Below are positions 1 through 64,000 of a stretch of 64,000 nucleotides of DNA, piece by piece (the first letter of the stretch is position 1; every line of letters starts with the position of its first letter). Source of the stretch: Caldilineales bacterium (GTDB taxonomy: Bacteria; Chloroflexota; Anaerolineae; J102); NCBI GenBank assembly GCA_019695115.1, contig JAIBAP010000026.1, forward strand, positions 1-64,000, read 5' to 3'. Position numbers and translations under genes: made by a program. Below the pieces are notes generated by a model, which was given only the letters and a program-made list of their open reading frames with translations, had not been told where the DNA came from and made no database searches.

Positions 1-115
1 CCTCTTGTACAATGATGCTTGAGTTGGACGACATGGCTCCCTCCGCGTGAGTGAAAATCGATTTGATTGTCGTTTTCAGTTTACCAAGATGCAGCCGTGT
101 CTCCAACTCATTTAG

Positions 116-355
116 GACGCACCCAAAGTATTTCCTCATGACCGTACTTTAACTGGCGATGTGGCCTTCAGCCCAAATGGCAGCCTTCTGGCCGTGGCAA
201 CCAAGATGGGCCTGGATCTGCGTCGTGAAGGCGATTGGCGAGTTGTCTTACAGGATTCAAGGTATGATGCTCGTTCGATTGCTTTTTCTTCCAATGCGTG
301 CCTGTTGGCAGTGGGTGATGCAGTTGGCGGCATCCACCTTTATGATTTGAGATAG
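116..355 (+). pseudogene. WD40-repeat protein, 3' fragment
   Basis: An open frame entered after a stop at 113-115, with no credible start codon, encodes about 79 residues. Two WD40-blade-like strands are visible: VAFSPNGSLLAVAT and IAFSSNACLLAVGDA, the latter followed by IHLYDLR and a stop. This is the usual 'AFSPDG..LA' rhythm of beta-propeller repeats, which normally occur in sets of four to seven or more. Only the last one or two blades remain, so this is a decayed or truncated gene and not a functional protein. The neighbouring pieces are also fragments. Confidence 0.55.
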
Positions 356-462
356 AGGCCAGTGCCTCTCGTTCTTTCCACTTTCCAGCAATATCTTGAA
401 TCCACTCTTGGTGCTCAGGGCAAAGTGTGACACCCTGTCAACGTTACTCCAACCTTGAAATC

Positions 463-930
463 ATGTCGCTTCACTGTCTTCGCCTTCGCTCCCTTATCTC
501 CCTCCTCCTGGCGGCGCTATCGCTGCTGGTCATCACCGCTTCGGCCCGCGCCGCGCCTGCCGCCCAATCCGGCTCCGACCCCAACGCCGACTGCCTGGCC
601 TGCCACGGCGTGCCCGGCCGCGAGATGCAATTGCTCGGCGGCGAAACGCTGTCGGTCTACGTCGATGGCGACAGCTTTGCCCACTCGGTTCATGGCCGCA
701 AGGACATCACCTGCACCGCCTGCCACACCAACATCAGCGGCTATCCGCATCCGCCCCAGATGGCCCGCGACCGCCGCGACTACCAGTTGCAGAACTACGC
801 CGCCTGCCGCAACTGCCACCCCGAAGTCTACGACAAAACCCTCGATTCGATGCACACAAAGGCGCTGGCCAGCGGCGAGCGCAATGCCGCCGTCTGCACT
901 GACTGCCACGGCGCCCACGACGTCACACCG
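463..930 (+). pseudogene. secreted multihaem cytochrome c, N-terminal fragment
   Basis: The ATG at 463 starts a good signal peptide (LRSLISLLLAALSLLVITA, then ASARA). Four CXXCH haem-binding motifs follow: CLACH, CTACH, CRNCH and CTDCH. This is the pattern of exported multihaem c-type cytochromes that carry electrons across the periplasm or envelope. The frame keeps family-like sequence up to HGAHDVTP and then loses similarity near 925-930, where an RHS coding sequence begins in another frame. Later CXXCH motifs expected in this family are absent. I infer a truncated gene joined to an unrelated fragment. The open frame itself runs on to 1086, but that tail looks like out-of-frame RHS sequence. 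Confidence 0.6.
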
Positions 931-1120
931 CCGGCACGACGCCGACCAGTTTCAACTTCACCGGCCAGCGCAAAGACAGCGGGAGCGGGTTGCTGTTTTA
1001 CAACGCCCGCTGGTATGATCCCGTCATTGGCCGCTTCCTGGCGGCGGACACGATTGTGCCGGAGCCGGGGAATCCGCAAAGCCTGAACAGGTACAGCTAT
1101 GTCCATGACGAGGGCTGCGT
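931..1120 (+). pseudogene. RHS-repeat core C-terminal fragment
   Basis: In the frame of position 990 the sequence reads as a classic RHS core end: FTGQRKDSGSGLLFYNARWY, then DPVIGRFLAADTIVPEPGN and PQSLNRYSYV. In intact RHS/YD proteins this motif closes the beta-cocoon before a variable C-terminal toxin tip. Here only about 60 residues exist. There is no start codon, and the similarity stops after SYVHDEG, immediately before the convergent glycosyltransferase at 1131. The piece cannot work alone. It abuts the cytochrome fragment without a gap, which points to a recombination scar or an assembly join. Confidence 0.65.
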
Positions 1121-1130
1121 TTTCAAACCC

Positions 1131-2249
1131 TCAGTCGCCTGCCATCGCCGCCGCCAGCGCCTGCACATACCCCCTCGCCACCGCCGCCGGATGGTAGAGG
1201 TCGCGAGCGCGGCGGCCGGCCTCGGCGCCAAGCGCAGCGGCGTGGTCGGGGTCGGATAGCAGCCGGGCCAGGTTCTGCGCCACGGCTTCGGGGTTGCCGG
1301 GCGGGGCCAGATAGCCGGTGACGCCCGGCTCGACCATATCGGGCAAGGCCCCCACCGCCGTCGCCGCCACCGCCCGCCCGGCCGCCATGGCTTCGGCCAC
1401 GATCACCGGCGCGTGCTCGTCGAACGAAGTCAGCACCAGCGCCTGCGCCCGCCCCAGCGCCTCTTTGATCTCAGCCTGCGGCGGCGAGCCACGGAAACGA
1501 ACGGCGTCACCCAGGGGGGCCGCCTGGCGGTGCAGGGCGTCGGCATAGGCCGGGTCGGCCGTGGCGCCGATGATCTCGAACAACAGGCCGGGGAAATCCG
1601 GCTGCAAGCGCCCGACGGCGGCGATCGCCACCTCCAGACCCTTGCGCGGGGTGATGTTGCCCACGAACAGCAGCCGGTTCGGCTCCGGCGGCGGCGAAGG
1701 CTCGAAAAACAGCGGCGCCACCGGGTTGTTCACGCGGTGAAACTGCGCCTGCGTGCGCGGGCGGTAGAGTTCGATCACGTGGTTGGAGATGGCGACGATG
1801 TGCCGCACCCGGCGCAAGGTCTGGCGCTCCAGCCAGAGTTCCCACAACGAAGCCAGCCGCGTGAACCAGGTGCGGCGGGTGGACAGTTCCTTGCCCGGGA
1901 AGCCGTGGATGGTGTGGACGGTGGGCCGGCCCGAATCGAGCGCGGGCAGGGCGTATTCGTATTGGTGGGTCGAGATGGCGTCGGGCGCGAGCTGGCGCAG
2001 GAGCGGCGCCACCAGCCCGGCCGTCCGCATCATGTTGGGCGCCAGGCGGCTGGGCCGGGCGGCGAAGTTGTGGACGGTGTAGCCCGGCCGTTCGTAGCCG
2101 CCTTCGGGGATGCCCTGCCGGTGCTGGATCAGGTGCAGGTCGATGCTGGCGTCGCGGCCCAACTCGTCGCGCAGGCTGGCGATGACGCTCTGGATACCGC
2201 CGCGGGCGGGAGCATCGAAAGGGAAGTGACCGAGGATGGCGAGGCGCAT
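1131..2249 (-). CDS. GT4-family glycosyltransferase
   Basis: A 372-residue GT-B fold glycosyltransferase, probably cytoplasmic or membrane-peripheral, transferring a sugar from a nucleotide donor during polysaccharide assembly. The N-terminal half begins MRLAILGHFPFDAPARGGIQ with the Gly-rich acceptor-side loop of GT4 enzymes. The C-terminal half has LLFVGNITPRKGLE (donor-domain start), the E-x7-E motif EHAPVIVAE near residue 280, and a VGALPDMVEPGVTGYLAPPG block. It is the last gene of a minus-strand operon with four other glycosyltransferases and a Wzz-like protein. The specific sugar cannot be read from sequence. A 12-unit heptamer repeat array lies just upstream of its start. Confidence 0.88.
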   Translation of the reverse strand: MRLAILGHFPFDAPARGGIQSVIASLRDELGRDASIDLHLIQHRQGIPEGGYERPGYTVHNFAARPSRLAPNMMRTAGLVAPLLRQLAPDAISTHQYEYALPALDSGRPTVHTIHGFPGKELSTRRTWFTRLASLWELWLERQTLRRVRHIVAISNHVIELYRPRTQAQFHRVNNPVAPLFFEPSPPPEPNRLLFVGNITPRKGLEVAIAAVGRLQPDFPGLLFEIIGATADPAYADALHRQAAPLGDAVRFRGSPPQAEIKEALGRAQALVLTSFDEHAPVIVAEAMAAGRAVAATAVGALPDMVEPGVTGYLAPPGNPEAVAQNLARLLSDPDHAAALGAEAGRRARDLYHPAAVARGYVQALAAAMAGD

Positions 2250-2260
2250 GGGGGGGCGAG

Positions 2261-2344
2261 TGGCAGGTGGCAGGTGGCGTGTTGCGTGTTGCGTGTTGCG
2301 TGTTGCGTGTTGCGTGTTGCGTGTTGCGTGTTGCGTGTTGCGTA
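2261..2344. repeat. heptamer tandem array (TTGCGTG)
   Basis: Twelve consecutive 7-bp units: two TGGCAGG, one TGGCGTG, eight identical TTGCGTG and one TTGCGTA. The array fills most of the gap between two glycosyltransferase genes. Its reverse complement reads as units of AACACGC and would translate as spurious NTQHATR repeats. Confidence 0.97.
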
Positions 2345-2391
2345 GAATTGTGGCTTATGATGAAAAAAAAACGCAAAAAAGAGTACAAGAT

Positions 2392-2461
2392 ACGGAATAC
2401 GAATCAATAACCAATAACCAATCACTAATCTCCAATCTCCAATCTCCAATCCCCAATCACC
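2392..2461. repeat. heptamer tandem array (AATCTCC)
   Basis: An array with strict 7-bp period whose units drift along its length: AATAACC twice, AATCACT, AATCTCC three times, AATCCCC, AATCACC. Its right part forms the 3' end of the glycosyltransferase gene that stops at 2425, adding a repeat-encoded GDWRLEIGD tail to that protein. Confidence 0.95.
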
Positions 2462-3579
2462 CCCCCATACGCCCCCACCGTCTGCTCGAGTACGGCATCG
2501 AGTCGGAAGCGTTGGGCCAGGTGACGGGCCTGCTGGCCCCAGCGGGCGGCCTGGGCCGGGTCGGACAGGGGCCGGGCCAGGGCGGCGGCCAGGGCGGCGG
2601 GGTCGTCGGGCGGGACGAGCAGGCCGGCCAGCTCATCGCCCAGCATATCGGGCACGCCGCCGACGGCGGTGGCCACCACCGGGCAGCCGGCGGCCATTGC
2701 TTCGGCCAGGGCCACGGGCGCCGTCTCCTGGCGGGCGGCGAGGACGACGGCCTGCGCCCCCTCATAAGCGGCCAGCAGGTCGGGCCGGGCCAGGTTGCCC
2801 AGGAAGCGGATGCGCTCTTGCAGCCCGGCGGCGGCGATGAGGTCGCGGCAGGCGGCGACATAGCTGGGATGGGTGTCGGTTTCGCCGGCGATGTGAAGGT
2901 GGGCGGCGGGGAAGGCGGGGGCGATGCGGGCAAAAGCGCGGATGAGCGTATCGATGCCTTTGCGGGGGATGACCCGGGCCGGGCAGAGCAAGCGACCGGG
3001 CTGCGGCTGCGGGCGGAGGTCGAAGCAATCGTTATCGACCGGGTTGGCGATGTCGCGCCAGGCGATGTGAGGGTAGCCGGCAAAGGCCCGGCGGACATAG
3101 GGGCTGATGGCCGTGCAGTGGCGGGCGCGGCGCAGCACCCAGGCCTCATAGAGGGCGTCGTAGCGCCAGGCCAGCCATTCCGCGGCGCTCTGCGACCCGC
3201 TCAGCGCCGCCTCGCGCTTGATCACGCCGTGGACGGTGACGAGCGAAGGGTAGGGTGCATCCAGGGCGGCGGCGCCATAGAAATTGACCCCGTGCGCGTG
3301 GATCACATCCGGCTGCACGGCCGAGGCCACCGCGACAAGGGCGCGGCGCATGTCGCTTTGCCAGCGCAGCCGCCGGAAGCGCGTCACCGGCAGGCGGTGG
3401 ACGGTTACAGGGCCGTCGTTTTCCTGGCCGGGGGCGATACCCGGCTGGGCGGCGGCGACGAACACCTCCAGCCTCGGCCGTTTTGCCAGCCCGCGCGCCA
3501 GCATCTGCACGACGGCAGTGGCCCCGCCGACGAGCGTCTGGCCGGGAAGGGGGTAGGGGCCGAAGAGGAGGATGCGCAT
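2425..3579 (-). CDS. GT4-family glycosyltransferase with repeat-encoded tail
   Basis: A 384-residue GT-B glycosyltransferase. The start at 3579 gives MRILLFGPYPLPGQTLVGGA, a standard GT4 N-terminus; upstream codons in the same frame are intergenic repeat. DVIHAHGVNFYG, CPARVIPRKGIDTLIRA and the E-x7-E motif ETAPVALAE (about residue 286) are present, followed by VGGVPDML and GLLVPPDDP. Likely role: sugar transfer in exopolysaccharide assembly. Its last residues (IGDWRLEIGD) are translated from a heptamer array, so the original stop was probably lost when the repeat expanded. A 131-bp dispersed repeat separates it from the next gene upstream. Confidence 0.88.
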   Translation of the reverse strand: MRILLFGPYPLPGQTLVGGATAVVQMLARGLAKRPRLEVFVAAAQPGIAPGQENDGPVTVHRLPVTRFRRLRWQSDMRRALVAVASAVQPDVIHAHGVNFYGAAALDAPYPSLVTVHGVIKREAALSGSQSAAEWLAWRYDALYEAWVLRRARHCTAISPYVRRAFAGYPHIAWRDIANPVDNDCFDLRPQPQPGRLLCPARVIPRKGIDTLIRAFARIAPAFPAAHLHIAGETDTHPSYVAACRDLIAAAGLQERIRFLGNLARPDLLAAYEGAQAVVLAARQETAPVALAEAMAAGCPVVATAVGGVPDMLGDELAGLLVPPDDPAALAAALARPLSDPAQAARWGQQARHLAQRFRLDAVLEQTVGAYGGVIGDWRLEIGD

Positions 3580-3593
3580 GGTGGGGAAGGATG

Positions 3594-3724
3594 GATGGCT
3601 AGTTAAAGAAATGATACTCGGTCCTGAAACGTGATGCGTGATGCGTGAAAATCGCCGACGTTTTCTCACGTTTCACGCTTCACGGTTTATGACCTTCATA
3701 ACAAATCAACCTAGCGATCAATAA
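3594..3724. repeat. dispersed intergenic element, copy A (131 bp)
   Basis: This matches the element at 17811-17934 with about six substitutions over 124 aligned bases plus one 7-bp indel. Copy A carries an extra CTTCACG unit in its internal heptamer run near 3678. The element starts at GATGGCTAG and ends at CAATAA, and encodes no protein. Both copies lie upstream of minus-strand genes of the polysaccharide region. The ends share only weak inverted similarity, so a MITE-like origin is possible but not shown. Confidence 0.92.
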
Positions 3725-5010
3725 GTGCGTCGCACCTGTAGAGTCGCGTAGATCGCCGCCAACTCGGCCGTCTGCTGCTCGATGCCGAAACGCTGGCCCG
3801 CCTGCCTGCGCCCTGCCTGCCCCATCGTGGCCGCAAGATCAGGTGCAGAGAGAAGGCGGCGGAGGGCGGCGGCCAGGGCGGCAGGGTCGGTGGGCGGGAC
3901 GAGCAGCCCGGTCTTCTCGGCGCTCACCAGGTCGGGCAGGGCGCCGGTGGCGGCGGCGATGACCGGCAGCCCGGCGGCCATGCCTTCGATCACGGTGCGG
4001 CCGAAGGGTTCCGGCTGGGCGGGGACGAAGCAGAGCAGGTCGGCGGCCAGCAGCAGGCGGGGGATGTTCTGGCGAAAGCCGGTGAAGCACAGCCGCCCGG
4101 CCACGCCCAACCGGCCGGCCAGGCCCCGCAGCTCGGCCTCGATCTCCGGCTCCAGAAAGTCCGGCTGGCCGACGATGAGGCCGTACAGGTCGGGGAAGTC
4201 GGGCGCGACCTGGGCCAGTCCCTGGATGAACGTATCGAGTCCCTTGCGGCGCATCAATCGGCCGGCCACCACGGCCAAACGGGCGTCGGGCGGCAGGCCC
4301 CATTCGGCGCGCACGCCGCTGCGGTCGGGCGGGACGGCGTAGGGGGCCAGGTCGATGGCATTGGGCAGGATGATCTGGCGGCGAAAGCGGGCGCCCTGGC
4401 TGATCTGGTCAGCACCGAGGGCGGCGGAAGTGACGATGCCCATCGCCGGCAGCCGGCTGATGAGGCGATGGAAGGGGTCGAGCGGGGTGAAGGAGCGGAC
4501 GGTGACGAGGCTGGGGCGATGGCAGCGCCAGGCGGCCAGGATGCCGGCTTCGGCCAGGGGGAGGGCGTCGTTGAGGTGGACGAGATCGACCCTCTGCTCG
4601 CGAATGAGCCGGGCGATGAAGCCAGCCGTATGGCGGGTGCGCAGCCACAGCCGCCGGGTGACGGATACCCACTGCCGCATCTCCCCCCTCTCCCTCCCTC
4701 CCTCTCTCCCTGCGTCTCTGCGTCCCTGCGTCTCCCCCTCCCTCCCTCCCTGCGTCCCTCCCTCCCCCCTTCCCTGCGTCCCTGCGTCCCTCCCTCCCCT
4801 GCGCGGGATAGCCGTCCCCTGCCCGGCGTCGTAGCCGAAGACCGGTAGGCCGAGTTCGAGGACGGCCGGCAGACGGGCGACGGCCGGGGAGAGGAGGACG
4901 AGCGGCTCGAAGCGGTCGCGGTCGAGATGGCGCAGGAGCAGGAGCAAGCTCTGGATCGAGCCGCCTGGTTCGGGGGCAAAATCGACAAAGAGGAGGCGAG
5001 GCCGGGTCAT
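3718..5010 (-). CDS. GT4-family glycosyltransferase with low-complexity insertion
   Basis: A 430-residue GT-B glycosyltransferase (MTRPRLLFVDFAPEPGGSIQ at the N-terminus; VVAGRLMRRKGLDTFIQG; E-x7-E motif EPFGRTVIE near residue 334; GALPDLVSAEKTGLLVPP). Two things are odd. Residues about 67-113 are an Arg/Gly/Asp-rich stretch (RDAGTQG-type) encoded by octamer-like CCCTGCGT repeats at 4674-4810, inserted between beta-strands of the acceptor domain. The C-terminal LQVRRTY comes from half of a GTGCGACGCAC palindrome. The gene overlaps the Wzz-like gene upstream by 4 bp (ATGA), indicating translational coupling. The sugar specificity is unknown. Confidence 0.87.
   Translation of the reverse strand: MTRPRLLFVDFAPEPGGSIQSLLLLLRHLDRDRFEPLVLLSPAVARLPAVLELGLPVFGYDAGQGTAIPRRGGRDAGTQGRGEGGTQGGREGETQGRRDAGREGGRERGEMRQWVSVTRRLWLRTRHTAGFIARLIREQRVDLVHLNDALPLAEAGILAAWRCHRPSLVTVRSFTPLDPFHRLISRLPAMGIVTSAALGADQISQGARFRRQIILPNAIDLAPYAVPPDRSGVRAEWGLPPDARLAVVAGRLMRRKGLDTFIQGLAQVAPDFPDLYGLIVGQPDFLEPEIEAELRGLAGRLGVAGRLCFTGFRQNIPRLLLAADLLCFVPAQPEPFGRTVIEGMAAGLPVIAAATGALPDLVSAEKTGLLVPPTDPAALAAALRRLLSAPDLAATMGQAGRRQAGQRFGIEQQTAELAAIYATLQVRRTY
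4674..4810. repeat. pyrimidine-rich tandem repeat inside a glycosyltransferase gene
   Basis: A CCCTGCGT/CTCTGCGT octamer run mixed with CTCC tetramers on the plus strand, in frame within the glycosyltransferase at 3718-5010. Similar GACGCAGG-type units recur in the insertion inside fdhA (about 23862-23886), showing that this repeat family enters genes more than once. Confidence 0.85.
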
Positions 5011-6254
5011 GGCTGGCGGGCTGCCACGGGCGCGGCCGGGGCGGGCCGTCCCAGGCTGGTCTCCAGGGCTTCGAGCACGAAGGCCAGGGAGATGGCCGCC
5101 ACCAGGCTGACCAACACACCCACCAGCAGGATCTGCCAGGTGCGGCTGGGGAGGGCCTGGTCGGGCAGCTGGGCGGGATCGACCACCTGCAAGTAGCCGA
5201 CATTGCTGCCTTGCATGATCTTGAGCCGGGCTTCGTCGGCTTTGTCGGCCAGGAAGTCGTAGGAGGCCTGGGCGCGAGCCAGCCGGTTGACAAGTGATTT
5301 GTATTGCTCTTGCAGGCCGAGCAGGTAGATGAGTTGTTGCTGGCGCTCGGTGAGTTGGCGCTCGTATTCGGCGATGGCGGCACGATGCCCGGCGGCGGCG
5401 GCGGCATAATCGGCGGCGGCGGCGCGCTGGCGTTGGGCCTGGGCCTGAAGGCTTTCGATCTCAGCGGCCAGGGCGGGGGATGGGGTTGCGACCGGCTTGG
5501 GAGCAGTCGAAGTCGTCTCGTCGTCGGGCTGCAGGGCATCGAGTTGTTTCTGCGTCTGCCCGACCAGCGTGCGGTATTCCGCTGCCAGACGGTCGTTGCG
5601 GGCGGCTTCCACCTGGGCGGCATCGCGCTCGGCCCGCAGATTGCGCAACAAGTCCTGATAGGCCAATGTCTCGCGCTCGAGGTCGCTGACCTCGTTCTTC
5701 AGTTGGAAGTCTTGCAGGGCTTCGTCGGCGGCGGCCAGCGTCTGCACCTGCTGGGCAAGCTGGGCCTCGATGAAGTCGCGCGAGGTCTGGGCAGGGGTGG
5801 AGCGGATGGTGCGGTAGGCATCGAGGGCATTTTCGACCTGGGCGCTGACCACCTTTTGCGCCAGTTCGGGCGTGGGCATGCGGGCTGTGACGGTCACGAA
5901 GTCGAACTGGTGCTCGCTGCCGATGCGTTCGATCAGTTCGACGGCCGAGAGATCGAGTCCCAGGTCGGCAATGGTGCGCCAGGCGACGGAGGGCAGGCGG
6001 AGGACGTCGTAGAACTCGTCGTGGACGCTCTGCACCTGCTCGCTGCTGGCGGTGTAGCGGCTCTGCGAGAAGAGCGGCACTTCCTGCGGATCGACGACGT
6101 TGATCTGCAACCGCTCGCTGGCCACGTACTCTGGCCCCGATGTTCCGGCCACGGCGATGACGGCGGCGGCGGTGACGAAGGGCAGCAGGAGCAGCAGCCA
6201 CCAGCGGCGGAGGAGGATGCGCAGGAAAGACCGGGGTGGGGGTTGGGTGGTCAT
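5007..6254 (-). CDS. Wzz/chain-length determinant-like polysaccharide co-polymerase
   Basis: A 415-residue inner-membrane protein with the Wzz/PCP layout. It has a first transmembrane segment at about residues 16-37 (RRWWLLLLLPFVTAAAVIAV), a large external domain rich in coiled coil (about 165-340, many Gln, Ala and Glu), and a second transmembrane segment near the C-terminus (ILLVGVLVSLVAAISLAFVL). A Pro-rich motif precedes TM2 (VVDPAQLPDQALPSRTWQ), as in co-polymerases. No tyrosine-kinase domain is fused. It probably controls the length of the polymer made by the surrounding glycosyltransferases. It overlaps both neighbours by 4 bp, so the three genes are translationally coupled. Confidence 0.85.
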   Translation of the reverse strand: MTTQPPPRSFLRILLRRWWLLLLLPFVTAAAVIAVAGTSGPEYVASERLQINVVDPQEVPLFSQSRYTASSEQVQSVHDEFYDVLRLPSVAWRTIADLGLDLSAVELIERIGSEHQFDFVTVTARMPTPELAQKVVSAQVENALDAYRTIRSTPAQTSRDFIEAQLAQQVQTLAAADEALQDFQLKNEVSDLERETLAYQDLLRNLRAERDAAQVEAARNDRLAAEYRTLVGQTQKQLDALQPDDETTSTAPKPVATPSPALAAEIESLQAQAQRQRAAAADYAAAAAGHRAAIAEYERQLTERQQQLIYLLGLQEQYKSLVNRLARAQASYDFLADKADEARLKIMQGSNVGYLQVVDPAQLPDQALPSRTWQILLVGVLVSLVAAISLAFVLEALETSLGRPAPAAPVAARQP

Positions 6255-7474
6255 GGTTGGTTCAACGGTTGCGTGTTGCGTGTTGCGTGTTGCGTATTCG
6301 TGGCGGCCAGGCGTTCTTGGATGGCGGTGGAGAGGGCCTCGAGGCGCTGGTCCCAGCTGTGGGCCTGGGCCAGGGCTTGCTGGCGGCGGCGGCGGTCGGG
6401 GGAGTCGGCGGCGAGGGCGGCGGCGAGGGCCTGGGCAAAGCCGGCGGCGTCATCCGCCTGCCAGAGGACGCCGGCGAACGGCTCGATGGCCGGAATGGAG
6501 GTGGAGACGATGGGGATGCCTGCGGCCAGGTATTCGTAGAGCTTGAGCGGGCTGATGTTGCGCGTCCATTCGTTGCGACGGTAGGGCATCAGGGCGGCGT
6601 CGAAACGCTGCACATAGGCGGGGAGGGCCTCGACCGCTTTGCCGCCGAGAAGGTGGACGTTGCCGAGTTGGCGCAGGGGCCGGAGTTCGTCGGGGTTGCG
6701 GAGGGCGTTGGGGCCGACGAGGGCGAATGTCCAGGCAGGATGTTGCCCGGCGACCGCCGCCAGCAGGTCGAAGTCGATCTTCTCGTTGAGGACGCCGGCG
6801 TAGCCGATGAGGGGCCGGGGCAGGTTGGCGATGTCAGGCGGAACTGAGGCGGCGGGGCGGGCAAAGTGCTCGACATCGACGCCGTTGGGGACGAGGACGA
6901 CATGCGGGTGGAGAGGGCTTTTGCTCTCCAGCAGGGCGGGCGAGGTGACGAAGACGAGATCCACCCGCCGGATGAGGTCGGCCTCCAGTTGGCGGATGAT
7001 CTGGCGACGGTCGCGGCCCTCGATCTGTTCCGAGCCGAGGGCGTAGGCCGAGTATTCGTCGACGGCGTGGTAGATGGCGAGACGCTCGTCCAGTTGCCCA
7101 ACCATCTCGCCCAAATCGTAGCGGAAAAGCCAGAGGAGGGGGCGCGCCATGTCCAGACGGCGCAGGGTCTGGCGCAGGTCGCGGCGGCGGAGGGCGAAGG
7201 TGAGGTGGCTGAGGGGGGGGCGGCCCGAGCGGGGGGCGAAGACGGCGGGGGTGTAGACCCAGAGGTTGGGCAGGGGCGAGGTCAGATGGGATCGCCGCAG
7301 GGTAGCCAGGGGGTGATGGCGGAGGGCGGCGGTGGTTTCGCTGAGGTAGGGGGCGGGTTCGATGAAGAGGATGCGGTTGTGGCAGGCCAGCCGTGACATG
7401 ATCTGCTGGCGGTTGCGCCAGAGCGCATCCCACGGGTTGGCGGAGAAGCAGGCGATGGCGTGGCCGGAAAGCAT
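6251..7474 (-). CDS. glycosyltransferase (GT-B), repeat-encoded C-terminus
   Basis: A 407-residue glycosyltransferase beginning MLSGHAIACFSANPWDALWR. Donor-domain features are RPLIGYAGVLNEKIDFDLL and SPLKLYEYLAAGIPIVST near residue 320, with a Glu in the nucleotide-binding position but without the full E-x7-E. It resembles the GT4 enzymes that open with a statement-like 'FS..PWD' strand and act on lipid- or peptidoglycan-linked glycans, but the substrate is not determinable. The last residues, NTQHATRNTQPLNQP, are translated from four TTGCGTG-type heptamers at 6269-6296, which also place the stop inside a 4-bp overlap with the Wzz-like gene. Confidence 0.82.
   Translation of the reverse strand: MLSGHAIACFSANPWDALWRNRQQIMSRLACHNRILFIEPAPYLSETTAALRHHPLATLRRSHLTSPLPNLWVYTPAVFAPRSGRPPLSHLTFALRRRDLRQTLRRLDMARPLLWLFRYDLGEMVGQLDERLAIYHAVDEYSAYALGSEQIEGRDRRQIIRQLEADLIRRVDLVFVTSPALLESKSPLHPHVVLVPNGVDVEHFARPAASVPPDIANLPRPLIGYAGVLNEKIDFDLLAAVAGQHPAWTFALVGPNALRNPDELRPLRQLGNVHLLGGKAVEALPAYVQRFDAALMPYRRNEWTRNISPLKLYEYLAAGIPIVSTSIPAIEPFAGVLWQADDAAGFAQALAAALAADSPDRRRRQQALAQAHSWDQRLEALSTAIQERLAATNTQHATRNTQPLNQP
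6269..6296. repeat. heptamer array (TTGCGTG x3, TTGCGTA)
   Basis: Four 7-bp units inside the 3' end of the glycosyltransferase gene at 6251-7474. The same unit and the same terminal TTGCGTA variant occur in the 12-unit array at 2261-2344. Confidence 0.95.
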
Positions 7475-7478
7475 ACGA

Positions 7479-8564
7479 TCAGGGCGACGGAGCCGCTTTG
7501 CCGGTGATCTGGCGGTAGAGGGCGGCGTGGCGGGCGCCCAGGCTGGCCCAATCGCGGCTGGCGACGAGGGCCAGGGCGGCGGTGCGGGCGCGTTCGGGGT
7601 CGATGCGCCGGGCCTGATCGAGGGCCTGGCGCAGATCGCCGTTGCCCGGCTGGAAGAGGACGCCGCTATCGCCGCTGATCAGGTCGGGGAAGGGGCCGAT
7701 GGCGGGGGCGATGATCGGCTTGCCGAAGGAGTAGGCCAGGAGGGCAGCGCCGGAGGTGGTGGCGCGGCGGTAGGGGAAGACGCAGGCGTCGGCGGCGTTG
7801 AAGAAGATCTGGAGGTCTTCGTCGGCGATGTAGGTGGGGAACAGGCGGACGCCGGGGTGGTCGTGGGCGAGCAAGCGCAAGTGCTGGACGAAGGCCTGGC
7901 CGCCCTGGTTGCCGGCCCCAACCTGGCCGGCGATGACGAGTTCGTTGCCAGCGGCCGGCAGCGAGAGGAAGGCGTGGATCAATTGGTCGAGGCCCTTGTA
8001 CGGGCGCATCTGGCCCAGGCAGAGATAAACGAAGGCATCGGGCGCAAGCTGTAGCCGCTGGCGGGCGCTCTGCCGGTCGATGTCGTTGGGGTAGGCGTGC
8101 AGGTAGTGGCCGTGGGGGACGATGTAGACGCCGGCCGTGCGGCCGTGCTGGCCGGCGACGGCGGCGGCGGTGGCTTCATCGTGGACGTGGATGGCGTCGG
8201 CGTGGGTGAAGATCCAGTCGTTGGCAGCGGTGTTGAGGTCAGGGTAAAGCTCGTCGTGGTGGTGGAGGTTGTGGACGGTGTAGACCAGGCGGATGCCGCG
8301 GCGTTGGGCAAAGCGGAGTTCGAGCAGGAGCTGGCGCAGCGCCCGGGCGGCCTGACGGTGGGGTGGATGCCCGTAGCTGTATTGCAGCTCCAGCCAGTGC
8401 AGGTGCACCAGGTGGGGATGTCCGGGCGAAAGCAGGGTGCGCCAGGCCAGGGTGGGGGCGATGGCCGTCGTCACGCCGGCGTCGGCCTTCTGCACCCCTT
8501 CGGCCAGCAGACGGACATAGGGGTTCAGGCGGACGCGGGAGAGGTAGAGGATGCGGAGCGGCAT
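7479..8564 (-). CDS. glycosyltransferase (GT-B)
   Basis: The start at 8564 (MPLRILYLSRVRLNPYVRLL) was chosen because the upstream in-frame codons translate heptamer repeats. The 361-residue protein has HLHWLELQYSYGHPP and LVYTVHNLHHHDELYPDLN in the acceptor domain and YLCLGQMRPYKGLDQLIHAF opening the donor domain. This combination is typical of GT4-like enzymes that include GumK- or AmsK-type transferases. The E-x7-E position reads TTSGAALLAYSFGKP, so the usual first acid is missing. It lies 4 bp upstream of the next glycosyltransferase, in the same operon. Confidence 0.82.
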   Translation of the reverse strand: MPLRILYLSRVRLNPYVRLLAEGVQKADAGVTTAIAPTLAWRTLLSPGHPHLVHLHWLELQYSYGHPPHRQAARALRQLLLELRFAQRRGIRLVYTVHNLHHHDELYPDLNTAANDWIFTHADAIHVHDEATAAAVAGQHGRTAGVYIVPHGHYLHAYPNDIDRQSARQRLQLAPDAFVYLCLGQMRPYKGLDQLIHAFLSLPAAGNELVIAGQVGAGNQGGQAFVQHLRLLAHDHPGVRLFPTYIADEDLQIFFNAADACVFPYRRATTSGAALLAYSFGKPIIAPAIGPFPDLISGDSGVLFQPGNGDLRQALDQARRIDPERARTAALALVASRDWASLGARHAALYRQITGKAAPSP

Positions 8565-8570
8565 GTTAGT

Positions 8571-8640
8571 TATTGGAGATTGGAGATTAGAGATTGGCGG
8601 TTGGCAATCCCTAATCTCCAATCTCCAATCTCCAATCACC
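8571..8640. repeat. inverted pair of ATTGGAG / CTCCAAT heptamer arrays
   Basis: The left arm (about 8572-8589) is made of ATTGGAG-type units and the right arm (about 8612-8629) of their complement, so the intergenic transcript between the methyltransferase and glycosyltransferase genes can fold into a long hairpin. The right end overlaps the methyltransferase stop codon. Confidence 0.9.
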
Positions 8641-9328
8641 TCTTCACCCCAATGACGATCAAATCACGGGCGAAGAGGGTGGGGAAGCGGCGGGCCAGGC
8701 GGGTGTAGAGACGGTTGAAGGGCGGGCGACGCAGCCAGTTGGGGTAGAGGCCGCGCACCCACAAGGAGGCGGAGCCGTCGAGGTGGGTGATGGCAATATC
8801 CCGCGCGGCCAACCAGTCCCGGATTTCGTTCAGGGTGAAGAAGCGGAGATGGGTGAAGTCGGTGGGGGTGGCGCGCAGGTAGGGGAAGCGACCCCGCAGC
8901 AGCCACCATCGGCAGCGCCAATGGGCGATGTTGGGCAGGCAGAGGAGGAAGGTCCCGCCCGGTTTCAGCACCCGCGCCAATTCGTCGAACGAGCGGGCGG
9001 GGTCGAAGTGGTGCTCGATGGCCGAATCGGAGACGACGGCGTCGAAGCTGGCGTCGGGGAAGGGGATGCCGGTCTCGGCGATGTAGAGTTGGCTGGCGTC
9101 CAGACCCTTTTCCTGCGCCCGCCGGGTGGCTTCGTGGGTCAGGTCGGTCATGGTCACCTGGGCGCCGCGCTCGCGGGCCATGCGCTGGGCCAACATGCCG
9201 GGGCCGCCGTCGAGCTGGAAGACGCGCTGGTCGGGCCGGATGTGGGCCAGCATCAAGTCCAGGCGGGTGTGGTCGACGCTGTCATCTTTGGCAGCCCAAT
9301 AGGCTTCGTACCAGGCGACAAGGTTCAT
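8636..9328 (-). CDS. class I SAM-dependent methyltransferase
   Basis: A 230-residue enzyme with the Rossmann-like methyltransferase fold. Motif I is degenerate (VFQLDGGPGMLAQRMA, where DxGxGxG is usual), followed by VTMTDLTHEA (motif II acid), FDAVVSDSAIEHHFDP (motif III/IV, as in UbiE/Methyltransf_11 proteins) and LARVLKPGGTFLLCLPN (motif V). It is the first gene of the polysaccharide operon, so methylation of a sugar or lipid-linked intermediate is a reasonable inference. The substrate is not identifiable. The C-terminal region is rich in Arg and aromatic residues. Confidence 0.82.
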   Translation of the reverse strand: MNLVAWYEAYWAAKDDSVDHTRLDLMLAHIRPDQRVFQLDGGPGMLAQRMARERGAQVTMTDLTHEATRRAQEKGLDASQLYIAETGIPFPDASFDAVVSDSAIEHHFDPARSFDELARVLKPGGTFLLCLPNIAHWRCRWWLLRGRFPYLRATPTDFTHLRFFTLNEIRDWLAARDIAITHLDGSASLWVRGLYPNWLRRPPFNRLYTRLARRFPTLFARDLIVIGVKR

Positions 9329-9330
9329 AA

Positions 9331-9508
9331 ATGCGGATTGCGAAATGCGAATTGCGAAATGGATCGATCACGAATGGCACGAATGGACGAATGGCACGAA
9401 TAGAGCCAGTTATTGGTTATTAGTTATCAGTCATCAGTTACCAGTTGCCAGTTACCAGTTACCCGTTACCGCTTGCCACCCGTCACTTGCCACCTGCCAC
9501 CTGCCCCT
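9331..9508. repeat. 180-bp intergenic block of mixed heptamer arrays
   Basis: The whole gap between the methyltransferase and the secreted hydrolase is repeat. GCGAATT/GCGAAAT units come first, then CACGAATGG-like 8-9-mers, then a clear 7-bp run whose units drift from CCAGTTA through CCCGTTA and CCGCTTG to CCACCTG. About 26 bp of the middle part reappear in inverted orientation at 17947-17972. Confidence 0.92.
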
Positions 9509-12232
9509 CTACCCGCGCGCCAGGGGCAGGAAGAGGCGGAAGGTGGGGAGGGGGGTGGCGGTGGCGGTGGGGGTGCGAGTGGGGGTGGGCGTCAGGGTGG
9601 CGGTGGGGGACGGGGTGGGGAGCGGTTTGTGAGCGAAGTCGACGGTCGTTTGCTGGCCCGCAGCCACGCTCACGATCAGTTCGTTGGTGGGGTGGGCGGG
9701 GTAGTAGCCGCCGGGGGCGTCTTCGTGCAGGCGGTAGGCGCCGGGGGCCAGGTTGCCGAAGCTGTAGAAGCCATCGGCCGCGGTGGTGTAGGCGCCAATG
9801 GACAGTGACCCCTGGTAGATGCGCACCGTGGCTCCGGCCAGACCCGGTTCGCCTGGCTGGCGTACGGCATCGAGGTTGACGTCCTCGAAGATGAGGCCGG
9901 CAAGGACGCCGACGACGGGGGTGGGGGTGGGCGTGGCGGTGGGGGTCTCGGTGGGGTTCGGGGTGGCCGATGGCGTGGGCGATGGCGTGGGGGTGGGGGT
10001 GCGAGTGGCGGTGGGGGTGGTGGTGGGCGTGGGGGTGGGGGTGGCGGTGGGGGGGATGGGCCGGTAGATGATCTCCAAAGCCGGGCGGGTGTTGGCCAGG
10101 CTGTGCTCGCTGCTGCGCAGATTGCGGGCGGCGTTGTAGCTGGCGGTGGCAGCGATCAAGACCAGCCCGTGGTTCCCGGCCGGGTTCTGCACCCAGCCTT
10201 GCACCGTCGCCAAGACGTTGGCCGTGTAGACGCCATCGGCGGCGTTGAGATTGAGGGTCGCGATCGGCGAACTCTCCCAGTCCTGGCCGGGTTGGCCGCC
10301 GGCCGCCCCCCAGGGTTGCCCGGCTGCCGCCTGGTTGTAGGTGGCGGTGGCTTCGTCCCAGGGGCGCAGCAGCCGATAGAGGTTGACCGCCATCTCGGGG
10401 CCGGTTCCGTCGGTCGTGAGCTTGAGGTTGGCGGCCTGGATTTCGACATTGGCCGGGAGGACGCCGGTCAGGTCGAAGCGCAGCAAGCCGGTGGCGACGC
10501 CGCTGGTGCGTAAGGTGACGGCGCCGAAGTTGCCGTAGTTGGAGGCGGCGCTCCACTGGTTGATCCAGGCATCGCTCGTGCCGCCGTAGCCCTGGCTGCC
10601 TTCCTGGAGGCTGACGAGGGCGGGGATGCTGCCATCGTTGGGGAAGAGGCTCAGGCGGACGACGCCGGACGGGGTGGTCCAGTCCAGGCGACCGTTGAGG
10701 GGGGTGACAGGGGCGATGGTGGTGCCCTGGCTGGTGGTGGTCTGCGAGATGATGTAGCCGGCGGCCGGGTCGAAGCCCATGCGGGCCAGGTCGAAGCTGA
10801 GATCGACGGCCTGGGTGTCGGTGACGGTCAGGGTGGCGCGGTCGGCGGCCGGGTCGGAGTCGGCGGCGACCTCGGTGAAGCGGTTGGGGCTGTGTTTGCC
10901 GATGTCCAGCCAGTAGAAGGCTTTGCTTTCGTCGGTGCGGAGGCGCAGGCGGGCCGGATGATCCTGGCGGACGTAGTCGTCCATGAAATCAGCCGCCCAG
11001 TCGCCGCCCAGTCCCCAGTTGGATGAGTCGTCGCCGTGGTCGCCGGGATACCAGCGCAGTTCCAGGCGACGAGGGCTGGCGGCGGCGATGGCGTCGTAGA
11101 AGTCCTGGGCGTGGTGCGGGGGGACGACGGTATCCTGCGAGCCGTGGATGATGGCGATGGGCAGATTGCTGAGGTTGGAGGCAAATTCCCAGGGGCTGCG
11201 GCGTTTGTACTCGAACGGAACCTGGGTTGGGGCGCCGCCGGTCTCGGTGATGATGCGCGTTTGGCGGTACTCGCTGCTCTCGTAATACCACTCAGACAGG
11301 TCGGCAATGGCTTTGTGGGTGACGGCGGCGGCGAAGAGGTCCGGATATTTGGCTGCCATGACGCCCGCCATCATCCCCCCCATGCTGAAGCCGCCGACGT
11401 AGATGCGGTCGGGGTCGATGTTGTAGTGGCTTTGCATGTACTGGAGGAGGGCGAGGGCGTCGTGCTGGCTGCGCAACGAGGCCAGGGGTTCGCCGCCGGG
11501 GCCGAGGGCGTTGTTGCCGCGCTGTGCGGGCGAGGCGACGAACCAGTCGTGGGCGATGGCGGCGGCGGTGTAGTCGGGCAGCGGCTCGAAGGGGACGCCG
11601 CTCCAGCCGTGGAAGACGAGGAGCAGGGGCCGGGGTGCGCTCTGGTCGATCGGCTCCAAAATGGCGGCATCGACGGCCTGGCCGCCTTCGCCAGGAAATT
11701 GGATGAACTTGTATTGGCCGCCCAGCAGCCCGGCGCCGCTGACCTGCAAGGCGGCGTAGTCCACACCCCAGGCATCGCTCGTGCCCTCGGCCGTCAGGCG
11801 GACGTAGTTGACGCCGGGATGCAGCAGTTCCGGCGGGAGAGGATAAGTGCGGATGGGCGCGTGGTCGACCGGGTCGCACGTTGGCTTGCCGTCGGCGGGC
11901 GGGGCCTGGCCGATGTCGACGCCATTGACGACGATGGGGTGGATGGCGCCAGCGCGGACATTGGAGGAGCGCATTAGCAGGCTGGCCGATTCGACGACGC
12001 CGGTGTAGGGCAGGGCCAGGGTGATGGTGTAGGTGGGGAATTCGTTGAGCGCGAGCGGGTCGGGTGTGGTGGTGAGCCGGTAGCAGGTCTCGTCGGCGTT
12101 CGAGGTGATGTCGACTTGAGGGCGAACGATGCCGGCGGCGCCGGCCGAGAGGGTGAGACCGAGGGCGGCCAGCAGGGAGAGGCTGAGGAAGAGGCTGAGT
12201 AGGAGGCGGCGTGGATGCACGGGGAAAGCCAT
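9509..12232 (-). CDS. secreted alpha/beta hydrolase with DNRLRE, SdrD_B and Thr-Pro linkers
   Basis: A 907-residue exported protein. The start at 12232 gives a clear signal peptide (RRLLLSLFLSLSLLAALGLTL). Residues about 175-400 are an alpha/beta hydrolase of the prolyl-oligopeptidase/esterase type, with LLLVFHGWSG (oxyanion region), nucleophile elbow GGFSMGGMMAG, IIHGSQDTVVPPHHA carrying the acid, and WYPGDHGDDS carrying the His. A DNRLRE-like beta domain follows (SDAWINQWSAASNYGNFGAV), then a Thr-Pro linker, one SdrD_B/CNA-B-like module (GLIFEDVNLDAVRQPGEPGL) and a second linker. The end is TFRLFLPLARG, a tail also seen in the next gene. It may act on an extracellular ester or peptide; the substrate is unknown. 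Confidence 0.82.
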   Translation of the reverse strand: MAFPVHPRRLLLSLFLSLSLLAALGLTLSAGAAGIVRPQVDITSNADETCYRLTTTPDPLALNEFPTYTITLALPYTGVVESASLLMRSSNVRAGAIHPIVVNGVDIGQAPPADGKPTCDPVDHAPIRTYPLPPELLHPGVNYVRLTAEGTSDAWGVDYAALQVSGAGLLGGQYKFIQFPGEGGQAVDAAILEPIDQSAPRPLLLVFHGWSGVPFEPLPDYTAAAIAHDWFVASPAQRGNNALGPGGEPLASLRSQHDALALLQYMQSHYNIDPDRIYVGGFSMGGMMAGVMAAKYPDLFAAAVTHKAIADLSEWYYESSEYRQTRIITETGGAPTQVPFEYKRRSPWEFASNLSNLPIAIIHGSQDTVVPPHHAQDFYDAIAAASPRRLELRWYPGDHGDDSSNWGLGGDWAADFMDDYVRQDHPARLRLRTDESKAFYWLDIGKHSPNRFTEVAADSDPAADRATLTVTDTQAVDLSFDLARMGFDPAAGYIISQTTTSQGTTIAPVTPLNGRLDWTTPSGVVRLSLFPNDGSIPALVSLQEGSQGYGGTSDAWINQWSAASNYGNFGAVTLRTSGVATGLLRFDLTGVLPANVEIQAANLKLTTDGTGPEMAVNLYRLLRPWDEATATYNQAAAGQPWGAAGGQPGQDWESSPIATLNLNAADGVYTANVLATVQGWVQNPAGNHGLVLIAATASYNAARNLRSSEHSLANTRPALEIIYRPIPPTATPTPTPTTTPTATRTPTPTPSPTPSATPNPTETPTATPTPTPVVGVLAGLIFEDVNLDAVRQPGEPGLAGATVRIYQGSLSIGAYTTAADGFYSFGNLAPGAYRLHEDAPGGYYPAHPTNELIVSVAAGQQTTVDFAHKPLPTPSPTATLTPTPTRTPTATATPLPTFRLFLPLARG

Positions 12233-12339
12233 GTCGTGAAGAGAGCGGTTGATAAGGAAGGTGTCACGATTATACTCAGACAGCGAAAGAGGGGCGAAGG
12301 AAGCCTGATGGTGCAAGCTCCTCCGCCCCTCCCGAAGTC

Positions 12340-12372
12340 AGACCTTCAGGGTCTGGCAGACCCTAAAGGTCT
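12340..12372. terminator. hairpin AGACCTTCAGGGTCT (repeat family)
   Basis: Two 15-bp arms with one mismatch around a 3-nt loop, directly after the stop of the 1066-aa gene, so it is placed as a transcription end. The same AGACCCTGAAGG motif forms another hairpin at 57539-57572, so it is a dispersed palindromic repeat used as a 3' end signal. There is no strong U-run. Confidence 0.6.
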
Positions 12373-15300
12373 TCATGGTCCCACATTTCGCCACAGCAGC
12401 GGCAGGAAGATGCGGACGCGGCCGTCGTAGTCGCCGAAGTGGAGTTCCAGGGTCTGGTTGGGCGAGAGGGCGGCCAGGAAGTCGTTGGGGGTGCTAGAGG
12501 TGAGGCCGGTGGGGTCGATCTCGACCAGGCGGTAGCTGCCCGGCGCCGCCAGGACGAATTGGGCGTAGCCATCGCCGCCAGTGGCATCGCGCGCCACTTC
12601 CTGTTGCCCCGGCCAGCGGTAGACGATGATCTCGACCCCGGCCAGCGGTGGTTCGCCGTCATCGCTGTCGCCATCCTTGTTGAGGTCGTTGAAGACATAG
12701 GCGTGGATGGCGCCGCTGGGGGTGGCGGTGGGGGTAGGGGTGGGGGTGGGCAGGGCGAAGAGGCCAAAGTCCTGGCTGAGGACGCCGTTGCCTGGGGCCA
12801 GGAAGCGGTTGTTGGGGGGGGTGGTGTTCTGCCAGTTGGCCGGGACGACGAGCACCAGTTCGTAGGTTTGCGAGGCCAGACTGCCAAAGCCGTAGCGACC
12901 CTCGCTGTCTGTGACTTGCTCGGACAGCAACTGGCCCTGCACGGTGCGCAATCGCAAGGTGACGTTGGCGACGCCCGTCTCGCCCGCGCCCGGTTCGTGG
13001 TTGCCGTCCTGGTCAAGGTCATGCCAGACGATGCCCTCGATGCGCCCGCCGGTGGGGGTGGCGGTGGGGGTGCTGGTGGGCATGGGGGTGCTGGTAGGCG
13101 TGCGGGTGGCGGTGGGGGTGGGGGTGGGGGTGGCGGTGACGGTGGGGGTGGCGGTGGGGATGCGGTTGGCGGGGAAGTTCTTGTCGCCGATCTCTTGCCC
13201 GGCGATGACCTGCGCCCACTGCTGTTGGATGACCATCGTCCAGCCCTGGGGCGGTGTGACCCGGATGCTGTAGACGGCCGGGTTCAGGCCGGGGAAGCGA
13301 TAGAAGCCGGCGTTGTCGCTGACAACCTCGGTGATGAGGGTGGTGTTGTCCGAGGCGTAGAGCCGCACCAGTGCGCCGGGCAGGGGCGGTTCGCCGCCAT
13401 CGCGCACCCAGTCGAAGTCCAGGTCCTCGAAGATGTAGCCGGATAGGCTGCCGGTGGTGGCCTGGAGGGTGGCGGTAGGGGTGGGGGTGCGGGTGGGGGT
13501 GGCGGTGGCCTGGCCGGTGGGGGTGGGCGTGGAGGTGACGACCTGGCCGGTGGGGGTGGGGGTGGCCGTGACCTGGGGGGCGTTGTTCAGTTTGCGCACA
13601 TCCACGTGGTGGATGTATTCGTCGCCGTCGTTGGCGTCGGCGTCCGAGCGGCTGTCGATGTAGAAATCGGCCTGGTTGGCAGCCAGCCGGGTGCCGAAGT
13701 AGCCATCCTGGATGTAGAAGGTGGCGGTTTTCCAGGCGTTGGTGTTGGTTTTCTGGACGTAGAAGGTGTTGGCCGGCTGGAGGCCGGTAGTGGGCAGGGC
13801 CTTGTCGATGGCCAAGCCGGTGGCCACGCTCCAGTCCTGGATGGCGTAGACGCGGGCGGCTTTTTCGCCGGTGGTGGAGTCGTATTTGAGACGGAAGCGG
13901 TCGTTGCCGGCGTCGAGATAGGTGACGGCGATGGCGACTTCGTGGGCGTTGCCGGTGGGCGGGGCCAGGTAGCGGCCGTCGGCGTCGAAGAAGAAGCCGT
14001 AGTTGCCATTGGCCTGGTTGCTGCGCCGCGCCACCCAGCCCGGATCGACCTGGATTTGGACTTTGTTGGCGGCGCCGGCGTCCACCTGGTAGAGGCCGGC
14101 GCTGTTGAGGACGGCATTGTAGGGTTGGGTGTTGTAGTGGTAGGGCTTATCGAGGACGTTGGAGGTGGGCGCGTCCCAGCCGGTGATGCCGCCGTTCGAT
14201 TGGAAGCGAGGGTCGTCGGTGATGGGGATGGTGACGCCGCCGGGGATGGTGTGACGCTGGTAGAGATAGTATTCGTAGTTGCCGTTGGTGGGCCAGTCGT
14301 GATACTGGTCGTGTGGGATCTCGGCGTAGGGCAGGTAGGTGGGATTTTTGTGCTCGCGCATGCGCGACCAGATGCTGGGTGGGAAGGTGTCGCCAGCCTG
14401 CAAGCCGGTGCCCAGGTATTTGTCGGCCCATTGGGCGATGCTGCGGTTGGTGGGGGTGTCCATGCCGCTGACGTTCCAGAAGGCGGAGAGGCGGATGACA
14501 TCGACATGGACATCGAGGGCGCGGGCCATGCCCCAGTAGAATTCGTTGGCGGTGCGCAGCATGTAGGCGTAGGTCTCGACGGCGCTGGGCACGGTGTCGG
14601 CGTATTTGCGCAGCTGGTCGTAGGTGCCCACGCATTTGCGGTTGGGGTCGAGGCTTTCGCAGGATTCGATCAGGGTGAAGTCGGAGGTGAGGACGTTGAC
14701 CGAGAGGCCGATGTTCTGGCTGGCGGCCCAATCGGCGATGGTGCGGCGCTCGGTGACATCCTGGTGGAAGGTGGCGTTCTGGTTCATGACCCGGATCTTG
14801 GGCTGGCCGTTGTTGCTTTCGAAGGCGTTCTTGTAGGCCAACGAGACACTCTGACCGAAAGCCACCCATTGCGCCGAGGACATGTTGAGTGAAGCGCGGT
14901 CGTCCGGGTCCACAGCTTTGTTCTCGCCATCTTTGCCCACGCCTATGGCCACCCAGCCGAATTGGCTGGCCTGTGGATGCGAGCGCAGATGGTCGGCCAG
15001 GGCATTGATGAAGACGGTGTACTGGCTCTGGTAGTAGGCGTCGCTGTAATCGATGAGGTACCAGGGGCCGTTGTCGGGGCTGCCATCGCCGTTGCAGTCG
15101 CGGATGTCGGGGTTGGCGGCGGTGATGATGGGGTCGTCGGCGGTGTTGGTCTGGCCGTCGGGGCCGAAGCGCACCCAGGCCGGGGTCGATTCGATGCCGA
15201 GGGTGGGACAGCGAGTGGGCCGGCCGGTGTAGGTGACGAAGGCAAAGCCCACATATTTATAGCCGGCGTTCAGTTGGCTGCTGATCCACGAGTCCATCAC

Positions 15301-15573
15301 ATCGAAGCTGTATACGTTTTTCTGCGGGTTGAGGCTCTTCCAATCCCAGAAACGGTAGGAGCCAACAGCGTAATAGGGGTCGGGCGGGCGCGGGGTCTGG
15401 TTGAGGCCGTTTTCGATGTAGAAGCCAGAGCCAAGGCCGAGACGGTCGGGCGCGGAGGGGGCCAGGGCAGCGGGGCGATCCTGGGCAAAGACAAAAGGCG
15501 TCGCCAGCAGCAGCCCAAACAGGCCGAGGAGAACAAGCAGAGGAGGTAGGCGACGGCGGGTGGGATGGGACAT
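12373..15573 (-). CDS. large secreted TIM-barrel-like protein with three SdrD_B modules
   Basis: A 1066-residue exported protein. The start at 15573 precedes a signal peptide (RRRLPPLLVLLGLFGLLLATP). Residues about 50-420 look like a glycoside-hydrolase-type barrel: YRFWDWKSLNPQKNVYSFDV resembles the first strand of GH42/DUF4832-type proteins, and FHQDVTERRTIADWAASQNI is shared with the 2178-aa protein at 36342. A beta-sandwich-like domain follows. Three SdrD_B modules (GYIFEDLDFDWVRDGGEPPL, GIVWHDLDQDGNHEPGAGET, AYVFNDLNKDGDSDDGEPPL) are separated by Thr-Pro linkers. The C-terminus is RVRIFLPLLWRNVGP. Catalytic activity is not proven from sequence. It is preceded by a structured leader RNA. 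Confidence 0.78.
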   Translation of the reverse strand: MSHPTRRRLPPLLVLLGLFGLLLATPFVFAQDRPAALAPSAPDRLGLGSGFYIENGLNQTPRPPDPYYAVGSYRFWDWKSLNPQKNVYSFDVMDSWISSQLNAGYKYVGFAFVTYTGRPTRCPTLGIESTPAWVRFGPDGQTNTADDPIITAANPDIRDCNGDGSPDNGPWYLIDYSDAYYQSQYTVFINALADHLRSHPQASQFGWVAIGVGKDGENKAVDPDDRASLNMSSAQWVAFGQSVSLAYKNAFESNNGQPKIRVMNQNATFHQDVTERRTIADWAASQNIGLSVNVLTSDFTLIESCESLDPNRKCVGTYDQLRKYADTVPSAVETYAYMLRTANEFYWGMARALDVHVDVIRLSAFWNVSGMDTPTNRSIAQWADKYLGTGLQAGDTFPPSIWSRMREHKNPTYLPYAEIPHDQYHDWPTNGNYEYYLYQRHTIPGGVTIPITDDPRFQSNGGITGWDAPTSNVLDKPYHYNTQPYNAVLNSAGLYQVDAGAANKVQIQVDPGWVARRSNQANGNYGFFFDADGRYLAPPTGNAHEVAIAVTYLDAGNDRFRLKYDSTTGEKAARVYAIQDWSVATGLAIDKALPTTGLQPANTFYVQKTNTNAWKTATFYIQDGYFGTRLAANQADFYIDSRSDADANDGDEYIHHVDVRKLNNAPQVTATPTPTGQVVTSTPTPTGQATATPTRTPTPTATLQATTGSLSGYIFEDLDFDWVRDGGEPPLPGALVRLYASDNTTLITEVVSDNAGFYRFPGLNPAVYSIRVTPPQGWTMVIQQQWAQVIAGQEIGDKNFPANRIPTATPTVTATPTPTPTATRTPTSTPMPTSTPTATPTGGRIEGIVWHDLDQDGNHEPGAGETGVANVTLRLRTVQGQLLSEQVTDSEGRYGFGSLASQTYELVLVVPANWQNTTPPNNRFLAPGNGVLSQDFGLFALPTPTPTPTATPSGAIHAYVFNDLNKDGDSDDGEPPLAGVEIIVYRWPGQQEVARDATGGDGYAQFVLAAPGSYRLVEIDPTGLTSSTPNDFLAALSPNQTLELHFGDYDGRVRIFLPLLWRNVGP

Positions 15574-15663
15574 CAGCGGACTCCTGGTGGGGGTGGGGAT
15601 GACACACCCAGATGACACGCCCGGCAGGTTCTGGAAACCTTGAGGGTGTTGGGTGTAGCGAAT

Positions 15664-15803
15664 AAGAAAGCCGCCGGGAGAGCGGCGGCCTGCTGGTTGG
15701 AAAAAGCAAGCGGGAGCGGCCGAGAAACAGTCTCCCCTCGGTGAAGGGCGAGGGTCTGTGCGACCCTGCGCCCGGCCACCTTCTGTTTCCTTTCGCTCCC
15801 GCT
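15664..15803 (-). ncRNA. structured leader RNA with terminator, upstream of the 1066-aa gene
   Basis: On the minus strand a set of nested stems closes this segment. P1 is AGCGGGAGCG (15803-15794) with CGCTCCCGCT (15718-15709), a perfect 10 bp. P2 is GAAACAG/CTGTTTC. Inner stems are GGTG/CACC, GGGCG/CGCCC and GGGTC/GACCC with a 5-nt loop. The P1 3' arm is followed by TGCTTTTT, and a second hairpin (15689-15670, GCCGCCG stem) is followed by TTTCTT, so two terminator-like structures precede the start codon at 15573. It looks like a riboswitch or an attenuator, but I could not match it to a known class. A small RNA is the alternative. Confidence 0.5.
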
Positions 15804-15896
15804 ACTATGCGCACACTAACACGGGAAGATGAATTTGCCATGAACGGAAGGCGGCATGTTGGGTGAAAGTTTTGTAATCTGGCGGGTGAAGGAACT

Positions 15897-16574
15897 CTAG
15901 CGCGCTGAGTTGGATGGGGCGCCTTCGCGCCAGCCGATGACGCCGGCCGGGACGCCGGCGGCGATGGCGAAGGCCGGGATGCTGGCGGTGACGACGGCCC
16001 CCGCGCCCACCACGGCTCCCCGGCCGATGTTGACGCCGTCGAGGACGATGGCGCCGATGCCCAACCAGGCGCCGTCTTCGATCACGATGTCGCCCTTGCT
16101 GGTGAGGGGTTGGCGGGCGATGGGGAGGGCCGGGTCGGCGAAGCCGTGCTGGTAGGGATAGAGGGCGCAGCGCGGGGCCAGTTGCACATCGTCGCCGATG
16201 ACGATGTTGGCTTTGGCGGCGGTGAGATGGCAACCCGACTGGATGTGGGTGTTCCGGCCGATGGTGATGGCCCCGCCCTGGATGAGTTCGAGGATGCTGT
16301 GGCGCTGCACCGATGAGTCATCGCCGATGCTGAGGCTGCCGCCGTCGCGATGGGCGTATAGCGTCACCTGGTCGTCGATGAAGACGCGCTGGCCCAGGCG
16401 CAGGTTGGGGCAGTGGATGGCGGCAAAGGGCGAGATGAAGCTGCGCCCGCTCAGACGGATGAGCAAGCGCCGGTTCTTGTACGGTCCCACCACCCAGCAG
16501 GCCAGCCGCAAGAACAGCCCGCCAAGCACCGGCAAGCGCGAGAGGGTGAGGAGAAGACGAAGGAGGAATGTCAT
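15897..16574 (-). CDS. left-handed beta-helix (hexapeptide) acyltransferase
   Basis: A 225-residue protein. The start at 16574 was chosen because the upstream frame is heptamer repeat. It has the [LIV]-G-x4 hexapeptide rhythm of LbH acyltransferases: SLSIGDDSSVQRHSIL, AITIGRNTHIQSGCHL, NIVIGDDVQLAPRCAL, then DIVIEDGAWLGIGAIVLDGV, NIGRGAVVGAGAVVTASI and FAIAAGVPAGVIG. This order matches the WbbJ/NodL/MaA-type O-acetyltransferases that decorate sugars using acetyl-CoA. Position next to the polysaccharide operon supports O-acetylation of the glycan. An N-terminal hydrophobic stretch (LLRLLLTLSRLPVLGGLFL) may associate with the membrane. Confidence 0.85.
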   Translation of the reverse strand: MTFLLRLLLTLSRLPVLGGLFLRLACWVVGPYKNRRLLIRLSGRSFISPFAAIHCPNLRLGQRVFIDDQVTLYAHRDGGSLSIGDDSSVQRHSILELIQGGAITIGRNTHIQSGCHLTAAKANIVIGDDVQLAPRCALYPYQHGFADPALPIARQPLTSKGDIVIEDGAWLGIGAIVLDGVNIGRGAVVGAGAVVTASIPAFAIAAGVPAGVIGWREGAPSNSAR

Positions 16575-16598
16575 TTGGGTTGAGTTTTTGTGGCGTTG

Positions 16599-16740
16599 TT
16601 GCGTGTTGCGTGGTGCGTGGTGCGTGGTGCGTGATGCGTGATGCGTGATGCGTGATGCGTAATGCGTAAATACTCGGGTGATAGGTCTACGGAACCCGGA
16701 ACACGAAACACGAAACACGAAACACGGAACACAAAATCCG
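16599..16740. repeat. two heptamer arrays with stepwise unit drift
   Basis: The first array (16599-16671) passes from GCGTGTT through GCGTGGT (three copies) and GCGTGAT (four copies) to GCGTAAT, always in 7-bp phase. After a 19-bp spacer, a second array (from about 16690) runs CGGAACC, CGGAACA, CGAAACA (three copies), CGGAACA. Neighbouring units differ by single bases, which is what repeated slippage plus point mutation would give. Confidence 0.96.
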
Positions 16741-16750
16741 AACCACCCCC

Positions 16751-17719
16751 TCACAAATAACCCTGCTCGCGATACCACGCATATTCGGCCTGGGCCGCGG
16801 CCAGGAGCAAGGTCTGCGGCATGCCCAGCTCGGTGATGGCCCGCGAGGGGTCGCAGGTGAGGCGGGTGGGGCCGGCGTCAGGGGCGGGCGGGGTCGGCCA
16901 GGGCTGTAGAGAGCGGGCCAGGCGGCGGAGGTCGGCGCTAAGGTCCGGGCGTGGTCGCCTTCCCGTTGCCTGTGCGATCAGCCGGGCGAAGGCCCTGGCA
17001 TCGAGGTTGCCCTGGCGGTGGCCGAGCAGATAGCGACGCCCCGGCTGCCCGCGTTCGGCCGCCAGGATCATCCCCCGCGCCACATCTTGCACCGGCGTCC
17101 AGTTGATGCCGCCGGCCGGGTAACGCTGGCGCCAGCCGGATCTGTTCTGCACGGCGTCGAGGAAGCGCCGGCCGCTGGCCGAGGGCCGCCAATCGCCCGG
17201 CCCCAGCATGGCTGACGGATGGACGATGATGATGGGGGCGCCGCCGTCGGCCAGCGCCAGCGCGATCTGTTCTCCGGCCAGTTTGCTGCGCACATAGTCC
17301 GAGGCATCGACCGGGTCCACGCCCGAACCCTCGGTGGCCAGGCTGCCGTTTGGGGGCTGGTAGATGACGCCGATGGTGCTGGTGTGGACGATGCGGGGCA
17401 CACCGGCCAGTGACGCCGCCTGTAGAATCGTCCTGGCGCCTTCGACGTTTACCCAGAACATCATCGGAACGTGGATGGGGTCGTGGGTGTAGATGGCGGC
17501 GGTGTGGAAGAGAGCGTCGCAGCCGGAAAGGGCGGGGCGATAGCCTGTCGAATCCAGCAGGTCGCCCTCGATTCGTTCGATCGCAGGCAGATCGCGCAAG
17601 AGGAGGTCATTGGCCTGGGGGCGAAGCAAGGCTCGCACCCGCCATCCCTCGGCCACGAGCTGGCGAACAAGGGCGGCGCCGAGAAAGCCGGTGGCTCCGG
17701 TGACGAAGGCGGTGGGCAT
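16751..17719 (-). CDS. NAD(P)-dependent epimerase/dehydratase (extended SDR)
   Basis: A 322-residue extended short-chain dehydrogenase. The nucleotide-binding motif TGATGFLGAALVRQL is at residues 7-21, and the catalytic Tyr and Lys are in DASDYVRSKLAGEQ (YxxxK) near residue 140. The downstream substrate-binding part is divergent. It belongs with dihydroflavonol-reductase-like and HpnA-like SDRs and not clearly with a UDP-sugar epimerase. Context beside the acyltransferase and glycosyltransferases suggests sugar-nucleotide or lipid-sugar modification. The precise substrate is unknown. Confidence 0.82.
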   Translation of the reverse strand: MPTAFVTGATGFLGAALVRQLVAEGWRVRALLRPQANDLLLRDLPAIERIEGDLLDSTGYRPALSGCDALFHTAAIYTHDPIHVPMMFWVNVEGARTILQAASLAGVPRIVHTSTIGVIYQPPNGSLATEGSGVDPVDASDYVRSKLAGEQIALALADGGAPIIIVHPSAMLGPGDWRPSASGRRFLDAVQNRSGWRQRYPAGGINWTPVQDVARGMILAAERGQPGRRYLLGHRQGNLDARAFARLIAQATGRRPRPDLSADLRRLARSLQPWPTPPAPDAGPTRLTCDPSRAITELGMPQTLLLAAAQAEYAWYREQGYL

Positions 17720-17737
17720 GAGGTGGCAGAGCTTGTC

Positions 17738-17777
17738 CCTTCGCTCCGTTCAGGGCAGGCTCTGAGTGAAACGAAGG
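17738..17777. repeat. CCTTCG...CGAAGG imperfect palindrome
   Basis: An imperfect hairpin (CCTTCG outer arms, TTCAG/CTGAG inner arms) just upstream of the SDR gene. A related half-element, CTTGCCCTGAGCGGAGCCG in the opposite orientation, lies inside fdhA at about 23781-23804. It is a REP-like family that includes a copy in coding sequence. Confidence 0.75.
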
Positions 17778-17810
17778 ATGGCAGGTGATAACTGGTAACT
17801 GGTAACTATA

Positions 17811-17934
17811 GATGGCTAGCCAAAGAAATGATACTCGGCCCTGAAACGTGATGCGTGATGCGTGAAAATCGCCGACGTTTTCTCACGTTTCACGGTTTAC
17901 GGCCTTCATAACAAATCAACCTAGCGGTCAATAA
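17811..17934. repeat. dispersed intergenic element, copy B (124 bp)
   Basis: Second copy of the element at 3594-3724, same orientation, about 95% identical, and shorter by exactly one heptamer unit. The flanks (17786-17810 and 17935-18010) are further short tandem units such as TGGTAAC and ATTCGTG, so the whole 17720-18010 gap is repeat and no gene is visible. Confidence 0.92.
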
Positions 17935-18010
17935 TGACTGGTAACTGGCTCTATTCGTGCCATTCGTGATCGATCCATTTCGCAATCCGCCATCCGCAGT
18001 TCGCAATCTC
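17935..18010. repeat. mosaic short-repeat block, inverted relative of 9345-9412
   Basis: The run AACTGGCTCTATTCGTGCC, then ATTCGTGATCGATCCATTTC, then GCAAT is the reverse complement of sequence at 9345-9412. The two copies differ mainly by one 17-bp block. It continues into CCGC/GCAGTTCGC units and then the MoxR stop codon. Confidence 0.85.
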
Positions 18011-18901
<891 letters not shown>

Positions 18902-18905
18902 GGGG

Positions 18906-18945
18906 CGGAAGGCGGAGATTGGAGAGTGGAGATTGGAGGGCGGAG
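18906..18945. repeat. GGAGATT heptamer array
   Basis: About five 7-bp units (GGAGATT, GGAGAGT, GGAGATT, GGAGGGC) directly upstream of the MoxR start, in the divergent region shared with the formate dehydrogenase operon. Confidence 0.85.
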
Positions 18946-19107
18946 TCTATTCTACTTGGGGGGAGGGGCGGGGGGCTAATGCGTGGGGCGGAGGCGAGGG
19001 AGAACAAAACGAGAGTGGCAGGAATGACTTTTGTCATAGACAGATGGCGAGAAGTGGTCTAGAATGGGCGCCAATGTCGATCTGTATTACAGCAAGGAGA
19101 CCGCACG

Positions 19108-19605
19108 ATGACGATTGCCAGCCATGGCGCCGATCTCAGCTTGATGGATGAGGTTTTCGCCGCCTATCAGGGCCAGAAAGGGGCCTTGATCCCTATTCTG
19201 CAAAAAGCGCAGGATATCTATGCCTATTTGCCGCCAGAGGTGATGAAGCAGATCGCCCAACGGACGGGTGTGCCGCTGAGCAAGGTCTATGGCGTGGCCA
19301 CGTTCTATGCTCAGTTCTTCTTCGAGCGTCGCGGCCGGCATGTGTTGCGGCTGTGTGATGGCACCGCCTGCCATGTGAAAGGGACGTCGGTGCTTTTGAC
19401 GGCGGTGGAGGATCGCTACGGCATCGATCCGGGCGAGACGACGGCTGATGGCGAGCTGACGGTGGAGATCGTCTATTGCCTGGGGTCGTGCGCGCTGGCG
19501 CCGGTGGCGGTGCTGGATGGTCAGGTGATGGGCCGGATGCGGCAGGAGATGCTGGTGCGGACGTTGCAGAAGACGGTGGGTTTTGGCGACGAGGAGGAGG
19601 AATAA
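19108..19605 (+). CDS. NuoE-like [2Fe-2S] subunit of NAD-linked formate dehydrogenase/hydrogenase
   Basis: A 165-residue thioredoxin-fold ferredoxin of the NuoE/HydC/HoxE family, with the four cluster-binding cysteines in CDGTACHVKG and YCLGSCALAP. It passes electrons between the FdhA-type catalytic chain and the FMN subunit. AAGGAGA lies 10-15 bases before the ATG and is a strong ribosome binding site. It is the first gene of the operon, 3 bp before the NuoF-like gene. The N-terminal helical part (LIPILQKAQDIYAYLPPEVM) matches the family, and the length is normal. Confidence 0.93.
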   Translation: MTIASHGADLSLMDEVFAAYQGQKGALIPILQKAQDIYAYLPPEVMKQIAQRTGVPLSKVYGVATFYAQFFFERRGRHVLRLCDGTACHVKGTSVLLTAVEDRYGIDPGETTADGELTVEIVYCLGSCALAPVAVLDGQVMGRMRQEMLVRTLQKTVGFGDEEEE

Positions 19606-19608
19606 GAG

Positions 19609-21540
19609 ATGGAAGCGATCGCATTCGAGGTTCTGGCGGAACGGCGGGCGCAGGCACGCCAACTCTATGTCGGCAAGCAGGCGTCGGCCGTCTATATCAC
19701 CATCGGCATGGGCACATGCGGCATTGCCGCCGGCGCGCACGAGTCATTGCACGCTATCGAACGGGAGTTGGAGAAGCGCGGGCTGAGTGCGACGATCCAG
19801 CAGGTGGGGTGTGTGGGCATGTGTTCGTATGAGCCGATGGTCGAGATCCAAACCGCCGGACGGACGCGCATCAACTATGGCGGGGCCACGGCCAAGCACA
19901 TGGGCGAGGTCTTCGGCCACTATTTCGATGGCGGCAAGCTGAAGCGGGCGGTGGTGGTGGGCGAGGTGATCCCCACGATCACGGAGTCGCACGGGCACGA
20001 ACTGCACTCGCTCAGTTTCGTCGAGCCGGAAACGAAGGCCAGGATTCCCTTCCAGGCCAAGCAGTTGCGGATCGTGCTGAGCAATTGCGGGCTTATCGAC
20101 CCGGAGTCGATCGACGATTATCTGGCGGTGGATGGCTACTCGGCGCTGGAGCGCGTGCTGGCGACGATGACGCCGGAACAGGTGATCGAGGAGATGAAAC
20201 AATCGGGGCTGCGCGGGCGCGGGGGCGGGGGGTTCTCGGCGGGGATGAAGTGGGAGCTGGCGCGCAAGACGCAACGCTGGCCCAAGTATGTGATCTGCAA
20301 CGCCGATGAGGGCGATCCGGGCGCGTTCATGGATCGTTCGGTGTTGGAAGGCGACCCGCACTCGGTGATCGAAGGGATGACGATCGCCGCCTATGCCATC
20401 GGCGCCGAATACGGTTATATCTATTGCCGGGCCGAGTATCCCCTGGCCATCCGCCATCTGCGGATGGCGTTGGCGCAGGCGCGCGAGATGGGGCTGCTGG
20501 GCGAGAATATCCTCGGATCGGGGTTCAGTTTCGATTTGATCGTGAAGGAGGGCGCGGGGGCGTTCGTCTGCGGCGAGGAGACGGCGCTGATGGCTTCGCT
20601 CCAGGGTGAGCGCGGGCAACCGTGGCCGCGTCCGCCCTATCCGGCGGTGGCGGGCGTGTGGGGCCTGCCCAGCAATGTCAACAATGTCAAGAGCTATGCC
20701 TATACGCCGCGGATTTTGCGGCTGGGTGCGGACTGGTTCCGGGGCCTGGGCACACCGGGCAGCCCTGGCACGGCCGTGTTTGCGCTCACCGGCCAGGTGC
20801 AGCGCACGGGGTTGATCGAGGTGCCGATGGGTATCACCATGCGCGAGATCATCTACGATGTGGGCGGCGGCATCTCGCTCGACCAGCCGTTCAAGGCCGT
20901 GCAGACGGGCGGGCCTCTGGGCGGGTGTCTGCCGGCGGCCTATCTCGATACGCCGGTGGATTTCGATTCGCTGCGGGCGGCGGGCGCAGTCATGGGGTCG
21001 GGCGGGATGATCGTGGCCGACCAGGGCACCTGCATGGTCGAGTTTGCCAAGTATTTCATGAAGTTCGTGGTGGATGAGAGCTGCGGCAAGTGCCCACCCT
21101 GCCGGCTCGGTTCGTTGCGGATGCTGGAGGTGTTGGAGCGGATCACGGCTGGCGAGGCGGAGATGGAAGACCTGGATGAGTTGAAGCGGCTGGCAAAGGG
21201 GATGCAGCAGGGTTCGCTCTGCGGTCTGGGCCAGTTGGCGCCCTCGCCCGTGCTCTCGGTGCTGCGCCATTTCGAGTCCGAGTTCCACGCCCATGTGTTG
21301 GACCGGGCCTGCCCGGCCAAGAAGTGCAAGGCGCTGATTTCGTTCGAGATCATCCCCGAATTGTGCACCGGCTGCATGGTCTGTGGCCGCAGTTGCGGCG
21401 CTCACGCCATCAGCGGCAAGAAGTTGCAGCCGCACGAGATCGATCCCGACTTGTGCGAGCGCTGCGGCATGTGCGCCGAGGTGTGCAAGTTCGACGCCAT
21501 CGTGATCAAGTCCCCGCGGGAGGTTGTGTTGGCGGGATGA
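19609..21540 (+). CDS. NuoF/HydB-like NADH-binding FMN subunit
   Basis: A 643-residue multidomain diaphorase subunit. Residues 1-120 are an extra thioredoxin-like ferredoxin (MGTCGIAAGAHES, then CVGMCSYEP). Residues about 150-540 are the NuoF core, with GLRGRGGGGFSAGMKWE (FMN), CNADEGDPGAFMDRSVLE (NADH), the SLBB-like region and a [4Fe-4S] site SCGKCPPCRLGS. The C-terminus adds a two-cluster ferredoxin domain (CTGCMVCGRSC and CERCGMCAEVC). This is the architecture of NAD(P)-linked, often electron-bifurcating, hydrogenases and formate dehydrogenases. Ferredoxin/NAD bifurcation cannot be decided here. Confidence 0.93.
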   Translation: MEAIAFEVLAERRAQARQLYVGKQASAVYITIGMGTCGIAAGAHESLHAIERELEKRGLSATIQQVGCVGMCSYEPMVEIQTAGRTRINYGGATAKHMGEVFGHYFDGGKLKRAVVVGEVIPTITESHGHELHSLSFVEPETKARIPFQAKQLRIVLSNCGLIDPESIDDYLAVDGYSALERVLATMTPEQVIEEMKQSGLRGRGGGGFSAGMKWELARKTQRWPKYVICNADEGDPGAFMDRSVLEGDPHSVIEGMTIAAYAIGAEYGYIYCRAEYPLAIRHLRMALAQAREMGLLGENILGSGFSFDLIVKEGAGAFVCGEETALMASLQGERGQPWPRPPYPAVAGVWGLPSNVNNVKSYAYTPRILRLGADWFRGLGTPGSPGTAVFALTGQVQRTGLIEVPMGITMREIIYDVGGGISLDQPFKAVQTGGPLGGCLPAAYLDTPVDFDSLRAAGAVMGSGGMIVADQGTCMVEFAKYFMKFVVDESCGKCPPCRLGSLRMLEVLERITAGEAEMEDLDELKRLAKGMQQGSLCGLGQLAPSPVLSVLRHFESEFHAHVLDRACPAKKCKALISFEIIPELCTGCMVCGRSCGAHAISGKKLQPHEIDPDLCERCGMCAEVCKFDAIVIKSPREVVLAG

Positions 21541-21550
21541 GACGCGTATC

Positions 21551-21584
21551 AGGTGCGACGCACTTCCGAAAGTGCGTCGCACCT
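21551..21584. repeat. REP-like perfect palindrome AGGTGCGACGCACTT
   Basis: Two perfect 15-bp arms around CCGA immediately after the NuoF-type stop codon. One 15-bp arm occurs exactly at 3723-3737 inside a glycosyltransferase gene, and a degenerate copy lies at 47353-47378. It marks the left border of the toxin-antitoxin insertion in the formate dehydrogenase operon. It could weaken transcription into fdhA. Confidence 0.9.
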
Positions 21585-21604
21585 CCAGTCGATATCAGCA
21601 GATT

Positions 21605-22099
21605 ATGACCCTCCTATCTGAAGTTGGCCTGCGCAGTACAATCCACGGCATTCCGGTGCGCATCCGGTATGATGGCGAGCGCTATTTCATCGATGATGAA
21701 ATGGTTGATCTCTACGGGGTTGGCGCCACCCTGGCCGAAGCTCGTGACGATTATTGGTTGGCCGTCCAGGATGCCTATGTCGATCTTTCTGCTCAAACCG
21801 ATCAACTTGCCCCGGCTCTTAAAGAACAGTTAGCCTATTTGCAGCAGGTCGGTGCAGATGGGGTTCTTGATGCCAGCGATTACCATCGGCTTGCCGGGGA
21901 ACGACAGCAGCGATTGCCTGCCGACCTGGAGGAAGCAGAAATCGACCAGCAGTTCGCAGCAATGGCAAATGATCATTCGTACCGCTCGCTGAATCTGGCT
22001 ATCGAGCGTGAATTCGCCGAGAGCGATTGGGAGACCCTGGCCCAGGCCTACGCCGTCTTTCCCACCTCTTGCGTTTACATTCCTGTCGAGAAGGTCTGA
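21605..22099 (+). CDS. HicB-like / antitoxin-like hypothetical protein
   Basis: A 164-residue acidic protein not recognised with certainty. The first half (VRIRYDGERYFIDDEMVDLY, then GVGATLAEARDDYWLAVQDA) has the strand-helix pattern of HicB-type antitoxins or DUF1902-like proteins. The second half contains MANDHSYRSLNLAIEREFAE and SDWETLAQAY, which resemble short VapB-like antitoxins that pair with PIN toxins. It may therefore be a fusion of two antitoxin segments. The PIN gene follows 32 bp downstream. The start at 21605 excludes codons translated from the palindrome upstream. Confidence 0.55.
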   Translation: MTLLSEVGLRSTIHGIPVRIRYDGERYFIDDEMVDLYGVGATLAEARDDYWLAVQDAYVDLSAQTDQLAPALKEQLAYLQQVGADGVLDASDYHRLAGERQQRLPADLEEAEIDQQFAAMANDHSYRSLNLAIEREFAESDWETLAQAYAVFPTSCVYIPVEKV

Positions 22100-22131
22100 G
22101 TTCGTTGGCACCAGGATCGAGCGTGACGGCC

Positions 22132-22605
22132 ATGAAACCCAGGGTTTATCTGGAAACCAGCATCATCAGCTACCTGGCAGCGCGCATCAGCCGCAACATC
22201 CTTGTTGCCGCCAATCAACAGGTGACACAGGAGTGGTGGGAGACGCGACGCCTGAAATTTGATTTGTTCATCTCATCCGCAGTGGTGAACGAGATAAGTC
22301 GTGGAAACCCAGAAATGGCAGCTCAACGACTGAAAATCGTTGAAGGCATACCTATCTTACCAGTAGAAGAAAAAGCATTGCTTCTGGCAGAAAAGCTTGT
22401 AGAACGCCAGGCAGTTCCGCAAAAATCAGTCGAAGACGCTTTGCACATGGCAATTGCCACGGCAGAAGGTATGGAATACTTGCTGACATGGAATCTCAGG
22501 CACATTGCCAACGCAGCAATGCGCAAGAGGATCGAACAGGTCTGCCGTGATCATGGCTACGAGCCACCGATCATGTGCTCTCCCCAGGAATTGATGGAGG
22601 TCTAA
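22132..22605 (+). CDS. PIN-domain toxin (VapC-like)
   Basis: A 157-residue PIN-domain protein. It opens MKPRVYLETSIISYLAARIS, with the first catalytic acid replaced by Glu where Asp is usual. The other acids are in VVNEISRGNP and KSVEDALHMAIATAEGMEYL, and LLTWNLRHIANA near the end is typical. PIN toxins of this type cleave RNA in a Mg-dependent way and are held inactive by an antitoxin. It is followed four bases later by a small gene whose N-terminus matches the antitoxin partner seen with this PIN subfamily. The module interrupts the formate dehydrogenase operon. Confidence 0.82.
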   Translation: MKPRVYLETSIISYLAARISRNILVAANQQVTQEWWETRRLKFDLFISSAVVNEISRGNPEMAAQRLKIVEGIPILPVEEKALLLAEKLVERQAVPQKSVEDALHMAIATAEGMEYLLTWNLRHIANAAMRKRIEQVCRDHGYEPPIMCSPQELMEV

Positions 22606-22609
22606 TACT

Positions 22610-22915
22610 ATGTGGCTAGACCCAATCGTCGAAGAAGTGCGGCGAATCCGCGATGCCCATGCGCAGCAGTTTGGCTACGACCTGCAGGCAATCTATGAGG
22701 ATTTGAAGCGATTCGAGCGCGAACATAATCTCGAATTGGTGTCCTTTCCTCCCCAGCCTGCCATCTCGACCCAACTCGGCCCCCGCCCGGCCGCGCCAGA
22801 AGTGATCTACCACATCGCCGAACCGGCTGTGGCTGGCGTGTTGCGCGAGAGCGCAGGCATGGCTGAAGAGCAGGCTGCCATCACCACCGACGATCAAACC
22901 GGAGTAGGAAGATGA
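22610..22915 (+). CDS. antitoxin-like small protein, coupled to fdhA
   Basis: A 101-residue protein. Residues 1-50 (MWLDPIVEEVRRIRDAHAQQ, then FGYDLQAIYEDLKRFEREH) match small antitoxins that follow PIN toxins in cyanobacteria and Chloroflexota. The remainder (PEVIYHIAEPAVAGVLRESA to the end) is not antitoxin-like and may be a remnant of the original operon sequence. The stop codon overlaps the fdhA start in ATGA, so translation of fdhA is coupled to this gene. Confidence 0.65.
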   Translation: MWLDPIVEEVRRIRDAHAQQFGYDLQAIYEDLKRFEREHNLELVSFPPQPAISTQLGPRPAAPEVIYHIAEPAVAGVLRESAGMAEEQAAITTDDQTGVGR

Positions 22916-25830
22916 CCCTGCACCTCACCATCGACGGCCAACGCGTTTCCGCCCCGGCCGGCGCCACCATCCTCGACGCCGCCCGCACGGCCGGCATCCG
23001 CATCCCCACCCTCTGCCATCATCCCGACCTGAGCACGGTCGGCGCCTGCCGGATGTGCGTGGTCAGCGTGCGGGGCGCCCGCGCCCTGCAGACGGCCTGC
23101 ACCACGCCCGCCGCCGAGGGCATGGTGGTGGATACGATGAGCCAGGAAGCTATCGACACCCGCAAGTTCGTGCTGGAGATGCTCCTCACCGACCATCCCA
23201 ACGACTGCATGAGCTGCGAAGTCAACGGCGACTGCGAACTGCAGGACCTGGTCTACGATTACGGCGTCAAGTGGCCGGAGCACGCCGGCAAACGCCACGA
23301 ATGGCCGCTCGACCCCGACCCCAACCCCTTCATCTTCATCGACCGCAACAAGTGCATCCTCTGCAGCCGCTGCATCCGCGCCTGCGGCGAGCGCCAGAAC
23401 CGGGACGTGTGGAGCTTCGCCTTCCGCGGCTTCCAGACCAAGCTGGTGGCCGGGGCCGACCAACCGATGTTGGAGGCAGGCTGCGAAAGCTGCGGCCAGT
23501 GCGTGGCCTACTGCCCGGTGGGGGCGCTGTACGACAAGATGAGTTTGGGCAAAGGCCGGGTCAGCCAGGTGAAAAAGGTGCGCACCACCTGTTCCTATTG
23601 CGGCGTGGGCTGCAACTTCGACCTGAATGTGCGCGACGGCAAGATCGTGCGGGTGACGAGCACGCGCGAGGCCCCGGTCAATGGCCTGGCTTTGTGCGTC
23701 AAGGGCCGCTATGGCTACGACTATGTGCATCATCCCGACCGGCTGACGCGACCGCTGGTGCGGGCGAAGTGGCTGGCGGGGCTTGCCCTGAGCGGAGCCG
23801 AAGGGGCGGAGGAGCAGGTGGCCAGCGGCAGGTGGCAGGTCGTCGGGGAGGAGGCGACCGAGAGACGCAGGGACGCAGGGACGCAGCAAGATGGGGGCAA
23901 CGGGCATCACTCGAATCTCCAATCCCCCAATCCCCAATCTCCAATCTCCCCAGATGCCTTCATCGCCGTCGATTGGGATACGGCCCTGGAGGTGGTGGCG
24001 GGCAAGTTCGCCGCCGAAAGGAAAGAGCGCGGCGGCGATGCCTTTGCCGTGCTGGCCTCGGCCAAATGCACCAACGAGGAGAACTTCCTCATCGCCAAGC
24101 TCACCCGCCAGCTTCTGGCCACGAACAGCATCGACCATTGCGCCCGTCTCTGACACAGCAGCACCGTCACCGGTCTGGTGACTTCCTTCGGCTCCGGCGC
24201 CATGACCAACTCGATCAAGGACATCGCCGACGAGAGCAAGTGCATCTTCATCATCGGCTCCAACACCAGCGAGCAGCACCCCGTCATCGGCACCAAGATC
24301 CGCCGGGCCAAGCGCCAGCGCGGGGCCAAACTGATCGTCGCCGACCCGCGCCGCATCGACATCGCCAACTATGCCGACCTGCACCTGCGCCACAAGCCCG
24401 GCACCGACATCGCCCTGCTCAACGGCCTCATGCATATCATCCTGCGCGAGGGCTGGGAAGATGAGGATTTCATCGCCAGCCGCACCGAGGGCATCGAAGA
24501 ACTGCGGCAGGTGGTGGCCAAATACACGCCGGAGGTGACGAGCGATATCACCGGGGTGCCGGCGGCCGACATCGAGCGCGCCGCCCGCATAATGGCCGAG
24601 AACCGGCCTGGCAGCCTGCTCTATGCCATGGGCATCACCCAGCACACGGTGGGCGTGCCCAATGTGATGACCTGCGCCAACCTGCAAATGCTGTTGGGCA
24701 ACATGGGCAAGCCCGGCAGCGGAGTCAACCCCCTGCGCGGGCAGAACAATGTTCAGGGCGCCTGCGACATGGGCGCGTTGCCGAACTTCTACGCCGGCTA
24801 TCAGCGTGTGACCGATGACGCCGCCCGTGGCAAGTTCGAGGCCGCCTGGGGCGTGGGCCTGGACAACCGCGTGGGCCTGACCGTGACCGAGATGATCAAC
24901 GCCGCCGAACGCGGGGATGTGCGCTGCCTGTACATCATCGGCGAGAACCCGATGACCAGCGACCCCGACCTCAACCACGTGCGCCATTCGCTCGACAAAA
25001 CCGAGTTCATCGTCATCCAGGAGATCTTCTTCTCCGAGACCTGCCAATACGCCGATGTCGTCTTCCCGGCGGCGGCCTTCGCCGAGAAGGATGGCGCCTT
25101 CACCAACACCGAGCGCCGGGTGCAGCGCGTGCGCAAGGCCGTGAATCCGCCCGGCGAGGCCAAGACGGATTCGTGGATCGTGATCGAACTGGCCCGGCGG
25201 CTGCTGGCGCTCGGGGTCGCCACCCCTGACCCCGAAGCGCCCTATGGCGATTGGGATTACGCCGGCCCGACCGATGTGCTGGAAGAGATCAACGCCCTCA
25301 CCCCCATCTACGCCGGGATCACCCACCGCCGGCTGGAGGCGGGCGAATCCTTGCAGTGGCCGGTTCCCAACGAAAACCACCCCGGTACGCCCATCCTCCA
25401 CACCAGCAAGTTCAGCCGTGGGCTGGGGCGCTTCGTCGCCAGCGACCATGTGCCGCCGGCCGAACTGCCCGACGCCGCCTATCCGCTCATGCTCACCACC
25501 GGGCGCGTCATCTACCATTGGCACGGGGGCGAGATGACGCACCGGGCGCGCAACCTGGAGGCCATGTATCCCGAAGCCCTGGTGGAAATCCACCCGAAGG
25601 ATGCCATGAAGGCGGCCATCGGCGACGGCGAACTGATGAAAGTGGCCTCACGGCGGGGCGAGATCGTGGCCAAGGCCGAGATCACCGACCGCGTCGAACC
25701 CGGCCTCATCTTTACCACCTTCCATTTTGCCGACTCGGCCGCCAATTTCCTCACCAATCCCGCCCTCGACCCCCAGGCCAAGATACCCGAGTTCAAGGTC
25801 TGTGCGGTGCGGGTGGAGCCGGTGACTTGA
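22912..25830 (+). CDS. fdhA: NAD-linked formate dehydrogenase catalytic subunit, selenocysteine-containing (UGA at 24151)
   Basis: Read through the in-frame TGA at 24151-24153 the gene encodes 972 residues with Sec414. Order: [2Fe-2S] domain (CHHPDLSTVGACRMC), His/Cys cluster (CMSCEVNGDCELQ), two [4Fe-4S] (CILCSRCIRAC, CESCGQCVAYC), the molybdopterin-domain cluster (CSYCGVGCNFDL), then the active site HCARL-Sec-HSSTVTGL. Formate dehydrogenases carry Cys or Sec exactly here, followed by an essential His. Downstream bis-MGD segments (GSNTSEQHP, NPLRGQNNVQGACDMG, GENPMTSDPD) and the C-terminal MoCo-binding domain are intact. It oxidises formate or reduces CO2, with electrons to the NuoE/NuoF-type subunits. 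Residues about 287-347 are a repeat-derived insertion. The alternative, a nonsense mutation, is less likely given the SECIS-like hairpin. Confidence 0.85.
23770..23957 (+). repeat. repeat-derived in-frame insertion inside fdhA
   Basis: Between DRLTRPLVRAK and DAFIAVDWDTALEVV, which are adjacent or nearly so in ordinary formate dehydrogenases, lie about 60 extra residues. The DNA is a patchwork of intergenic repeats: a CTTGCCCTGAGCGGAGCCG REP half, GTGGCAG heptamers, GACGCAGG units, and AATCTCC/AATCCCC heptamers. The frame is kept throughout. Confidence 0.9.
24151..24182 (+). promoter_or_regulatory. UGA selenocysteine codon with SECIS-like hairpin
   Basis: After the UGA, 18 nt lead to the apical loop GGTCT, closed by a perfect 6-bp stem GTCACC/GGTGAC (24166-24182). 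As I recall the E. coli fdhF SECIS, it has the same 18-nt spacing and a GGUC-containing apical loop recognised by SelB. The hairpin also encodes TVTGLVT, so coding constraint alone could give part of it. Confidence 0.8.
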
Positions 25831-25848
25831 GCATCTCTGCGGCGTCAG

Positions 25849-26080
25849 CACGCCCACGTGCGGATTGTGTGTGCAGGGACCGCACCTGGGGGTGCGGACT
25901 CCGCTAGGGATGGCCATGATCGCGCATATCTGCGGAGGGGAGCACGCCCACGTGCGGATTGTGTGCAGGAGCCGCACGTGGGCGTGCGGACTCCGCTATC
26001 AGAGGACTTCTGCGGAGGGGAGCACGCCCACGTGCGGATTGTGTGTGCAGGGACCGCACCTGGAGGTGCGGACTCCGCTA
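25849..26080. repeat. three copies of a palindromic repeat CACGCCCACGTGCGG
   Basis: Copies at 25849-25905, 25943-25998 and 26023-26080. Each has an arm CACGCCCACGTGCGG, a TTGTGTGCAGG-type loop and a complementary arm, then GACTCCGCTA. Copy 2 is a perfect 15-bp hairpin, while copies 1 and 3 carry changes in the right arm. Copies 2 and 3 share the lead-in CTGCGGAGGGGAG. They fill the fdhA/methyltransferase convergent gap (25831-26146), in which no gene is visible. Confidence 0.93.
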
Positions 26081-26146
26081 TCAATGGTGGGGGTGCCGAC
26101 GCCGCTAGGGATGGTCATGATCGAGGTGTAGGACGCTGAACCGCGC

Positions 26147-26743
26147 TCACGTGTTGAATCGTGGCACGAACCGCCCTGTGCGGCCCATGTAGTCGCGGTA
26201 GTCATCGCCGAAGGCGGCGACGAGGTTCGCCTCCTCGCGGTCTGTGCGCCGCAGCAGCACCACATAGGGCAACGCCAGGCCGACCGGCAGCGTCCACAAG
26301 GCAGTGAGCAAGGTCAGGCCCATCAAAAAGACGGTTCCCAGGCTGTAGAGTGGGTGGCGGACAAAACGATAGGGGCCGCCTGTCACCAGTTGGTGGCCCT
26401 CGCGGGTGGTTTCCACGGGCGAGATGTTGTTCCCGATCGCGCGGAACACCCAGGCAAAGCCGGGGATGACGGCGGCAGCCAGGAGGAAGCCCAACCAGCG
26501 CGCCCAAAGTGGTAGCGGCAGGCGCGCCCACTCCACCCAGGCCGGATTGAATATGTAGGCAACCAGCGGCGCGAAAGCGATGAGGCTGCTCAGGCGCAGG
26601 ATGACCAACGTCCGCCGACTGGTAGCGCGATCCTGTCTGCCGCCCTGCACTTCGGCGCGATGCCGGTAGAAAATGCTGATGCCCATCGTCGCCCCAAACA
26701 GCGCCAGCGCCAGCAGACGGAAGATCAGTTCATTGGTTGCCAT
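26147..26743 (-). CDS. isoprenylcysteine carboxyl methyltransferase-like membrane protein
   Basis: A 198-residue integral membrane protein with four or five hydrophobic segments (LLALALFGATMGISI; TLVILRLSSLIAFAPLVAYI; LGFLLAAAVIPGFAWVF; LGTVFLMGLTLLTALWTLPV). The C-terminal SAM-binding signature LVTGGPYRFVRHPLYSLGTV, with E in DREEANLVAAFGDDYRDYM, is that of the ICMT/PEMT family. In bacteria these enzymes methylate unknown lipids or small molecules, and no prenyl-protein substrate is implied. It stands alone between repeats and the metal ATPase, with a TTTCACGAA-type short repeat upstream. Confidence 0.85.
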   Translation of the reverse strand: MATNELIFRLLALALFGATMGISIFYRHRAEVQGGRQDRATSRRTLVILRLSSLIAFAPLVAYIFNPAWVEWARLPLPLWARWLGFLLAAAVIPGFAWVFRAIGNNISPVETTREGHQLVTGGPYRFVRHPLYSLGTVFLMGLTLLTALWTLPVGLALPYVVLLRRTDREEANLVAAFGDDYRDYMGRTGRFVPRFNT

Positions 26744-26757
26744 AATGATCTCTTTTT

Positions 26758-26852
26758 GCCACGAATTTCACGAATTTTCACGAAACGACAACATAATCTG
26801 TGATGGCATCGATAGCCCGCTTCGGAACCCGGAACCCGGAACCCGGAACACC
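26758..26852. repeat. short-repeat block (CACGAAT and CGGAACC units)
   Basis: Upstream of the ICMT-like gene come three CACGAAT/TTCACGAA units. Nearer the ATPase stop there are three to four CGGAACC heptamers ending in CGGAACA, the same unit family as in 16690-16737. Confidence 0.88.
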
Positions 26853-26853
26853 T

Positions 26854-29154
26854 TCAGGAACCAGGCTTCCGCAACAACCGCATCCCGTTCAGCGTCACCA
26901 ACAGCGACGCCCCCATATCGGCAAAGACCGCCAGCCACATCGACCCCAGCCCCGCCAGCACCAACAGCAAGAACACCGCCTTGATCCCCAGGCTGAAGAC
27001 CACATTCTGGCGGATGACAGCCATCGTCGCCCGGCTCAGCCGCACAGCAAAGGGCAACCGGGCCAGGTCGTCACTCATCAGGGCGATATTGGCAGTCTCC
27101 AGCGCCTGGGCCGTGCCGGCTGCGCCCATGGCAATGCCCACCGTGGCCGCAGCCAGGGCCGGCGCATCGTTGATGCCATCGCCCACCATCGCCGCCGCGC
27201 CGTACTCGGCCAGCAACTCGCGCACCGCCGCCACCTTGTGTTCGGGCAACAGACCGGCCCGCACCTCGGTCACGCCCACCTGCTCTGCCACCCCGGCGGC
27301 GGTAGCGGCGTCATCGCCCGTAAGCATCACCAAATGCTCGATGCCCAGCCGGCGGAGATCGGCCAGGGACTGCGCCGCCTCTGGACGCACGGCATCGGCC
27401 ACCGTCAGATAGCCGCGGTAGCTCCCGTTGGCGCTGACCAGCATCGGCGTCTGTCCGGCAGCGGCGGCCTGGGCGACCTCGGTGCAATGGGCGGGGTGAG
27501 GGAGATGGGCGTCGAAATAGCTGTGATTGGCGATCAGGACATCGCTGGCGCCGCCGTTCGCCTGCACCCGGCCTCGCACCCCGGTTCCGGTCAGCGCCTG
27601 CACCTGCGCCGCGGCGCCGTAGCGATGTTGCAGATCACGCGCCTGCGCTGCCTCCACCACGGCCCCGGCCAGCGCGTGCTCGCTCTGCCGCTCCACGGCG
27701 GTGGTCAGAGCCAGTAGGTCATCGCAGGCCGGGCAGAAAGCCTGCTGAACATCCTCGCAATCCACCGCCCGCACCCGCATCAGTTGCGGCCGGCCGGTGG
27801 TAAGCGTGCCGGTCTTGTCGAAGGCGATGGCCTTCACCCGGCTCAGGGCTTCCAGATAGGCCCCGCCTTTGATCAGCAACCCGCGATGGGCGCCGTTGCT
27901 GATGGCGCTGATCAGGCTGACCGGTGTGCTGATCACCAGGGCGCAGGGGCAGGCCACCACCAGCAAGGCCAAGGCCCGATACAGCCAGCCTTGCTCGCCG
28001 GGGGCGGGATTCAGGAACGGCTGGCCCCAGATCAAGGGCGGGAGGAGGGCTACGAGCGCCGCAATCACGACCACGGCCGGCGTGTAAGCGGCGGCGAAGC
28101 GGTCGACGAAGCGTTGCACGGGCGCTTTCTGCTCCTGGGCTTCTTCCACCAGGCGGATAAGACGGCTGATGGTGGTGTCGGCGGCCAGGTGCGTGACCTC
28201 GACCTGGATCGCCCCCTCACCGTTGATGCTGCCGGCGAACACCTCGTCCCCCTCGTCCTTCTCGACCGGCCTGCTCTCGCCAGTGATCGGCGCCTGGTTG
28301 ACGCTCGACCGCCCGGCCGTCACCCGGCCATCCATCGGCAGCCGTTCGCCGGGCTTGACCAGAATCACATCGCCGATCCGTAGCTCGCTCACCGGCGTGC
28401 GTCTTTCTTCCAGACCGCAAAACGGGCACGGCCCGCCGCTGTAGCCATCCTGCCCCAGGTGTTCGTGGCAATCGATGCACGGCCCCAGGATGGTGGCCTC
28501 GGTGGGGGCCAGCTCCATCAGGCTTCGGATCGAGCCGCGCGCCCGCTCGGTCACGTAGCCCTCCAGCGCCTCGCCCAGGCTGAACAGCACCATCACCAGC
28601 CCGGCCTCGGCATAGGCGCCGATGAGCACGGCCCCGAAGGCGGCGATGCTCATCAGCACATCGATGGTGATGCTGCGGCTGATGCGCAGGCTGCGCCAGG
28701 CGCGCCGCCAGATAGGAAAGCCGGCGCAAGCCCAGGCCAGCACCGAGGTCAGGTCGAACAGCGGGTGTGAGAGCCCTAGCATGGGCAGCAATTCGTTGAA
28801 GACCAGCCCCGGCAGGATGAGCGCCATCCCCACCAGCGCCAGGGTTGTGTCGCGGCGCCCCAACAGATAGCGGACGAACCCGTCCACGCCCGTATTGGCG
28901 TGGACGACCGCTGTCCCTGCCTGTGCTTCCCCCGGCGCTGCCGGCTCGGCCACACCATAGCCCAACTCGCGCACCCGCGCCTCGACAAGCGCCCGGCCGA
29001 CCTCGCCCTCCACCTTCAGCGTGGCGGCCCCGAAGTTGATGGCGGCGCTCTGTACGCCTTCCAACCGGCAGACGCCGCGCTCGATGCCGCGGGCGCAGTC
29101 GGCGCAGTCCATACCGGTGATGTGAAATGTTTGGAGGGAACTTGATTGCGTCAT
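26854..29154 (-). CDS. P1B-type heavy-metal ATPase (Zn/Cd/Co-type)
   Basis: A 766-residue membrane pump. The start at 29154 gives an N-terminal HMA domain with GMDCADC. Actuator motif ITGESRPVEKDEG, transmembrane metal site VACPCALVIS, phosphorylation motif AFDKTGTLTTGRP and hinge MVGDGINDAPAL are all present, so it should export or distribute a soft metal cation at ATP cost. Odd features: a CIDC...CPFC zinc-ribbon-like insertion before the actuator domain, a CPAC insertion in the nucleotide domain, and HA instead of the near-invariant HP motif (SEHALAGAVV). A DtxR-type palindrome lies 75 bp upstream. Cu-type CPC pumps also carry this membrane motif, so the metal is uncertain. Confidence 0.9.
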   Translation of the reverse strand: MTQSSSLQTFHITGMDCADCARGIERGVCRLEGVQSAAINFGAATLKVEGEVGRALVEARVRELGYGVAEPAAPGEAQAGTAVVHANTGVDGFVRYLLGRRDTTLALVGMALILPGLVFNELLPMLGLSHPLFDLTSVLAWACAGFPIWRRAWRSLRISRSITIDVLMSIAAFGAVLIGAYAEAGLVMVLFSLGEALEGYVTERARGSIRSLMELAPTEATILGPCIDCHEHLGQDGYSGGPCPFCGLEERRTPVSELRIGDVILVKPGERLPMDGRVTAGRSSVNQAPITGESRPVEKDEGDEVFAGSINGEGAIQVEVTHLAADTTISRLIRLVEEAQEQKAPVQRFVDRFAAAYTPAVVVIAALVALLPPLIWGQPFLNPAPGEQGWLYRALALLVVACPCALVISTPVSLISAISNGAHRGLLIKGGAYLEALSRVKAIAFDKTGTLTTGRPQLMRVRAVDCEDVQQAFCPACDDLLALTTAVERQSEHALAGAVVEAAQARDLQHRYGAAAQVQALTGTGVRGRVQANGGASDVLIANHSYFDAHLPHPAHCTEVAQAAAAGQTPMLVSANGSYRGYLTVADAVRPEAAQSLADLRRLGIEHLVMLTGDDAATAAGVAEQVGVTEVRAGLLPEHKVAAVRELLAEYGAAAMVGDGINDAPALAAATVGIAMGAAGTAQALETANIALMSDDLARLPFAVRLSRATMAVIRQNVVFSLGIKAVFLLLVLAGLGSMWLAVFADMGASLLVTLNGMRLLRKPGS

Positions 29155-29229
29155 AGTCGTGTTCAATTCACCTGAAGCGCCTGGGGCGCCGGGAAGCTGG
29201 AATCGGGGCGGCAAGTAGTTGAATGGTAG

Positions 29230-29249
29230 AATTTAGGTTAGACTAAATT
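29230..29249. promoter_or_regulatory. DtxR/MntR-like palindromic operator
   Basis: AATTTAG-N6-CTAAATT: 7-bp perfect arms with the core TTAGGTTAGACTAA, close to the TTAGGTTAG half-site of DtxR/IdeR/MntR boxes. It lies between the divergent metal ATPase and DUF362 genes and is AT-rich against a GC-rich background. Confidence 0.5.
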
Positions 29250-29433
29250 TTATCTAAGTGTCCTCATCTTGTCAAGCTGCCGGGCGATGGCCGGGCGATA
29301 GCCGGGCGATAGCATTCAGGGCGGGGGGCAGATTCGGCCCGTGGGCGGCATGGAGTATAATGGCAGCGCTTGATCACAGGCCCTTTGTGGCCTGGCAGAT
29401 CTGCAAGGCATCTCCTTTCTGCGGAGCTACACC

Positions 29434-32265
29434 ATGTCCAAGAGCAAAGTCGCAATCCTGCGCACCTCCCCTCGCACCGTCCTGGCCGACTATCACCGGC
29501 TGATGAATCTGGCGGGCTATCAGGACGTCATCGCCAAAGACGCCGACACCGCCCTCAAGGTCAACATTTCCTGGCATTTCTTCTACCCTGGCAGCTCGAC
29601 CACACCCTGGCAGCTGGAGGGCGTCATCCGGGCTATGAAGCAGGATGGCTACGACCCCAACCTGATCCACGCCTGCCACAACCGCACCGTCGTCATCGAC
29701 GCCCACCTGGGCGAGCGCGAGAACAAGCAGATCAACGTCGTCCAGGCGCACGGCCTGCGCAACATCCACCTTTACGAAGGCGAGGAGTGGATCCACATTC
29801 GCGAGGCCGTGGGCGACCTGGCCGACAAATTCCTCGTCCTCAACGACGTTTACCCTGGCGGTTTCTACATCCCCCGGCGCTTCATCGGCGAGAATATCAT
29901 TCACTTGCCGACGGTGAAGTGTGTACACCCCGATACCGAGATCGTATTGGCAAATGGCGACCTGGTGCGTATCGGCGATCTGGTGGAGAACGAACTGAAG
30001 CATGGTGGCGCTATCGTCGATGAGGATGGCGACACACGCATCGCCGCACGGGCGGGCTTGCTTAGTCTGTCGGATGGCGGTCAGTTGGGGCCACAGGCCA
30101 CGCGCTATTTTTGGCGCACACCGCTCAAAGGACGGACGATTTGGCGGGTGCGCACCAGAACCGGACGCGAGGTCAAAGCCTCGGCCGAGCATCCCTTCCT
30201 CACGCCGCAGGGCTGGCGCCGGGCGGCATCGCTGCAAGTGGGCGACCGTATCGCCATCCCCCGAAAGATCGCCATCACCGGCCAGAGCCAACCCTTGCCG
30301 CGGCTGCAAAAGACCTATGGCCAGACCTCGACCAGGTGGATGAACATCCCTGCGACCACCTCGCCGGATTTCTGGCGCTGGCTGGGCTATTTCATGGCCG
30401 AAGGCTGGATGCAGCCGATGTCGACTAGTTGCCGATTCTGGTTTAGCAATGCCGATTCGGCCATCCAGTCCGACTACATCGACTTGAGCAAACGCATCTT
30501 CGGTCTGGAGCCGACGCAACGAGCAGATGAACCGTACACCTTCTACTTCGATTCATTGCAAATGCAGGAGTTCTTTGGCTTGCTCGGTCTGACGGCGCCC
30601 CTCAATGCCGGCACGAAGCACGCGCCTGCACTCTTGTTCCGTTGCCCAGATGACGAGATCGCCGCCTTCCTCCAGGGCTATTTCGATGGCGATGGCGCTG
30701 TGGGGCAGCGCGATGGTCTGCATGCTGTCACCAAGAGCGAACGGCTGGCAGGGCACCTGCACTATCTGTTGGCGCGGTTGGGCGTCGTAGCGTTCAAGGG
30801 GCCGCGGTGGAGTCGTTCTGAAAAAGGTGGCGAGAAGCGCTGGTATCACGAAATAGCGGTGTATGGCGATGAATTGGTCGCACTCAGCCGCCACATCCGC
30901 CTGCTCAGTGCGCATAAACAGGAGCGCCTGGAGCAGCTGGTTGCCCGCCGGCAGAGCAACAAGCGCCCCTCCAATTGGGATACCATCCCCGTGGCGCCGG
31001 AAACCTTCAGATCTGTGCGCGAGGGACTGGGCTTCACACAGGCCTCCACCGGACGCCCTTCCTCGGTCAACAACATTGAGAACCGCTATACCCAACCCAC
31101 CCGTCCGCTAGTTCAGTATTTCGTCGAGCGATTCGAGCAGGCCGACACGGCGAAAACCTACGCCAGCCAAATCGCAGAGATGGCGATGTTGGCGCGTGAG
31201 GACATGGCCTGGGATCACATCGTTGCCATCGAAGAGATCGAAGCGGATTGCGAGCATCTCTATGATTTCACGATGGAGGCGGAACCCAATTTTGTCGGCA
31301 ACGGCATGGTGCTGCACAACACCCACATCTTCACCACCACCACCGGCGCCATGAAAAACGCCTTTGGCGGGCTGCTGAACGAGCGCCGTCACTGGACGCA
31401 CCCGGTCATCCACGAGACGCTGGTGGACCTGCTGCTGATCCAGAAGCACATCCACCGCGGCGTCTTTGCGGTCATGGATGGCACCTTCGCCGGCGATGGC
31501 CCCGGCCCGCGCTGCATGGTTCCCTATGTCAAGAACGTCCTCCTGGCCTCGGACGACCAGGTGGCCATCGACGCCATGGCCGCCAAGCTCATGGGCCTGG
31601 ACCCGATGTCGATCAAGTTCATCCGCCTGGCCCACGAACAGGGGCTGGGCTGCGGCGACCCGTCCGAGATCGAGGTCGTCGGCGACGAGGAGGTGGGCCG
31701 CCAGAACTGGCATTTCGTCGGCCCCTTCCAGCAAATGACCTTCGCCAGCCGCATGCAGCACAAAATCTATTGGGGGCCGCTGAAGAAGCCGATCGAGTGG
31801 TCATTGAAGACGGTGCTGGCGCCGTGGAGCTATCTGGCCTCGGTGCTCTACCATGACACCTTCTGGTACCCGTTTATTGGCAAGCAAAAGATGCAGGCGG
31901 CGCTGAACAGCGACTGGGGCCGGCTCTTCCGCAACTGGGAGACGGCTCGCTCCGACAGCCAGGGCTACCCCAACGTTGGTTCCGAGGCGCCGGAATTGCA
32001 GCGGGCCGGGATGTCGGCCTTCTGGCGCTCGTGGGGCATCCTGTGGACGGCGCTGAGCGAGGCGCCGGAGGTGGCGGCGGCGCGGCGGCGGCAACTCCCT
32101 TCTGCCAACGGCCACCAGCCGCCGCTCCTGGCCGGCGAAGCAGAACAACCATCGCCGGAGCCAGACCAGGCCACGACCGCCCGGCGGGCGCTGCCCCTCG
32201 CGCTTGTGCTCCTCAGCCTGCTCTTGTTCATCCTGGGCCGGCGGCGCAGGCGAGCGCAATCATAG
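29434..32265 (+). CDS. DUF362 protein interrupted by an intein
   Basis: The 943-residue precursor consists of an N-extein (residues 1-162), a 467-residue intein (163-629) and a C-extein (630-943). Joined, the exteins restore IIHLPTVK-THIFTTTTGAMK followed by NAFGGLLNERRHW, the conserved core of DUF362 proteins (function unproven; often linked to iron-sulfur or anaerobic metabolism). The C-terminus carries a Pro-rich linker and one transmembrane helix (LPLALVLLSLLLFILG) with a basic tail, so the spliced protein of about 476 residues is probably membrane-anchored. The gene is single and divergent from the metal ATPase. Confidence 0.88.
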   Translation: MSKSKVAILRTSPRTVLADYHRLMNLAGYQDVIAKDADTALKVNISWHFFYPGSSTTPWQLEGVIRAMKQDGYDPNLIHACHNRTVVIDAHLGERENKQINVVQAHGLRNIHLYEGEEWIHIREAVGDLADKFLVLNDVYPGGFYIPRRFIGENIIHLPTVKCVHPDTEIVLANGDLVRIGDLVENELKHGGAIVDEDGDTRIAARAGLLSLSDGGQLGPQATRYFWRTPLKGRTIWRVRTRTGREVKASAEHPFLTPQGWRRAASLQVGDRIAIPRKIAITGQSQPLPRLQKTYGQTSTRWMNIPATTSPDFWRWLGYFMAEGWMQPMSTSCRFWFSNADSAIQSDYIDLSKRIFGLEPTQRADEPYTFYFDSLQMQEFFGLLGLTAPLNAGTKHAPALLFRCPDDEIAAFLQGYFDGDGAVGQRDGLHAVTKSERLAGHLHYLLARLGVVAFKGPRWSRSEKGGEKRWYHEIAVYGDELVALSRHIRLLSAHKQERLEQLVARRQSNKRPSNWDTIPVAPETFRSVREGLGFTQASTGRPSSVNNIENRYTQPTRPLVQYFVERFEQADTAKTYASQIAEMAMLAREDMAWDHIVAIEEIEADCEHLYDFTMEAEPNFVGNGMVLHNTHIFTTTTGAMKNAFGGLLNERRHWTHPVIHETLVDLLLIQKHIHRGVFAVMDGTFAGDGPGPRCMVPYVKNVLLASDDQVAIDAMAAKLMGLDPMSIKFIRLAHEQGLGCGDPSEIEVVGDEEVGRQNWHFVGPFQQMTFASRMQHKIYWGPLKKPIEWSLKTVLAPWSYLASVLYHDTFWYPFIGKQKMQAALNSDWGRLFRNWETARSDSQGYPNVGSEAPELQRAGMSAFWRSWGILWTALSEAPEVAAARRRQLPSANGHQPPLLAGEAEQPSPEPDQATTARRALPLALVLLSLLLFILGRRRRRAQS
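29920..31320 (+). other. LAGLIDADG-type intein in the DUF362 gene
   Basis: Starts at Cys163 (CVHPDTEIVLANGDLVRIGD, block A) and ends at Asn629 in MVLHN, with Thr as the +1 residue. Block B is VKASAEHPFLTPQGW. Two endonuclease motifs are visible: LGYFMAEGW and LQGYFDGDGAV. Block F/G is HLYDFTMEAEPNFVGNGMVL then HN. All residues needed for splicing (Cys1, block-B His, penultimate His, terminal Asn, Thr+1) are present, so it should be active. Size is typical of a full-length intein with homing endonuclease. Confidence 0.92.
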
Positions 32266-32292
32266 CAAGCACCTTCATCGTAGTCGCTCTGC

Positions 32293-32329
32293 TGCCCCTG
32301 CGGCTGCACTCAGAGCAGCCGCAGGGGCA
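32293..32329. terminator. convergent bidirectional hairpin TGCCCCTGCGGCTG
   Basis: A perfect 14-bp stem with a 9-nt loop between the 3' ends of the DUF362 and glycosyltransferase genes. Its right arm lies inside the last codons of the glycosyltransferase. It probably ends transcription from one or both sides. Confidence 0.65.
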
Positions 32330-33386
32330 AGCCAAACGCCGTCGCCAAATCCGTCCCCACCTGCTCCCAGGCAAAACGCTCGGCATTGGCCCGCCCGGCC
32401 ACTGACAGCCGCCGTGCCAGGTCGGGGTCGGCCAACAGCCGCAGGATGTGGCCGGCCAGCCCTTCCACATCGCCGACCGGCGCCAACAGCCCGTTTTCTT
32501 CCTGCCGGATCAGGTCCGGGATGGCCCCGGCGCTGGTGCTGACCACCGGCAGACCGCTGGCGCTGGCTTCGATCAACGTCAGTGGCAGGTTGTCGATGGC
32601 CGAGGTGTTGAGAAAGATGTCGGCGGCGTCATAGGTCGGGGCCACGGCAGCGGCGTCCAGGTGGCCGCAGAACCTGACCCCCGCACGTTGTTCGGCCTCG
32701 ACCTGACGCCTTAGCTCGGTCATCAGGCTCCCGCCCCCGGCCAGGGCGAGGGTGGCGGCAGGGTGAACGGCCTGGATGCGGGCGAAGACGGCCAGGGCGT
32801 CGGCCGGGCGGTAGCGCGGCTCCAACTGCCGCAGCCAGAGGAGGTTGGGAGCCAGTGGGCCGCGCGGTCGAAAACTGAAGTTCTGGATCGGGACGATGTT
32901 GGGCACGACGCGGGCATGCAGGCCGACCTGGGCGAAAAGCCGGGCCTGGCTGGGCGTCAGCGCCAAGAGGGCGTCGTAGCGCTGTAGCAGCGGACGGGCC
33001 AGCCAGCCCAGGCGGGCCAGGAAGGCAGCCGCCTCGCCGCCGTGATAGCTGAGCACCAGCCGCTTGCCCCAGCGTCGCGATAGCAGGCCCACCACGGCCG
33101 GCATGAAGCCCCACCATGAGGCGGCATGGACGTGCAGCACTTGCCAGTCAGCGCGGGTGGCGCGCAGTTGGCGAGCGATGGCAAACACCTGGGCGAGGGG
33201 CAGCAGCAGGCGCCCAGCCCGCCCCTGCTGGCGCAACCGGGGCAGATCGGTGTTCACCCGCGTCACACGGGCGCCGTCGCGCTCCAGGCAGTCGGCCAGG
33301 ATGGCGCACTGCACCGAGACGCCGCCCGGTCGCGGCGGGAACGGCCCCAGGATGGCGATGCCGGCGTCGAAGAAGGGCGATGTCAT
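32310..33386 (-). CDS. GT4-family glycosyltransferase
   Basis: A 358-residue GT-B enzyme. The N-terminus AILGPFPPRPGGVSVQCAIL carries the Gly-rich loop. The donor domain has LLWLRQLEPRYRPADALAVF, the motif DNLPLTLIE (D-x7-E variant) near residue 275, and SAGAIPDLIRQEENGLLAPV. It is the last gene of the second minus-strand polysaccharide operon, after the CapK-like ligase and the O-antigen ligase. Glycan assembly is the likely role and the sugar is unknown. The gap before it (33387-33470) is a heptamer array. Confidence 0.87.
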   Translation of the reverse strand: MTSPFFDAGIAILGPFPPRPGGVSVQCAILADCLERDGARVTRVNTDLPRLRQQGRAGRLLLPLAQVFAIARQLRATRADWQVLHVHAASWWGFMPAVVGLLSRRWGKRLVLSYHGGEAAAFLARLGWLARPLLQRYDALLALTPSQARLFAQVGLHARVVPNIVPIQNFSFRPRGPLAPNLLWLRQLEPRYRPADALAVFARIQAVHPAATLALAGGGSLMTELRRQVEAEQRAGVRFCGHLDAAAVAPTYDAADIFLNTSAIDNLPLTLIEASASGLPVVSTSAGAIPDLIRQEENGLLAPVGDVEGLAGHILRLLADPDLARRLSVAGRANAERFAWEQVGTDLATAFGLPLRLL

Positions 33387-33414
33387 TCAGCGGTCACGAT
33401 GGGATCGCCACCGC

Positions 33415-33484
33415 CCCGGCGACACGGAACACGAAACACGCAACATGCAACACGGAACACTCCTCACGTCTCACGCCTCACTCT
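33415..33484. repeat. heptamer array with graded unit change
   Basis: Units in strict 7-bp phase: ACGGAAC, ACGAAAC, ACGCAAC, ATGCAAC, ACGGAAC, then ACTCCTC, ACGTCTC, ACGCCTC. The AC start of each unit is held while the other positions drift. It runs into the stop-codon region of the CapK-like gene. Confidence 0.95.
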
Positions 33485-34847
33485 CCGTCCCCGTGATCAC
33501 CTCGGAGATGAAGAAACGGCGTTTTCCGGCCGGGGTGGTGGGGATGGCGTCCACCAACTCCAGGGTGCAGCGGAGGTCTGGCCCCATGAAGCCCCGGAAG
33601 GTCTCGTCGATCAGCCGCCGCTGCGCCTGGCCAAAACTCTCATCCACCACCAGCCGCACCAGAACGTCATCTACCTGGCGCTGGATGACCTGAAAGGCCC
33701 GCACCGAGGGCAGGCGGCTGGCAAAGAAGCCGGTGAACTGGTGGGCCGAGAGCCAATGGCCGTCGGCCGTGAGGAAGAGGTCGGTCAGGCGGCCTTCCAG
33801 ATGGCCGAGGCGGGGCAGGCCGCGACCGCAGGGGCAGGGCGTGGGATCGAGGCAGGCCACATCGCGGATGTTGTAGCGCAAAAACGGCACGGCGGTGGCT
33901 TCCAGGTTGGTCAGCACCACCTCGCCCAATTCGCCAGCGGGCACACGGCGGCCGTCGCGCACGATCTCGATCACATAGCTTTCGGCGTTGATGTGCAGAC
34001 CGGTGTGGTGGTCGCACTCGCAGGCGATCTGCATGCCATCGCCGCCGTACTCGTCGAAGACCCGCCCCGGCCGGAAGGCGTGCTCGATCGTCTCGCGCAT
34101 GTGCGCGGTCAGCATTTCGCCGGTAGACATAACCACCGGAACAGAGACGCTGAGTTCTTCCCGGTTCATATAGGCGGCCAGGTAGTAGAGGGTGGAAGCG
34201 TAGGATCGCAGCATCGAGGGTCGGTCGTGGGCCAACTGGCGGGCATGGGCAGCGAGGACGTCCTCGGCCAGGTTCTGGGCCGGGAGCCAGCGATGCCGCA
34301 ACATCATCCATTCCAGCTTGTCCAGCAGGGGGAAGCCGCGCAGCCCGCGGTTGCCAGCCATGGTGAAGGTGGTGTAGCGATCGCCGAAGCGATAGCCCGC
34401 CATCTCCCACCACCTGAACAAGCCCGCCCATTTCTTCGCCTTCTGGGTTTTGGTCGTCCAGTAGTGCAGCCGTTCGGCGGTGGAGCCGCTGGAGGCGGCA
34501 GGGATGAGCTGGTCATGGGGGAGAGAGTGGTCGCGCAGGGCGTCCTGGTAGTGGCGGTTGATGACGGATTTATCGACGATGGGCAGGAGGGGGAGGTCGT
34601 CGGTGGTCTGGATGTCGTCCGGCTTGAGGCCGCGCTCATCCATCACGTCACGGTAGAAGGGCACGTTGGTATAGACATGGGCGATCAGCCGCCGCAATTT
34701 TTGGTTTTGCAGCTGGCGCACTTGTTCCGGCGACCACCATTGCGATGCCTCCAACCCGCGCAGGTACGGCATGACCTGGCCGTAGCCGGCGATGGTCGCG
34801 CCCACGGGCAGGGCGAGGGAACGGAGGAAGTGGGTGTAGAGGCTCAT
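33471..34847 (-). CDS. CapK/PaaK-like adenylate-forming enzyme
   Basis: A 458-residue protein of the phenylacetate-CoA ligase-like family, as found in capsule loci (CapK). The ATP/AMP-binding loop reads AASSGSTAERLHYWTTK (about residue 117), the motif FDEYGGDGMQIACECDHHTG corresponds to the A5 region, ETAVPFLRY-like sequence appears as EATAVPFLRYNIRDVACLDP (A7/A8), and CPCGRGLPRL is a typical zinc-like Cys pair. The C-terminal domain has GKRRFFISEV. It may activate an acyl group for transfer to the glycan or lipid. Catalysis in polysaccharide loci is unproven. Confidence 0.85.
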   Translation of the reverse strand: MSLYTHFLRSLALPVGATIAGYGQVMPYLRGLEASQWWSPEQVRQLQNQKLRRLIAHVYTNVPFYRDVMDERGLKPDDIQTTDDLPLLPIVDKSVINRHYQDALRDHSLPHDQLIPAASSGSTAERLHYWTTKTQKAKKWAGLFRWWEMAGYRFGDRYTTFTMAGNRGLRGFPLLDKLEWMMLRHRWLPAQNLAEDVLAAHARQLAHDRPSMLRSYASTLYYLAAYMNREELSVSVPVVMSTGEMLTAHMRETIEHAFRPGRVFDEYGGDGMQIACECDHHTGLHINAESYVIEIVRDGRRVPAGELGEVVLTNLEATAVPFLRYNIRDVACLDPTPCPCGRGLPRLGHLEGRLTDLFLTADGHWLSAHQFTGFFASRLPSVRAFQVIQRQVDDVLVRLVVDESFGQAQRRLIDETFRGFMGPDLRCTLELVDAIPTTPAGKRRFFISEVITGTESEA

Positions 34848-34881
34848 GCGGATTGTGGATTGCGAATTGTGGAATATCCAG
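34846..34881. repeat. GTGGATT/GCGAATT heptamers
   Basis: Four units (GCGGATT, GTGGATT, GCGAATT, GTGGAAT) in 7-bp phase in the short gap upstream of the CapK-like start codon. Confidence 0.85.
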
Positions 34882-34902
34882 CTTCGATGTCGCCATCCGT
34901 GC

Positions 34903-36345
34903 TCACTCGCCCAACCCCACTCCCATCGCCCCGCCCATCACCGACCAGAAAACGATGTTGGCGTAGATGGAGTAGTTGTTGTCGAAGGCGCCAGTGGGGA
35001 GGACATAGGCCAGCAGGATGACCCAGGCAGCCAGGAGGGGCGAGGGCGGCGCCTGGCGACGAAAGCGCAGCGTCAGCCGCAACAGGGCCAGGGCAACGGC
35101 GGCCATGAGGGCCAGGTAGGCGCCCAAGAGAACGACGCCGCCCGAGACCAGGAAATTGAGGTAGCTGTTGTGGGTGCTGGGCAGGACATGGACGTTGGCG
35201 CCGGGCCGGAAACCGGCGCGCGCGGCCAGGCGGCCAAAGCTGCCCCAGCCCACACCCAGGGCCGGGTTCTGCCGGACGAGTTGCAGGCCCGTCTGCAGGG
35301 CTTCAAGGCGGTAATCGACCGGCGATTCGGCGGTCAGGCGCTCGCCGGCGGCCGAATCCTCCAGGCTGAGCCGGCCCGTTCCCCAGGCCAGGGTGAGGGC
35401 GATGGCCCCGGCGGCCAGCAGTGGCAGACCCAGGCGGCGGAAACGTGGGAAAACGAGCGCCGAGACCAACAGCGACAGCAGGGCCGCCAGCCAGCCGGAG
35501 CGGTTGTAGGTGAGGTAGACGGCGGCCAGGTAGAGGAGACTCAGCCCGGCCAGGAGCAGGCCCCGCCGTCGTCCGGGGCGGGCCTGGAGTTGCTCGATGG
35601 CCAGGGCCAGCAGCAGGGCCAGGGTGACGGCGATGTAGGCCGGATGGCCGAGGACGGCCGCCACTTTGCGGATGCCGGGGGCGTAGAACTCGGCTGTGCT
35701 CTCGGCCCGGAAGAGTGTCCAACCTGTCAGTTGTTCGCTGATCGTCAGGACGGCGACGATGGCGCCCACCGCCATCAAGGTCGCAGCCAGAAGGCGGAAC
35801 TGAGGGCGGGTGAGGATGAGATGGCGGGCGATCAGGTAGGCGATGAGCGCGACCAGGAAGCTATCGAACACGGCCTGCAGGCCCCACAACCAGCCGTTGA
35901 TCGAGCGCCAGGCCGACAGAGCCAGGGCCAGGACGAACACGGGCAGCGCCGCCTCGACCAGGGTGAGCGGGGCCAGCCGCCTGCGCCCACGGGCGATCTC
36001 GGCCAGGAGAAAGAGCAGCAAAAAGCCGCCGACGACGCGGGTGAAGCCCAGGTCGGGCACGCCGGCGGGCATGTTGAGGTTGAGGGGCAGGTAGTTGGCG
36101 AAGGGCGTGAGGAAGAGCCAGACCAGGAAGCCGGCCACCGGGTCGAGCAGGATCAGGCCGATGGCGGCGAGCATGACGATGAGGGCTGTCATCTGCGCAG
36201 CCAGATCGGGCTGCTGCACCAGCAGCCAGCCGTAGCCGGCCATGACGACCACGGCCGCCAGGATCAGGAGGCTGCTGAGGGCGACGGCCACAAGCCGGCG
36301 GCGCGGCCAGGCGGAGGGCTGTGGTTGCCTTTCCATGCCGTTCAT
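34903..36345 (-). CDS. O-antigen ligase/polymerase-like membrane protein (Wzy/WaaL family)
   Basis: A 480-residue protein with about 11-12 hydrophobic segments. A large external loop near residues 315-390 holds ALQTGLQLVRQNPALGVGWG and VLPSTHNSYLNFLVSGG, the GxG and H-N-x-x-L pattern of the O-antigen ligase/Wzy_C (PF04932) family. It would polymerise or ligate lipid-linked glycan at the outer face of the membrane. Its start overlaps the stop of the 2178-aa gene upstream by 4 bp, and a CapK-like gene follows, so the operon order supports a polysaccharide role. Confidence 0.87.
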   Translation of the reverse strand: MNGMERQPQPSAWPRRRLVAVALSSLLILAAVVVMAGYGWLLVQQPDLAAQMTALIVMLAAIGLILLDPVAGFLVWLFLTPFANYLPLNLNMPAGVPDLGFTRVVGGFLLLFLLAEIARGRRRLAPLTLVEAALPVFVLALALSAWRSINGWLWGLQAVFDSFLVALIAYLIARHLILTRPQFRLLAATLMAVGAIVAVLTISEQLTGWTLFRAESTAEFYAPGIRKVAAVLGHPAYIAVTLALLLALAIEQLQARPGRRRGLLLAGLSLLYLAAVYLTYNRSGWLAALLSLLVSALVFPRFRRLGLPLLAAGAIALTLAWGTGRLSLEDSAAGERLTAESPVDYRLEALQTGLQLVRQNPALGVGWGSFGRLAARAGFRPGANVHVLPSTHNSYLNFLVSGGVVLLGAYLALMAAVALALLRLTLRFRRQAPPSPLLAAWVILLAYVLPTGAFDNNYSIYANIVFWSVMGGAMGVGLGE

Positions 36346-39300
36346 TGGGCCAACACCAGTTCAAGCCGCGGGCGCCAGTCGGCCAGGCTGAAGTGGAAGC
36401 TGGCCAGGTTGAGGCTCTGGGCCTGGTCGCTGCGGGCCGCGATCAGCATCCCGCGCTGGGTCGAGGGGTCGATCATCCAGTCCTGCACTAGCGACGTTAC
36501 ATCGAAACTGACATAGCCGCCGGTGGTCAGAGGGTCGCTGCTGGTGAGGGGCTGCGGCCAGCGGTCGTCCGGCCCCGATGCTCCCGGCTGCGACCAGGGT
36601 GCGCCGGCATCGGCTTTGGTCCAGGTGGCCACTTCGGGATGCCAGTAGCGCAGGAGTGGGTAGAGATCGAAGGTGACGGGAGCCGGCAGAGGGCCATCCA
36701 GCAGGCGCAAGCGGAGGGTGGCTTGTTGGACGATGGCGGCCGGCGGCAGGGCTGCCAGGTCGAAATTGAGCAGGATGTGGGCGGCGTTGGGGTTGATCGC
36801 CTGCAAGATGACGGCGCTGCCGAAGTTCATGTTGGGGAAGGCGCTGTCGATGTAGGTGTCGACGCCGTTGCCCAGTACGCGCCAGTTGGCCGGGGTGGGC
36901 GTGGCGGTGGCGGTGGGGGTGGGGGTGGCGGTGGGGATGGGGGTGAAGGTCGGGGTGGCGGTAAAGGTGGGCGTGGGGGTGAAAGTTGGGGTAAAGGTCG
37001 GCGTGAGGGTGAAGGTGGGGGTGGGCGTCGGCGTTTCGGCAGGCGTGGGGGTGAGGGTGGGGGTGGGGGTGGCGGGCGCATAGTGCACCACCAGGCGCGG
37101 GCGTTGGCTGCTCTGCGTCCATTCGCGGGCGGCCAGGCTTTGTTGCACTGCCCCGCCGCTGGCGCCTTCGATCAGAAGCCCGAAGTTCTGGCCCGGTTCG
37201 GCGCGCCACTGCCGGGCCAGGGCGGTGACATCGAGGGTCGTCCAGCCGCTGGTGGGCAGGTCGGCCGCGGCGAAGGGCGTGAAGTCGCGGTCGCCTGGCC
37301 CGCCGGCCAAGGGCGCAGCCCAGTTCTGCCCCACATCGGCCAGGTAGTAGGTGGCCACGCGCTCGGCCCAGGGCCGGCGCAGGGTGTAGAGATTGGCGCG
37401 CAGGGCCTGCGAGTTGGTGCGACTGAGGGTGGCCAGGGCGAGGGTGGCGTCGAGGATGGTGGAGCCGGGCGGAAGTGGGCCAAGATCGAATTGCAGGAGC
37501 ACGACCGAGACCTGGGGCCGCAGGAGGAGGACGCCGGAAGCGCCGTAGTTGGCATCGGGATACCAGGCGCTGAGGTAGGCGTCGGCGCTGGGTAGGAGGG
37601 TGGCCTCGCCGGCGGCGGGGAGGGTGGCCGTGAGGGTGGCGGTGGGCGTTGCCGTAGGCCGGGGCGTCCAGGTGGGGGTGGGCGTGGGGGAGGCGGTGTC
37701 GGTGGGGGTGGGCGTGGGGGTGGGCGTCGGCGGGGCCAGCAGGGTCAGGCGGCCAAAATGGGCGGCGTCGTTGTAGGTGCTGGCGCTGGCCCAGATCAGG
37801 TAGCTGTCGCGGTCGCCGCCTTCGTCATCGTCGTTGAGGCTGAAATCGATGCCGATGGTGCGTAGGGCCGCCAGGGCTTGTCCGCCCAGTTGCGAGGGCG
37901 GGATGCCGATTTCGATGCGATAGCCGCCTGGCGTTGCCCGCGCCGCCCAGCGGACATTGCCGCTGACGGGTAGCGAGCGGTCGGCGGCGGCGCCATCGAA
38001 GCGGATTGTGTATTGGTGGTCGCCGCCGGTGGGGCTGCCGGGCAGGTCGTCATCTTCGCCGTCGACGCCGATCTCGATCGAGTCATCCCGCCACAGGTCG
38101 ACGCTGTCGTTGAAGAGAAAGTCGTCGCGCACGTCGATCGCCAGGTAAAGATAGCTTTCGTCCCAACGGGCGCGAACGAGGGCGCTGCTATCGGCCGGGC
38201 CGAGGATGGCGCCGGGGTTGCTGACGCGAATGGCCGTGGTGGGATCGAGTTGCAGGCTCGGGCCGGCCCATTCGCCCAGGTCGCCATCGATGGTGGCGCT
38301 GCCGAAGGCGGCGTCGAGCAGCCGGGCGCCGGGGTTGGCGGGTGTGTCGGTGGGTGTGGGTGTGCGAGTAGGCGTGGCGGTAGGGGTGCGGGTGGGTGTG
38401 CGGGTGGGGGTGGCGGTGGGGGTGCGGGTAGTGGTCGGCGAGGGGGTGGGGGTGGGCGGGATGTGGTAGAGGACGACGAGGCGAGGCTGTTTGCCGGCGT
38501 CGAAATGCTCGCGAGAGGCCAGGCCATAGTGGACATAACTGCCTTCGTCGCCGGTCAGGATGAGGCCGAAGGCAGCGCTGGGGTCGGTCGCCCATCGTTG
38601 CGCGGCCTGGGTGACGTCCCAGCTGACGAGGCCGGCCTCAGGCAAGGCGACCGTGGCCAGCCGGGCCGGGTCGCGGTCGTCGCTGCCAAAGGCGCCTGCC
38701 GTCTGCCAGGCGGCAGCGAGGGTGGCGCGCTGGTGCGTGACCTGGGTTTCGTCCCAGGGTCGGCGCAACATGTAGGCCGTGGCCGAGAGCGGGTTGATAT
38801 TGCTGCGCTCCACCACCCATAGTTGCAGGAGGGCGCTATCGACGACGGCCCTGACGGGCAGGGCTGGGGCCAGGTCGAAGTTGAGCAGGCTCTGCATGAT
38901 GCCGCCGCCGCGCACGCGCATGACGCTGCGCGCCCCGGTGTTTTCGGCGGGATACCAGAGGTTGATGTCGGCATCGGCGGCGGCGGGGAGAATGATCTCG
39001 CCGCTTTGGACGCCGCCGGCAAGCGTTGGTGTGACTGTGGGGCTGGCTGTGTGTGTGGCCGAAGGGGTGGCGGTGGGGGATGGCGTGGCGCTAGGCCGGG
39101 GCGTGACCGTGGGGGTGCGGGTGGGCGTAGCGGTGGGGGCGAGGGGGGTGCGGGTGGCGGTGGGGGTCGGCGTGACGGTCGTCGACGCGGTCGTCGGCGT
39201 TGCGCTCGGTGTGGGGGTGGCCGGGCTGCCGCCGCCGCGATAGGTGATGGCAAGGATGGGCCGCGCCGCCGGGTCGGTCTGCTCGCGGCTGCCGATGTCG

Positions 39301-42300
39301 TATTGAACGCGGCCGCTGCTGACGCCGTGGAGGATGAGGCCGTAGTTGCCGGCCCCGCCCTGCACCCAGTCCGCCACCAGTGATGTGACCGGAATCGTCA
39401 CTGGGCCGGTGGCCGCGAGGTTGGCGCTGGCGTAGATCGTGGCTGCCCGGTCGGCGGGGACGGCCCCCGCGCCGGCCTGCGCCCAGGCCGTGTTCTCGCT
39501 GGCCTGCACCCAGGTCAGGCCCAGTTCCGTCCAGCTGCGATTGAGGCGCTGTACGTCCAGGCGCAAAGGCAGGGTGTTGCTGCGGCCCTGCACGGCCAGA
39601 TGGAGGTTGGCTTCGAGCACCTGGGCGTTGGCGGGTAGTTGCTCCAGCGGGAAGGCCAGGAAGGCTTCCATCACATTCTCGGAGCGGACGCTCAGGAGGT
39701 CGGCGGCGCCGTAGTTGGTGGCTGGCGCCCACTGGCTGTAGTAGGCGTCGGCGTTGGCCGTCAACTGGATGGTGACCGGGGTGGGGGTGTTGGTGGGGGT
39801 GGGGGTGCGGGTGGCTGTGGGGGTGCGGGTGGGGGTGGCCGTGGGGGTGGCCGTGGGGCCGCGGGTGGGGGTGGGGGTGCGTGAGGGCGTGGGGGTGGGG
39901 GTGGGGCTGGGGCCGGGCGTGTTCGTGGCCAGGCTTTCCTGGAGCAGGAGAACGCCGAAGTTCTCGGCCCCGGCATAGGTGCTGCGCCCGCTCCAGATCA
40001 TGGCGCTGTCGCGGTCGCCGCCGTCGTCGTCGTCGTTCAGGCCCCAGTTGAAGCCCAGTTGCAGCCCCGGCGCCGGCTGCCGCCCGCCCCAGGTCGCGGC
40101 CGGCACGGCCATTTCCAGGTCGTAGCCGTCGCTACGTTCATGCACGGCCACGGTCACACGGTCGGTGGGCAGGGCGCGGTCATTGACCACGCCATCGCGA
40201 CGACCGGTGAATTGGTGGTCGCCGCCGCTGGCGCTGTCGCTCAGGCCGTCGAATTCGCCGTCGATGGCGATCTCGACGCTGTCGTCGTGCCAGAGGCCGG
40301 CGCTGTCGACCACCGCCTGCGCGTCACGCACCCGCGCGGCCACATAGAACCCGGCCTCGTCCCAGACGACCCACAGGTTGCCGCTGAGGTCGTCCGGCTG
40401 CGGGATGAGGCCGCTGAAGTGCGAGGCCGTGGTCAAGTCGAGCCGCACGGGGTTCTGCAACGACCACTCGCTCAGGTCGCCGTCGATAGTCGGGCTGCCG
40501 CGCCCGGCGCGGATCAGTTTGGGAGCGGGGGTGGCGGTGGGCGTGGGGGTGGCGGTGGCGTTGGGGTCGAAGGTGGGGGTGGGGGTGGGGGTGTTGGGGA
40601 CGAAGCCGGGGTTGATGTATTCGAGGACGAGCTGGGGTCGAAAGCTGAGGGTCTCGTATTCGGAGGAGGCCAGGTCGAACTGCACGCGCACGGTGCTGTA
40701 GCCATCCAGGAGCAGGCCCAGGTTGCTGCCGGGGTTCTGCAGCCAGCGCCGGACGGCGGCGGTGACATCGAGCGTGATCCAGCGGTTGGGCGTGTTGACG
40801 AATTTGAAGTCGTTGTAGGGCGAGGCGTAGTCGGACGCGCCCAGCCCTGGTTCGCTCCAGGGTGAGCCGGCGCGGGCCAGGGTGTAGGTGGTCTGGGTGG
40901 CGTCGAAGGTTCTGAGCAGGTCGAAGGCGCGCAGGTAGAGGCTGCCGCTGTTGCTGGAGCCGGTGGTGAAGACTTTGAGTGTGGCCCGGTCGAGTGTGGC
41001 CCCGGCCGGCAGACTGAGGCCATCGAAACGAATGAGGCCGCGCATGGCGTGCTCGGAGCGGATGGCCAGGAGGTTGCTGCTGCCGTAGTTGGCGGTGGGA
41101 TTCCAACTGCTGATGTAGGCGTCGCTGGCGCCGGTGTAGCCGTTTTCGCCCTGGCGGTAGGTGCGGGTGAGCCGGTAGGTGGGCGGTTCGGGCGTCCAGG
41201 CCGGGGTGGGGGTGGCGACGATGGCCGGGGTGGGCGAGGGGACGGGTGTGGCGGGCATGTCCAGCCGCTCGACCTGCACCATGTGGATGGTTTCGTCGCC
41301 GTCGTTGCGGGCAAAGAGGCTGAGATCCGAGCCAGGGTGGTCGCCGCCGCCGGGCTGGCGATTGGCGAAGCGGGCGTCGGTCAGGGTCCAGCTGGCTTTC
41401 AGCCACCGGCTGCTGTTGGTCTTGGTCACCGTCCCGGCCAGCTTGTTGGCGCTGCTCCAGGCGTCGTAGTAGACATCGAATTTGTCGGTTCCCTTGTCGT
41501 AGTAGGTGACGTTGATCCGCACGCGGCCGGTGGCGTCGTGGAGGAAGTCGTCTTCGATGTCGAAGTACATGAAGGGGTTGCCGGTGGCGCTATCGGTGCG
41601 GCGGGTGTAGCGGCCCTCGGCAGAGGTCGAGATGTTGAACAGGGCCACGGTGCGGCCGCCGGGGGCGGCGTCGTTCTGCACCATGAAGAAGTCGTAGTTG
41701 CCGCGCTGAGGGTACCAATCCCATTCGGTCTCGCGCATGGCCACCCAGGCCGATGGGCTGGTGGCGATCGTCTTGCCCAGGTGCTGCTGGGCGAAAGCCA
41801 GGATGGGGTGACGGTCGGTCTTTTCGACCAGCGCCTTCGAGAAGACGAAGTAATCGGCGTGTTTGTCCAGGCCAGAGAGCACACCCCAGGTGGTGTTGGT
41901 CAACCCGGTCATGTACTGTTCTTCGTACGATTCCCAGCCGATGGAGACATCTTGCCACCATTTGAACATGGGGTCGTATTGGCCGGAGCCGTAAAGCGAG
42001 TAGTTGGGGTTGTTGATGTTGGTGGCGTCGGAATCGGGGCGGAGGCCGTTGTGTTTGAGGCCAATGCCCAACGAGGCGGCATAGTCGGTCATCTGCCGGC
42101 GCTCGGTGACGTCCTTGAAGAAGGGCGAGTACATCAACATGATCTCGGTGCGAGGGAAGGCGGCGCGGTAGTCGTCCATAATCCGCCGCGCCGTCTGCAC
42201 CCAGGCCTGGCTGGTCAGCCCGGCTTTCTCCAGGCACTCGACGTGCATCGAATCGGACGGCTTGGTCTCGCCATATAGCCCCACACCGATTTCGACGAAT

Positions 42301-42878
42301 TCGAGGCGCGGGTCGCCGTCGAATCGCTGCCCAAAGGCGCGGATGAAGCGGCCGTAGGCATCCAGATACCTGGCATCCCAGTATTTGGGGATGACCCAGT
42401 TATCATCACACACCACCTTCAGGTCGGGGTATTGCTGGACGATATGGACGGGCGTGAGGTCGCCGCCGCAGCAGGTGGCGTTGTAGGTGGCCACACCGAT
42501 AGCGGCGGGTTTGTTGCTGGCGCTCATACGGCCCAGCCAGGCGTCCACATCGCTCCAATCGTATTGCTCCGGCCCCAACTCGATCTTGTTCCACTCGAAT
42601 TTGAAGTGTCCGCCCGTGATCGGGTTTGCCGTAGGATCGACGTTGCTGGAATCGTAGAAGACGTAGATGCCGGGCCGGGCGTCGGGGCCGACGGCGTCCG
42701 GCCCCGACGCTGCCGCCGATTGGCCATTTGCTTCCCCTGGTTGGGCCAACGCCTGCATGGCCCAGACCCAGCTGCCAAGCAGGACGAGTAAAGCAAGCAC
42801 CGCCGCCAGTCCAGGCGGGCGGCGGCGCTGTGAAAACGAAGTCGGCGCCGGAGCGCCGTGGGGCGAGGGTTCGAGCAT
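36342..42878 (-). CDS. 2178-aa secreted mosaic protein: GH-like barrel, five DNRLRE and two CBM9-like domains
   Basis: The start at 42878 follows GGAGGAG. It is chosen over upstream in-frame codons because it precedes a signal peptide ([20 protein letters not shown]). Residues about 65-420 resemble the barrel of the 1066-aa protein ([40 protein letters not shown]). Then come DNRLRE-type beta domains (five; each has 'W.P..NYG' followed by 'L.FD...LP', as in [20 protein letters not shown]) and two CBM9-like domains ([18 protein letters not shown]). All are joined by Thr-Pro linkers. It ends [10 protein letters not shown] without the FLPL tail. It probably binds or remodels extracellular glycan and is the first gene of its operon. 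Confidence 0.82.
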
Positions 42879-43168
42879 CAGGCTCCTCCAGGACACGCAG
42901 CATCGCACGCGACGGGCCAAGAAAGGGCGGCGTCGCGGATGGTTGGCGTGGGTGGGAAATCGAGGGGAGATCAGCCCGACGCTGACGCAGGTCGATGCCA
43001 AAAGGCGGCCGCAGGCGCCGGGCAGGCGGTCGCCGGGGCGACCAAAAGCCATGACGCAGGGACGGGCCAAGTGTCGCGTGTCCTGGCCCGGCTGTCAAGC
43101 GCGCAAGCGCCCGTCGAGCAGTCGGAGCGCTCGCATCGCTCCGACCGCTTTGGTGGTATACTCACCCC
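42879..43168. other. divergent intergenic region between the 2178-aa gene and moeA
   Basis: 290 bp with no gene. It contains a GGTCGCC/GGCGACC hairpin near 43028-43043 and a 9-bp hairpin GTCGGAGCG/CGCTCCGAC at 43121-43145, which lies close to the moeA start and may be a REP element. Promoters for both genes should be here, but no clear -35/-10 pair stands out in this GC-rich DNA. Confidence 0.5.
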
Positions 43169-44407
43169 ATGCCCGAATTCTTCCGCGTCCTCACCCCCAC
43201 GGCCGCCTGGGGCCGGCTGGCCGAACACTATCGGCCCATATCCCGCCCCGAATCGGTCTCCACTTTCGACGCCCTCGACCGGGTGCTGGCGGTCGCTGTT
43301 TTTGCGCCCCATGATCTGCCCCAATTCGCCCGCAGCACCGTCGATGGCTATGCTGTGCGGGCGCAGGATGCGTTCGGGGCCTCGTCCAGCCTGCCGGCTT
43401 TTTTGGATGTGGTGGGCGAGGCGGACATGGGCCGGGCGGCAACGCAGGCGGTGGCGAGGGGTCAGGCCATCCTCGTCCACACCGGCGGCATGATCCCGCC
43501 CGGCGCCGATGCGGTGGTGATGATCGAGAACACGCAGAAGGCCGACGAGCGCAGTATCGAGGTGCTGGCCGCGCCGGCCGTGGGCGAGAATATCATCCAG
43601 GTGGGCGAGGATGTGGGCGAGGGTGAGATGATCCTGCCGGCCGGGCATCGTCTGCGCCCGCAAGATATTGGGGGATTGCTGGCGCTGGGGATCACGATGG
43701 CGTCGGTCGCCCGGCCCCCGCGTGTGGCCATCCTTTCCACCGGCGATGAGGTCATCCCGCCCGACCAGACGCCCGGCCCCGGCCAGGTGCGCGACATCAA
43801 TTCCTACACCCTGAAGGCGCTGACGCAGCGCGCCGGCGGCGAGCCGGTGCTCTTCGGCATCGTCCCCGACCAGCGGCCGGCGCTGCAAGCCGCCGTGCGC
43901 CAGGCGGTCGCGACCTGCGACATCGTCGTGCTCAGCGCCGGGTCATCGGTCAGTTACCGCGATATGAGCGTGGATGTGATTGCCGGCCTGGGCGAGCCGG
44001 GCATCCTGGCCCATGGCATCTCCATCCGCCCCGGCAAACCGACGATCGTGGCCGTGGCCGAGGGCAAGGCCGTGTTCGGGCTACCGGGCAATCCCGTCAG
44101 CGCCATGGTGCTGTTCGACCTGTTCGTGGCTCCGGCCATCCGCCTGGCCCTGGGCGCCGAACCGTTTTCGGGCTTCGAGCCGCAACTTCAGGCCCGGTTG
44201 GCCCGGCAGATCAGCAGCGCCGCCGGTCGCGAGGATCACATCCAGGTGCGGCTGGAGGAGCGGGAGGGCGAGTTGTGGGCCGTGCCCGTCTTCGGCAAAT
44301 CGAATTTGATCTACACCCTCGTGCGCGCGGACGGCGTGGTGCGGGTGCATCTCGACAGTTTGGGGGTGGAGCAGGGGGTGTGGGTGACGGCGACGCTGCA
44401 CGAATGA
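43169..44407 (+). CDS. moeA: molybdopterin molybdenumtransferase MoeA
   Basis: A 412-residue MoeA that inserts Mo (or W) into adenylylated molybdopterin. Signature segments: FARSTVDGYAVRAQDAF, HTGGMIPPGADAVVMIENTQ, GENIIQVGEDVGEGEMILPA, AILSTGDEVIPPD, VVLSAGSSVSYRDMSVDVI (the glycine-rich MPT loop with GSS), HGISIRPGKPTIVAV and GLPGNPVSAMVLFDLFVAP, followed by the C-terminal beta domain. Such a gene would supply cofactor to the formate dehydrogenase at 22.9 kb. It is divergent from the 2178-aa gene. A second, fused MoeA lies 1 kb downstream. Confidence 0.93.
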   Translation: MPEFFRVLTPTAAWGRLAEHYRPISRPESVSTFDALDRVLAVAVFAPHDLPQFARSTVDGYAVRAQDAFGASSSLPAFLDVVGEADMGRAATQAVARGQAILVHTGGMIPPGADAVVMIENTQKADERSIEVLAAPAVGENIIQVGEDVGEGEMILPAGHRLRPQDIGGLLALGITMASVARPPRVAILSTGDEVIPPDQTPGPGQVRDINSYTLKALTQRAGGEPVLFGIVPDQRPALQAAVRQAVATCDIVVLSAGSSVSYRDMSVDVIAGLGEPGILAHGISIRPGKPTIVAVAEGKAVFGLPGNPVSAMVLFDLFVAPAIRLALGAEPFSGFEPQLQARLARQISSAAGREDHIQVRLEEREGELWAVPVFGKSNLIYTLVRADGVVRVHLDSLGVEQGVWVTATLHE

Positions 44408-44443
44408 CAGCGAAACGACTCAACCACAAACGCACAGCCTTTC

Positions 44444-45244
44444 TCAAATCGGCAACTCAAACACAAACCCCGGCCCACCCAAATAGATGCCGCCGTCCAC
44501 ATTGACGCACTTTCCACCGGCATAGACAGATGGCGCCGTTATGGTTTCGGGCGCCTGGCCTGTGACCGTGCTGATCGGCGTATGGCCATGCACCAGCCAT
44601 CGCGCGCCAAACGTCGTCAGGAAACGGGTCAACACCGCGTCATTCTGCCCGGTAAAGGCATTGCGCGTGGCGAATGGCGTGAGCATGGCGCCCCAAGCGG
44701 CCGCATTGTTGGCGTGCAGAATCGTCTTGAAGCTGTGGTTGATGGCGTCCACCGTCTCGCCGTGACGCAAATAGAGCAGCGAATCGGCGTGTAGTAACAG
44801 CCAATCCTCCACCTTAGCCATGACGGCTAACTGCTTCAACCAGGCTATGTGCCGGGCCTCCAGCCTGCTCAGGTCGGATACTTGCCCGCCATTGCGCAAC
44901 CACTCCTCGCGAAACGTCACGCCCTCGCTGCCCATCAGCTGGTCGCCCATCTCATAGACCGCCAGCAACAGCAGATCATGATTGCCGAGCAGCACCGACA
45001 CATTTCCGCCTGCTGCGGCAGCCCGCTTCTGGAGGCCCATTACCAATTCGATCACGCCGATGCCATCGGGGCCTCGGTCGCAGAAATCGCCCAAGAACCA
45101 AAGGTGGGAGCCAGCCCCTTGCCAGCTCAGATCGGATCCGACCAGGCCGGCGTCAAACAACAATTTCGCCAGTCTGTCTCGGTAGCCGTGGATGTCGCCA
45201 ATGACGAAGGTAGGCGGATGAGAAATGATGGCAGCAGGTGGCAT
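44444..45244 (-). CDS. calcineurin-like metallophosphatase
   Basis: A 266-residue enzyme; the start at 45244 gives MPPAAIISHPPTFVIGDIHG. It has all the PPP/ApaH-type motifs: GDIHGY, GDFCDRG, LLGNHDLLLLAVYEMG and VHGHTPISTV, with a final GGKCVNVDGG strand. Enzymes of this group hydrolyse phosphoproteins or dinucleoside tetraphosphates with two metal ions. Which substrate applies is not clear. The gene lies convergent to moeA and divergent from the fused moeA, so it is not part of either. Confidence 0.88.
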   Translation of the reverse strand: MPPAAIISHPPTFVIGDIHGYRDRLAKLLFDAGLVGSDLSWQGAGSHLWFLGDFCDRGPDGIGVIELVMGLQKRAAAAGGNVSVLLGNHDLLLLAVYEMGDQLMGSEGVTFREEWLRNGGQVSDLSRLEARHIAWLKQLAVMAKVEDWLLLHADSLLYLRHGETVDAINHSFKTILHANNAAAWGAMLTPFATRNAFTGQNDAVLTRFLTTFGARWLVHGHTPISTVTGQAPETITAPSVYAGGKCVNVDGGIYLGGPGFVFELPI

Positions 45245-45436
45245 GGGATGAGGGCAAGGCAACAAGGGAGGGGAGGAGTTGACAGCAGGGTAGCACAGCC
45301 GCGATTGGGCGGACAAGGCTGCACAGCATCATCGGCGATGCACAGCATCACTGACAAGATGTCAAACCCTTTGCCTTTCACGCTGCGCTCTCCTATACTT
45401 CGCGCAAGAGAAATCGCCACCTGCCACCTCCCACCC
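45245..45436. promoter_or_regulatory. divergent promoter region, phosphatase / MoeA-fusion
   Basis: 192 bp between the divergent starts. It contains the direct repeat TGCACAGCATCA (45319 and 45339 region, about 20 bp apart) and, just before the plus-strand ATG, short GCCACCT heptamers (45418-45433). No clear promoter boxes were assigned. Confidence 0.4.
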
Positions 45437-47368
45437 ATGACCTACCTCCACGACATCCCCCTCGACCAAGCCCTCGCCGCCTGGCACGCCGCCCTGGAGG
45501 GCGTGGGCGCGCTGCGCCGTCTGCCGGCCGAATCCTTGCCCATCGCCGAAGCCAACGGCCGCGTGACGGCGGCGCCGGTGTGGGCGCGCATCTCGGTGCC
45601 GCATTACCATGCCGCGGCCATGGACGGCTACGCCGTCGCCGCCGCCGACACAGTCGGCGCCACCCTCACCCGCCCGCTGCGGCTGGCCGTGGCAGCACAG
45701 GCCCGCTATGTCGATACCGGCGACCCCCTGCCCCCCGGCGCCGACGCCGTCATCCCCATCGAAGAGGCGCAACGGCTGGAGTCGGCCGGCGGGGGCGAGA
45801 TCGAAATCCTGGCCGCGGTCACACCCTGGAAGAACGTGCGGCAGATGGGCGAGGACATCGTCGCCACCGAACTGGTCGTACCCGCCAACCATCGCCTGCG
45901 CCCGCAGGACTTGGGCGCCATCGCCGGCAGCGGCCACTCACACGTCCAGGTCTACCGCCACCCGCGCATCGCCATCCTGCCCACCGGCACCGAGCTGGTC
46001 GCCCCCGGCGTCGATCTCAAACCCGGCGACATCATCGAATTCAACAGCCTTGTCCTGGGGGCCATGGCCGCAGAATGGGGGGCGCGCGTCAGCCGCCTGC
46101 CCATCCTGGCCGACGATTACGCCGCCATCAAACGGGCGGTGCTGGCCGCGCTCGACGACCACGACATCGTCGCCGTCAATGCCGGCTCATCGTCCGGCTC
46201 CGAAGACTTCACCGCCCGCATCTTCGGCGAGATCGGCGAGGTCATCGTCCACGGCCTCGCCATCCGCCCCGGCCACCCGGCTGTGTTGGGGCATGGGCAT
46301 GGCAAGCCGCTGGTCGGCATCCCCGGCTACCCGGTCAGCGCCATGGTCGCCTTCGAATTGTTGGTCAAGCCGCTCATGCAGCGCTGGGTGGGGCAAGAGG
46401 CCGAGCCGCGGCCCACCGTGCGGGCGGCGCTGACGCGCAAGGTGCTCTCGCCCATGGGCCAGGACGAGTACATGCGGGTGACGCTGGGGCGGGTGGGCGA
46501 GCGGGTGGTGGCCACGCCGCTCTCGCGCGGGGCCGGGGTGATCATGTCGATGGTGCGGGCCGATGGCATGGCCCACATCCCGCGTTTTTCGGAGGGGCTG
46601 AACGCCGGGGACGAGGTGACGGTCGAGCTGCTGCGCCCGCCCGGCGTCATCGACCACACCATCGTCCACCTGGGCAGCCATGACCTCACCCTCGACCTGC
46701 TGGCCGACCAACTGCGCCGCCAGCGCCCCGACCGTTCGTTCAGCTCCGGCAATGTCGGTTCGCTCAGCGGTCTGCTGGCCCTGCGCCGGGGCGAGGCCCA
46801 TCTGGCCGGGTCGCACCTGCTGGACGAGGAAACCGGCGAGTACAATCTCAGCTACATCCGCCGCTATCTGGCCGATGTCCCGGTCGTCGTCCTCGCTTTT
46901 GTGGGCCGCACGCAGGGGCTGATCACCCCGCGCGGCAATCCCAAGCGTCTGCACGACCTCGGCGATCTCGCTCGCCCGGACGTGGTCTTCAGCAACCGGC
47001 AGCGCGGCGCGGGGACGCGGGTGCTGCTGGATTACAGGCTGGCGCAGGCCGGCATCGACCCCGCCGCCATCCAGGGCTACGAGCGGGTGGAGTTCACCCA
47101 TCTGGCTGTGGCTGCGGCTGTGCAGAGTGGCGCCGCCGATTGCGGGCTGGGCATCCTGGCGGCGGCGCGCGCCCTCGGCCTCGACTTCATCCCCCTGTTC
47201 GAAGAGCAATACCAGTTGATCATCCCCCGCCAGCACTACGAAAGCGAATTGTTGGCCCCCCTGCTCGACATCATCCGCGGCCCCGGTTTTCGCAGCGCCG
47301 TGGCGGCGTTAGGCGGTTATGATGTGGGGAGGATGGGAGAGGTTGTCATCGATGCGACGCACTCGTGA
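45437..47368 (+). CDS. MoeA fused to a periplasmic-binding-like domain
   Basis: A 643-residue protein. Residues 1-410 are MoeA (HYHAAAMDGYAVAAAD, GDPLPPGADAVIPIEEAQ, VRQMGEDIVATELVVPAN, AILPTGTELVAPG, VAVNAGSSSGSEDFTARIFG, GHPAVLGHGHGKPLVGIPGY, PVSAMVAFELLVKP). Residues 420-643 form a type-2 periplasmic-binding-like domain (HLGSHDLTLDLLADQLRRQR, SNRQRGAGTRVLLDYRLAQA, VAAAVQSGAADCGLGILAAA), the PF12727-type domain also found fused to ModE-like regulators. It may sense or hold molybdate/tungstate or a cofactor. Two MoeA copies often imply Mo and W versions. The C-terminus ATHS overlaps a GCGACGCAC palindrome. The start at 45437 ends a much longer open frame. Confidence 0.87.
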   Translation: MTYLHDIPLDQALAAWHAALEGVGALRRLPAESLPIAEANGRVTAAPVWARISVPHYHAAAMDGYAVAAADTVGATLTRPLRLAVAAQARYVDTGDPLPPGADAVIPIEEAQRLESAGGGEIEILAAVTPWKNVRQMGEDIVATELVVPANHRLRPQDLGAIAGSGHSHVQVYRHPRIAILPTGTELVAPGVDLKPGDIIEFNSLVLGAMAAEWGARVSRLPILADDYAAIKRAVLAALDDHDIVAVNAGSSSGSEDFTARIFGEIGEVIVHGLAIRPGHPAVLGHGHGKPLVGIPGYPVSAMVAFELLVKPLMQRWVGQEAEPRPTVRAALTRKVLSPMGQDEYMRVTLGRVGERVVATPLSRGAGVIMSMVRADGMAHIPRFSEGLNAGDEVTVELLRPPGVIDHTIVHLGSHDLTLDLLADQLRRQRPDRSFSSGNVGSLSGLLALRRGEAHLAGSHLLDEETGEYNLSYIRRYLADVPVVVLAFVGRTQGLITPRGNPKRLHDLGDLARPDVVFSNRQRGAGTRVLLDYRLAQAGIDPAAIQGYERVEFTHLAVAAAVQSGAADCGLGILAAARALGLDFIPLFEEQYQLIIPRQHYESELLAPLLDIIRGPGFRSAVAALGGYDVGRMGEVVIDATHS

Positions 47369-47378
47369 AGTGCGCCAC
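47353..47378. repeat. degenerate REP-like palindrome (GCGACGCACT)
   Basis: An imperfect version of the palindrome at 21551-21584 lies across the stop codon of the MoeA fusion gene. Half-sites GCGACGCACT and AGTGCGCCAC flank CGTGA. As in the glycosyltransferase at 3718, a coding end lies in this repeat family. Confidence 0.65.
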
Positions 47379-47454
47379 AGCTGTCTTCCAGAAAAGCACC
47401 ACTACGTTCTCATCTGCAAGCCCTGCCCCAAATTGAGTCTGTTCGTCGCTGTAC
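47369..47454 (-). pseudogene. possible toxin remnant downstream of the RHH antitoxin
   Basis: Read on the minus strand, this short stretch has an open frame encoding LYRLEYSDEQTQFGAGLADE then NVVVLFWKTAVAHF, entered without a start codon and ending at the palindrome. It resembles the end of a small beta-rich protein and could be the remains of the antitoxin's partner. The evidence is weak, and it may be chance. Confidence 0.3.
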
Positions 47455-47718
47455 TCAAGCCGGTAGAGCACCTTGAGCCTCTAGCGCTGCGATATGAGCC
47501 CACACTTCGTCATGAGTGTGCGTTGGCGCACCGGCTTTGATCCGGGCCAGGATGGCATCGCTTTCACGGATGTCTTCCAATTCTTCCAGCGACTCCTGGA
47601 TATAGTTCGCCATCGCCGCCCGTACCACATCCGAAATCGTCTCGCCACGCATGGCCGCAATCGCTCGCGCTTGTCTGCGCATCTCTGGAGAGATCTTGAT
47701 GACCAGGTTCACTGTCAT
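47455..47718 (-). CDS. ribbon-helix-helix antitoxin-like protein
   Basis: An 87-residue protein beginning MTVNLVIKISPEMRRQARAI, then AAMRGETISDVVRAAMANYI, the beta strand plus two helices of the RHH/CopG fold used by many antitoxins to bind their own promoter as dimers. The acidic C-terminal part (ESLEELEDIRESDAILARIK) is the usual toxin-wrapping segment. No intact toxin follows it on the minus strand; only a possible remnant lies at 47369-47454, so it appears orphaned. The PIN gene 180 bp upstream has its own antitoxin. Confidence 0.75.
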   Translation of the reverse strand: MTVNLVIKISPEMRRQARAIAAMRGETISDVVRAAMANYIQESLEELEDIRESDAILARIKAGAPTHTHDEVWAHIAALEAQGALPA

Positions 47719-47809
47719 GTGTCTGCACCTACCTGTAAAGATAGCTTGATGTAAAAGTCATGTCGCGCATCGTCGTCGCCTGTCAAAATCGTCTCGTCGC
47801 TTTGGTCTT

Positions 47810-47876
47810 CCTCACCCCGTCAACCCCGTCCCATCGATCTCCTCTGGTGCGGCTTTGCGGCCGGACGGCGCCCGCT
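47810..47876. repeat. 67-bp direct repeat, left copy
   Basis: Differs at one base from 48682-48748. The right copy is the 3' end of the small cysteine-containing gene after pyk, so this left copy is a duplicated gene end. The PIN/antitoxin pair lies between the two copies. Confidence 0.95.
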
Positions 47877-47897
47877 TGCCCGTGCCTTGCCCCTGTC

Positions 47898-48353
47898 TCA
47901 GCGCTTTCTTTCCCCAAGCCGTTCCAATAATTCCGCCGCCGTCAAACATGGCAGCAGATGGGTGATGGCCTGATAATGGCTGTCATAAGTAACGACAACT
48001 TCGCAGCCGTGGTGGAAGGCCGTTGCTGCGTGCGCCTGATCCGAAGCATCGCTCATGGGAAAGCGCCGATTCAGAACGATACGCTGCGCGCGGTTGAGAA
48101 GCGGCACGAGGAGCAGATCATGGCCCAGTATGTCATGGAATGCCAGGCGCGCGACCTGTGCGGCTTGGTCAGATGGAAAGTTGTCGTAACAGAAGACACA
48201 AAGCTCTTGAAGACCATACAAGGATATGGTTGCCTGTAGGTGACCATCATCGATGGCTTGGAACAGGCCCGCGACCTCAGCTATCCGATCGGGATCACCC
48301 TTTGCCCCGAACAGCGACAAGACGATGACCGACGTATCAAGATAGACCTTCAT
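47898..48353 (-). CDS. PIN-domain toxin (VapC-like)
   Basis: A 151-residue PIN protein. MKVYLDTSVIVLSLFG carries the first catalytic Asp, SLYGLQELCVFCYDNF the second acid, and FPMSDASDQAHAATAFHHGC then EVVVTYDSHYQAI the remaining acids. It would cleave RNA when free of antitoxin. The antitoxin gene upstream overlaps it by 4 bp (ATGA), the normal order for these modules. The whole module sits between 67-bp direct repeats, which suggests recent arrival or rearrangement. Confidence 0.82.
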   Translation of the reverse strand: MKVYLDTSVIVLSLFGAKGDPDRIAEVAGLFQAIDDGHLQATISLYGLQELCVFCYDNFPSDQAAQVARLAFHDILGHDLLLVPLLNRAQRIVLNRRFPMSDASDQAHAATAFHHGCEVVVTYDSHYQAITHLLPCLTAAELLERLGERKR

Positions 48354-48577
48354 GACAATACTGGCGATGCTGAGGGAGCGACATCAGAAAGCGCCGGAGC
48401 GCCGTGCCACAAGGTATCGGTCAGTACATCAGCCAGAAGCAGGGCCAACATCGTGACGCCCTGATCCTCCAGTAACGTGCGTGCATGGACCTTCGCTTTT
48501 TCCGTCGCCGCCAAAACGTCATCAGTTTGCATTAATGGCAAATAGTCAGCTAGTTGTTTCATGTCGTTCTTCTCCAT
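48350..48577 (-). CDS. antitoxin-like partner of the PIN protein
   Basis: A 75-residue acidic protein (or 70 residues from the second Met, at 48562). It reads MKQLADYLPLMQTDDVLAAT, then EKAKVHARTLLEDQGVTMLA, mostly helical, with no clear RHH or AbrB motif. I infer antitoxin function from position: it is directly upstream of the PIN gene and overlaps it by 4 bp. The low-complexity tail APALSDVAPSASPVLS may be disordered. Confidence 0.6.
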   Translation of the reverse strand: MEKNDMKQLADYLPLMQTDDVLAATEKAKVHARTLLEDQGVTMLALLLADVLTDTLWHGAPALSDVAPSASPVLS

Positions 48578-48681
48578 TGAGCCATCGAAACGCCAGCCAG
48601 GTCGCCAGCGCCCCTATTCTACCACATGAGATTTCCCGTTGCGACGTACCGGCAACCGCCGAAAGTGCGCCGCCTCCCCCG

Positions 48682-48748
48682 CCTCACCCCGTCAACCCCG
48701 TCCCATCGATCTCCTCTGGCGCGGCTTTGCGGCCGGACGGCGCCCGCT
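48682..48748. repeat. 67-bp direct repeat, right copy
   Basis: Encodes the last residues (APSGRKAAPEEIDGTGLTG) of the small gene at 48684-48932 and continues past its stop. It matches the left copy at 47810-47876 at 66 of 67 positions, 872 bp apart. Confidence 0.95.
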
Positions 48749-48932
48749 GCCAGGCCTGGCACCACAGCTCGGGCGGCAGAGGGCGGTCGTGATGGGGCGA
48801 GGCCGGATTGCGGCAGAACGAGTGCAATCGGCTGACCTGGCCATCGCCGTTGCTTCTGAACACCTCCGAGAAGGCGCAAGCGTAGCAATCATGGCCGCGC
48901 AGTTGGCGCCAGGCGCGTCGGAGCATGCTCAT
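48684..48932 (-). CDS. small cysteine-containing protein coupled to pyruvate kinase
   Basis: An 82-residue protein of unknown function: MSMLRRAWRQLRGHDCYACA, FSEVFRSNGDGQVSRLHSFC, then RNPASPHHDRPLPPELWCQA. The CYAC pair plus a later Cys and His residues suggest a small metal-binding or redox protein. Its ATG overlaps the pyk stop (ATGA), which supports translation after pyk. The C-terminal 20 residues lie in a 67-bp repeat that is also present 0.9 kb away. No family was recognised. Confidence 0.5.
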   Translation of the reverse strand: MSMLRRAWRQLRGHDCYACAFSEVFRSNGDGQVSRLHSFCRNPASPHHDRPLPPELWCQAWQRAPSGRKAAPEEIDGTGLTG

Positions 48933-50353
48933 GGGGTCGGGACCGGCTCGACCCGCCGCACGGTGATCAGATTGGTGGCGCCCGGCGTGCTGCCCGCGGC
49001 CGCCCCGGCGGTGATGACGACCAGATCGCCCTCGTTCACCAGCCCCTGCGCCCTGGCGGCGGCGATGGCGGTGGCGATCACGTCATCGGTGGAAGTGCGC
49101 CGCGCCCCCAACAGCGGATGGACGCCCCAGAACAGATTGAGCTGCCGTTGCACACCCGCATCCGGGGTGACGGCGACGACGGGCAGACCCGGCCGGAAGT
49201 GCGAGACCTGGCGGGCGGTATAACCGAAGATGGTGGGGACGATGAGGGCGGCGGCATTCAGGTTGATGGCCAGTTCGGCCGCAGCCTCGGCCATCGCCTG
49301 CACCACGGCATCGAAGCGCGCCGGCAGATCCGTGTTGCCACGGCGATCCAGCCGCGCCTCGGCCTTGCGCACGATGTGATCCATCGTCTCCACCGCCGCC
49401 ACCGGATAGCGCCCCATCGCCGTTTCGCCCGACAGCATCACCGCATCCGTGCCATCCAGCACAGCGTTGGCCACATCACTGGCCTCGGCGCGGGTGGGGC
49501 GAGGATTGCGGATCATCGAATCCAGCATCTGCGTGGCGGTGATGACCGGCTTGCCGGCCCGGTTACAGAGCCGAATGATCTCCTTCTGGATCAGCGGCAC
49601 CTCCTCCGTCGCCATCTCGATGCCCAAATCCCCGCGCGCTACCATGATGCCATCAGCGGCGGCGATGATCGACTCGATATTGGCCACGGCCTCCGGTTTC
49701 TCGATCTTGGCCACCACCCCCGGCAGCGGCGCCGAGCGCGCCCCCGCGCGGATCATCGCTTGCAGACGCAGCACTTCATCGGCGGTGCGCACAAACGAGA
49801 GTGCGACCCAGTCCAGACCCTGCTCCAGGGCAAAGGCCAGGTCGGCCTCGTCTTTGGCGGTGATGGCCGGGATGCGGGCATCGGCGCGGGGCAGGTTGAT
49901 GCCCTTGTGCGAGAACAGCACGCCGCCCGTGATCACCCTGGCCGCGATGCCCTCCCCGTCCGTCGCCTCCACCGCCAGTGCCAGCAGGCCATCGTCGAGC
50001 AGGATGCGGTCGCCGGGCTGCACCAGCCGGGGGAGGTCAGGATAGTGGCAGGGGATGGCGTCCTCGCCGCCCGCCCCCAGCCTCACCCTTTGCCCGGCCG
50101 CCAGCGCCATCCCCGCCGCCGGCAGCTCTCCCACCCGCAGCTTCGGGCCTTGCAGGTCGCCCAGGATGGCAACAGGACGGCCCATCTCGGCGGCCAGAGC
50201 GCGCACGCGGGCGATTGCCTCGGCATGGGCGGCGTGGTCGCCGTGCGAAAAGTTGATGCGGGCGACATCCATCCCGGCTCCGATCAGCCGGGCAAGCACA
50301 TCCGGGTCGGCGCTGGCCGGGCCGAGGGTGCAGACGATCTTGGTGAAACGCAA
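48929..50353 (-). CDS. pyk: pyruvate kinase
   Basis: A 474-residue glycolytic enzyme converting phosphoenolpyruvate and ADP to pyruvate and ATP. It begins MRFTKIVCTLGPASADPDVL. Catalytic motifs: ARINFSHGDHAAH, GVVAKIEKPEAVANIE (signature with catalytic Lys), IMVARGDLGIEMATEEVPLI and ITATQMLDSMIRNPRPTRAE. The A, B and C domains are complete, and length is normal for the short (PEP-utilising domain-lacking) form. A K-dependent or K-independent choice was not made. A small gene is coupled downstream. Confidence 0.95.
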   Translation of the reverse strand: MRFTKIVCTLGPASADPDVLARLIGAGMDVARINFSHGDHAAHAEAIARVRALAAEMGRPVAILGDLQGPKLRVGELPAAGMALAAGQRVRLGAGGEDAIPCHYPDLPRLVQPGDRILLDDGLLALAVEATDGEGIAARVITGGVLFSHKGINLPRADARIPAITAKDEADLAFALEQGLDWVALSFVRTADEVLRLQAMIRAGARSAPLPGVVAKIEKPEAVANIESIIAAADGIMVARGDLGIEMATEEVPLIQKEIIRLCNRAGKPVITATQMLDSMIRNPRPTRAEASDVANAVLDGTDAVMLSGETAMGRYPVAAVETMDHIVRKAEARLDRRGNTDLPARFDAVVQAMAEAAAELAINLNAAALIVPTIFGYTARQVSHFRPGLPVVAVTPDAGVQRQLNLFWGVHPLLGARRTSTDDVIATAIAAARAQGLVNEGDLVVITAGAAAGSTPGATNLITVRRVEPVPTP

Positions 50354-50417
50354 GGGGGCCTCCCTGGGGTCGAAAGGTGAATGCCGATGGCGCTCAGACG
50401 GGTTCTACTTGCTGCCT

Positions 50418-51425
50418 TTAGCCGGCCAGGGCCGGTTCCAGAGCCTGAGCAGGCGCCGGCGCTGGCTCATCGGGCGGCAGACCAATGATAACATCCTCCC
50501 CCGCCGTTGCCCGCGCCAGCGCCAGCCGCGCCTCTTTGAACACGCGGCTGATCGGCTTTTCGCTGTTGACGCTGGCGAAGGTGGACACCGCCGCCCTGGG
50601 GCTGAGGTCGAGCTGGTAGAGTTCCCGCAATTCCTCGCGATGTTGGCAGATCCACAGATAGAGATCGGACTCGGTGCGGCGGGGGAACTCCTTCAGCACG
50701 CCGCTGGCGCGGATTTCGGAGGTCAGGGGCAGATAGACGTTTTCGTACCAGCTGCGGACGGCCTCTTCGTCGCTGATGTCGCGCTGCTGGTCCAGGCCCA
50801 TGAAATAGCGATGCACCTGGATCTGCTCGTCGAACAGGCGATAGCGGCCCGGCTCGGTGATGCGGATGTCGGCGTCAGGATAGTGGTCGGTGAGATGCGT
50901 GCGTTCGAGGAAGAGGCGATGCCCGGCCTCGATCAGCCAGGCGCTCAGCTCGGCCGCGCTTTCGGCCTCGACCGGAAACGGCGCCTCCACCCTGGTCACA
51001 AAAGCCTCGATGGTCTGGTCGCCGCGCGCTCGCGCCACCGAGACGCGGTGATTGCCGTCGCGCACGAAATACAGTTCGCCCACCTGATAGAGATCGATAG
51101 GCGGCAGCCCGGCGATCCCACTCATGGCCGCGCCCACACGCTGCCAGCGTTGGAGCAGGGCTTCGTTGCGGGGCAAGAAAGCCTGGGTGAAGTCGCGGTA
51201 GCGGCCGACGCTGCCGACGATCTTTACCAGCGGGACGTCCTGCGCACCCGCCAAGGTCACACCCTCGCGGCCTTGCAGGATGGTGCGGACTTCTTCGTAG
51301 CTGAGGAGGTCGGCGGTGCGGCCGGAGAGCCGGGCCAGCCAGTCTTGGAGTAGCGCCTGGAAGTGGGCACGGCGGAAGTCATCGCCGGCGCGGGCCAGGT
51401 CGAGAGGGTCAAGTTGGTCGTTCAT
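50418..51425 (-). CDS. ParB-like (ParB/Srx fold) protein of unknown function
   Basis: A 335-residue protein; the start at 51425 is MNDQLDPLDLARAGDDFRRA. Residues about 110-150 read LYQVGELYFVRDGNHRVSVA then RARGDQTIEAFVTRVE, the ParB N-terminal-like 'DGxHR' motif that in relatives binds CTP/ATP. The rest is helical, with a conserved-looking segment FDEQIQVHRYFMGLDQQRDI. Proteins of this sort in Chloroflexota and Actinobacteria are of unknown function and are distinct from chromosome-partitioning ParB. It shows no signal peptide or membrane segment. Confidence 0.65.
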   Translation of the reverse strand: MNDQLDPLDLARAGDDFRRAHFQALLQDWLARLSGRTADLLSYEEVRTILQGREGVTLAGAQDVPLVKIVGSVGRYRDFTQAFLPRNEALLQRWQRVGAAMSGIAGLPPIDLYQVGELYFVRDGNHRVSVARARGDQTIEAFVTRVEAPFPVEAESAAELSAWLIEAGHRLFLERTHLTDHYPDADIRITEPGRYRLFDEQIQVHRYFMGLDQQRDISDEEAVRSWYENVYLPLTSEIRASGVLKEFPRRTESDLYLWICQHREELRELYQLDLSPRAAVSTFASVNSEKPISRVFKEARLALARATAGEDVIIGLPPDEPAPAPAQALEPALAG

Positions 51426-51612
51426 AGTGTCTTGGGCGGGCTTGCGGCCGGATTCCCGCGCCCGCACCGCCCACCTTACTCCGTCCCTGCTGCCAGGACG
51501 GTGATACTCTCTCCAATTCGTGGCTACTTTGTGTATTTTTTACAATAAGTGGCAGGGAGGGCGCTTGATTCTTCCGAAGTCGCCGGGCAGGGCCTGAACC
51601 CAAGTCACCTGC

Positions 51613-52737
51613 TCAGGTCAGGAATTCCAGGTAGTTCTCCCGGTTGACGACGCGCACCTCGCCCTCGGGGTAGGTCTGGGTGAAGAGAGCCGGCGGCTGC
51701 CAGCGTCTGTCGCTCCACTTGCATTCGAAGCCGTAGAGACGCCCGCCTTCCTCCTCCACATAGTCAAGCTCATAACGGTCGTAGGTGCGCCAAAAGTAGA
51801 TGTTGGCATTCCGGCGCCGGTTGTGGTTGAACTTCAGCCGTTCGCTGATGAAGAAGTTCTCCCATAACGCGCCTACGTCTTGCCGAAGTTCGAGCGGATT
51901 GAAGTTGTTGATCAAGGCGTTGCGCACCCCCAGGTCGTAGAAATAAATTTTGCGCAGTTTGCCTAATTCTTTGCGCAGGTTGCGGCTGAGCGGCGGCAAG
52001 TGGAAGATGACGAAGGCCTTTTCCAGTAAATCAACATAACGCGCCACCGTGGTTTTGTCCAGTCCAACCAGCCCGCCCACCTCGCCATACGAGACTTCGC
52101 TGCCGATTTGCAGCGCCAGCGCCTGCAACAAGCGTCGCAGTGTGTTCGGGTTCTTGACCGTCTGATGCTCCAGTGCATCGCGATAGAGGTAGCTGCTGGC
52201 GATCTCCTGGATGGCGCCTGCCGGATCGTCGGCGGTGATCACGCCCGGATAGACGCCAAAGCGCAGGCGTTGCTCCAGTAGACGCCGTGACTCCAGGGGG
52301 TCTTCCCGGCTCAGCAATTCGGCCGTCGAGAGAGGAGACAAGTGGAACTCGATCTTGCGCCCGGTGAGTGGTTCGACAATCTCGTTGGCGAGGGTAAACG
52401 AGGATGAACCAGAAGCGATGATTTGAATTTCGGGAAAGGTGTCGACCAGGAGCTTGAGGGTCAGGCCGATGTTGCGCACCCGTTGGGCCTCGTCGATCAC
52501 CACCAGCTGCCTGGCGCCGATCAGCGCCTTCAACTCCGTTGATGTCTTGTCGGTCAGGGCAGCCCGAATATCCGGTTCGTCACAGTTGAGATAGAGCGAG
52601 TCCAGCGGTTGGTTGGCCAAGATCGCCCGACACAGAGTCGTCTTGCCCACCTGCCGCGCCCCATAAATCACGATCACTTTGCCTTTGAATAAGGCTGCTT
52701 CGATGGGGGCCTGCATGGCACGAGGATAGTAATTCAC
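51613..52737 (-). CDS. DUF4143-type P-loop ATPase
   Basis: A 374-residue protein with AAA_14 and DUF4143 domains. Walker A is GARQVGKT (residues 26-33), Walker B is LVVIDEAQRVRNIG, and sensor-like QIIASGSSSFTLANEIVEPL follows. The C-terminal half has the winged-helix-like GEVGGLVGLDKTTVARYVDL and an end with a nuclease-like fold (YELDYVEEEGGRLYGFECKW, an ExK-type motif). These genes are widespread and mobile, and the function is debated. Upstream is a 22-bp inverted repeat likely to control it. Confidence 0.88.
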   Translation of the reverse strand: MNYYPRAMQAPIEAALFKGKVIVIYGARQVGKTTLCRAILANQPLDSLYLNCDEPDIRAALTDKTSTELKALIGARQLVVIDEAQRVRNIGLTLKLLVDTFPEIQIIASGSSSFTLANEIVEPLTGRKIEFHLSPLSTAELLSREDPLESRRLLEQRLRFGVYPGVITADDPAGAIQEIASSYLYRDALEHQTVKNPNTLRRLLQALALQIGSEVSYGEVGGLVGLDKTTVARYVDLLEKAFVIFHLPPLSRNLRKELGKLRKIYFYDLGVRNALINNFNPLELRQDVGALWENFFISERLKFNHNRRRNANIYFWRTYDRYELDYVEEEGGRLYGFECKWSDRRWQPPALFTQTYPEGEVRVVNRENYLEFLT

Positions 52738-52739
52738 CT

Positions 52740-52787
52740 GATTTGTCCTGAATTGAGTGAGCCGACTCGCCCAATTTAGGATAAATC
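52740..52787. promoter_or_regulatory. 22-bp inverted repeat upstream of the DUF4143 gene
   Basis: Arms 52740-52761 and 52766-52787 pair around a 4-nt CCGA spacer. The four mismatches are all G-T/G-U compatible, so the transcript can form a complete 22-bp stem. It is AT-rich against its surroundings, contains TTAGGAT and sits just before the start codon at 52737. Confidence 0.6.
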
Positions 52788-52826
52788 GAGTGAATTGTCA
52801 AGTTCGCAAGGGGTGCAGCTCCGTCC

Positions 52827-54422
52827 TCACGCCTGCGCCACCGCCCCGCTGCGCCGCTCATCGCCCGCGGCCTCGAACCCGCCTGCCCCGTCCTGGCCGA
52901 CGGCGTGGACGCCGCCGAAGAACATATGGCGGCCGGGCCAGCGCGCCAGATCGTAGCCCCACCGCCGCAGCCAGCCCACCGCCGCCCCGCTGTGCCCGCC
53001 CTCCACTTGCAGCACGCCGTCCTCGAAGTGGATGCGGGGGGCGGCGACGGCGGCCGCCAGCGGCAGATGGTCGTCGAGCACGCTGAGCAGCACTTGCAGG
53101 ATGGCCGTGCGCAAACGGTTGGAGCCGCCCGACCCCAGGGCCAGAACCGGCCGGCCCTGGTGCAGGACGAGGGTGGGGGCCATCATCGAGCCGATGCGCT
53201 CGCCCGGCCGGCCCTGGTGGAAGCCGTGCGGGTGCAGATCGGCCTCGCCCAACATGTTGTTGAGGCCCAGCCCGCTGCCGGGGACGAGGAAACCTGCCCC
53301 TTCACCGGCCGTGGTCGTCAGCGAGACGACGACGCCATCGCCATCGAGGACGCTGATGTGGCTGGTGTGGCCAGGGCCGGGCGGGGTGAGCGGCTCGGCG
53401 GGCGCAGCGGGGTGGGCCAGGTCGGCGCGGTGGGAGGCAATGTGGTCGGGCGCCAGCAGAAGGCTGGCATCGCCGCTGGCTTCCAGGGCGGGCCGGGCCA
53501 GGTTGGTCTGGCGCATGACTTCGGCCAGCAGCCGCAGCCGCCGCGGGCGACCAACCGGCCCCAGGTCGAAGCCCTCCAGCAGGGCCAGGGCGAAGGCGAT
53601 GAGGGCGCCCCCGCGCGAGGGCGGCGGGTTGGTGTAGATGTCGAAATCGCGGTAGCGCCAGTGCAGCGGCTGGCGGACGATGACCCGGTATTCGGCCAGG
53701 TCGCAGTCGGTCAGCAGGCCGCCGTGCTGCCGTTGATCGGCGAGGATGGCCTGGGCGATGGCCCCGCCATAGAAGAGATCGGGGCCGGTGCGGGCCAATG
53801 CCGCCAGGGTTTCGGCCAGTTCGGGGTGGCGAAAGGCATGGGAGGGCGAGAGAAAGGCGTCGGGCGCGCCAAACAGCCGGGCCAGGTCGGGTGTGTGCTG
53901 GAGGATGGGGGCGAGGATGCGCCCAACCTGGACGTTGAATTCGCCCAGAGGGACGCCGACGCGGGCCAGGTCGATGGCCGGTTGCAGGACGTCGGCCAGG
54001 GACAGGCGGCCGGCGTCAGCGTGCAGGCGGCAGAGACCAGCGACGATGCCCGGCGTAGCCACGCTCCCGCGGCCGATGTGGAATTCCTGGCGGGCGACGC
54101 CGAAATCGGCGGTGACGGCAAAGAAGTCGAGCGGGGCCGCCCGGCTGCCTTCCCCAGCACCCAGGCCGGGGAAGGCGCAGAAGAAATCGTACAGGTGGGG
54201 CGCCTGGCCAGGGTGATGGAGCAGGGCGTAGCCGCCGCCGCCCAGCGAGACGATGGACGGTTCGGCCACAAAGCTGGCGAAGGTCGCGGCCACCGCCGCA
54301 TCGACGGCGTTGCCCCCCGCCCGCAACATGGCGGCCCCGGCGGCGGCGGTGTGTTCCCGCCCGGCGGCGAGGATGCCGTGGGTCAGGCGCGGCCGGCGGC
54401 CAGTTTCTGGTAATCGTACCAC
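52827..54422 (-). CDS. gamma-glutamyltransferase family protein
   Basis: A 531-residue Ntn-hydrolase precursor (GTG start at 54422 assumed). The family start normally lies near GILAAGREHTAAAGAAML, so CTG at 54386 is another option. GGNAVDAAVAATFASFVAEP, then SLGGGGYALLHH are the GGT N-terminus. The nucleophile Thr lies in GHTSHISVLDGDGVVVSLTT, after which the small subunit continues with PGSGLGLNNMLGE and LALGSGGSNRLRTAILQV. It self-cleaves at the Thr and transfers or hydrolyses gamma-glutamyl groups. There is no signal peptide, so it is probably cytoplasmic, unlike most glutathione-cleaving GGTs. It overlaps the glycosidase-like gene. Confidence 0.85.
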   Translation of the reverse strand: MVRLPETGRRPRLTHGILAAGREHTAAAGAAMLRAGGNAVDAAVAATFASFVAEPSIVSLGGGGYALLHHPGQAPHLYDFFCAFPGLGAGEGSRAAPLDFFAVTADFGVARQEFHIGRGSVATPGIVAGLCRLHADAGRLSLADVLQPAIDLARVGVPLGEFNVQVGRILAPILQHTPDLARLFGAPDAFLSPSHAFRHPELAETLAALARTGPDLFYGGAIAQAILADQRQHGGLLTDCDLAEYRVIVRQPLHWRYRDFDIYTNPPPSRGGALIAFALALLEGFDLGPVGRPRRLRLLAEVMRQTNLARPALEASGDASLLLAPDHIASHRADLAHPAAPAEPLTPPGPGHTSHISVLDGDGVVVSLTTTAGEGAGFLVPGSGLGLNNMLGEADLHPHGFHQGRPGERIGSMMAPTLVLHQGRPVLALGSGGSNRLRTAILQVLLSVLDDHLPLAAAVAAPRIHFEDGVLQVEGGHSGAAVGWLRRWGYDLARWPGRHMFFGGVHAVGQDGAGGFEAAGDERRSGAVAQA

Positions 54423-55546
54423 AGGCTCTGGAAGCGGTTGGCGGGGTCGGAGCGGTAGTCGTCGGGGTCGATGGCCAGGATGGGGTAGTCGGCGCCGGCG
54501 GCTCGCAAACCGTCCAGCAGTTTCTTTTCGCTGCCGTCGGCCCGCAGCAGGCCGGTGTGGCGGCGCCAGGGCGCATGGTCGTAGGGCGGCGTCTCCCAGC
54601 CTTGTTCGGGGATGTCGGCCCAGCGCCACAGCCAGAGTTCGGGGATGGCGCGCTGCCGGGCCAGGGCGAGGACGTCGGCCAGGTGGGCGGCGGCGGCCTC
54701 TTCGCTGGCGTAGAAGACGCCATCCAACGCCGCCGAGGGCTGACCGGCGGGCGCGGTGGGCAGCCCGGCCAGGTGGAGGGTGGGCGGCCGGCCGGCGAGG
54801 ACGGCGGCCAGGTCGAGGGCGAAGGCCATCCAGCGGGCGTTGAGCGGCAGGCGACGGCGGTCGCTGGCAAAGGTGGCTACGCTCAGACTCGGTTCGCCAC
54901 CGGCGGCGATGATGTCATCCGGCCAGAGGGCGGCGCGGGTTTCGAGGGCGTCGAGGGCGAGCAAGAAGGTGGAACGCAGGCCGGAAGCGGCCTGGTTCAG
55001 GCTTTCGAGGCTGCTGTGCAGCCAGTCGAGGACGGCGCCGCGGTCGGCGGCGGCGGCCAGCCGGCCAAAACCGGGCAGCGGCTCCCAGCCGAGCAGGGCG
55101 GGATGGTCGCGGAAGAAGCCCACCAGTTCACGGATGAGGAGGTCGCGGGCGGCGGTCATGCGTTCGTCGCTGAAGACGTGACGGACGCGGCCCCAACGCA
55201 CGCGGGCGCCGTTGACCAGGAGCGGCCAGGTGGGTGGCAGGGGCGCGGGCGAGACGCCCCACTCTGGCCACCAGAGGGCGCCGTCCCACATCCCCGCCCA
55301 CAGCCCGCCCCGCACTTTTAGCCCGCAGCCCTGGCAGAGATCGAGAAAGCGGCCCAGGCGGTCGAGGACGCGCGGGTCGACGCGCTCTAGCCCCGGCTGA
55401 AAATCGGCCCAGAAGAGGGGGACGCGCACGGCTTGGAAGCCGAGGGCGGCGATGTGGGCCAGGTCGTCGGCGATTTCGGCCGCGTCGAAACGCTGCCAGA
55501 GGGCAGGGCCGCTGCGAGAGGGGAGGTAGCCGAGGCCGAGTAACAT
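54383..55546 (-). CDS. TIM-barrel glycoside hydrolase-like protein
   Basis: The start at 55546 (MLLGLGYLPSRSGPALWQRF) is chosen over longer frames of shuffled composition. The 387-residue protein reads like a (beta/alpha)8 barrel of the GH-A/GH5-like kind: HIAALGFQAVRVPLFWADFQ, then LGRFLDLCQGCGLKVRGGLW and HPALLGWEPLPGFGRLAAAA, ending WLWRWADIPEQGWETPPYDH. The usual catalytic Glu pair is not obvious (WEPLPG replaces N-E-P), so enzymatic activity is uncertain. No signal peptide is seen. It lies between the CysS-like gene and the GGT gene. Confidence 0.65.
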   Translation of the reverse strand: MLLGLGYLPSRSGPALWQRFDAAEIADDLAHIAALGFQAVRVPLFWADFQPGLERVDPRVLDRLGRFLDLCQGCGLKVRGGLWAGMWDGALWWPEWGVSPAPLPPTWPLLVNGARVRWGRVRHVFSDERMTAARDLLIRELVGFFRDHPALLGWEPLPGFGRLAAAADRGAVLDWLHSSLESLNQAASGLRSTFLLALDALETRAALWPDDIIAAGGEPSLSVATFASDRRRLPLNARWMAFALDLAAVLAGRPPTLHLAGLPTAPAGQPSAALDGVFYASEEAAAAHLADVLALARQRAIPELWLWRWADIPEQGWETPPYDHAPWRRHTGLLRADGSEKKLLDGLRAAGADYPILAIDPDDYRSDPANRFQSLWYDYQKLAAGRA

Positions 55547-55553
55547 GGGCGTG

Positions 55554-56816
55554 TCAGCGGAAGCGCTGGAGGTGGGCGTCCCAGCCGGCCAGGACGCGGG
55601 CCTCGGGCTGATCGGTGTCGAGGCGCAGGCCGAATATGGCGGCCAGACGGCGCAGAAGGGACTGCGCGGCGGTGCGGTCGTGGTCGGGGCCAACATCCAG
55701 CAGGCAGGCGGCGTAGTCATCCAGGGCGGCGAGGGCGGCGGGGGCGTCCAGGTCGGCGTCGAGCGCAGCCAGCAGGCGGGTCTGGGCTTCGTCCACGGCG
55801 GCGGACACAGCGGCGGGCAGAGGCCGGGGGCCGGAGGGGGCGATGGCGGCGGCCAGGAGACGGCCGGCCTTGTCTTCGGCCCGGGCCAGGTCGCCGGCGT
55901 CGTAGCTCCAACTCTGGCGGTAGTGGTGCGAGGCCAGGTAGAGGCGGATGGCGTCGGGCGACCAGCGCTTGAGCAGGTCGCGGATCATGATCAGGTTGCC
56001 CAACGACTTGCTCATCTTCTCGCCCTCGTGGTAGACCATGGCGGCGTGCATCCAGAAGCGGACGAAGGGTTTGCCCGTGACCGGCTCGACCTGGGCGATC
56101 TCGCATTCGTGGTGGGGGAAGGCGAGGTCGCCGCCGCCGCCGTGGATGTCTACGGTTTCGCCCAGTAGTTGGGTGGACATGGTGGAGCATTCGATGTGCC
56201 AGCCCGGCCGGCCCGGCCCCCAGGGGCTGTTCCAGGCCGGTTCGCCGGGTTTCTGGGTCTGCCAGAGCACGAAATCGAGCGGGTCGCGTTTGTTGGGGTC
56301 GCCGGGGATGTTGCCGCGCTGGTTGGCGACGGCCAGCATCTGATCGCGCGGGATGTGGCTGAGTTGACCGAAGGCCGGGTAGGCGTCCACATGGAAGTAG
56401 ACGTTGCCGTTGGCCTCGTAGGCCGCGCCGGCCTCGATCAGCCGCTGCACTCCGGCGAGGATGCCGGGGATGACATCGGTGGCGCGGGGATAGTGGTCGG
56501 GCGGGCGGATGTTGATGGCCTGCAGGTCGTGGATGAAGTGGGCCGTCCAGCGGTTGCCCAGCGTCCACCAATCCTCGCCCGTTTCGCCGGCCTTGCGCAG
56601 GATGTCGTCGTCGATGTCGGTGACGTTCTGGACATAACGCACGCGGCGGCCCTGGTGTTCCAGATAGCGGATGAGGACATCGAAGACCGAGTAGGTGAAG
56701 GCGTGGCCGAGGTGGGTGGTGTCGTAGGGGGTGATGCCGCAGACATAGATGGTGGCCACGTCATCGGCCGGCGCAAAGGGGGCGAGGGTTTGGGTGAGGG
56801 CGTTGTAGAGGAGCAT
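55554..56816 (-). CDS. class I cysteine ligase: CysS / MshC-like
   Basis: A 420-residue class I synthetase-fold enzyme; start at 56816. HIGH motif variant: YVCGITPYDTTHLGHA, the version found in MshC (cysteine:glucosaminyl-inositol ligase); typical CysS has CGPTVY. KMSKS motif: EGEKMSKSLGN. The Zn-binding, Cys-activating part PGWHIECSTMSTQLLGETVD then IHGGGGDLAFPHHECEIAQ is closer to CysS. The C-terminal anticodon-binding domain looks short. It therefore charges tRNA(Cys) or ligates Cys to another amine. No other mycothiol gene is in the window. The leader ORF upstream was excluded. Confidence 0.75.
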   Translation of the reverse strand: MLLYNALTQTLAPFAPADDVATIYVCGITPYDTTHLGHAFTYSVFDVLIRYLEHQGRRVRYVQNVTDIDDDILRKAGETGEDWWTLGNRWTAHFIHDLQAINIRPPDHYPRATDVIPGILAGVQRLIEAGAAYEANGNVYFHVDAYPAFGQLSHIPRDQMLAVANQRGNIPGDPNKRDPLDFVLWQTQKPGEPAWNSPWGPGRPGWHIECSTMSTQLLGETVDIHGGGGDLAFPHHECEIAQVEPVTGKPFVRFWMHAAMVYHEGEKMSKSLGNLIMIRDLLKRWSPDAIRLYLASHHYRQSWSYDAGDLARAEDKAGRLLAAAIAPSGPRPLPAAVSAAVDEAQTRLLAALDADLDAPAALAALDDYAACLLDVGPDHDRTAAQSLLRRLAAIFGLRLDTDQPEARVLAGWDAHLQRFR

Positions 56817-57068
56817 GGCTTGGCGGGAGGGCGGGCGCGGTGGGGGATGGATAGGCCGCAATGATACTCCCCGCCGGGTTCTCATGCCAAGATTGGGTTT
56901 CGGTGGGATGTTGGAATAGGGTGAGGGGTGGGTTGGGCAGGGGAGGGTTGTCTCCTCGCCGCTGCGCTTGCAACGCCGGCTGGATCATCCTATGCTTCAG
57001 CCGGCGCTATGATTGGCGTCGCTCGCACTCACACACCCCACGCCCCACTCATTGACAAGGAGACGATT

Positions 57069-57524
57069 ATGAACCGAACCCACCTCATCCCCCTGGCTCT
57101 GGCGCTCAGTCTGGTAGCGCTGCCTCTGAGCGCCTGCACCCCACCGGCAGCTACAACGACGCTGACCGTGGTGGAACATGCCGACACCGATGCGGTCGGC
57201 GATGTCGCACCCGCCGGCGATTCGGTCGGCGATGTGCTGGGTTTTGCTAATCCGGTCTTCGATGCGGCCAATGCCAGGCAGATCGGGACCGACAATGGCT
57301 ACTGCATACGGACGGCTGTGGGCGCGGCCTGGGAATGCGCCTGGACGCTGACGCTGACGGATGGGCAGATCACGGTGGCGGGGCCATTCCTTGATGCTGG
57401 CGATTCGGCGCTGGCGATCACAGGGGGCACCGGCGCCTATGCCCAGGCCCGCGGCCAGATGAAGCTGCACGCCCGTAACGATCAAGGCACCGAATACGAT
57501 TTCGTCTACGAGATCGTCAAGTAG
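57069..57524 (+). CDS. AOC/dirigent-like secreted lipoprotein
   Basis: A 151-residue lipoprotein. The start at 57069 follows AAGGAGA. The signal peptide and lipobox are LALALSLVALPLSAC, with lipid attachment at Cys23. The mature part has the allene-oxide-cyclase-like barrel pattern (VGDVAPAGDSVGDVLGFANP; NGYCIRTAVGAAWECAWTLT; DSALAITGGTGAYAQARGQM), as in bacterial proteins related to PF06351 and dirigent folds. Enzymatic function in bacteria is unknown. It is divergent from the CysS-like gene and followed by a hairpin. Confidence 0.75.
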   Translation: MNRTHLIPLALALSLVALPLSACTPPAATTTLTVVEHADTDAVGDVAPAGDSVGDVLGFANPVFDAANARQIGTDNGYCIRTAVGAAWECAWTLTLTDGQITVAGPFLDAGDSALAITGGTGAYAQARGQMKLHARNDQGTEYDFVYEIVK

Positions 57525-57538
57525 GAGAAGGAGCGAGC

Positions 57539-57572
57539 AGACCCTGAAGGTTGGTCGAAGCCTTCAGGGTCT
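57539..57572. terminator. hairpin AGACCCTGAAGG (repeat family)
   Basis: Perfect 12-bp stem with a 10-nt loop, starting 15 bp after the stop codon of the AOC-like gene. Same sequence family as the hairpin at 12340-12372. There is no U-run, so it is a REP-like element that may also stop transcription. Confidence 0.65.
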
Positions 57573-57728
57573 GCGTTTCCAGGGCGGCGTGAATTGTTCG
57601 AAAGACCAGCGGCGCCTCTCGCTCTGGCTGCCGTGTGCCGCCTCGCGCCCACACCTTGGGCAAGAAATGACAACGCCCCCGACGTGTGGTCAGGGGCGTT
57701 GTGCGGAATGGGTGTTTGGAAATGAGGT

Positions 57729-58142
57729 TCAGGCGGCCAGCTTCTTCTCGGGCGCTACCTTTTTGTCCAGGTCGGCCACCTTCTTGGCGAGGGCGGTGAT
57801 CTTATGGGTCAGGTCGGCGATGTCGTTGCGGCTGGGGATGTTCATGGCCTGCAGCACGGACTCGATGCGATGATCGAGCATGCCTTCGACCTTCTCTTCG
57901 TACTTGGTCATCGGCTCGCGGCCACGCGACATCCAGCCATCGAGCATCTTGCGGCCATCCTTCTCGGCCACTTCGCCTTTCTCGACCAGGCGCTTGATCA
58001 CGGCTTCGACTTCCTCGACGCCGAGGGCGACGGCGCCCAGGCTGGCTTGAATGCCCTTGTGGGCGGTTTTGACGACGACGTTTTCCTGGCCGAATTTCTC
58101 GACCTGGTGGGCGGTTTCTTTGACTTGGGTCTTGATGTCCAT
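57729..58142 (-). CDS. phasin-like coiled-coil protein
   Basis: A 137-residue helical protein; start at 58142. Its length, amphipathic helices (ALGVEEVEAVIKRLVEKGEV, then AEKDGRKMLDGWMSRGR) and the Lys/Ala-rich C-terminal coiled coil (LAKKVADLDKKVAPEKKLAA) match phasin or PhaF/PhaI-type granule proteins and related stress proteins. PHA granule coating is possible but no PHA synthase is in the window. A perfect TetR-type palindrome lies 80 bp upstream. Confidence 0.6.
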   Translation of the reverse strand: MDIKTQVKETAHQVEKFGQENVVVKTAHKGIQASLGAVALGVEEVEAVIKRLVEKGEVAEKDGRKMLDGWMSRGREPMTKYEEKVEGMLDHRIESVLQAMNIPSRNDIADLTHKITALAKKVADLDKKVAPEKKLAA

Positions 58143-58221
58143 GGTAATGGTTTCTCCTGTCCAAACGGACATGAAAGGGCTTGGGGTTGAGCGCACGCGG
58201 CGCTGTTCGATGATGACCCCA

Positions 58222-58242
58222 TTATGACGCAGTGCGTCATAA
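58222..58242. promoter_or_regulatory. palindromic operator TTATGACGCA-N-TGCGTCATAA
   Basis: A 21-bp perfect palindrome with a single central base, 80 bp before the phasin-like start. It is the size and symmetry of a TetR-family operator. The tandem GTGTAAGAGTT repeats just to its right (58256-58277) may be promoter elements. Confidence 0.65.
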
Positions 58243-58312
58243 ATGTCAAGGGCTTTGTGTAAGAGTTGTGTAAGAGTTCACGACTGTGACCATGACCCCT
58301 ACGGCGATTTGA

Positions 58313-59779
58313 TCACGCCTCGCCCGCAGTTTTCCCAATCACGGCCTGGAAGCCAGGATCGTCGCGGATGAGGTTGAAAACAGGATCGTGCTGGACCCGG
58401 CTTCTATTCTCAGGCACAGCAGTTAAGGATCGCTGCAATAACGTCACTGCCTCATCTGTCTCACCGAGAAAAACAGCAAACAGGGCACGACTGTAGTCAT
58501 CTTCGTTGACCATAAGGGGACGCGTAAGGGTCACCTGTCGTCGGTAAGCTATTTCATCGCCTAAGAGGCGGTAACAAACCGCCAACATGACGTGAGCACT
58601 GGTTAACTTCGGATTGATGTCGATGACTTGCTCACAAGTGGCAGCCGCCTCGCTATAACGACCTTGTTGGAAGTATATAGTACTTAGCCCAATGTACGGA
58701 CCGGTAATGTGAGGATCGAGGGTGATGGCCTTCTGGTAAGCAACGATGGCTTCATCATAGCGACCCAAGCTACGGTACACATTTCCCAGGCTATTGTGTA
58801 AGACGGCGTTTTTGGGATCGACCGCAATAGCCGTTCGACACGCAGCGATGGCTTCATCATATCGCTGCAAAACAGCATACACATTACCTAGACCCCCGTA
58901 TGCAGACGCGCGAGCAGGTCTATTTTCTCTCTTGGAAATCGATACATCTATGGTCCTGCAAAAGGCGGTGATAGCCTCATCCATGCGGCCTAGTGCGTAG
59001 TAGGCAGATCCAAGTAGAAGCCAGACCCAGGGGGTGAGCTGACTATCTGTCGAGTGCCGCTCTGTTAGTTCATTCACCTGTGACCAAAGAGAGAGAGCCA
59101 TTACAATATCGTTTTTTGCCCAATACAGCGCACCAAGAAGAAGAAGCAATTCAGCTCTCGCCTCCAGTGTCTCCGGCGTATCTGGCAGATCAGCCAGCAG
59201 CGCCTCGCGCAAGGCGATCTTGGCATCGGTATCCTCGCGCAAGGTGCGGTCTGAAAAATCTCGCCAGGCCAGGTCGTGGGCGATGGACACGATCTGGTCG
59301 GGTGCGGGTGCTTCCACAAATTCGACTACCCGATGGCGAAAGGCCCAGAAATCCGGCGCCAGGCGGGGTAGCGCCGTCGCCTCCTTCTCGGTCAACCAGA
59401 AGACGGCGCGGATGCGATCTTCCACCAGATATTCGCGGCGGATGTTGAGGGCGCGATAGGCCAGGGTCTGGTCGCGGCCTTTGCCCCATTGTAGGCCCGA
59501 AATGAAGAAGACAGCGTTTTCCCGGTCGGGGTGCTGCCGGAGGCCGAGCGGGATGTCGGCGTTGCCCTCATCCGTCACCCGGTACTCGACAACTTCCTGG
59601 CCCTGTTGGCGCAGTTCGGCGGCCAGGGCGTCCTCAGCACGGGCGCGCACGAATTCCGAGGCGTATACTGCCAACAGGATCGCAGGCCGATCCCAGAGGA
59701 TGGCAAGCTCCAGATCGACCAGAAGCAGATCCACCCGGTCTGCGAACGGCTCCGGTTCCACCGCCCTGACCGCCGCCAT
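58313..59779 (-). CDS. TPR protein paired with a P-loop ATPase
   Basis: A 488-residue protein; the start at 59779 (MAAVRAVEPEPFADRVDLLL) discards an upstream overlap in the ATPase frame. Residues 1-150 are a distinct domain (RPAILLAVYASEFVRARAED; NAVFFISGLQWGKGRDQTLA; RAVFWLTEKEATALPRLAPD). Residues about 185-480 hold at least five TPR units (AYGGLGNVYAVLQRYDEAIA; LHNSLGNVYRSLGRYDEAIV; PYIGLSTIYFQQGRYSEAAA). No transmembrane segment is seen. The gene starts 5 bp after the ATPase stop, so the two are co-translated. Function unknown; an effector or scaffold role is inferred. Confidence 0.75.
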   Translation of the reverse strand: MAAVRAVEPEPFADRVDLLLVDLELAILWDRPAILLAVYASEFVRARAEDALAAELRQQGQEVVEYRVTDEGNADIPLGLRQHPDRENAVFFISGLQWGKGRDQTLAYRALNIRREYLVEDRIRAVFWLTEKEATALPRLAPDFWAFRHRVVEFVEAPAPDQIVSIAHDLAWRDFSDRTLREDTDAKIALREALLADLPDTPETLEARAELLLLLGALYWAKNDIVMALSLWSQVNELTERHSTDSQLTPWVWLLLGSAYYALGRMDEAITAFCRTIDVSISKRENRPARASAYGGLGNVYAVLQRYDEAIAACRTAIAVDPKNAVLHNSLGNVYRSLGRYDEAIVAYQKAITLDPHITGPYIGLSTIYFQQGRYSEAAATCEQVIDINPKLTSAHVMLAVCYRLLGDEIAYRRQVTLTRPLMVNEDDYSRALFAVFLGETDEAVTLLQRSLTAVPENRSRVQHDPVFNLIRDDPGFQAVIGKTAGEA

Positions 59780-59783
59780 GCGC

Positions 59784-61055
59784 CTACTCCTCCACCAACG
59801 CTTCGAGGGCGGGATGGATGTCGCACCAATTCTCGGCGTTGCGGTATTCCAACAAGGCCAGGATCTGCAGCATCGAGCCAAGCCGTTCGTGGGCTTCCAG
59901 GCGGTTGTGGCGGTGCACATCGCGCAGGAAGGCCAGGTCGCCTTCGTCCAGGATGCGACGATACTCGTTGCGGATCTCGGTAGCCGCCCAGTCGACGTCT
60001 TCTGGCTCGATGCGGTCGGCGTGCCGTCTTCGCGCCCGGCCAATGGCCGAACGCATGACACGAGCCAATTCGCGGAAGACGCCGCCGCTGTTGCCGATGG
60101 CCATCTCCACCGCCTCGGGCGTCGCCAGGTCCGCCGCCATGCGGCGATGGATGAACCAGCGCAGCGTGGCATACCCTTCTTTGTCGCGCTCGTCAGGTCG
60201 TCCGTGCGGGTGCAGCTTGACATTGGGCAGGAAGATAGCGCGGTCGCGAATGGCCTCGAATTCTTTACTGTAGAAGAGGGCGCTGGAAACGGTGTAGACG
60301 ATAGCGCAGGTCGGCTGCAACATGATCTCGCGGCGGGCCTTGAAGATCTCCTCCGCCAGCTTCTGGTCGGGCTTGTCCAGGTCATCGATCAGCACCAACG
60401 GCAGGCGTTTCTCTCTGGCCTGAATGGCGATGGCGATATCGTTGATCACCTTGATCAGCCCAGTGATGTTGCGCTCGAAGACCTGGCGCAATTCACTGCG
60501 CGTGGCAGGCTCCAGCTTGACCTTCAACCCGGCGTTAGCAAAGAACGCTTCGACGCCGGCATCCAACTCCACCTCGCCCCGGCCCGCCAGAACCGTCTTC
60601 ACCTCGGTTTGGATATCCCCGCGCCAGGCATCCAGCTCTTTGACCAGTTGTTGCGGCAATTTGCCGCCCCCCGCCCGATAATCGCGATACATACGCCCGC
60701 CAATGGCCAAGAGGATGTCTCGAAAATCAAGATCGTTGATATCGGCTTCATCGCGAATGCTGAAGTGGATGGGCCAGTATTTCTTGTTGATCTCTGGCCT
60801 GGCTGCCAGCCGCAGCAACTCGGTCGATTTGCCGCAGCCCCGATGCCCGGAAAAGAAGAATTTGGGTGGCCTGTAGAACGGCGCCAGCAGTGCGTCCTCC
60901 AACTCTGCGACCGGGTTGTGGGGACGCTCGACGTAGAAGGGGTTCGGTTTGCCGTCGGACGATGGCTCCAGTGGCAGATCAAGCTCGAAGTTCAGCCAGG
61001 CGCGCTCGAAGTTCTGGGCGACAACATAATCGAAGTCCATTGTCGTACGTTCCAT
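59784..61055 (-). CDS. P-loop ATPase (STAND/KAP-like)
   Basis: A 423-residue NTPase. Walker A is GHRGCGKST (residues 70-78), Walker B is RLPLVLIDDLDKPDQ, and the sensor-like segment is LQPTCAIVYTVSSALFYSKE. After it a helical lid and winged-helix-like segment (GVFRELARVMRSAIGRARRR) is followed by a C-terminal HRHNRLEAHERLGSMLQILA helix. The domain plan is that of ORC/Cdc6-like STAND or KAP NTPases with no nuclease seen. It is the first gene of a two-gene operon with the TPR protein, resembling the 'sensor ATPase plus effector' plan of defence or signalling systems. Confidence 0.8.
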   Translation of the reverse strand: MERTTMDFDYVVAQNFERAWLNFELDLPLEPSSDGKPNPFYVERPHNPVAELEDALLAPFYRPPKFFFSGHRGCGKSTELLRLAARPEINKKYWPIHFSIRDEADINDLDFRDILLAIGGRMYRDYRAGGGKLPQQLVKELDAWRGDIQTEVKTVLAGRGEVELDAGVEAFFANAGLKVKLEPATRSELRQVFERNITGLIKVINDIAIAIQAREKRLPLVLIDDLDKPDQKLAEEIFKARREIMLQPTCAIVYTVSSALFYSKEFEAIRDRAIFLPNVKLHPHGRPDERDKEGYATLRWFIHRRMAADLATPEAVEMAIGNSGGVFRELARVMRSAIGRARRRHADRIEPEDVDWAATEIRNEYRRILDEGDLAFLRDVHRHNRLEAHERLGSMLQILALLEYRNAENWCDIHPALEALVEE

Positions 61056-61103
61056 GAGTATCTCGGCGGTACAGAAATCAACACCAGCAGTATAGCCGAG
61101 GAA

Positions 61104-61151
61104 GCGCGCTCACACAATGGCCCCGCCGTGCGCCGAAATATGTGAGCGCGC
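61104..61151. promoter_or_regulatory. GCGCGCTCACA inverted repeat upstream of the ATPase/TPR operon
   Basis: Perfect 11-bp arms (61104-61114 and 61141-61151) separated by 26 bp, in the 133-bp gap before the ATPase start and after the cyclase stop. It may be an operator or the cyclase terminator. There is no U-run. Confidence 0.45.
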
Positions 61152-61188
61152 CGCTAGACTGTCGATGGAGGCGGGAGTTTGAGCGCAC

Positions 61189-62148
61189 TCAACGCACACG
61201 CACGCCCAACGCCTCATCCCAATGCAACACTTTGTCCATCTTTGGCAGCGGCGCGCCCGGCGCCTCGTCGATGGTGACGCCGTACTGCCAATCGGGCGGG
61301 CAGATGCCGATGTAGCGGGCATAGCCGCCGAGACCGCCCTGGAACTTGGGATAGCCGATGGCGATCAGACAGCCGGTTTCGGCCACCAAGTCGAGGTTGG
61401 CCACGCCCTCGGCCTGGGTGTAGCCGTTGTGCATCAGCCAGGCTTCGCCTTCCAGCGTGGGTGTGGTGTCGGTGTCCAGCGGCTCGTGGCCGTGGAAGAG
61501 GATGTGGCGCTGCTCGTGCAGAAACTTGAGCGCGTCCAAAGCCACGCCGGGGAACGGGAATTGGGTAGAGAGAGCGGGATCAGGCCACTGCTTCGACCAG
61601 TCCGAACGCACCATGACCACGGAACCTTCGGGAACTCGGCCGTTCTTCGCTTCCCAGGCTTCGATGTCACTGACCTGGAGGTGGTAGCCGGGGTCGGTCT
61701 TGACCTGGTCGGCGATGGAGATGACGACCAGCGGCCGCACGGCGTAGGTGGCGGGAAGTTCGTCAATGGCCGGGTATTCCGGCGCCCAATGGGCGGGCGG
61801 GTCGAGTTGGGTGCCGTACTGGTCGGTGGTCAGATGGTATTGGGTGGCCTCGAAGCCGTCGGTCTCGTACTTGTACGGCTCGTTCGTCTTCGGGTTGATG
61901 GTGGGGCCGAAGGTGGCAGGGCCGAATCCGGCCCAAACGGGAATCGATGGGGTGAGGGTATGGGTGAGGTCGACATATTTGGCGCCCTTGAGCGATTGAT
62001 CGTAAACCTGCCAGAGGCCGGGCGAGGATGGGCTAGCGGCGTTTGCCGGCGCGGCGGGCGCCACCGGCACGGGTGGGGCGCACGCGGCAAGGGCCGCCAA
62101 CGCTGCCAAAATGAAGAAGATCGGCAAGAGACGGATGGTTGATTTCAT
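61189..62148 (-). CDS. cyclase-family (PF04199) secreted lipoprotein
   Basis: A 319-residue lipoprotein. The start at 62148 follows GGAGGAATATC; the lipobox is LAALAALAAC. The mature domain has the metal-binding YVDLTHTLTPSIPVW and the QYGTQLDPPAHW motif (HxGTHxDxPxH type, with QYGTQLD replacing the first His), then GSVVMVRSDWSKQW and GVANLDLVAETGC. The family includes kynurenine formamidase-like and isatin hydrolase-like metal enzymes. The replaced His could lower activity. Substrate unknown. Confidence 0.8.
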   Translation of the reverse strand: MKSTIRLLPIFFILAALAALAACAPPVPVAPAAPANAASPSSPGLWQVYDQSLKGAKYVDLTHTLTPSIPVWAGFGPATFGPTINPKTNEPYKYETDGFEATQYHLTTDQYGTQLDPPAHWAPEYPAIDELPATYAVRPLVVISIADQVKTDPGYHLQVSDIEAWEAKNGRVPEGSVVMVRSDWSKQWPDPALSTQFPFPGVALDALKFLHEQRHILFHGHEPLDTDTTPTLEGEAWLMHNGYTQAEGVANLDLVAETGCLIAIGYPKFQGGLGGYARYIGICPPDWQYGVTIDEAPGAPLPKMDKVLHWDEALGVRVR

Positions 62149-62324
62149 GATATTCCTCCTGTGAGATGGGTGTGAAGGCGGGTGGCGAATAGATGGCGTG
62201 ATTTTAGAGCGGCCCCAGAGGGTTGTCAACAGAAGTCTTATCTTCTCGGCAGGTCGTTTCTGCCCATTGCTACCGGGTGCTATCATTCGCAGCGCCCGCG
62301 CTGCTTCCGCGGCCCCAGGAGTCG
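62149..62324. promoter_or_regulatory. divergent promoter region, cyclase lipoprotein / radical SAM
   Basis: 176 bp between divergent starts. It includes an AT-richer stretch with GTTGTCAACAGAAGTCTTATC (about 62222-62242), which can hold a promoter for the plus-strand gene. No operator was recognised. Confidence 0.35.
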
Positions 62325-63761
62325 ATGATGCATGTCAAGATGATTCTGCCGGCGCTGACCGAAGCGAAAAGTCCGTTTTGGCGGCCGATTAAATACTCAC
62401 TCTTCCCGCCACTGGGTCTGGCCACCCTGGCGGGCTATCTACACGACGCCGACGGCATCGATATTCAGGATGAGCATGTCGAGACTGTGCATACGGATGA
62501 CAGGCCCGATTTGGTGGTGATCCAGGTCTATATTACCTCCGCCGACCGCGCCTATGCCCTGGCCGATCACTATCGCCGCCGAGGATCGTATGTGTGTCTG
62601 GGGGGACTGCATGTGACATCGTTGCCCGCGGAAGCCGCTGCACATGCCGATAGCATCTTCATCGGGCCGGGAGAAGAGCCATGGCCGCGCTTCCTGGCGG
62701 ATTTTCGCGCTGGGCGCCCTGCACCGATTTATCACTCGCAGATCCGCACGCTTGCCGGGCTGCCGCGAATCCGGCGCGACCTGATCAAACGCCATCTTTA
62801 CCTTGTCCCCAACTCGATTGTGGTGTCAAGGGGTTGCCCACACCACTGCGATTTCTGCTACAAAGACGCCTTCTTTGCTGGTGGTCGCTCCTTCTACACG
62901 CAGCGAGTCGATGAGGCGCTGGCCGAAATCGAACGGCTGCCGGGAAGACATCTCTACTTCCTGGACGATCATCTTTTCGGCGACCCGCGTTTTGCCGCGG
63001 CCCTTTTCGATGGCATGGTGGGGATGCGCCGCCTGTGGCAAGCGGCGGCTACGGTCCAGGCCGTGCTGAAGCCAGGGCTGCCGGAGAAGGCGGCAGCAGC
63101 GGGTTTGCGCAGTCTGTTCGTCGGCTTCGAAACCCTCAATCCCACCAACCTGGCGGCTCAGCACAAGATCCAGAACCTGAACCGCGATTATGCAGCCGCC
63201 ATTCACCGCTTGCACGATCTGGGTGTCATGGTCAACGGCAGTTTCGTTTTTGGCATGGATGATGATGACGAAACTGTGTTCGATCGCACGGTCGAGTGGG
63301 CGATCGGGCAGGGGATAGAGACGGCGACCTTCCACATCCTGACGCCCTATCCCGGCACCGCCCTCCATGCGCGCATGGCAGCCGCTGGCCGGCTGTTACA
63401 CAATCGATGGGATTGGTACGACACGCGGCACACGGTCTTCCAACCGGCCAACATGTCGCCGGAAGGACTGGAGGCCGGCTACTGGCGCGCCTATCGCGAT
63501 TTCTACCGCTGGGGAGCCATTCTGCGCAGCGCCGCCAGACATGAGACCGTGCTGGATCAGTTGCGCCATTTGGCCTACACTGCCGGTTGGAAGAAGTTCG
63601 AGCCGCTCTGGGATTGGGTGATCCGCACCCAACGCGCCAGCCGGGCGCTGCCTTTGTTGGAGACTGTTCTCAATAGCGCTGCTCAGCCCGCCGCCGAACA
63701 TGCCTTGCCCGCATCGCCGCCCGCGCCTGTCCCCGGCTGGCAGAACGTCGCCGAATCATGA
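62325..63761 (+). CDS. B12-binding-type radical SAM protein
   Basis: A 478-residue protein; ATG at 62325 (or 62328) after CAGGAG. Residues 1-140 form a B12-binding-like domain (PPLGLATLAGYLHDADGIDI, YVCLGGLHVTSLPAEAAAHA, IFIGPGEEPWPRFLADF) without the DxHxxG cobalamin loop. The radical SAM [4Fe-4S] motif is SRGCPHHCDFCYKDAF. GEEPW and GLRSLFVGFETLNPTNLAAQ, then VNGSFVFGMDDDDETVF are typical of the bacteriochlorophyll cyclase-like/HpnJ-like group. It likely acts on an unactivated carbon of a lipid or other substrate. The target is unknown. Confidence 0.85.
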   Translation: MMHVKMILPALTEAKSPFWRPIKYSLFPPLGLATLAGYLHDADGIDIQDEHVETVHTDDRPDLVVIQVYITSADRAYALADHYRRRGSYVCLGGLHVTSLPAEAAAHADSIFIGPGEEPWPRFLADFRAGRPAPIYHSQIRTLAGLPRIRRDLIKRHLYLVPNSIVVSRGCPHHCDFCYKDAFFAGGRSFYTQRVDEALAEIERLPGRHLYFLDDHLFGDPRFAAALFDGMVGMRRLWQAAATVQAVLKPGLPEKAAAAGLRSLFVGFETLNPTNLAAQHKIQNLNRDYAAAIHRLHDLGVMVNGSFVFGMDDDDETVFDRTVEWAIGQGIETATFHILTPYPGTALHARMAAAGRLLHNRWDWYDTRHTVFQPANMSPEGLEAGYWRAYRDFYRWGAILRSAARHETVLDQLRHLAYTAGWKKFEPLWDWVIRTQRASRALPLLETVLNSAAQPAAEHALPASPPAPVPGWQNVAES

Positions 63762-63762
63762 C

Positions 63763-63796
63763 GGGCAGGGTGGCGCCAACTGACGCCGCCCTGCCC
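63763..63796. terminator. convergent hairpin GGGCAGGGTGGCG
   Basis: A 13-bp stem with one G-T wobble and an 8-nt loop, directly after the radical SAM stop and before the MaoC stop on the other strand. It likely ends transcription of the radical SAM gene. Confidence 0.7.
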
Positions 63797-63806
63797 GCCG
63801 AACGGC

Positions 63807-64000
63807 TCACACCGTCGCCACGAACTCGCCCTTGACCTTGCGATGCCCAGTCTGATCGACGGCCTCCACCTCGCAGCGCAGACGGCGCTCGCCCGCGGCC
63901 TCGAACTTCTCCACCACCTTGCCGGTGACGGTGATCACATCGCCGGGCTTGCTCATGCCGGTGAAGCGCAGGCCGAACTTTCGCACCTGATCCGGCTGCA
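63807..64000 (-). CDS. MaoC-like (R)-hydratase, C-terminal part (truncated by window edge)
   Basis: The last 64 codons of a minus-strand gene that continues beyond the window. The readable segment is QVRKFGLRFTGMSKPGDVIT, then VTGKVVEKFEAAGERRLRCE and VEAVDQTGHRKVKGEFVATV, the final strands of a hot-dog fold MaoC-type dehydratase (compare the FxxxxxPGDxI and V..Q.G..V..G.A..). The catalytic N-terminal part is outside. Such enzymes hydrate enoyl-CoA for lipid or PHA metabolism. Confidence 0.75.
   Translation of the reverse strand, partial: QPDQVRKFGLRFTGMSKPGDVITVTGKVVEKFEAAGERRLRCEVEAVDQTGHRKVKGEFVATV

Follow-up and report, generated by a model that had tools for sequence, protein, structure and literature searches.

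Inteins generally prefer conserved sites (PMC2814812), and 62% of bacterial inteins reside in replication, recombination and repair proteins (PMC5874633). Among inteins of known structure, those closest in sequence to the element described here are TliVMA and PhoVMA, archaeal inteins that interrupt the P-loop of V-type ATP synthase subunit A (VMA-b site; PDB 7qss, 7qsu and 7qst; PMC8966425). TliVMA combines a HINT domain, a LAGLIDADG domain and an HTH-like accessory domain that follows the nuclease and precedes the C-terminal HINT segment, PhoVMA is without nuclease active-site residues, and accessory domains have been hypothesized to help homing inteins reach additional or different targets (PMC8966425). 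Bacterial hosts outside replication are represented by intein-containing RtcB (NF038162) and other intein 'exception' models of NCBIfam.

Here we describe an intein in a DUF362 protein encoded in 64,000 nucleotides of a Caldilineales bacterium (Chloroflexota; contig JAIBAP010000026.1, positions 1 to 64,000), referred to below as the window. In a sequence search of the PDB, the VMA inteins rank first (E 2e-16); the domain order of TliVMA recurs in the DUF362 intein, and nuclease decay is common to the DUF362 and VMA groups. The VMA inteins differ, however, in host and site, are ~22% identical, and have no HTH described between block B and block C (PMC8966425), unlike those DUF362 alleles that carry the module we call HTH1. 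The nearest relatives at another site, among 400 genomes of the phylum, are SMC P-loop inteins (G720 and G533; E 6e-50 and 2e-41), which share the length class and domain order of the DUF362 intein but lie in the P-loop of the SMC ATPase (GPNG[SA]GK/C; a slash marks an insertion point or splice junction throughout) and are ~24-33% identical to the DUF362 inteins. In SMC proteins of two Chloroflexota genomes other than the window's, the inteins follow directly on the P-loop lysine (L136:2-5170 and L137:2365-7827). RtcB inteins differ from the DUF362 intein in both host and site. No paper containing both 'DUF362' and 'intein' was found in the open-access literature, and the NCBIfam matches included no model for an intein-bearing DUF362 host. 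With the same insert at this position in eight scattered genomes, the DUF362 site is a genuine new intein site, although inteins of this kind are well known.

A reading made earlier from the sequence alone (the sequence-only reading) had regarded a host outside replication and nucleotide metabolism as unusual. This was overstated, as more than one third of bacterial inteins lie elsewhere (PMC5874633), and the other inteins detected in this genome (G000) also lie in such proteins: acetyl-CoA decarbonylase/synthase alpha/beta (C28, L218:1904-7501, minus strand; 1866 aa, at least two inteins, the last ending right before CGCFECIV, which we read as a metal-cluster motif); a frame for SufB, of Fe-S cluster assembly (C104, L219:1890-6515, minus strand; 1542 aa, at least two intein segments); a nucleotide-sugar dehydrogenase (C22, L220:1649-4597, plus strand), where the C-terminal end of the intein falls at CIPLDPHY, close to where the catalytic cysteine is expected; and RtcB RNA ligase (C43, L221:1033-4026, plus strand), a member of the known intein-containing family NF038162.

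Architecture of the DUF362 intein

The precursor gene is organized as follows.

29434-32265, plus strand: DUF362 precursor open reading frame, 943 aa, no internal stop
29434-29919, plus strand: N-extein, DUF362 residues 1-162, ending ...NIIHLPTVK; 96% identical to the inteinless genus mate G018
29920-31320, plus strand: whole intein, 467 aa, Cys1 to Asn467 (precursor residues 163-629)
29920-30264, plus strand: N-terminal part of the HINT splicing domain, with blocks A and B (SAEHPF, residues 88-93; TIGR01445, E 2e-13; eight-allele alignment)
30310-30357, plus strand: short linker at the position where five other alleles have HTH1, a ~55-aa transposase-like module lacking here
30361-30957, plus strand: LAGLIDADG homing endonuclease domain (PF14528; alignment; Foldseek matches to PI-PfuI, PI-TkoII and I-DmoI)
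30400-30402, plus strand: block C acid Glu161, in WLGYFMAEG
30691-30693, plus strand: block E acid Asp258, in LQGYFDGDG
30979-31203, plus strand: accessory XRE-like HTH2 region, following the endonuclease and preceding the C-terminal HINT segment; G023 lacks it
31204-31320, plus strand: C-terminal part of the HINT splicing domain, with blocks F and G (LYDFTM...NGMVLHN; TIGR01443; alignment)
31321-32262, plus strand: C-extein, starting THIFTTTTGAMKNAFGGLL... (PF04015, E 1e-14); 80% identical to G018

The C-extein closes with a hydrophobic helix and an RRRRR tail, followed by the stop codon at 32263-32265. The boundaries of the intein given in the sequence-only reading were reproduced to the base, as was its description of a full-length intein with splicing and endonuclease motifs: block A is represented by CVHPDTEIVLANG, with Cys1 as nucleophile, S88-A-E-H91 forms the TxxH-type motif of block B, two LAGLIDADG motifs follow, and the C-terminal junction VLHN/T provides His466, Asn467 and a +1 Thr. 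Loss of splicing residues, which would have spoken against a functional element, was looked for; Cys1, His91, His466, Asn467 and the +1 Thr are all kept. Pfam recognizes Intein_splicing (E 9e-20) and LAGLIDADG_3 (E 2e-13) in the precursor, together with a DUF362 match (E 1e-14) that is split by the intein, and NCBIfam recognizes intein_Nterm (TIGR01445, 2e-13) and intein_Cterm (TIGR01443, 0.005). The DUF362 model (PF04015; gathering score 24) scores 75 bits in the inteinless protein L004, where the match runs across the insertion site, and 55 bits in the window protein, which the intein interrupts. The AlphaFold2 model of the intein has a mean pLDDT of 89, with the lowest values in the linker, and its Foldseek matches are intein crystal structures, in keeping with a HINT fold; TliVMA ranks first (7qss, E 4e-28), followed by related VMA inteins, PI-PfuI and PI-TkoII.

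Chance is excluded as an explanation of this signal. It is scarcely credible that the locus is a pseudogene or an assembly artefact, with an insert that goes unspliced or has no counterpart in the cell: the source does appear to be a metagenome assembly of 135 contigs, and its nearest named relatives are MAGs, but the frame stays open for 963 codons on a 71-kb contig, no splicing residue has been lost, and the identical codon carries the insert in seven independent assemblies.

Insertion site and empty alleles

The in-frame insert is exactly missing from homologous host alleles of genus and family mates. Inteinless alleles, which the sequence-only reading had suggested seeking in close relatives, number at least 14 within the same family, the two genus mates G018 and G019 among them, and split the query exactly at residues 162/630 (K/T); two further genomes of the family yielded host fragments only. 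The empty site in relatives reads HLPTVK/THIFTTTTGAMK. The same reading had placed the intein in the most conserved stretch of DUF362, and this was borne out, since the most conserved of 441 20-mers across 90 host proteins, KTHIFTTTTGAMKNAFGGLL, begins one residue before the insertion, with the intein placed directly behind the first residue of this stretch. At the DNA level, 23 of 40 insertion-site nucleotides are at least 95% invariant among 110 empty alleles, which would suit a homing enzyme well as a target. In an intein-free planctomycete homologue of the host (L058:8-1120), Cys replaces Thr at the insertion position (PTIKCHIYTTTT).

Distribution and horizontal movement

A search for the same insertion site in other DUF362 proteins, also proposed earlier, recovered a homologous intein at the identical codon in seven further genomes (G023, G117, G236, G323, G369, G771 and L033/G741), giving eight carriers with the window; six of the seven belong to the window's bacterial class and one is Myxococcota-like. 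Wherever the C-terminal junction can be read (seven alleles), the +1 residue is Thr; the penultimate His is replaced, by Ser, in G117 only. Bacterial intein-like (BIL) proteins have variable, non-homologous flanks and frequently miss the +1 nucleophile; the element does not match this type, its flanks making up one conserved host protein and its +1 residue being Thr in those seven alleles.

Presence is rare and patchy: the intein occurs in 6 of 396 genomes class-wide; among genomes that have the host gene, it occurs in 2 of 20 of family f50 and in 3 of 12 of family f10; and the window's own family has it in 1 of ~17. A scan of GTDB genomes returned 80 host loci, spanning Chloroflexota, Planctomycetota, Acidobacteriota, Gemmatimonadota, Latescibacterota, Myxococcota and others, with the intein in one, L033. 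The genome holding it (G741) is labelled Proteobacteria, and its contig has an ORF whose end we read as a MYXO-CTERM-like tail; no host gene was found in the order mates of this Myxococcota-like carrier at E 1e-30. Neither the intein nor a junction pattern matched anything in the viral contigs searched, phages had no family member but distant inteins of at most 25% identity, and among the plasmid matches listed there were just distant RecA-type inteins.

The host proteins fall into two deep subfamilies, ~53-57% identical, both of which contain the intein, and by sequence comparison the intein and host-protein trees conflict. Intein and extein identities are 59% and 56% for the window versus G771, 55% and 72% for G236 versus G771, and 79% and 84% for G771 versus G023, which come from different families, while G771 and G117, of one family, share 87.5% of extein and 65% of intein positions. 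Whole-gene transfer as the origin of the shared intein was rejected, as hosts follow their own taxa: in the host tree L033 groups with Myxococcales hosts and the window's protein with that of its genus mate. The window intein also has a GC3 of 0.73, compared with 0.81-0.89 in neighbouring genes and exteins. As its nearest same-site homologues are just 50-59% identical, recent mobility of the window copy cannot be dated.

The bin of G369 holds both an intein-plus (L126, C396) and an intein-minus (L172, C197) allele of the host gene, identical over 104 bp and then separated by 6 synonymous differences within the last ~20 bp before the site. We read this as a population in which the intein is polymorphic and a short stretch beside the site has been co-converted, though a strain mixture or misassembly could partly account for the fork.

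Accessory modules and nuclease state

On the alignment, accessory HTH domains come and go between alleles. HTH1, which follows block B and precedes the first LAGLIDADG motif, is present in five alleles and missing from the window and G023; its best Pfam match is HTH_Tnp_ISL3 (E 2e-4 in L033, under the curated cut-off). HTH2 is found in every complete allele but G023; PF01381 (HTH_3) matches the homologous region of L033 at E 6e-4, under the Pfam cut-off, and was undetected by Pfam in the window copy. These weakly scoring HTH assignments also rest on the alignment and, for HTH2, on model helices at 360-408.

The endonuclease varies as well. The aligned catalytic-position acids are intact in the window, L033 and G771. 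In the window the block C residue is Glu rather than Asp, a point against the homing reading, although PI-TkoII (2cw7) shares this Glu in the alignment. The block C acid is replaced by Lys in G117, the block E acid by Asn in G023, and the two positions are Ser and Lys in G236/G323. In one pair with small counts, G236 versus G323, dN/dS is 0.15 for the N-terminal HINT segment, 0.31 for the endonuclease, 0.49 for HTH2 and 0.08 for the host, a pattern that fits splicing under selection with a nuclease under relaxed selection, as in the homing cycle (PMC1654191).

Such losses among same-site alleles, together with the missing HTH1 of the window copy, could mean that the window intein is a splicing-competent relic, its endonuclease already inactive and its inheritance vertical within the lineage. 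We regard this as a serious but distinctly less probable reading, given that the copy keeps both acids, as do L033 and G771, that both genus mates are empty, and that the GC3 of the intein still falls short of that of its host. The element is very probably a bifunctional class 1 homing intein that self-splices and whose LAGLIDADG endonuclease homes into empty alleles, a horizontally spreading parasite; the window copy is probably splicing-competent and possibly still homing. The whole 943-aa precursor would be translated, after which the HINT domain, through Cys1, block B His91, His466, Asn467 and the +1 Thr, would excise itself and ligate ...PTVK to THIF... to give an intact 476-aa DUF362 protein, a prediction that rests on the intact residues and conserved exteins. 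The endonuclease, with the HTH accessory modules, would cut intein-free alleles at the codons for HLPTVK/THxFTTTTGAMK, and repair of the cut allele would copy the intein in; nuclease decay with retained splicing in several relatives would then represent the homing cycle. The anatomy, the empty alleles, the same-site alleles in two host subfamilies and two phyla, the incongruent trees and the nuclease decay are observed directly; splicing and DNA cutting are inferred, the latter with evolutionary traces.

The host protein

DUF362 and LarA (DUF2088) belong to a common Pfam clan, CL0471 (PMC11770544). In the model of the inteinless host (pLDDT 79), the first seven Foldseek hits are LarA-like racemases, with E values of 0.003-0.02 (none below 0.001) and a TM score of ~0.35; a sequence search of solved structures found none for the host, and hhalign of the host against LarA homologues, with shallow alignments, was not significant. 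Of the LarA residues His108, His174, Lys184 and His200, His174 and Lys184 lie ten apart, as do the invariant H160 and K170 of the host (H-x9-K), and two further DUF362 proteins of G741 have the same H-x9-K-N. A resemblance to the lactate racemase (LarA) fold, and with it an active-site role of the motif, is plausible on these models; if the mapping holds, the intein may lie one residue before the histidine that matches the catalytic histidine of LarA.

This position invites two further readings. An intein adjoining a putative active-site histidine could be regulatory, with conditional splicing that turns the host protein on to the host's benefit, as the precursor would presumably stay inactive; we consider this very improbable, since the rare, patchy presence looks parasitic and no regulatory motif was found. 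It is similarly doubtful, to a high degree, that the intein serves as a post-translational switch of a LarA-like metal- or cofactor-dependent enzyme, spliced according to redox or metal state, a reading that draws on its place one residue before the putative catalytic histidine and ~10 before a putative cofactor lysine, and on its being one of several metabolic-enzyme inteins of the genome.

The sequence-only reading had taken the insertion as a hint that DUF362 cannot function without this motif. The LarA-like fold lends plausibility to the active-site part of this claim, but the preference for conserved sites is general for inteins (PMC2814812), and the whole host gene is apparently missing in several relatives, most of them incomplete genomes; importance of the motif does not imply essentiality of the gene. 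Only two neighbours recur across host loci: a UbiA-type prenyltransferase, at 16 loci, and a protein that matches no Pfam family, at 13. As neither lies near the window copy, host function is not derivable from the neighbourhood. Downstream of the host (window 32310-36345, minus strand) lie a group 1 glycosyltransferase, an O-antigen ligase and a protein that has no Pfam match but is CapK-like by our reading; at 25858-26139, short GC-rich direct repeats (ARGDGHDR and CVQGPHLGVRTPL units) occupy an ORF that looks non-coding.

Conclusions

The intein adds a host protein and an insertion site for which no description was found in the literature searched. Its eight same-site alleles, which vary in two DNA-binding modules and in the stepwise loss of nuclease residues, provide natural variants for testing the accessory-domain hypothesis (PMC8966425). 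The insertion also highlights a key motif of a widely conserved DUF362 protein and suggests a LarA-type active site.
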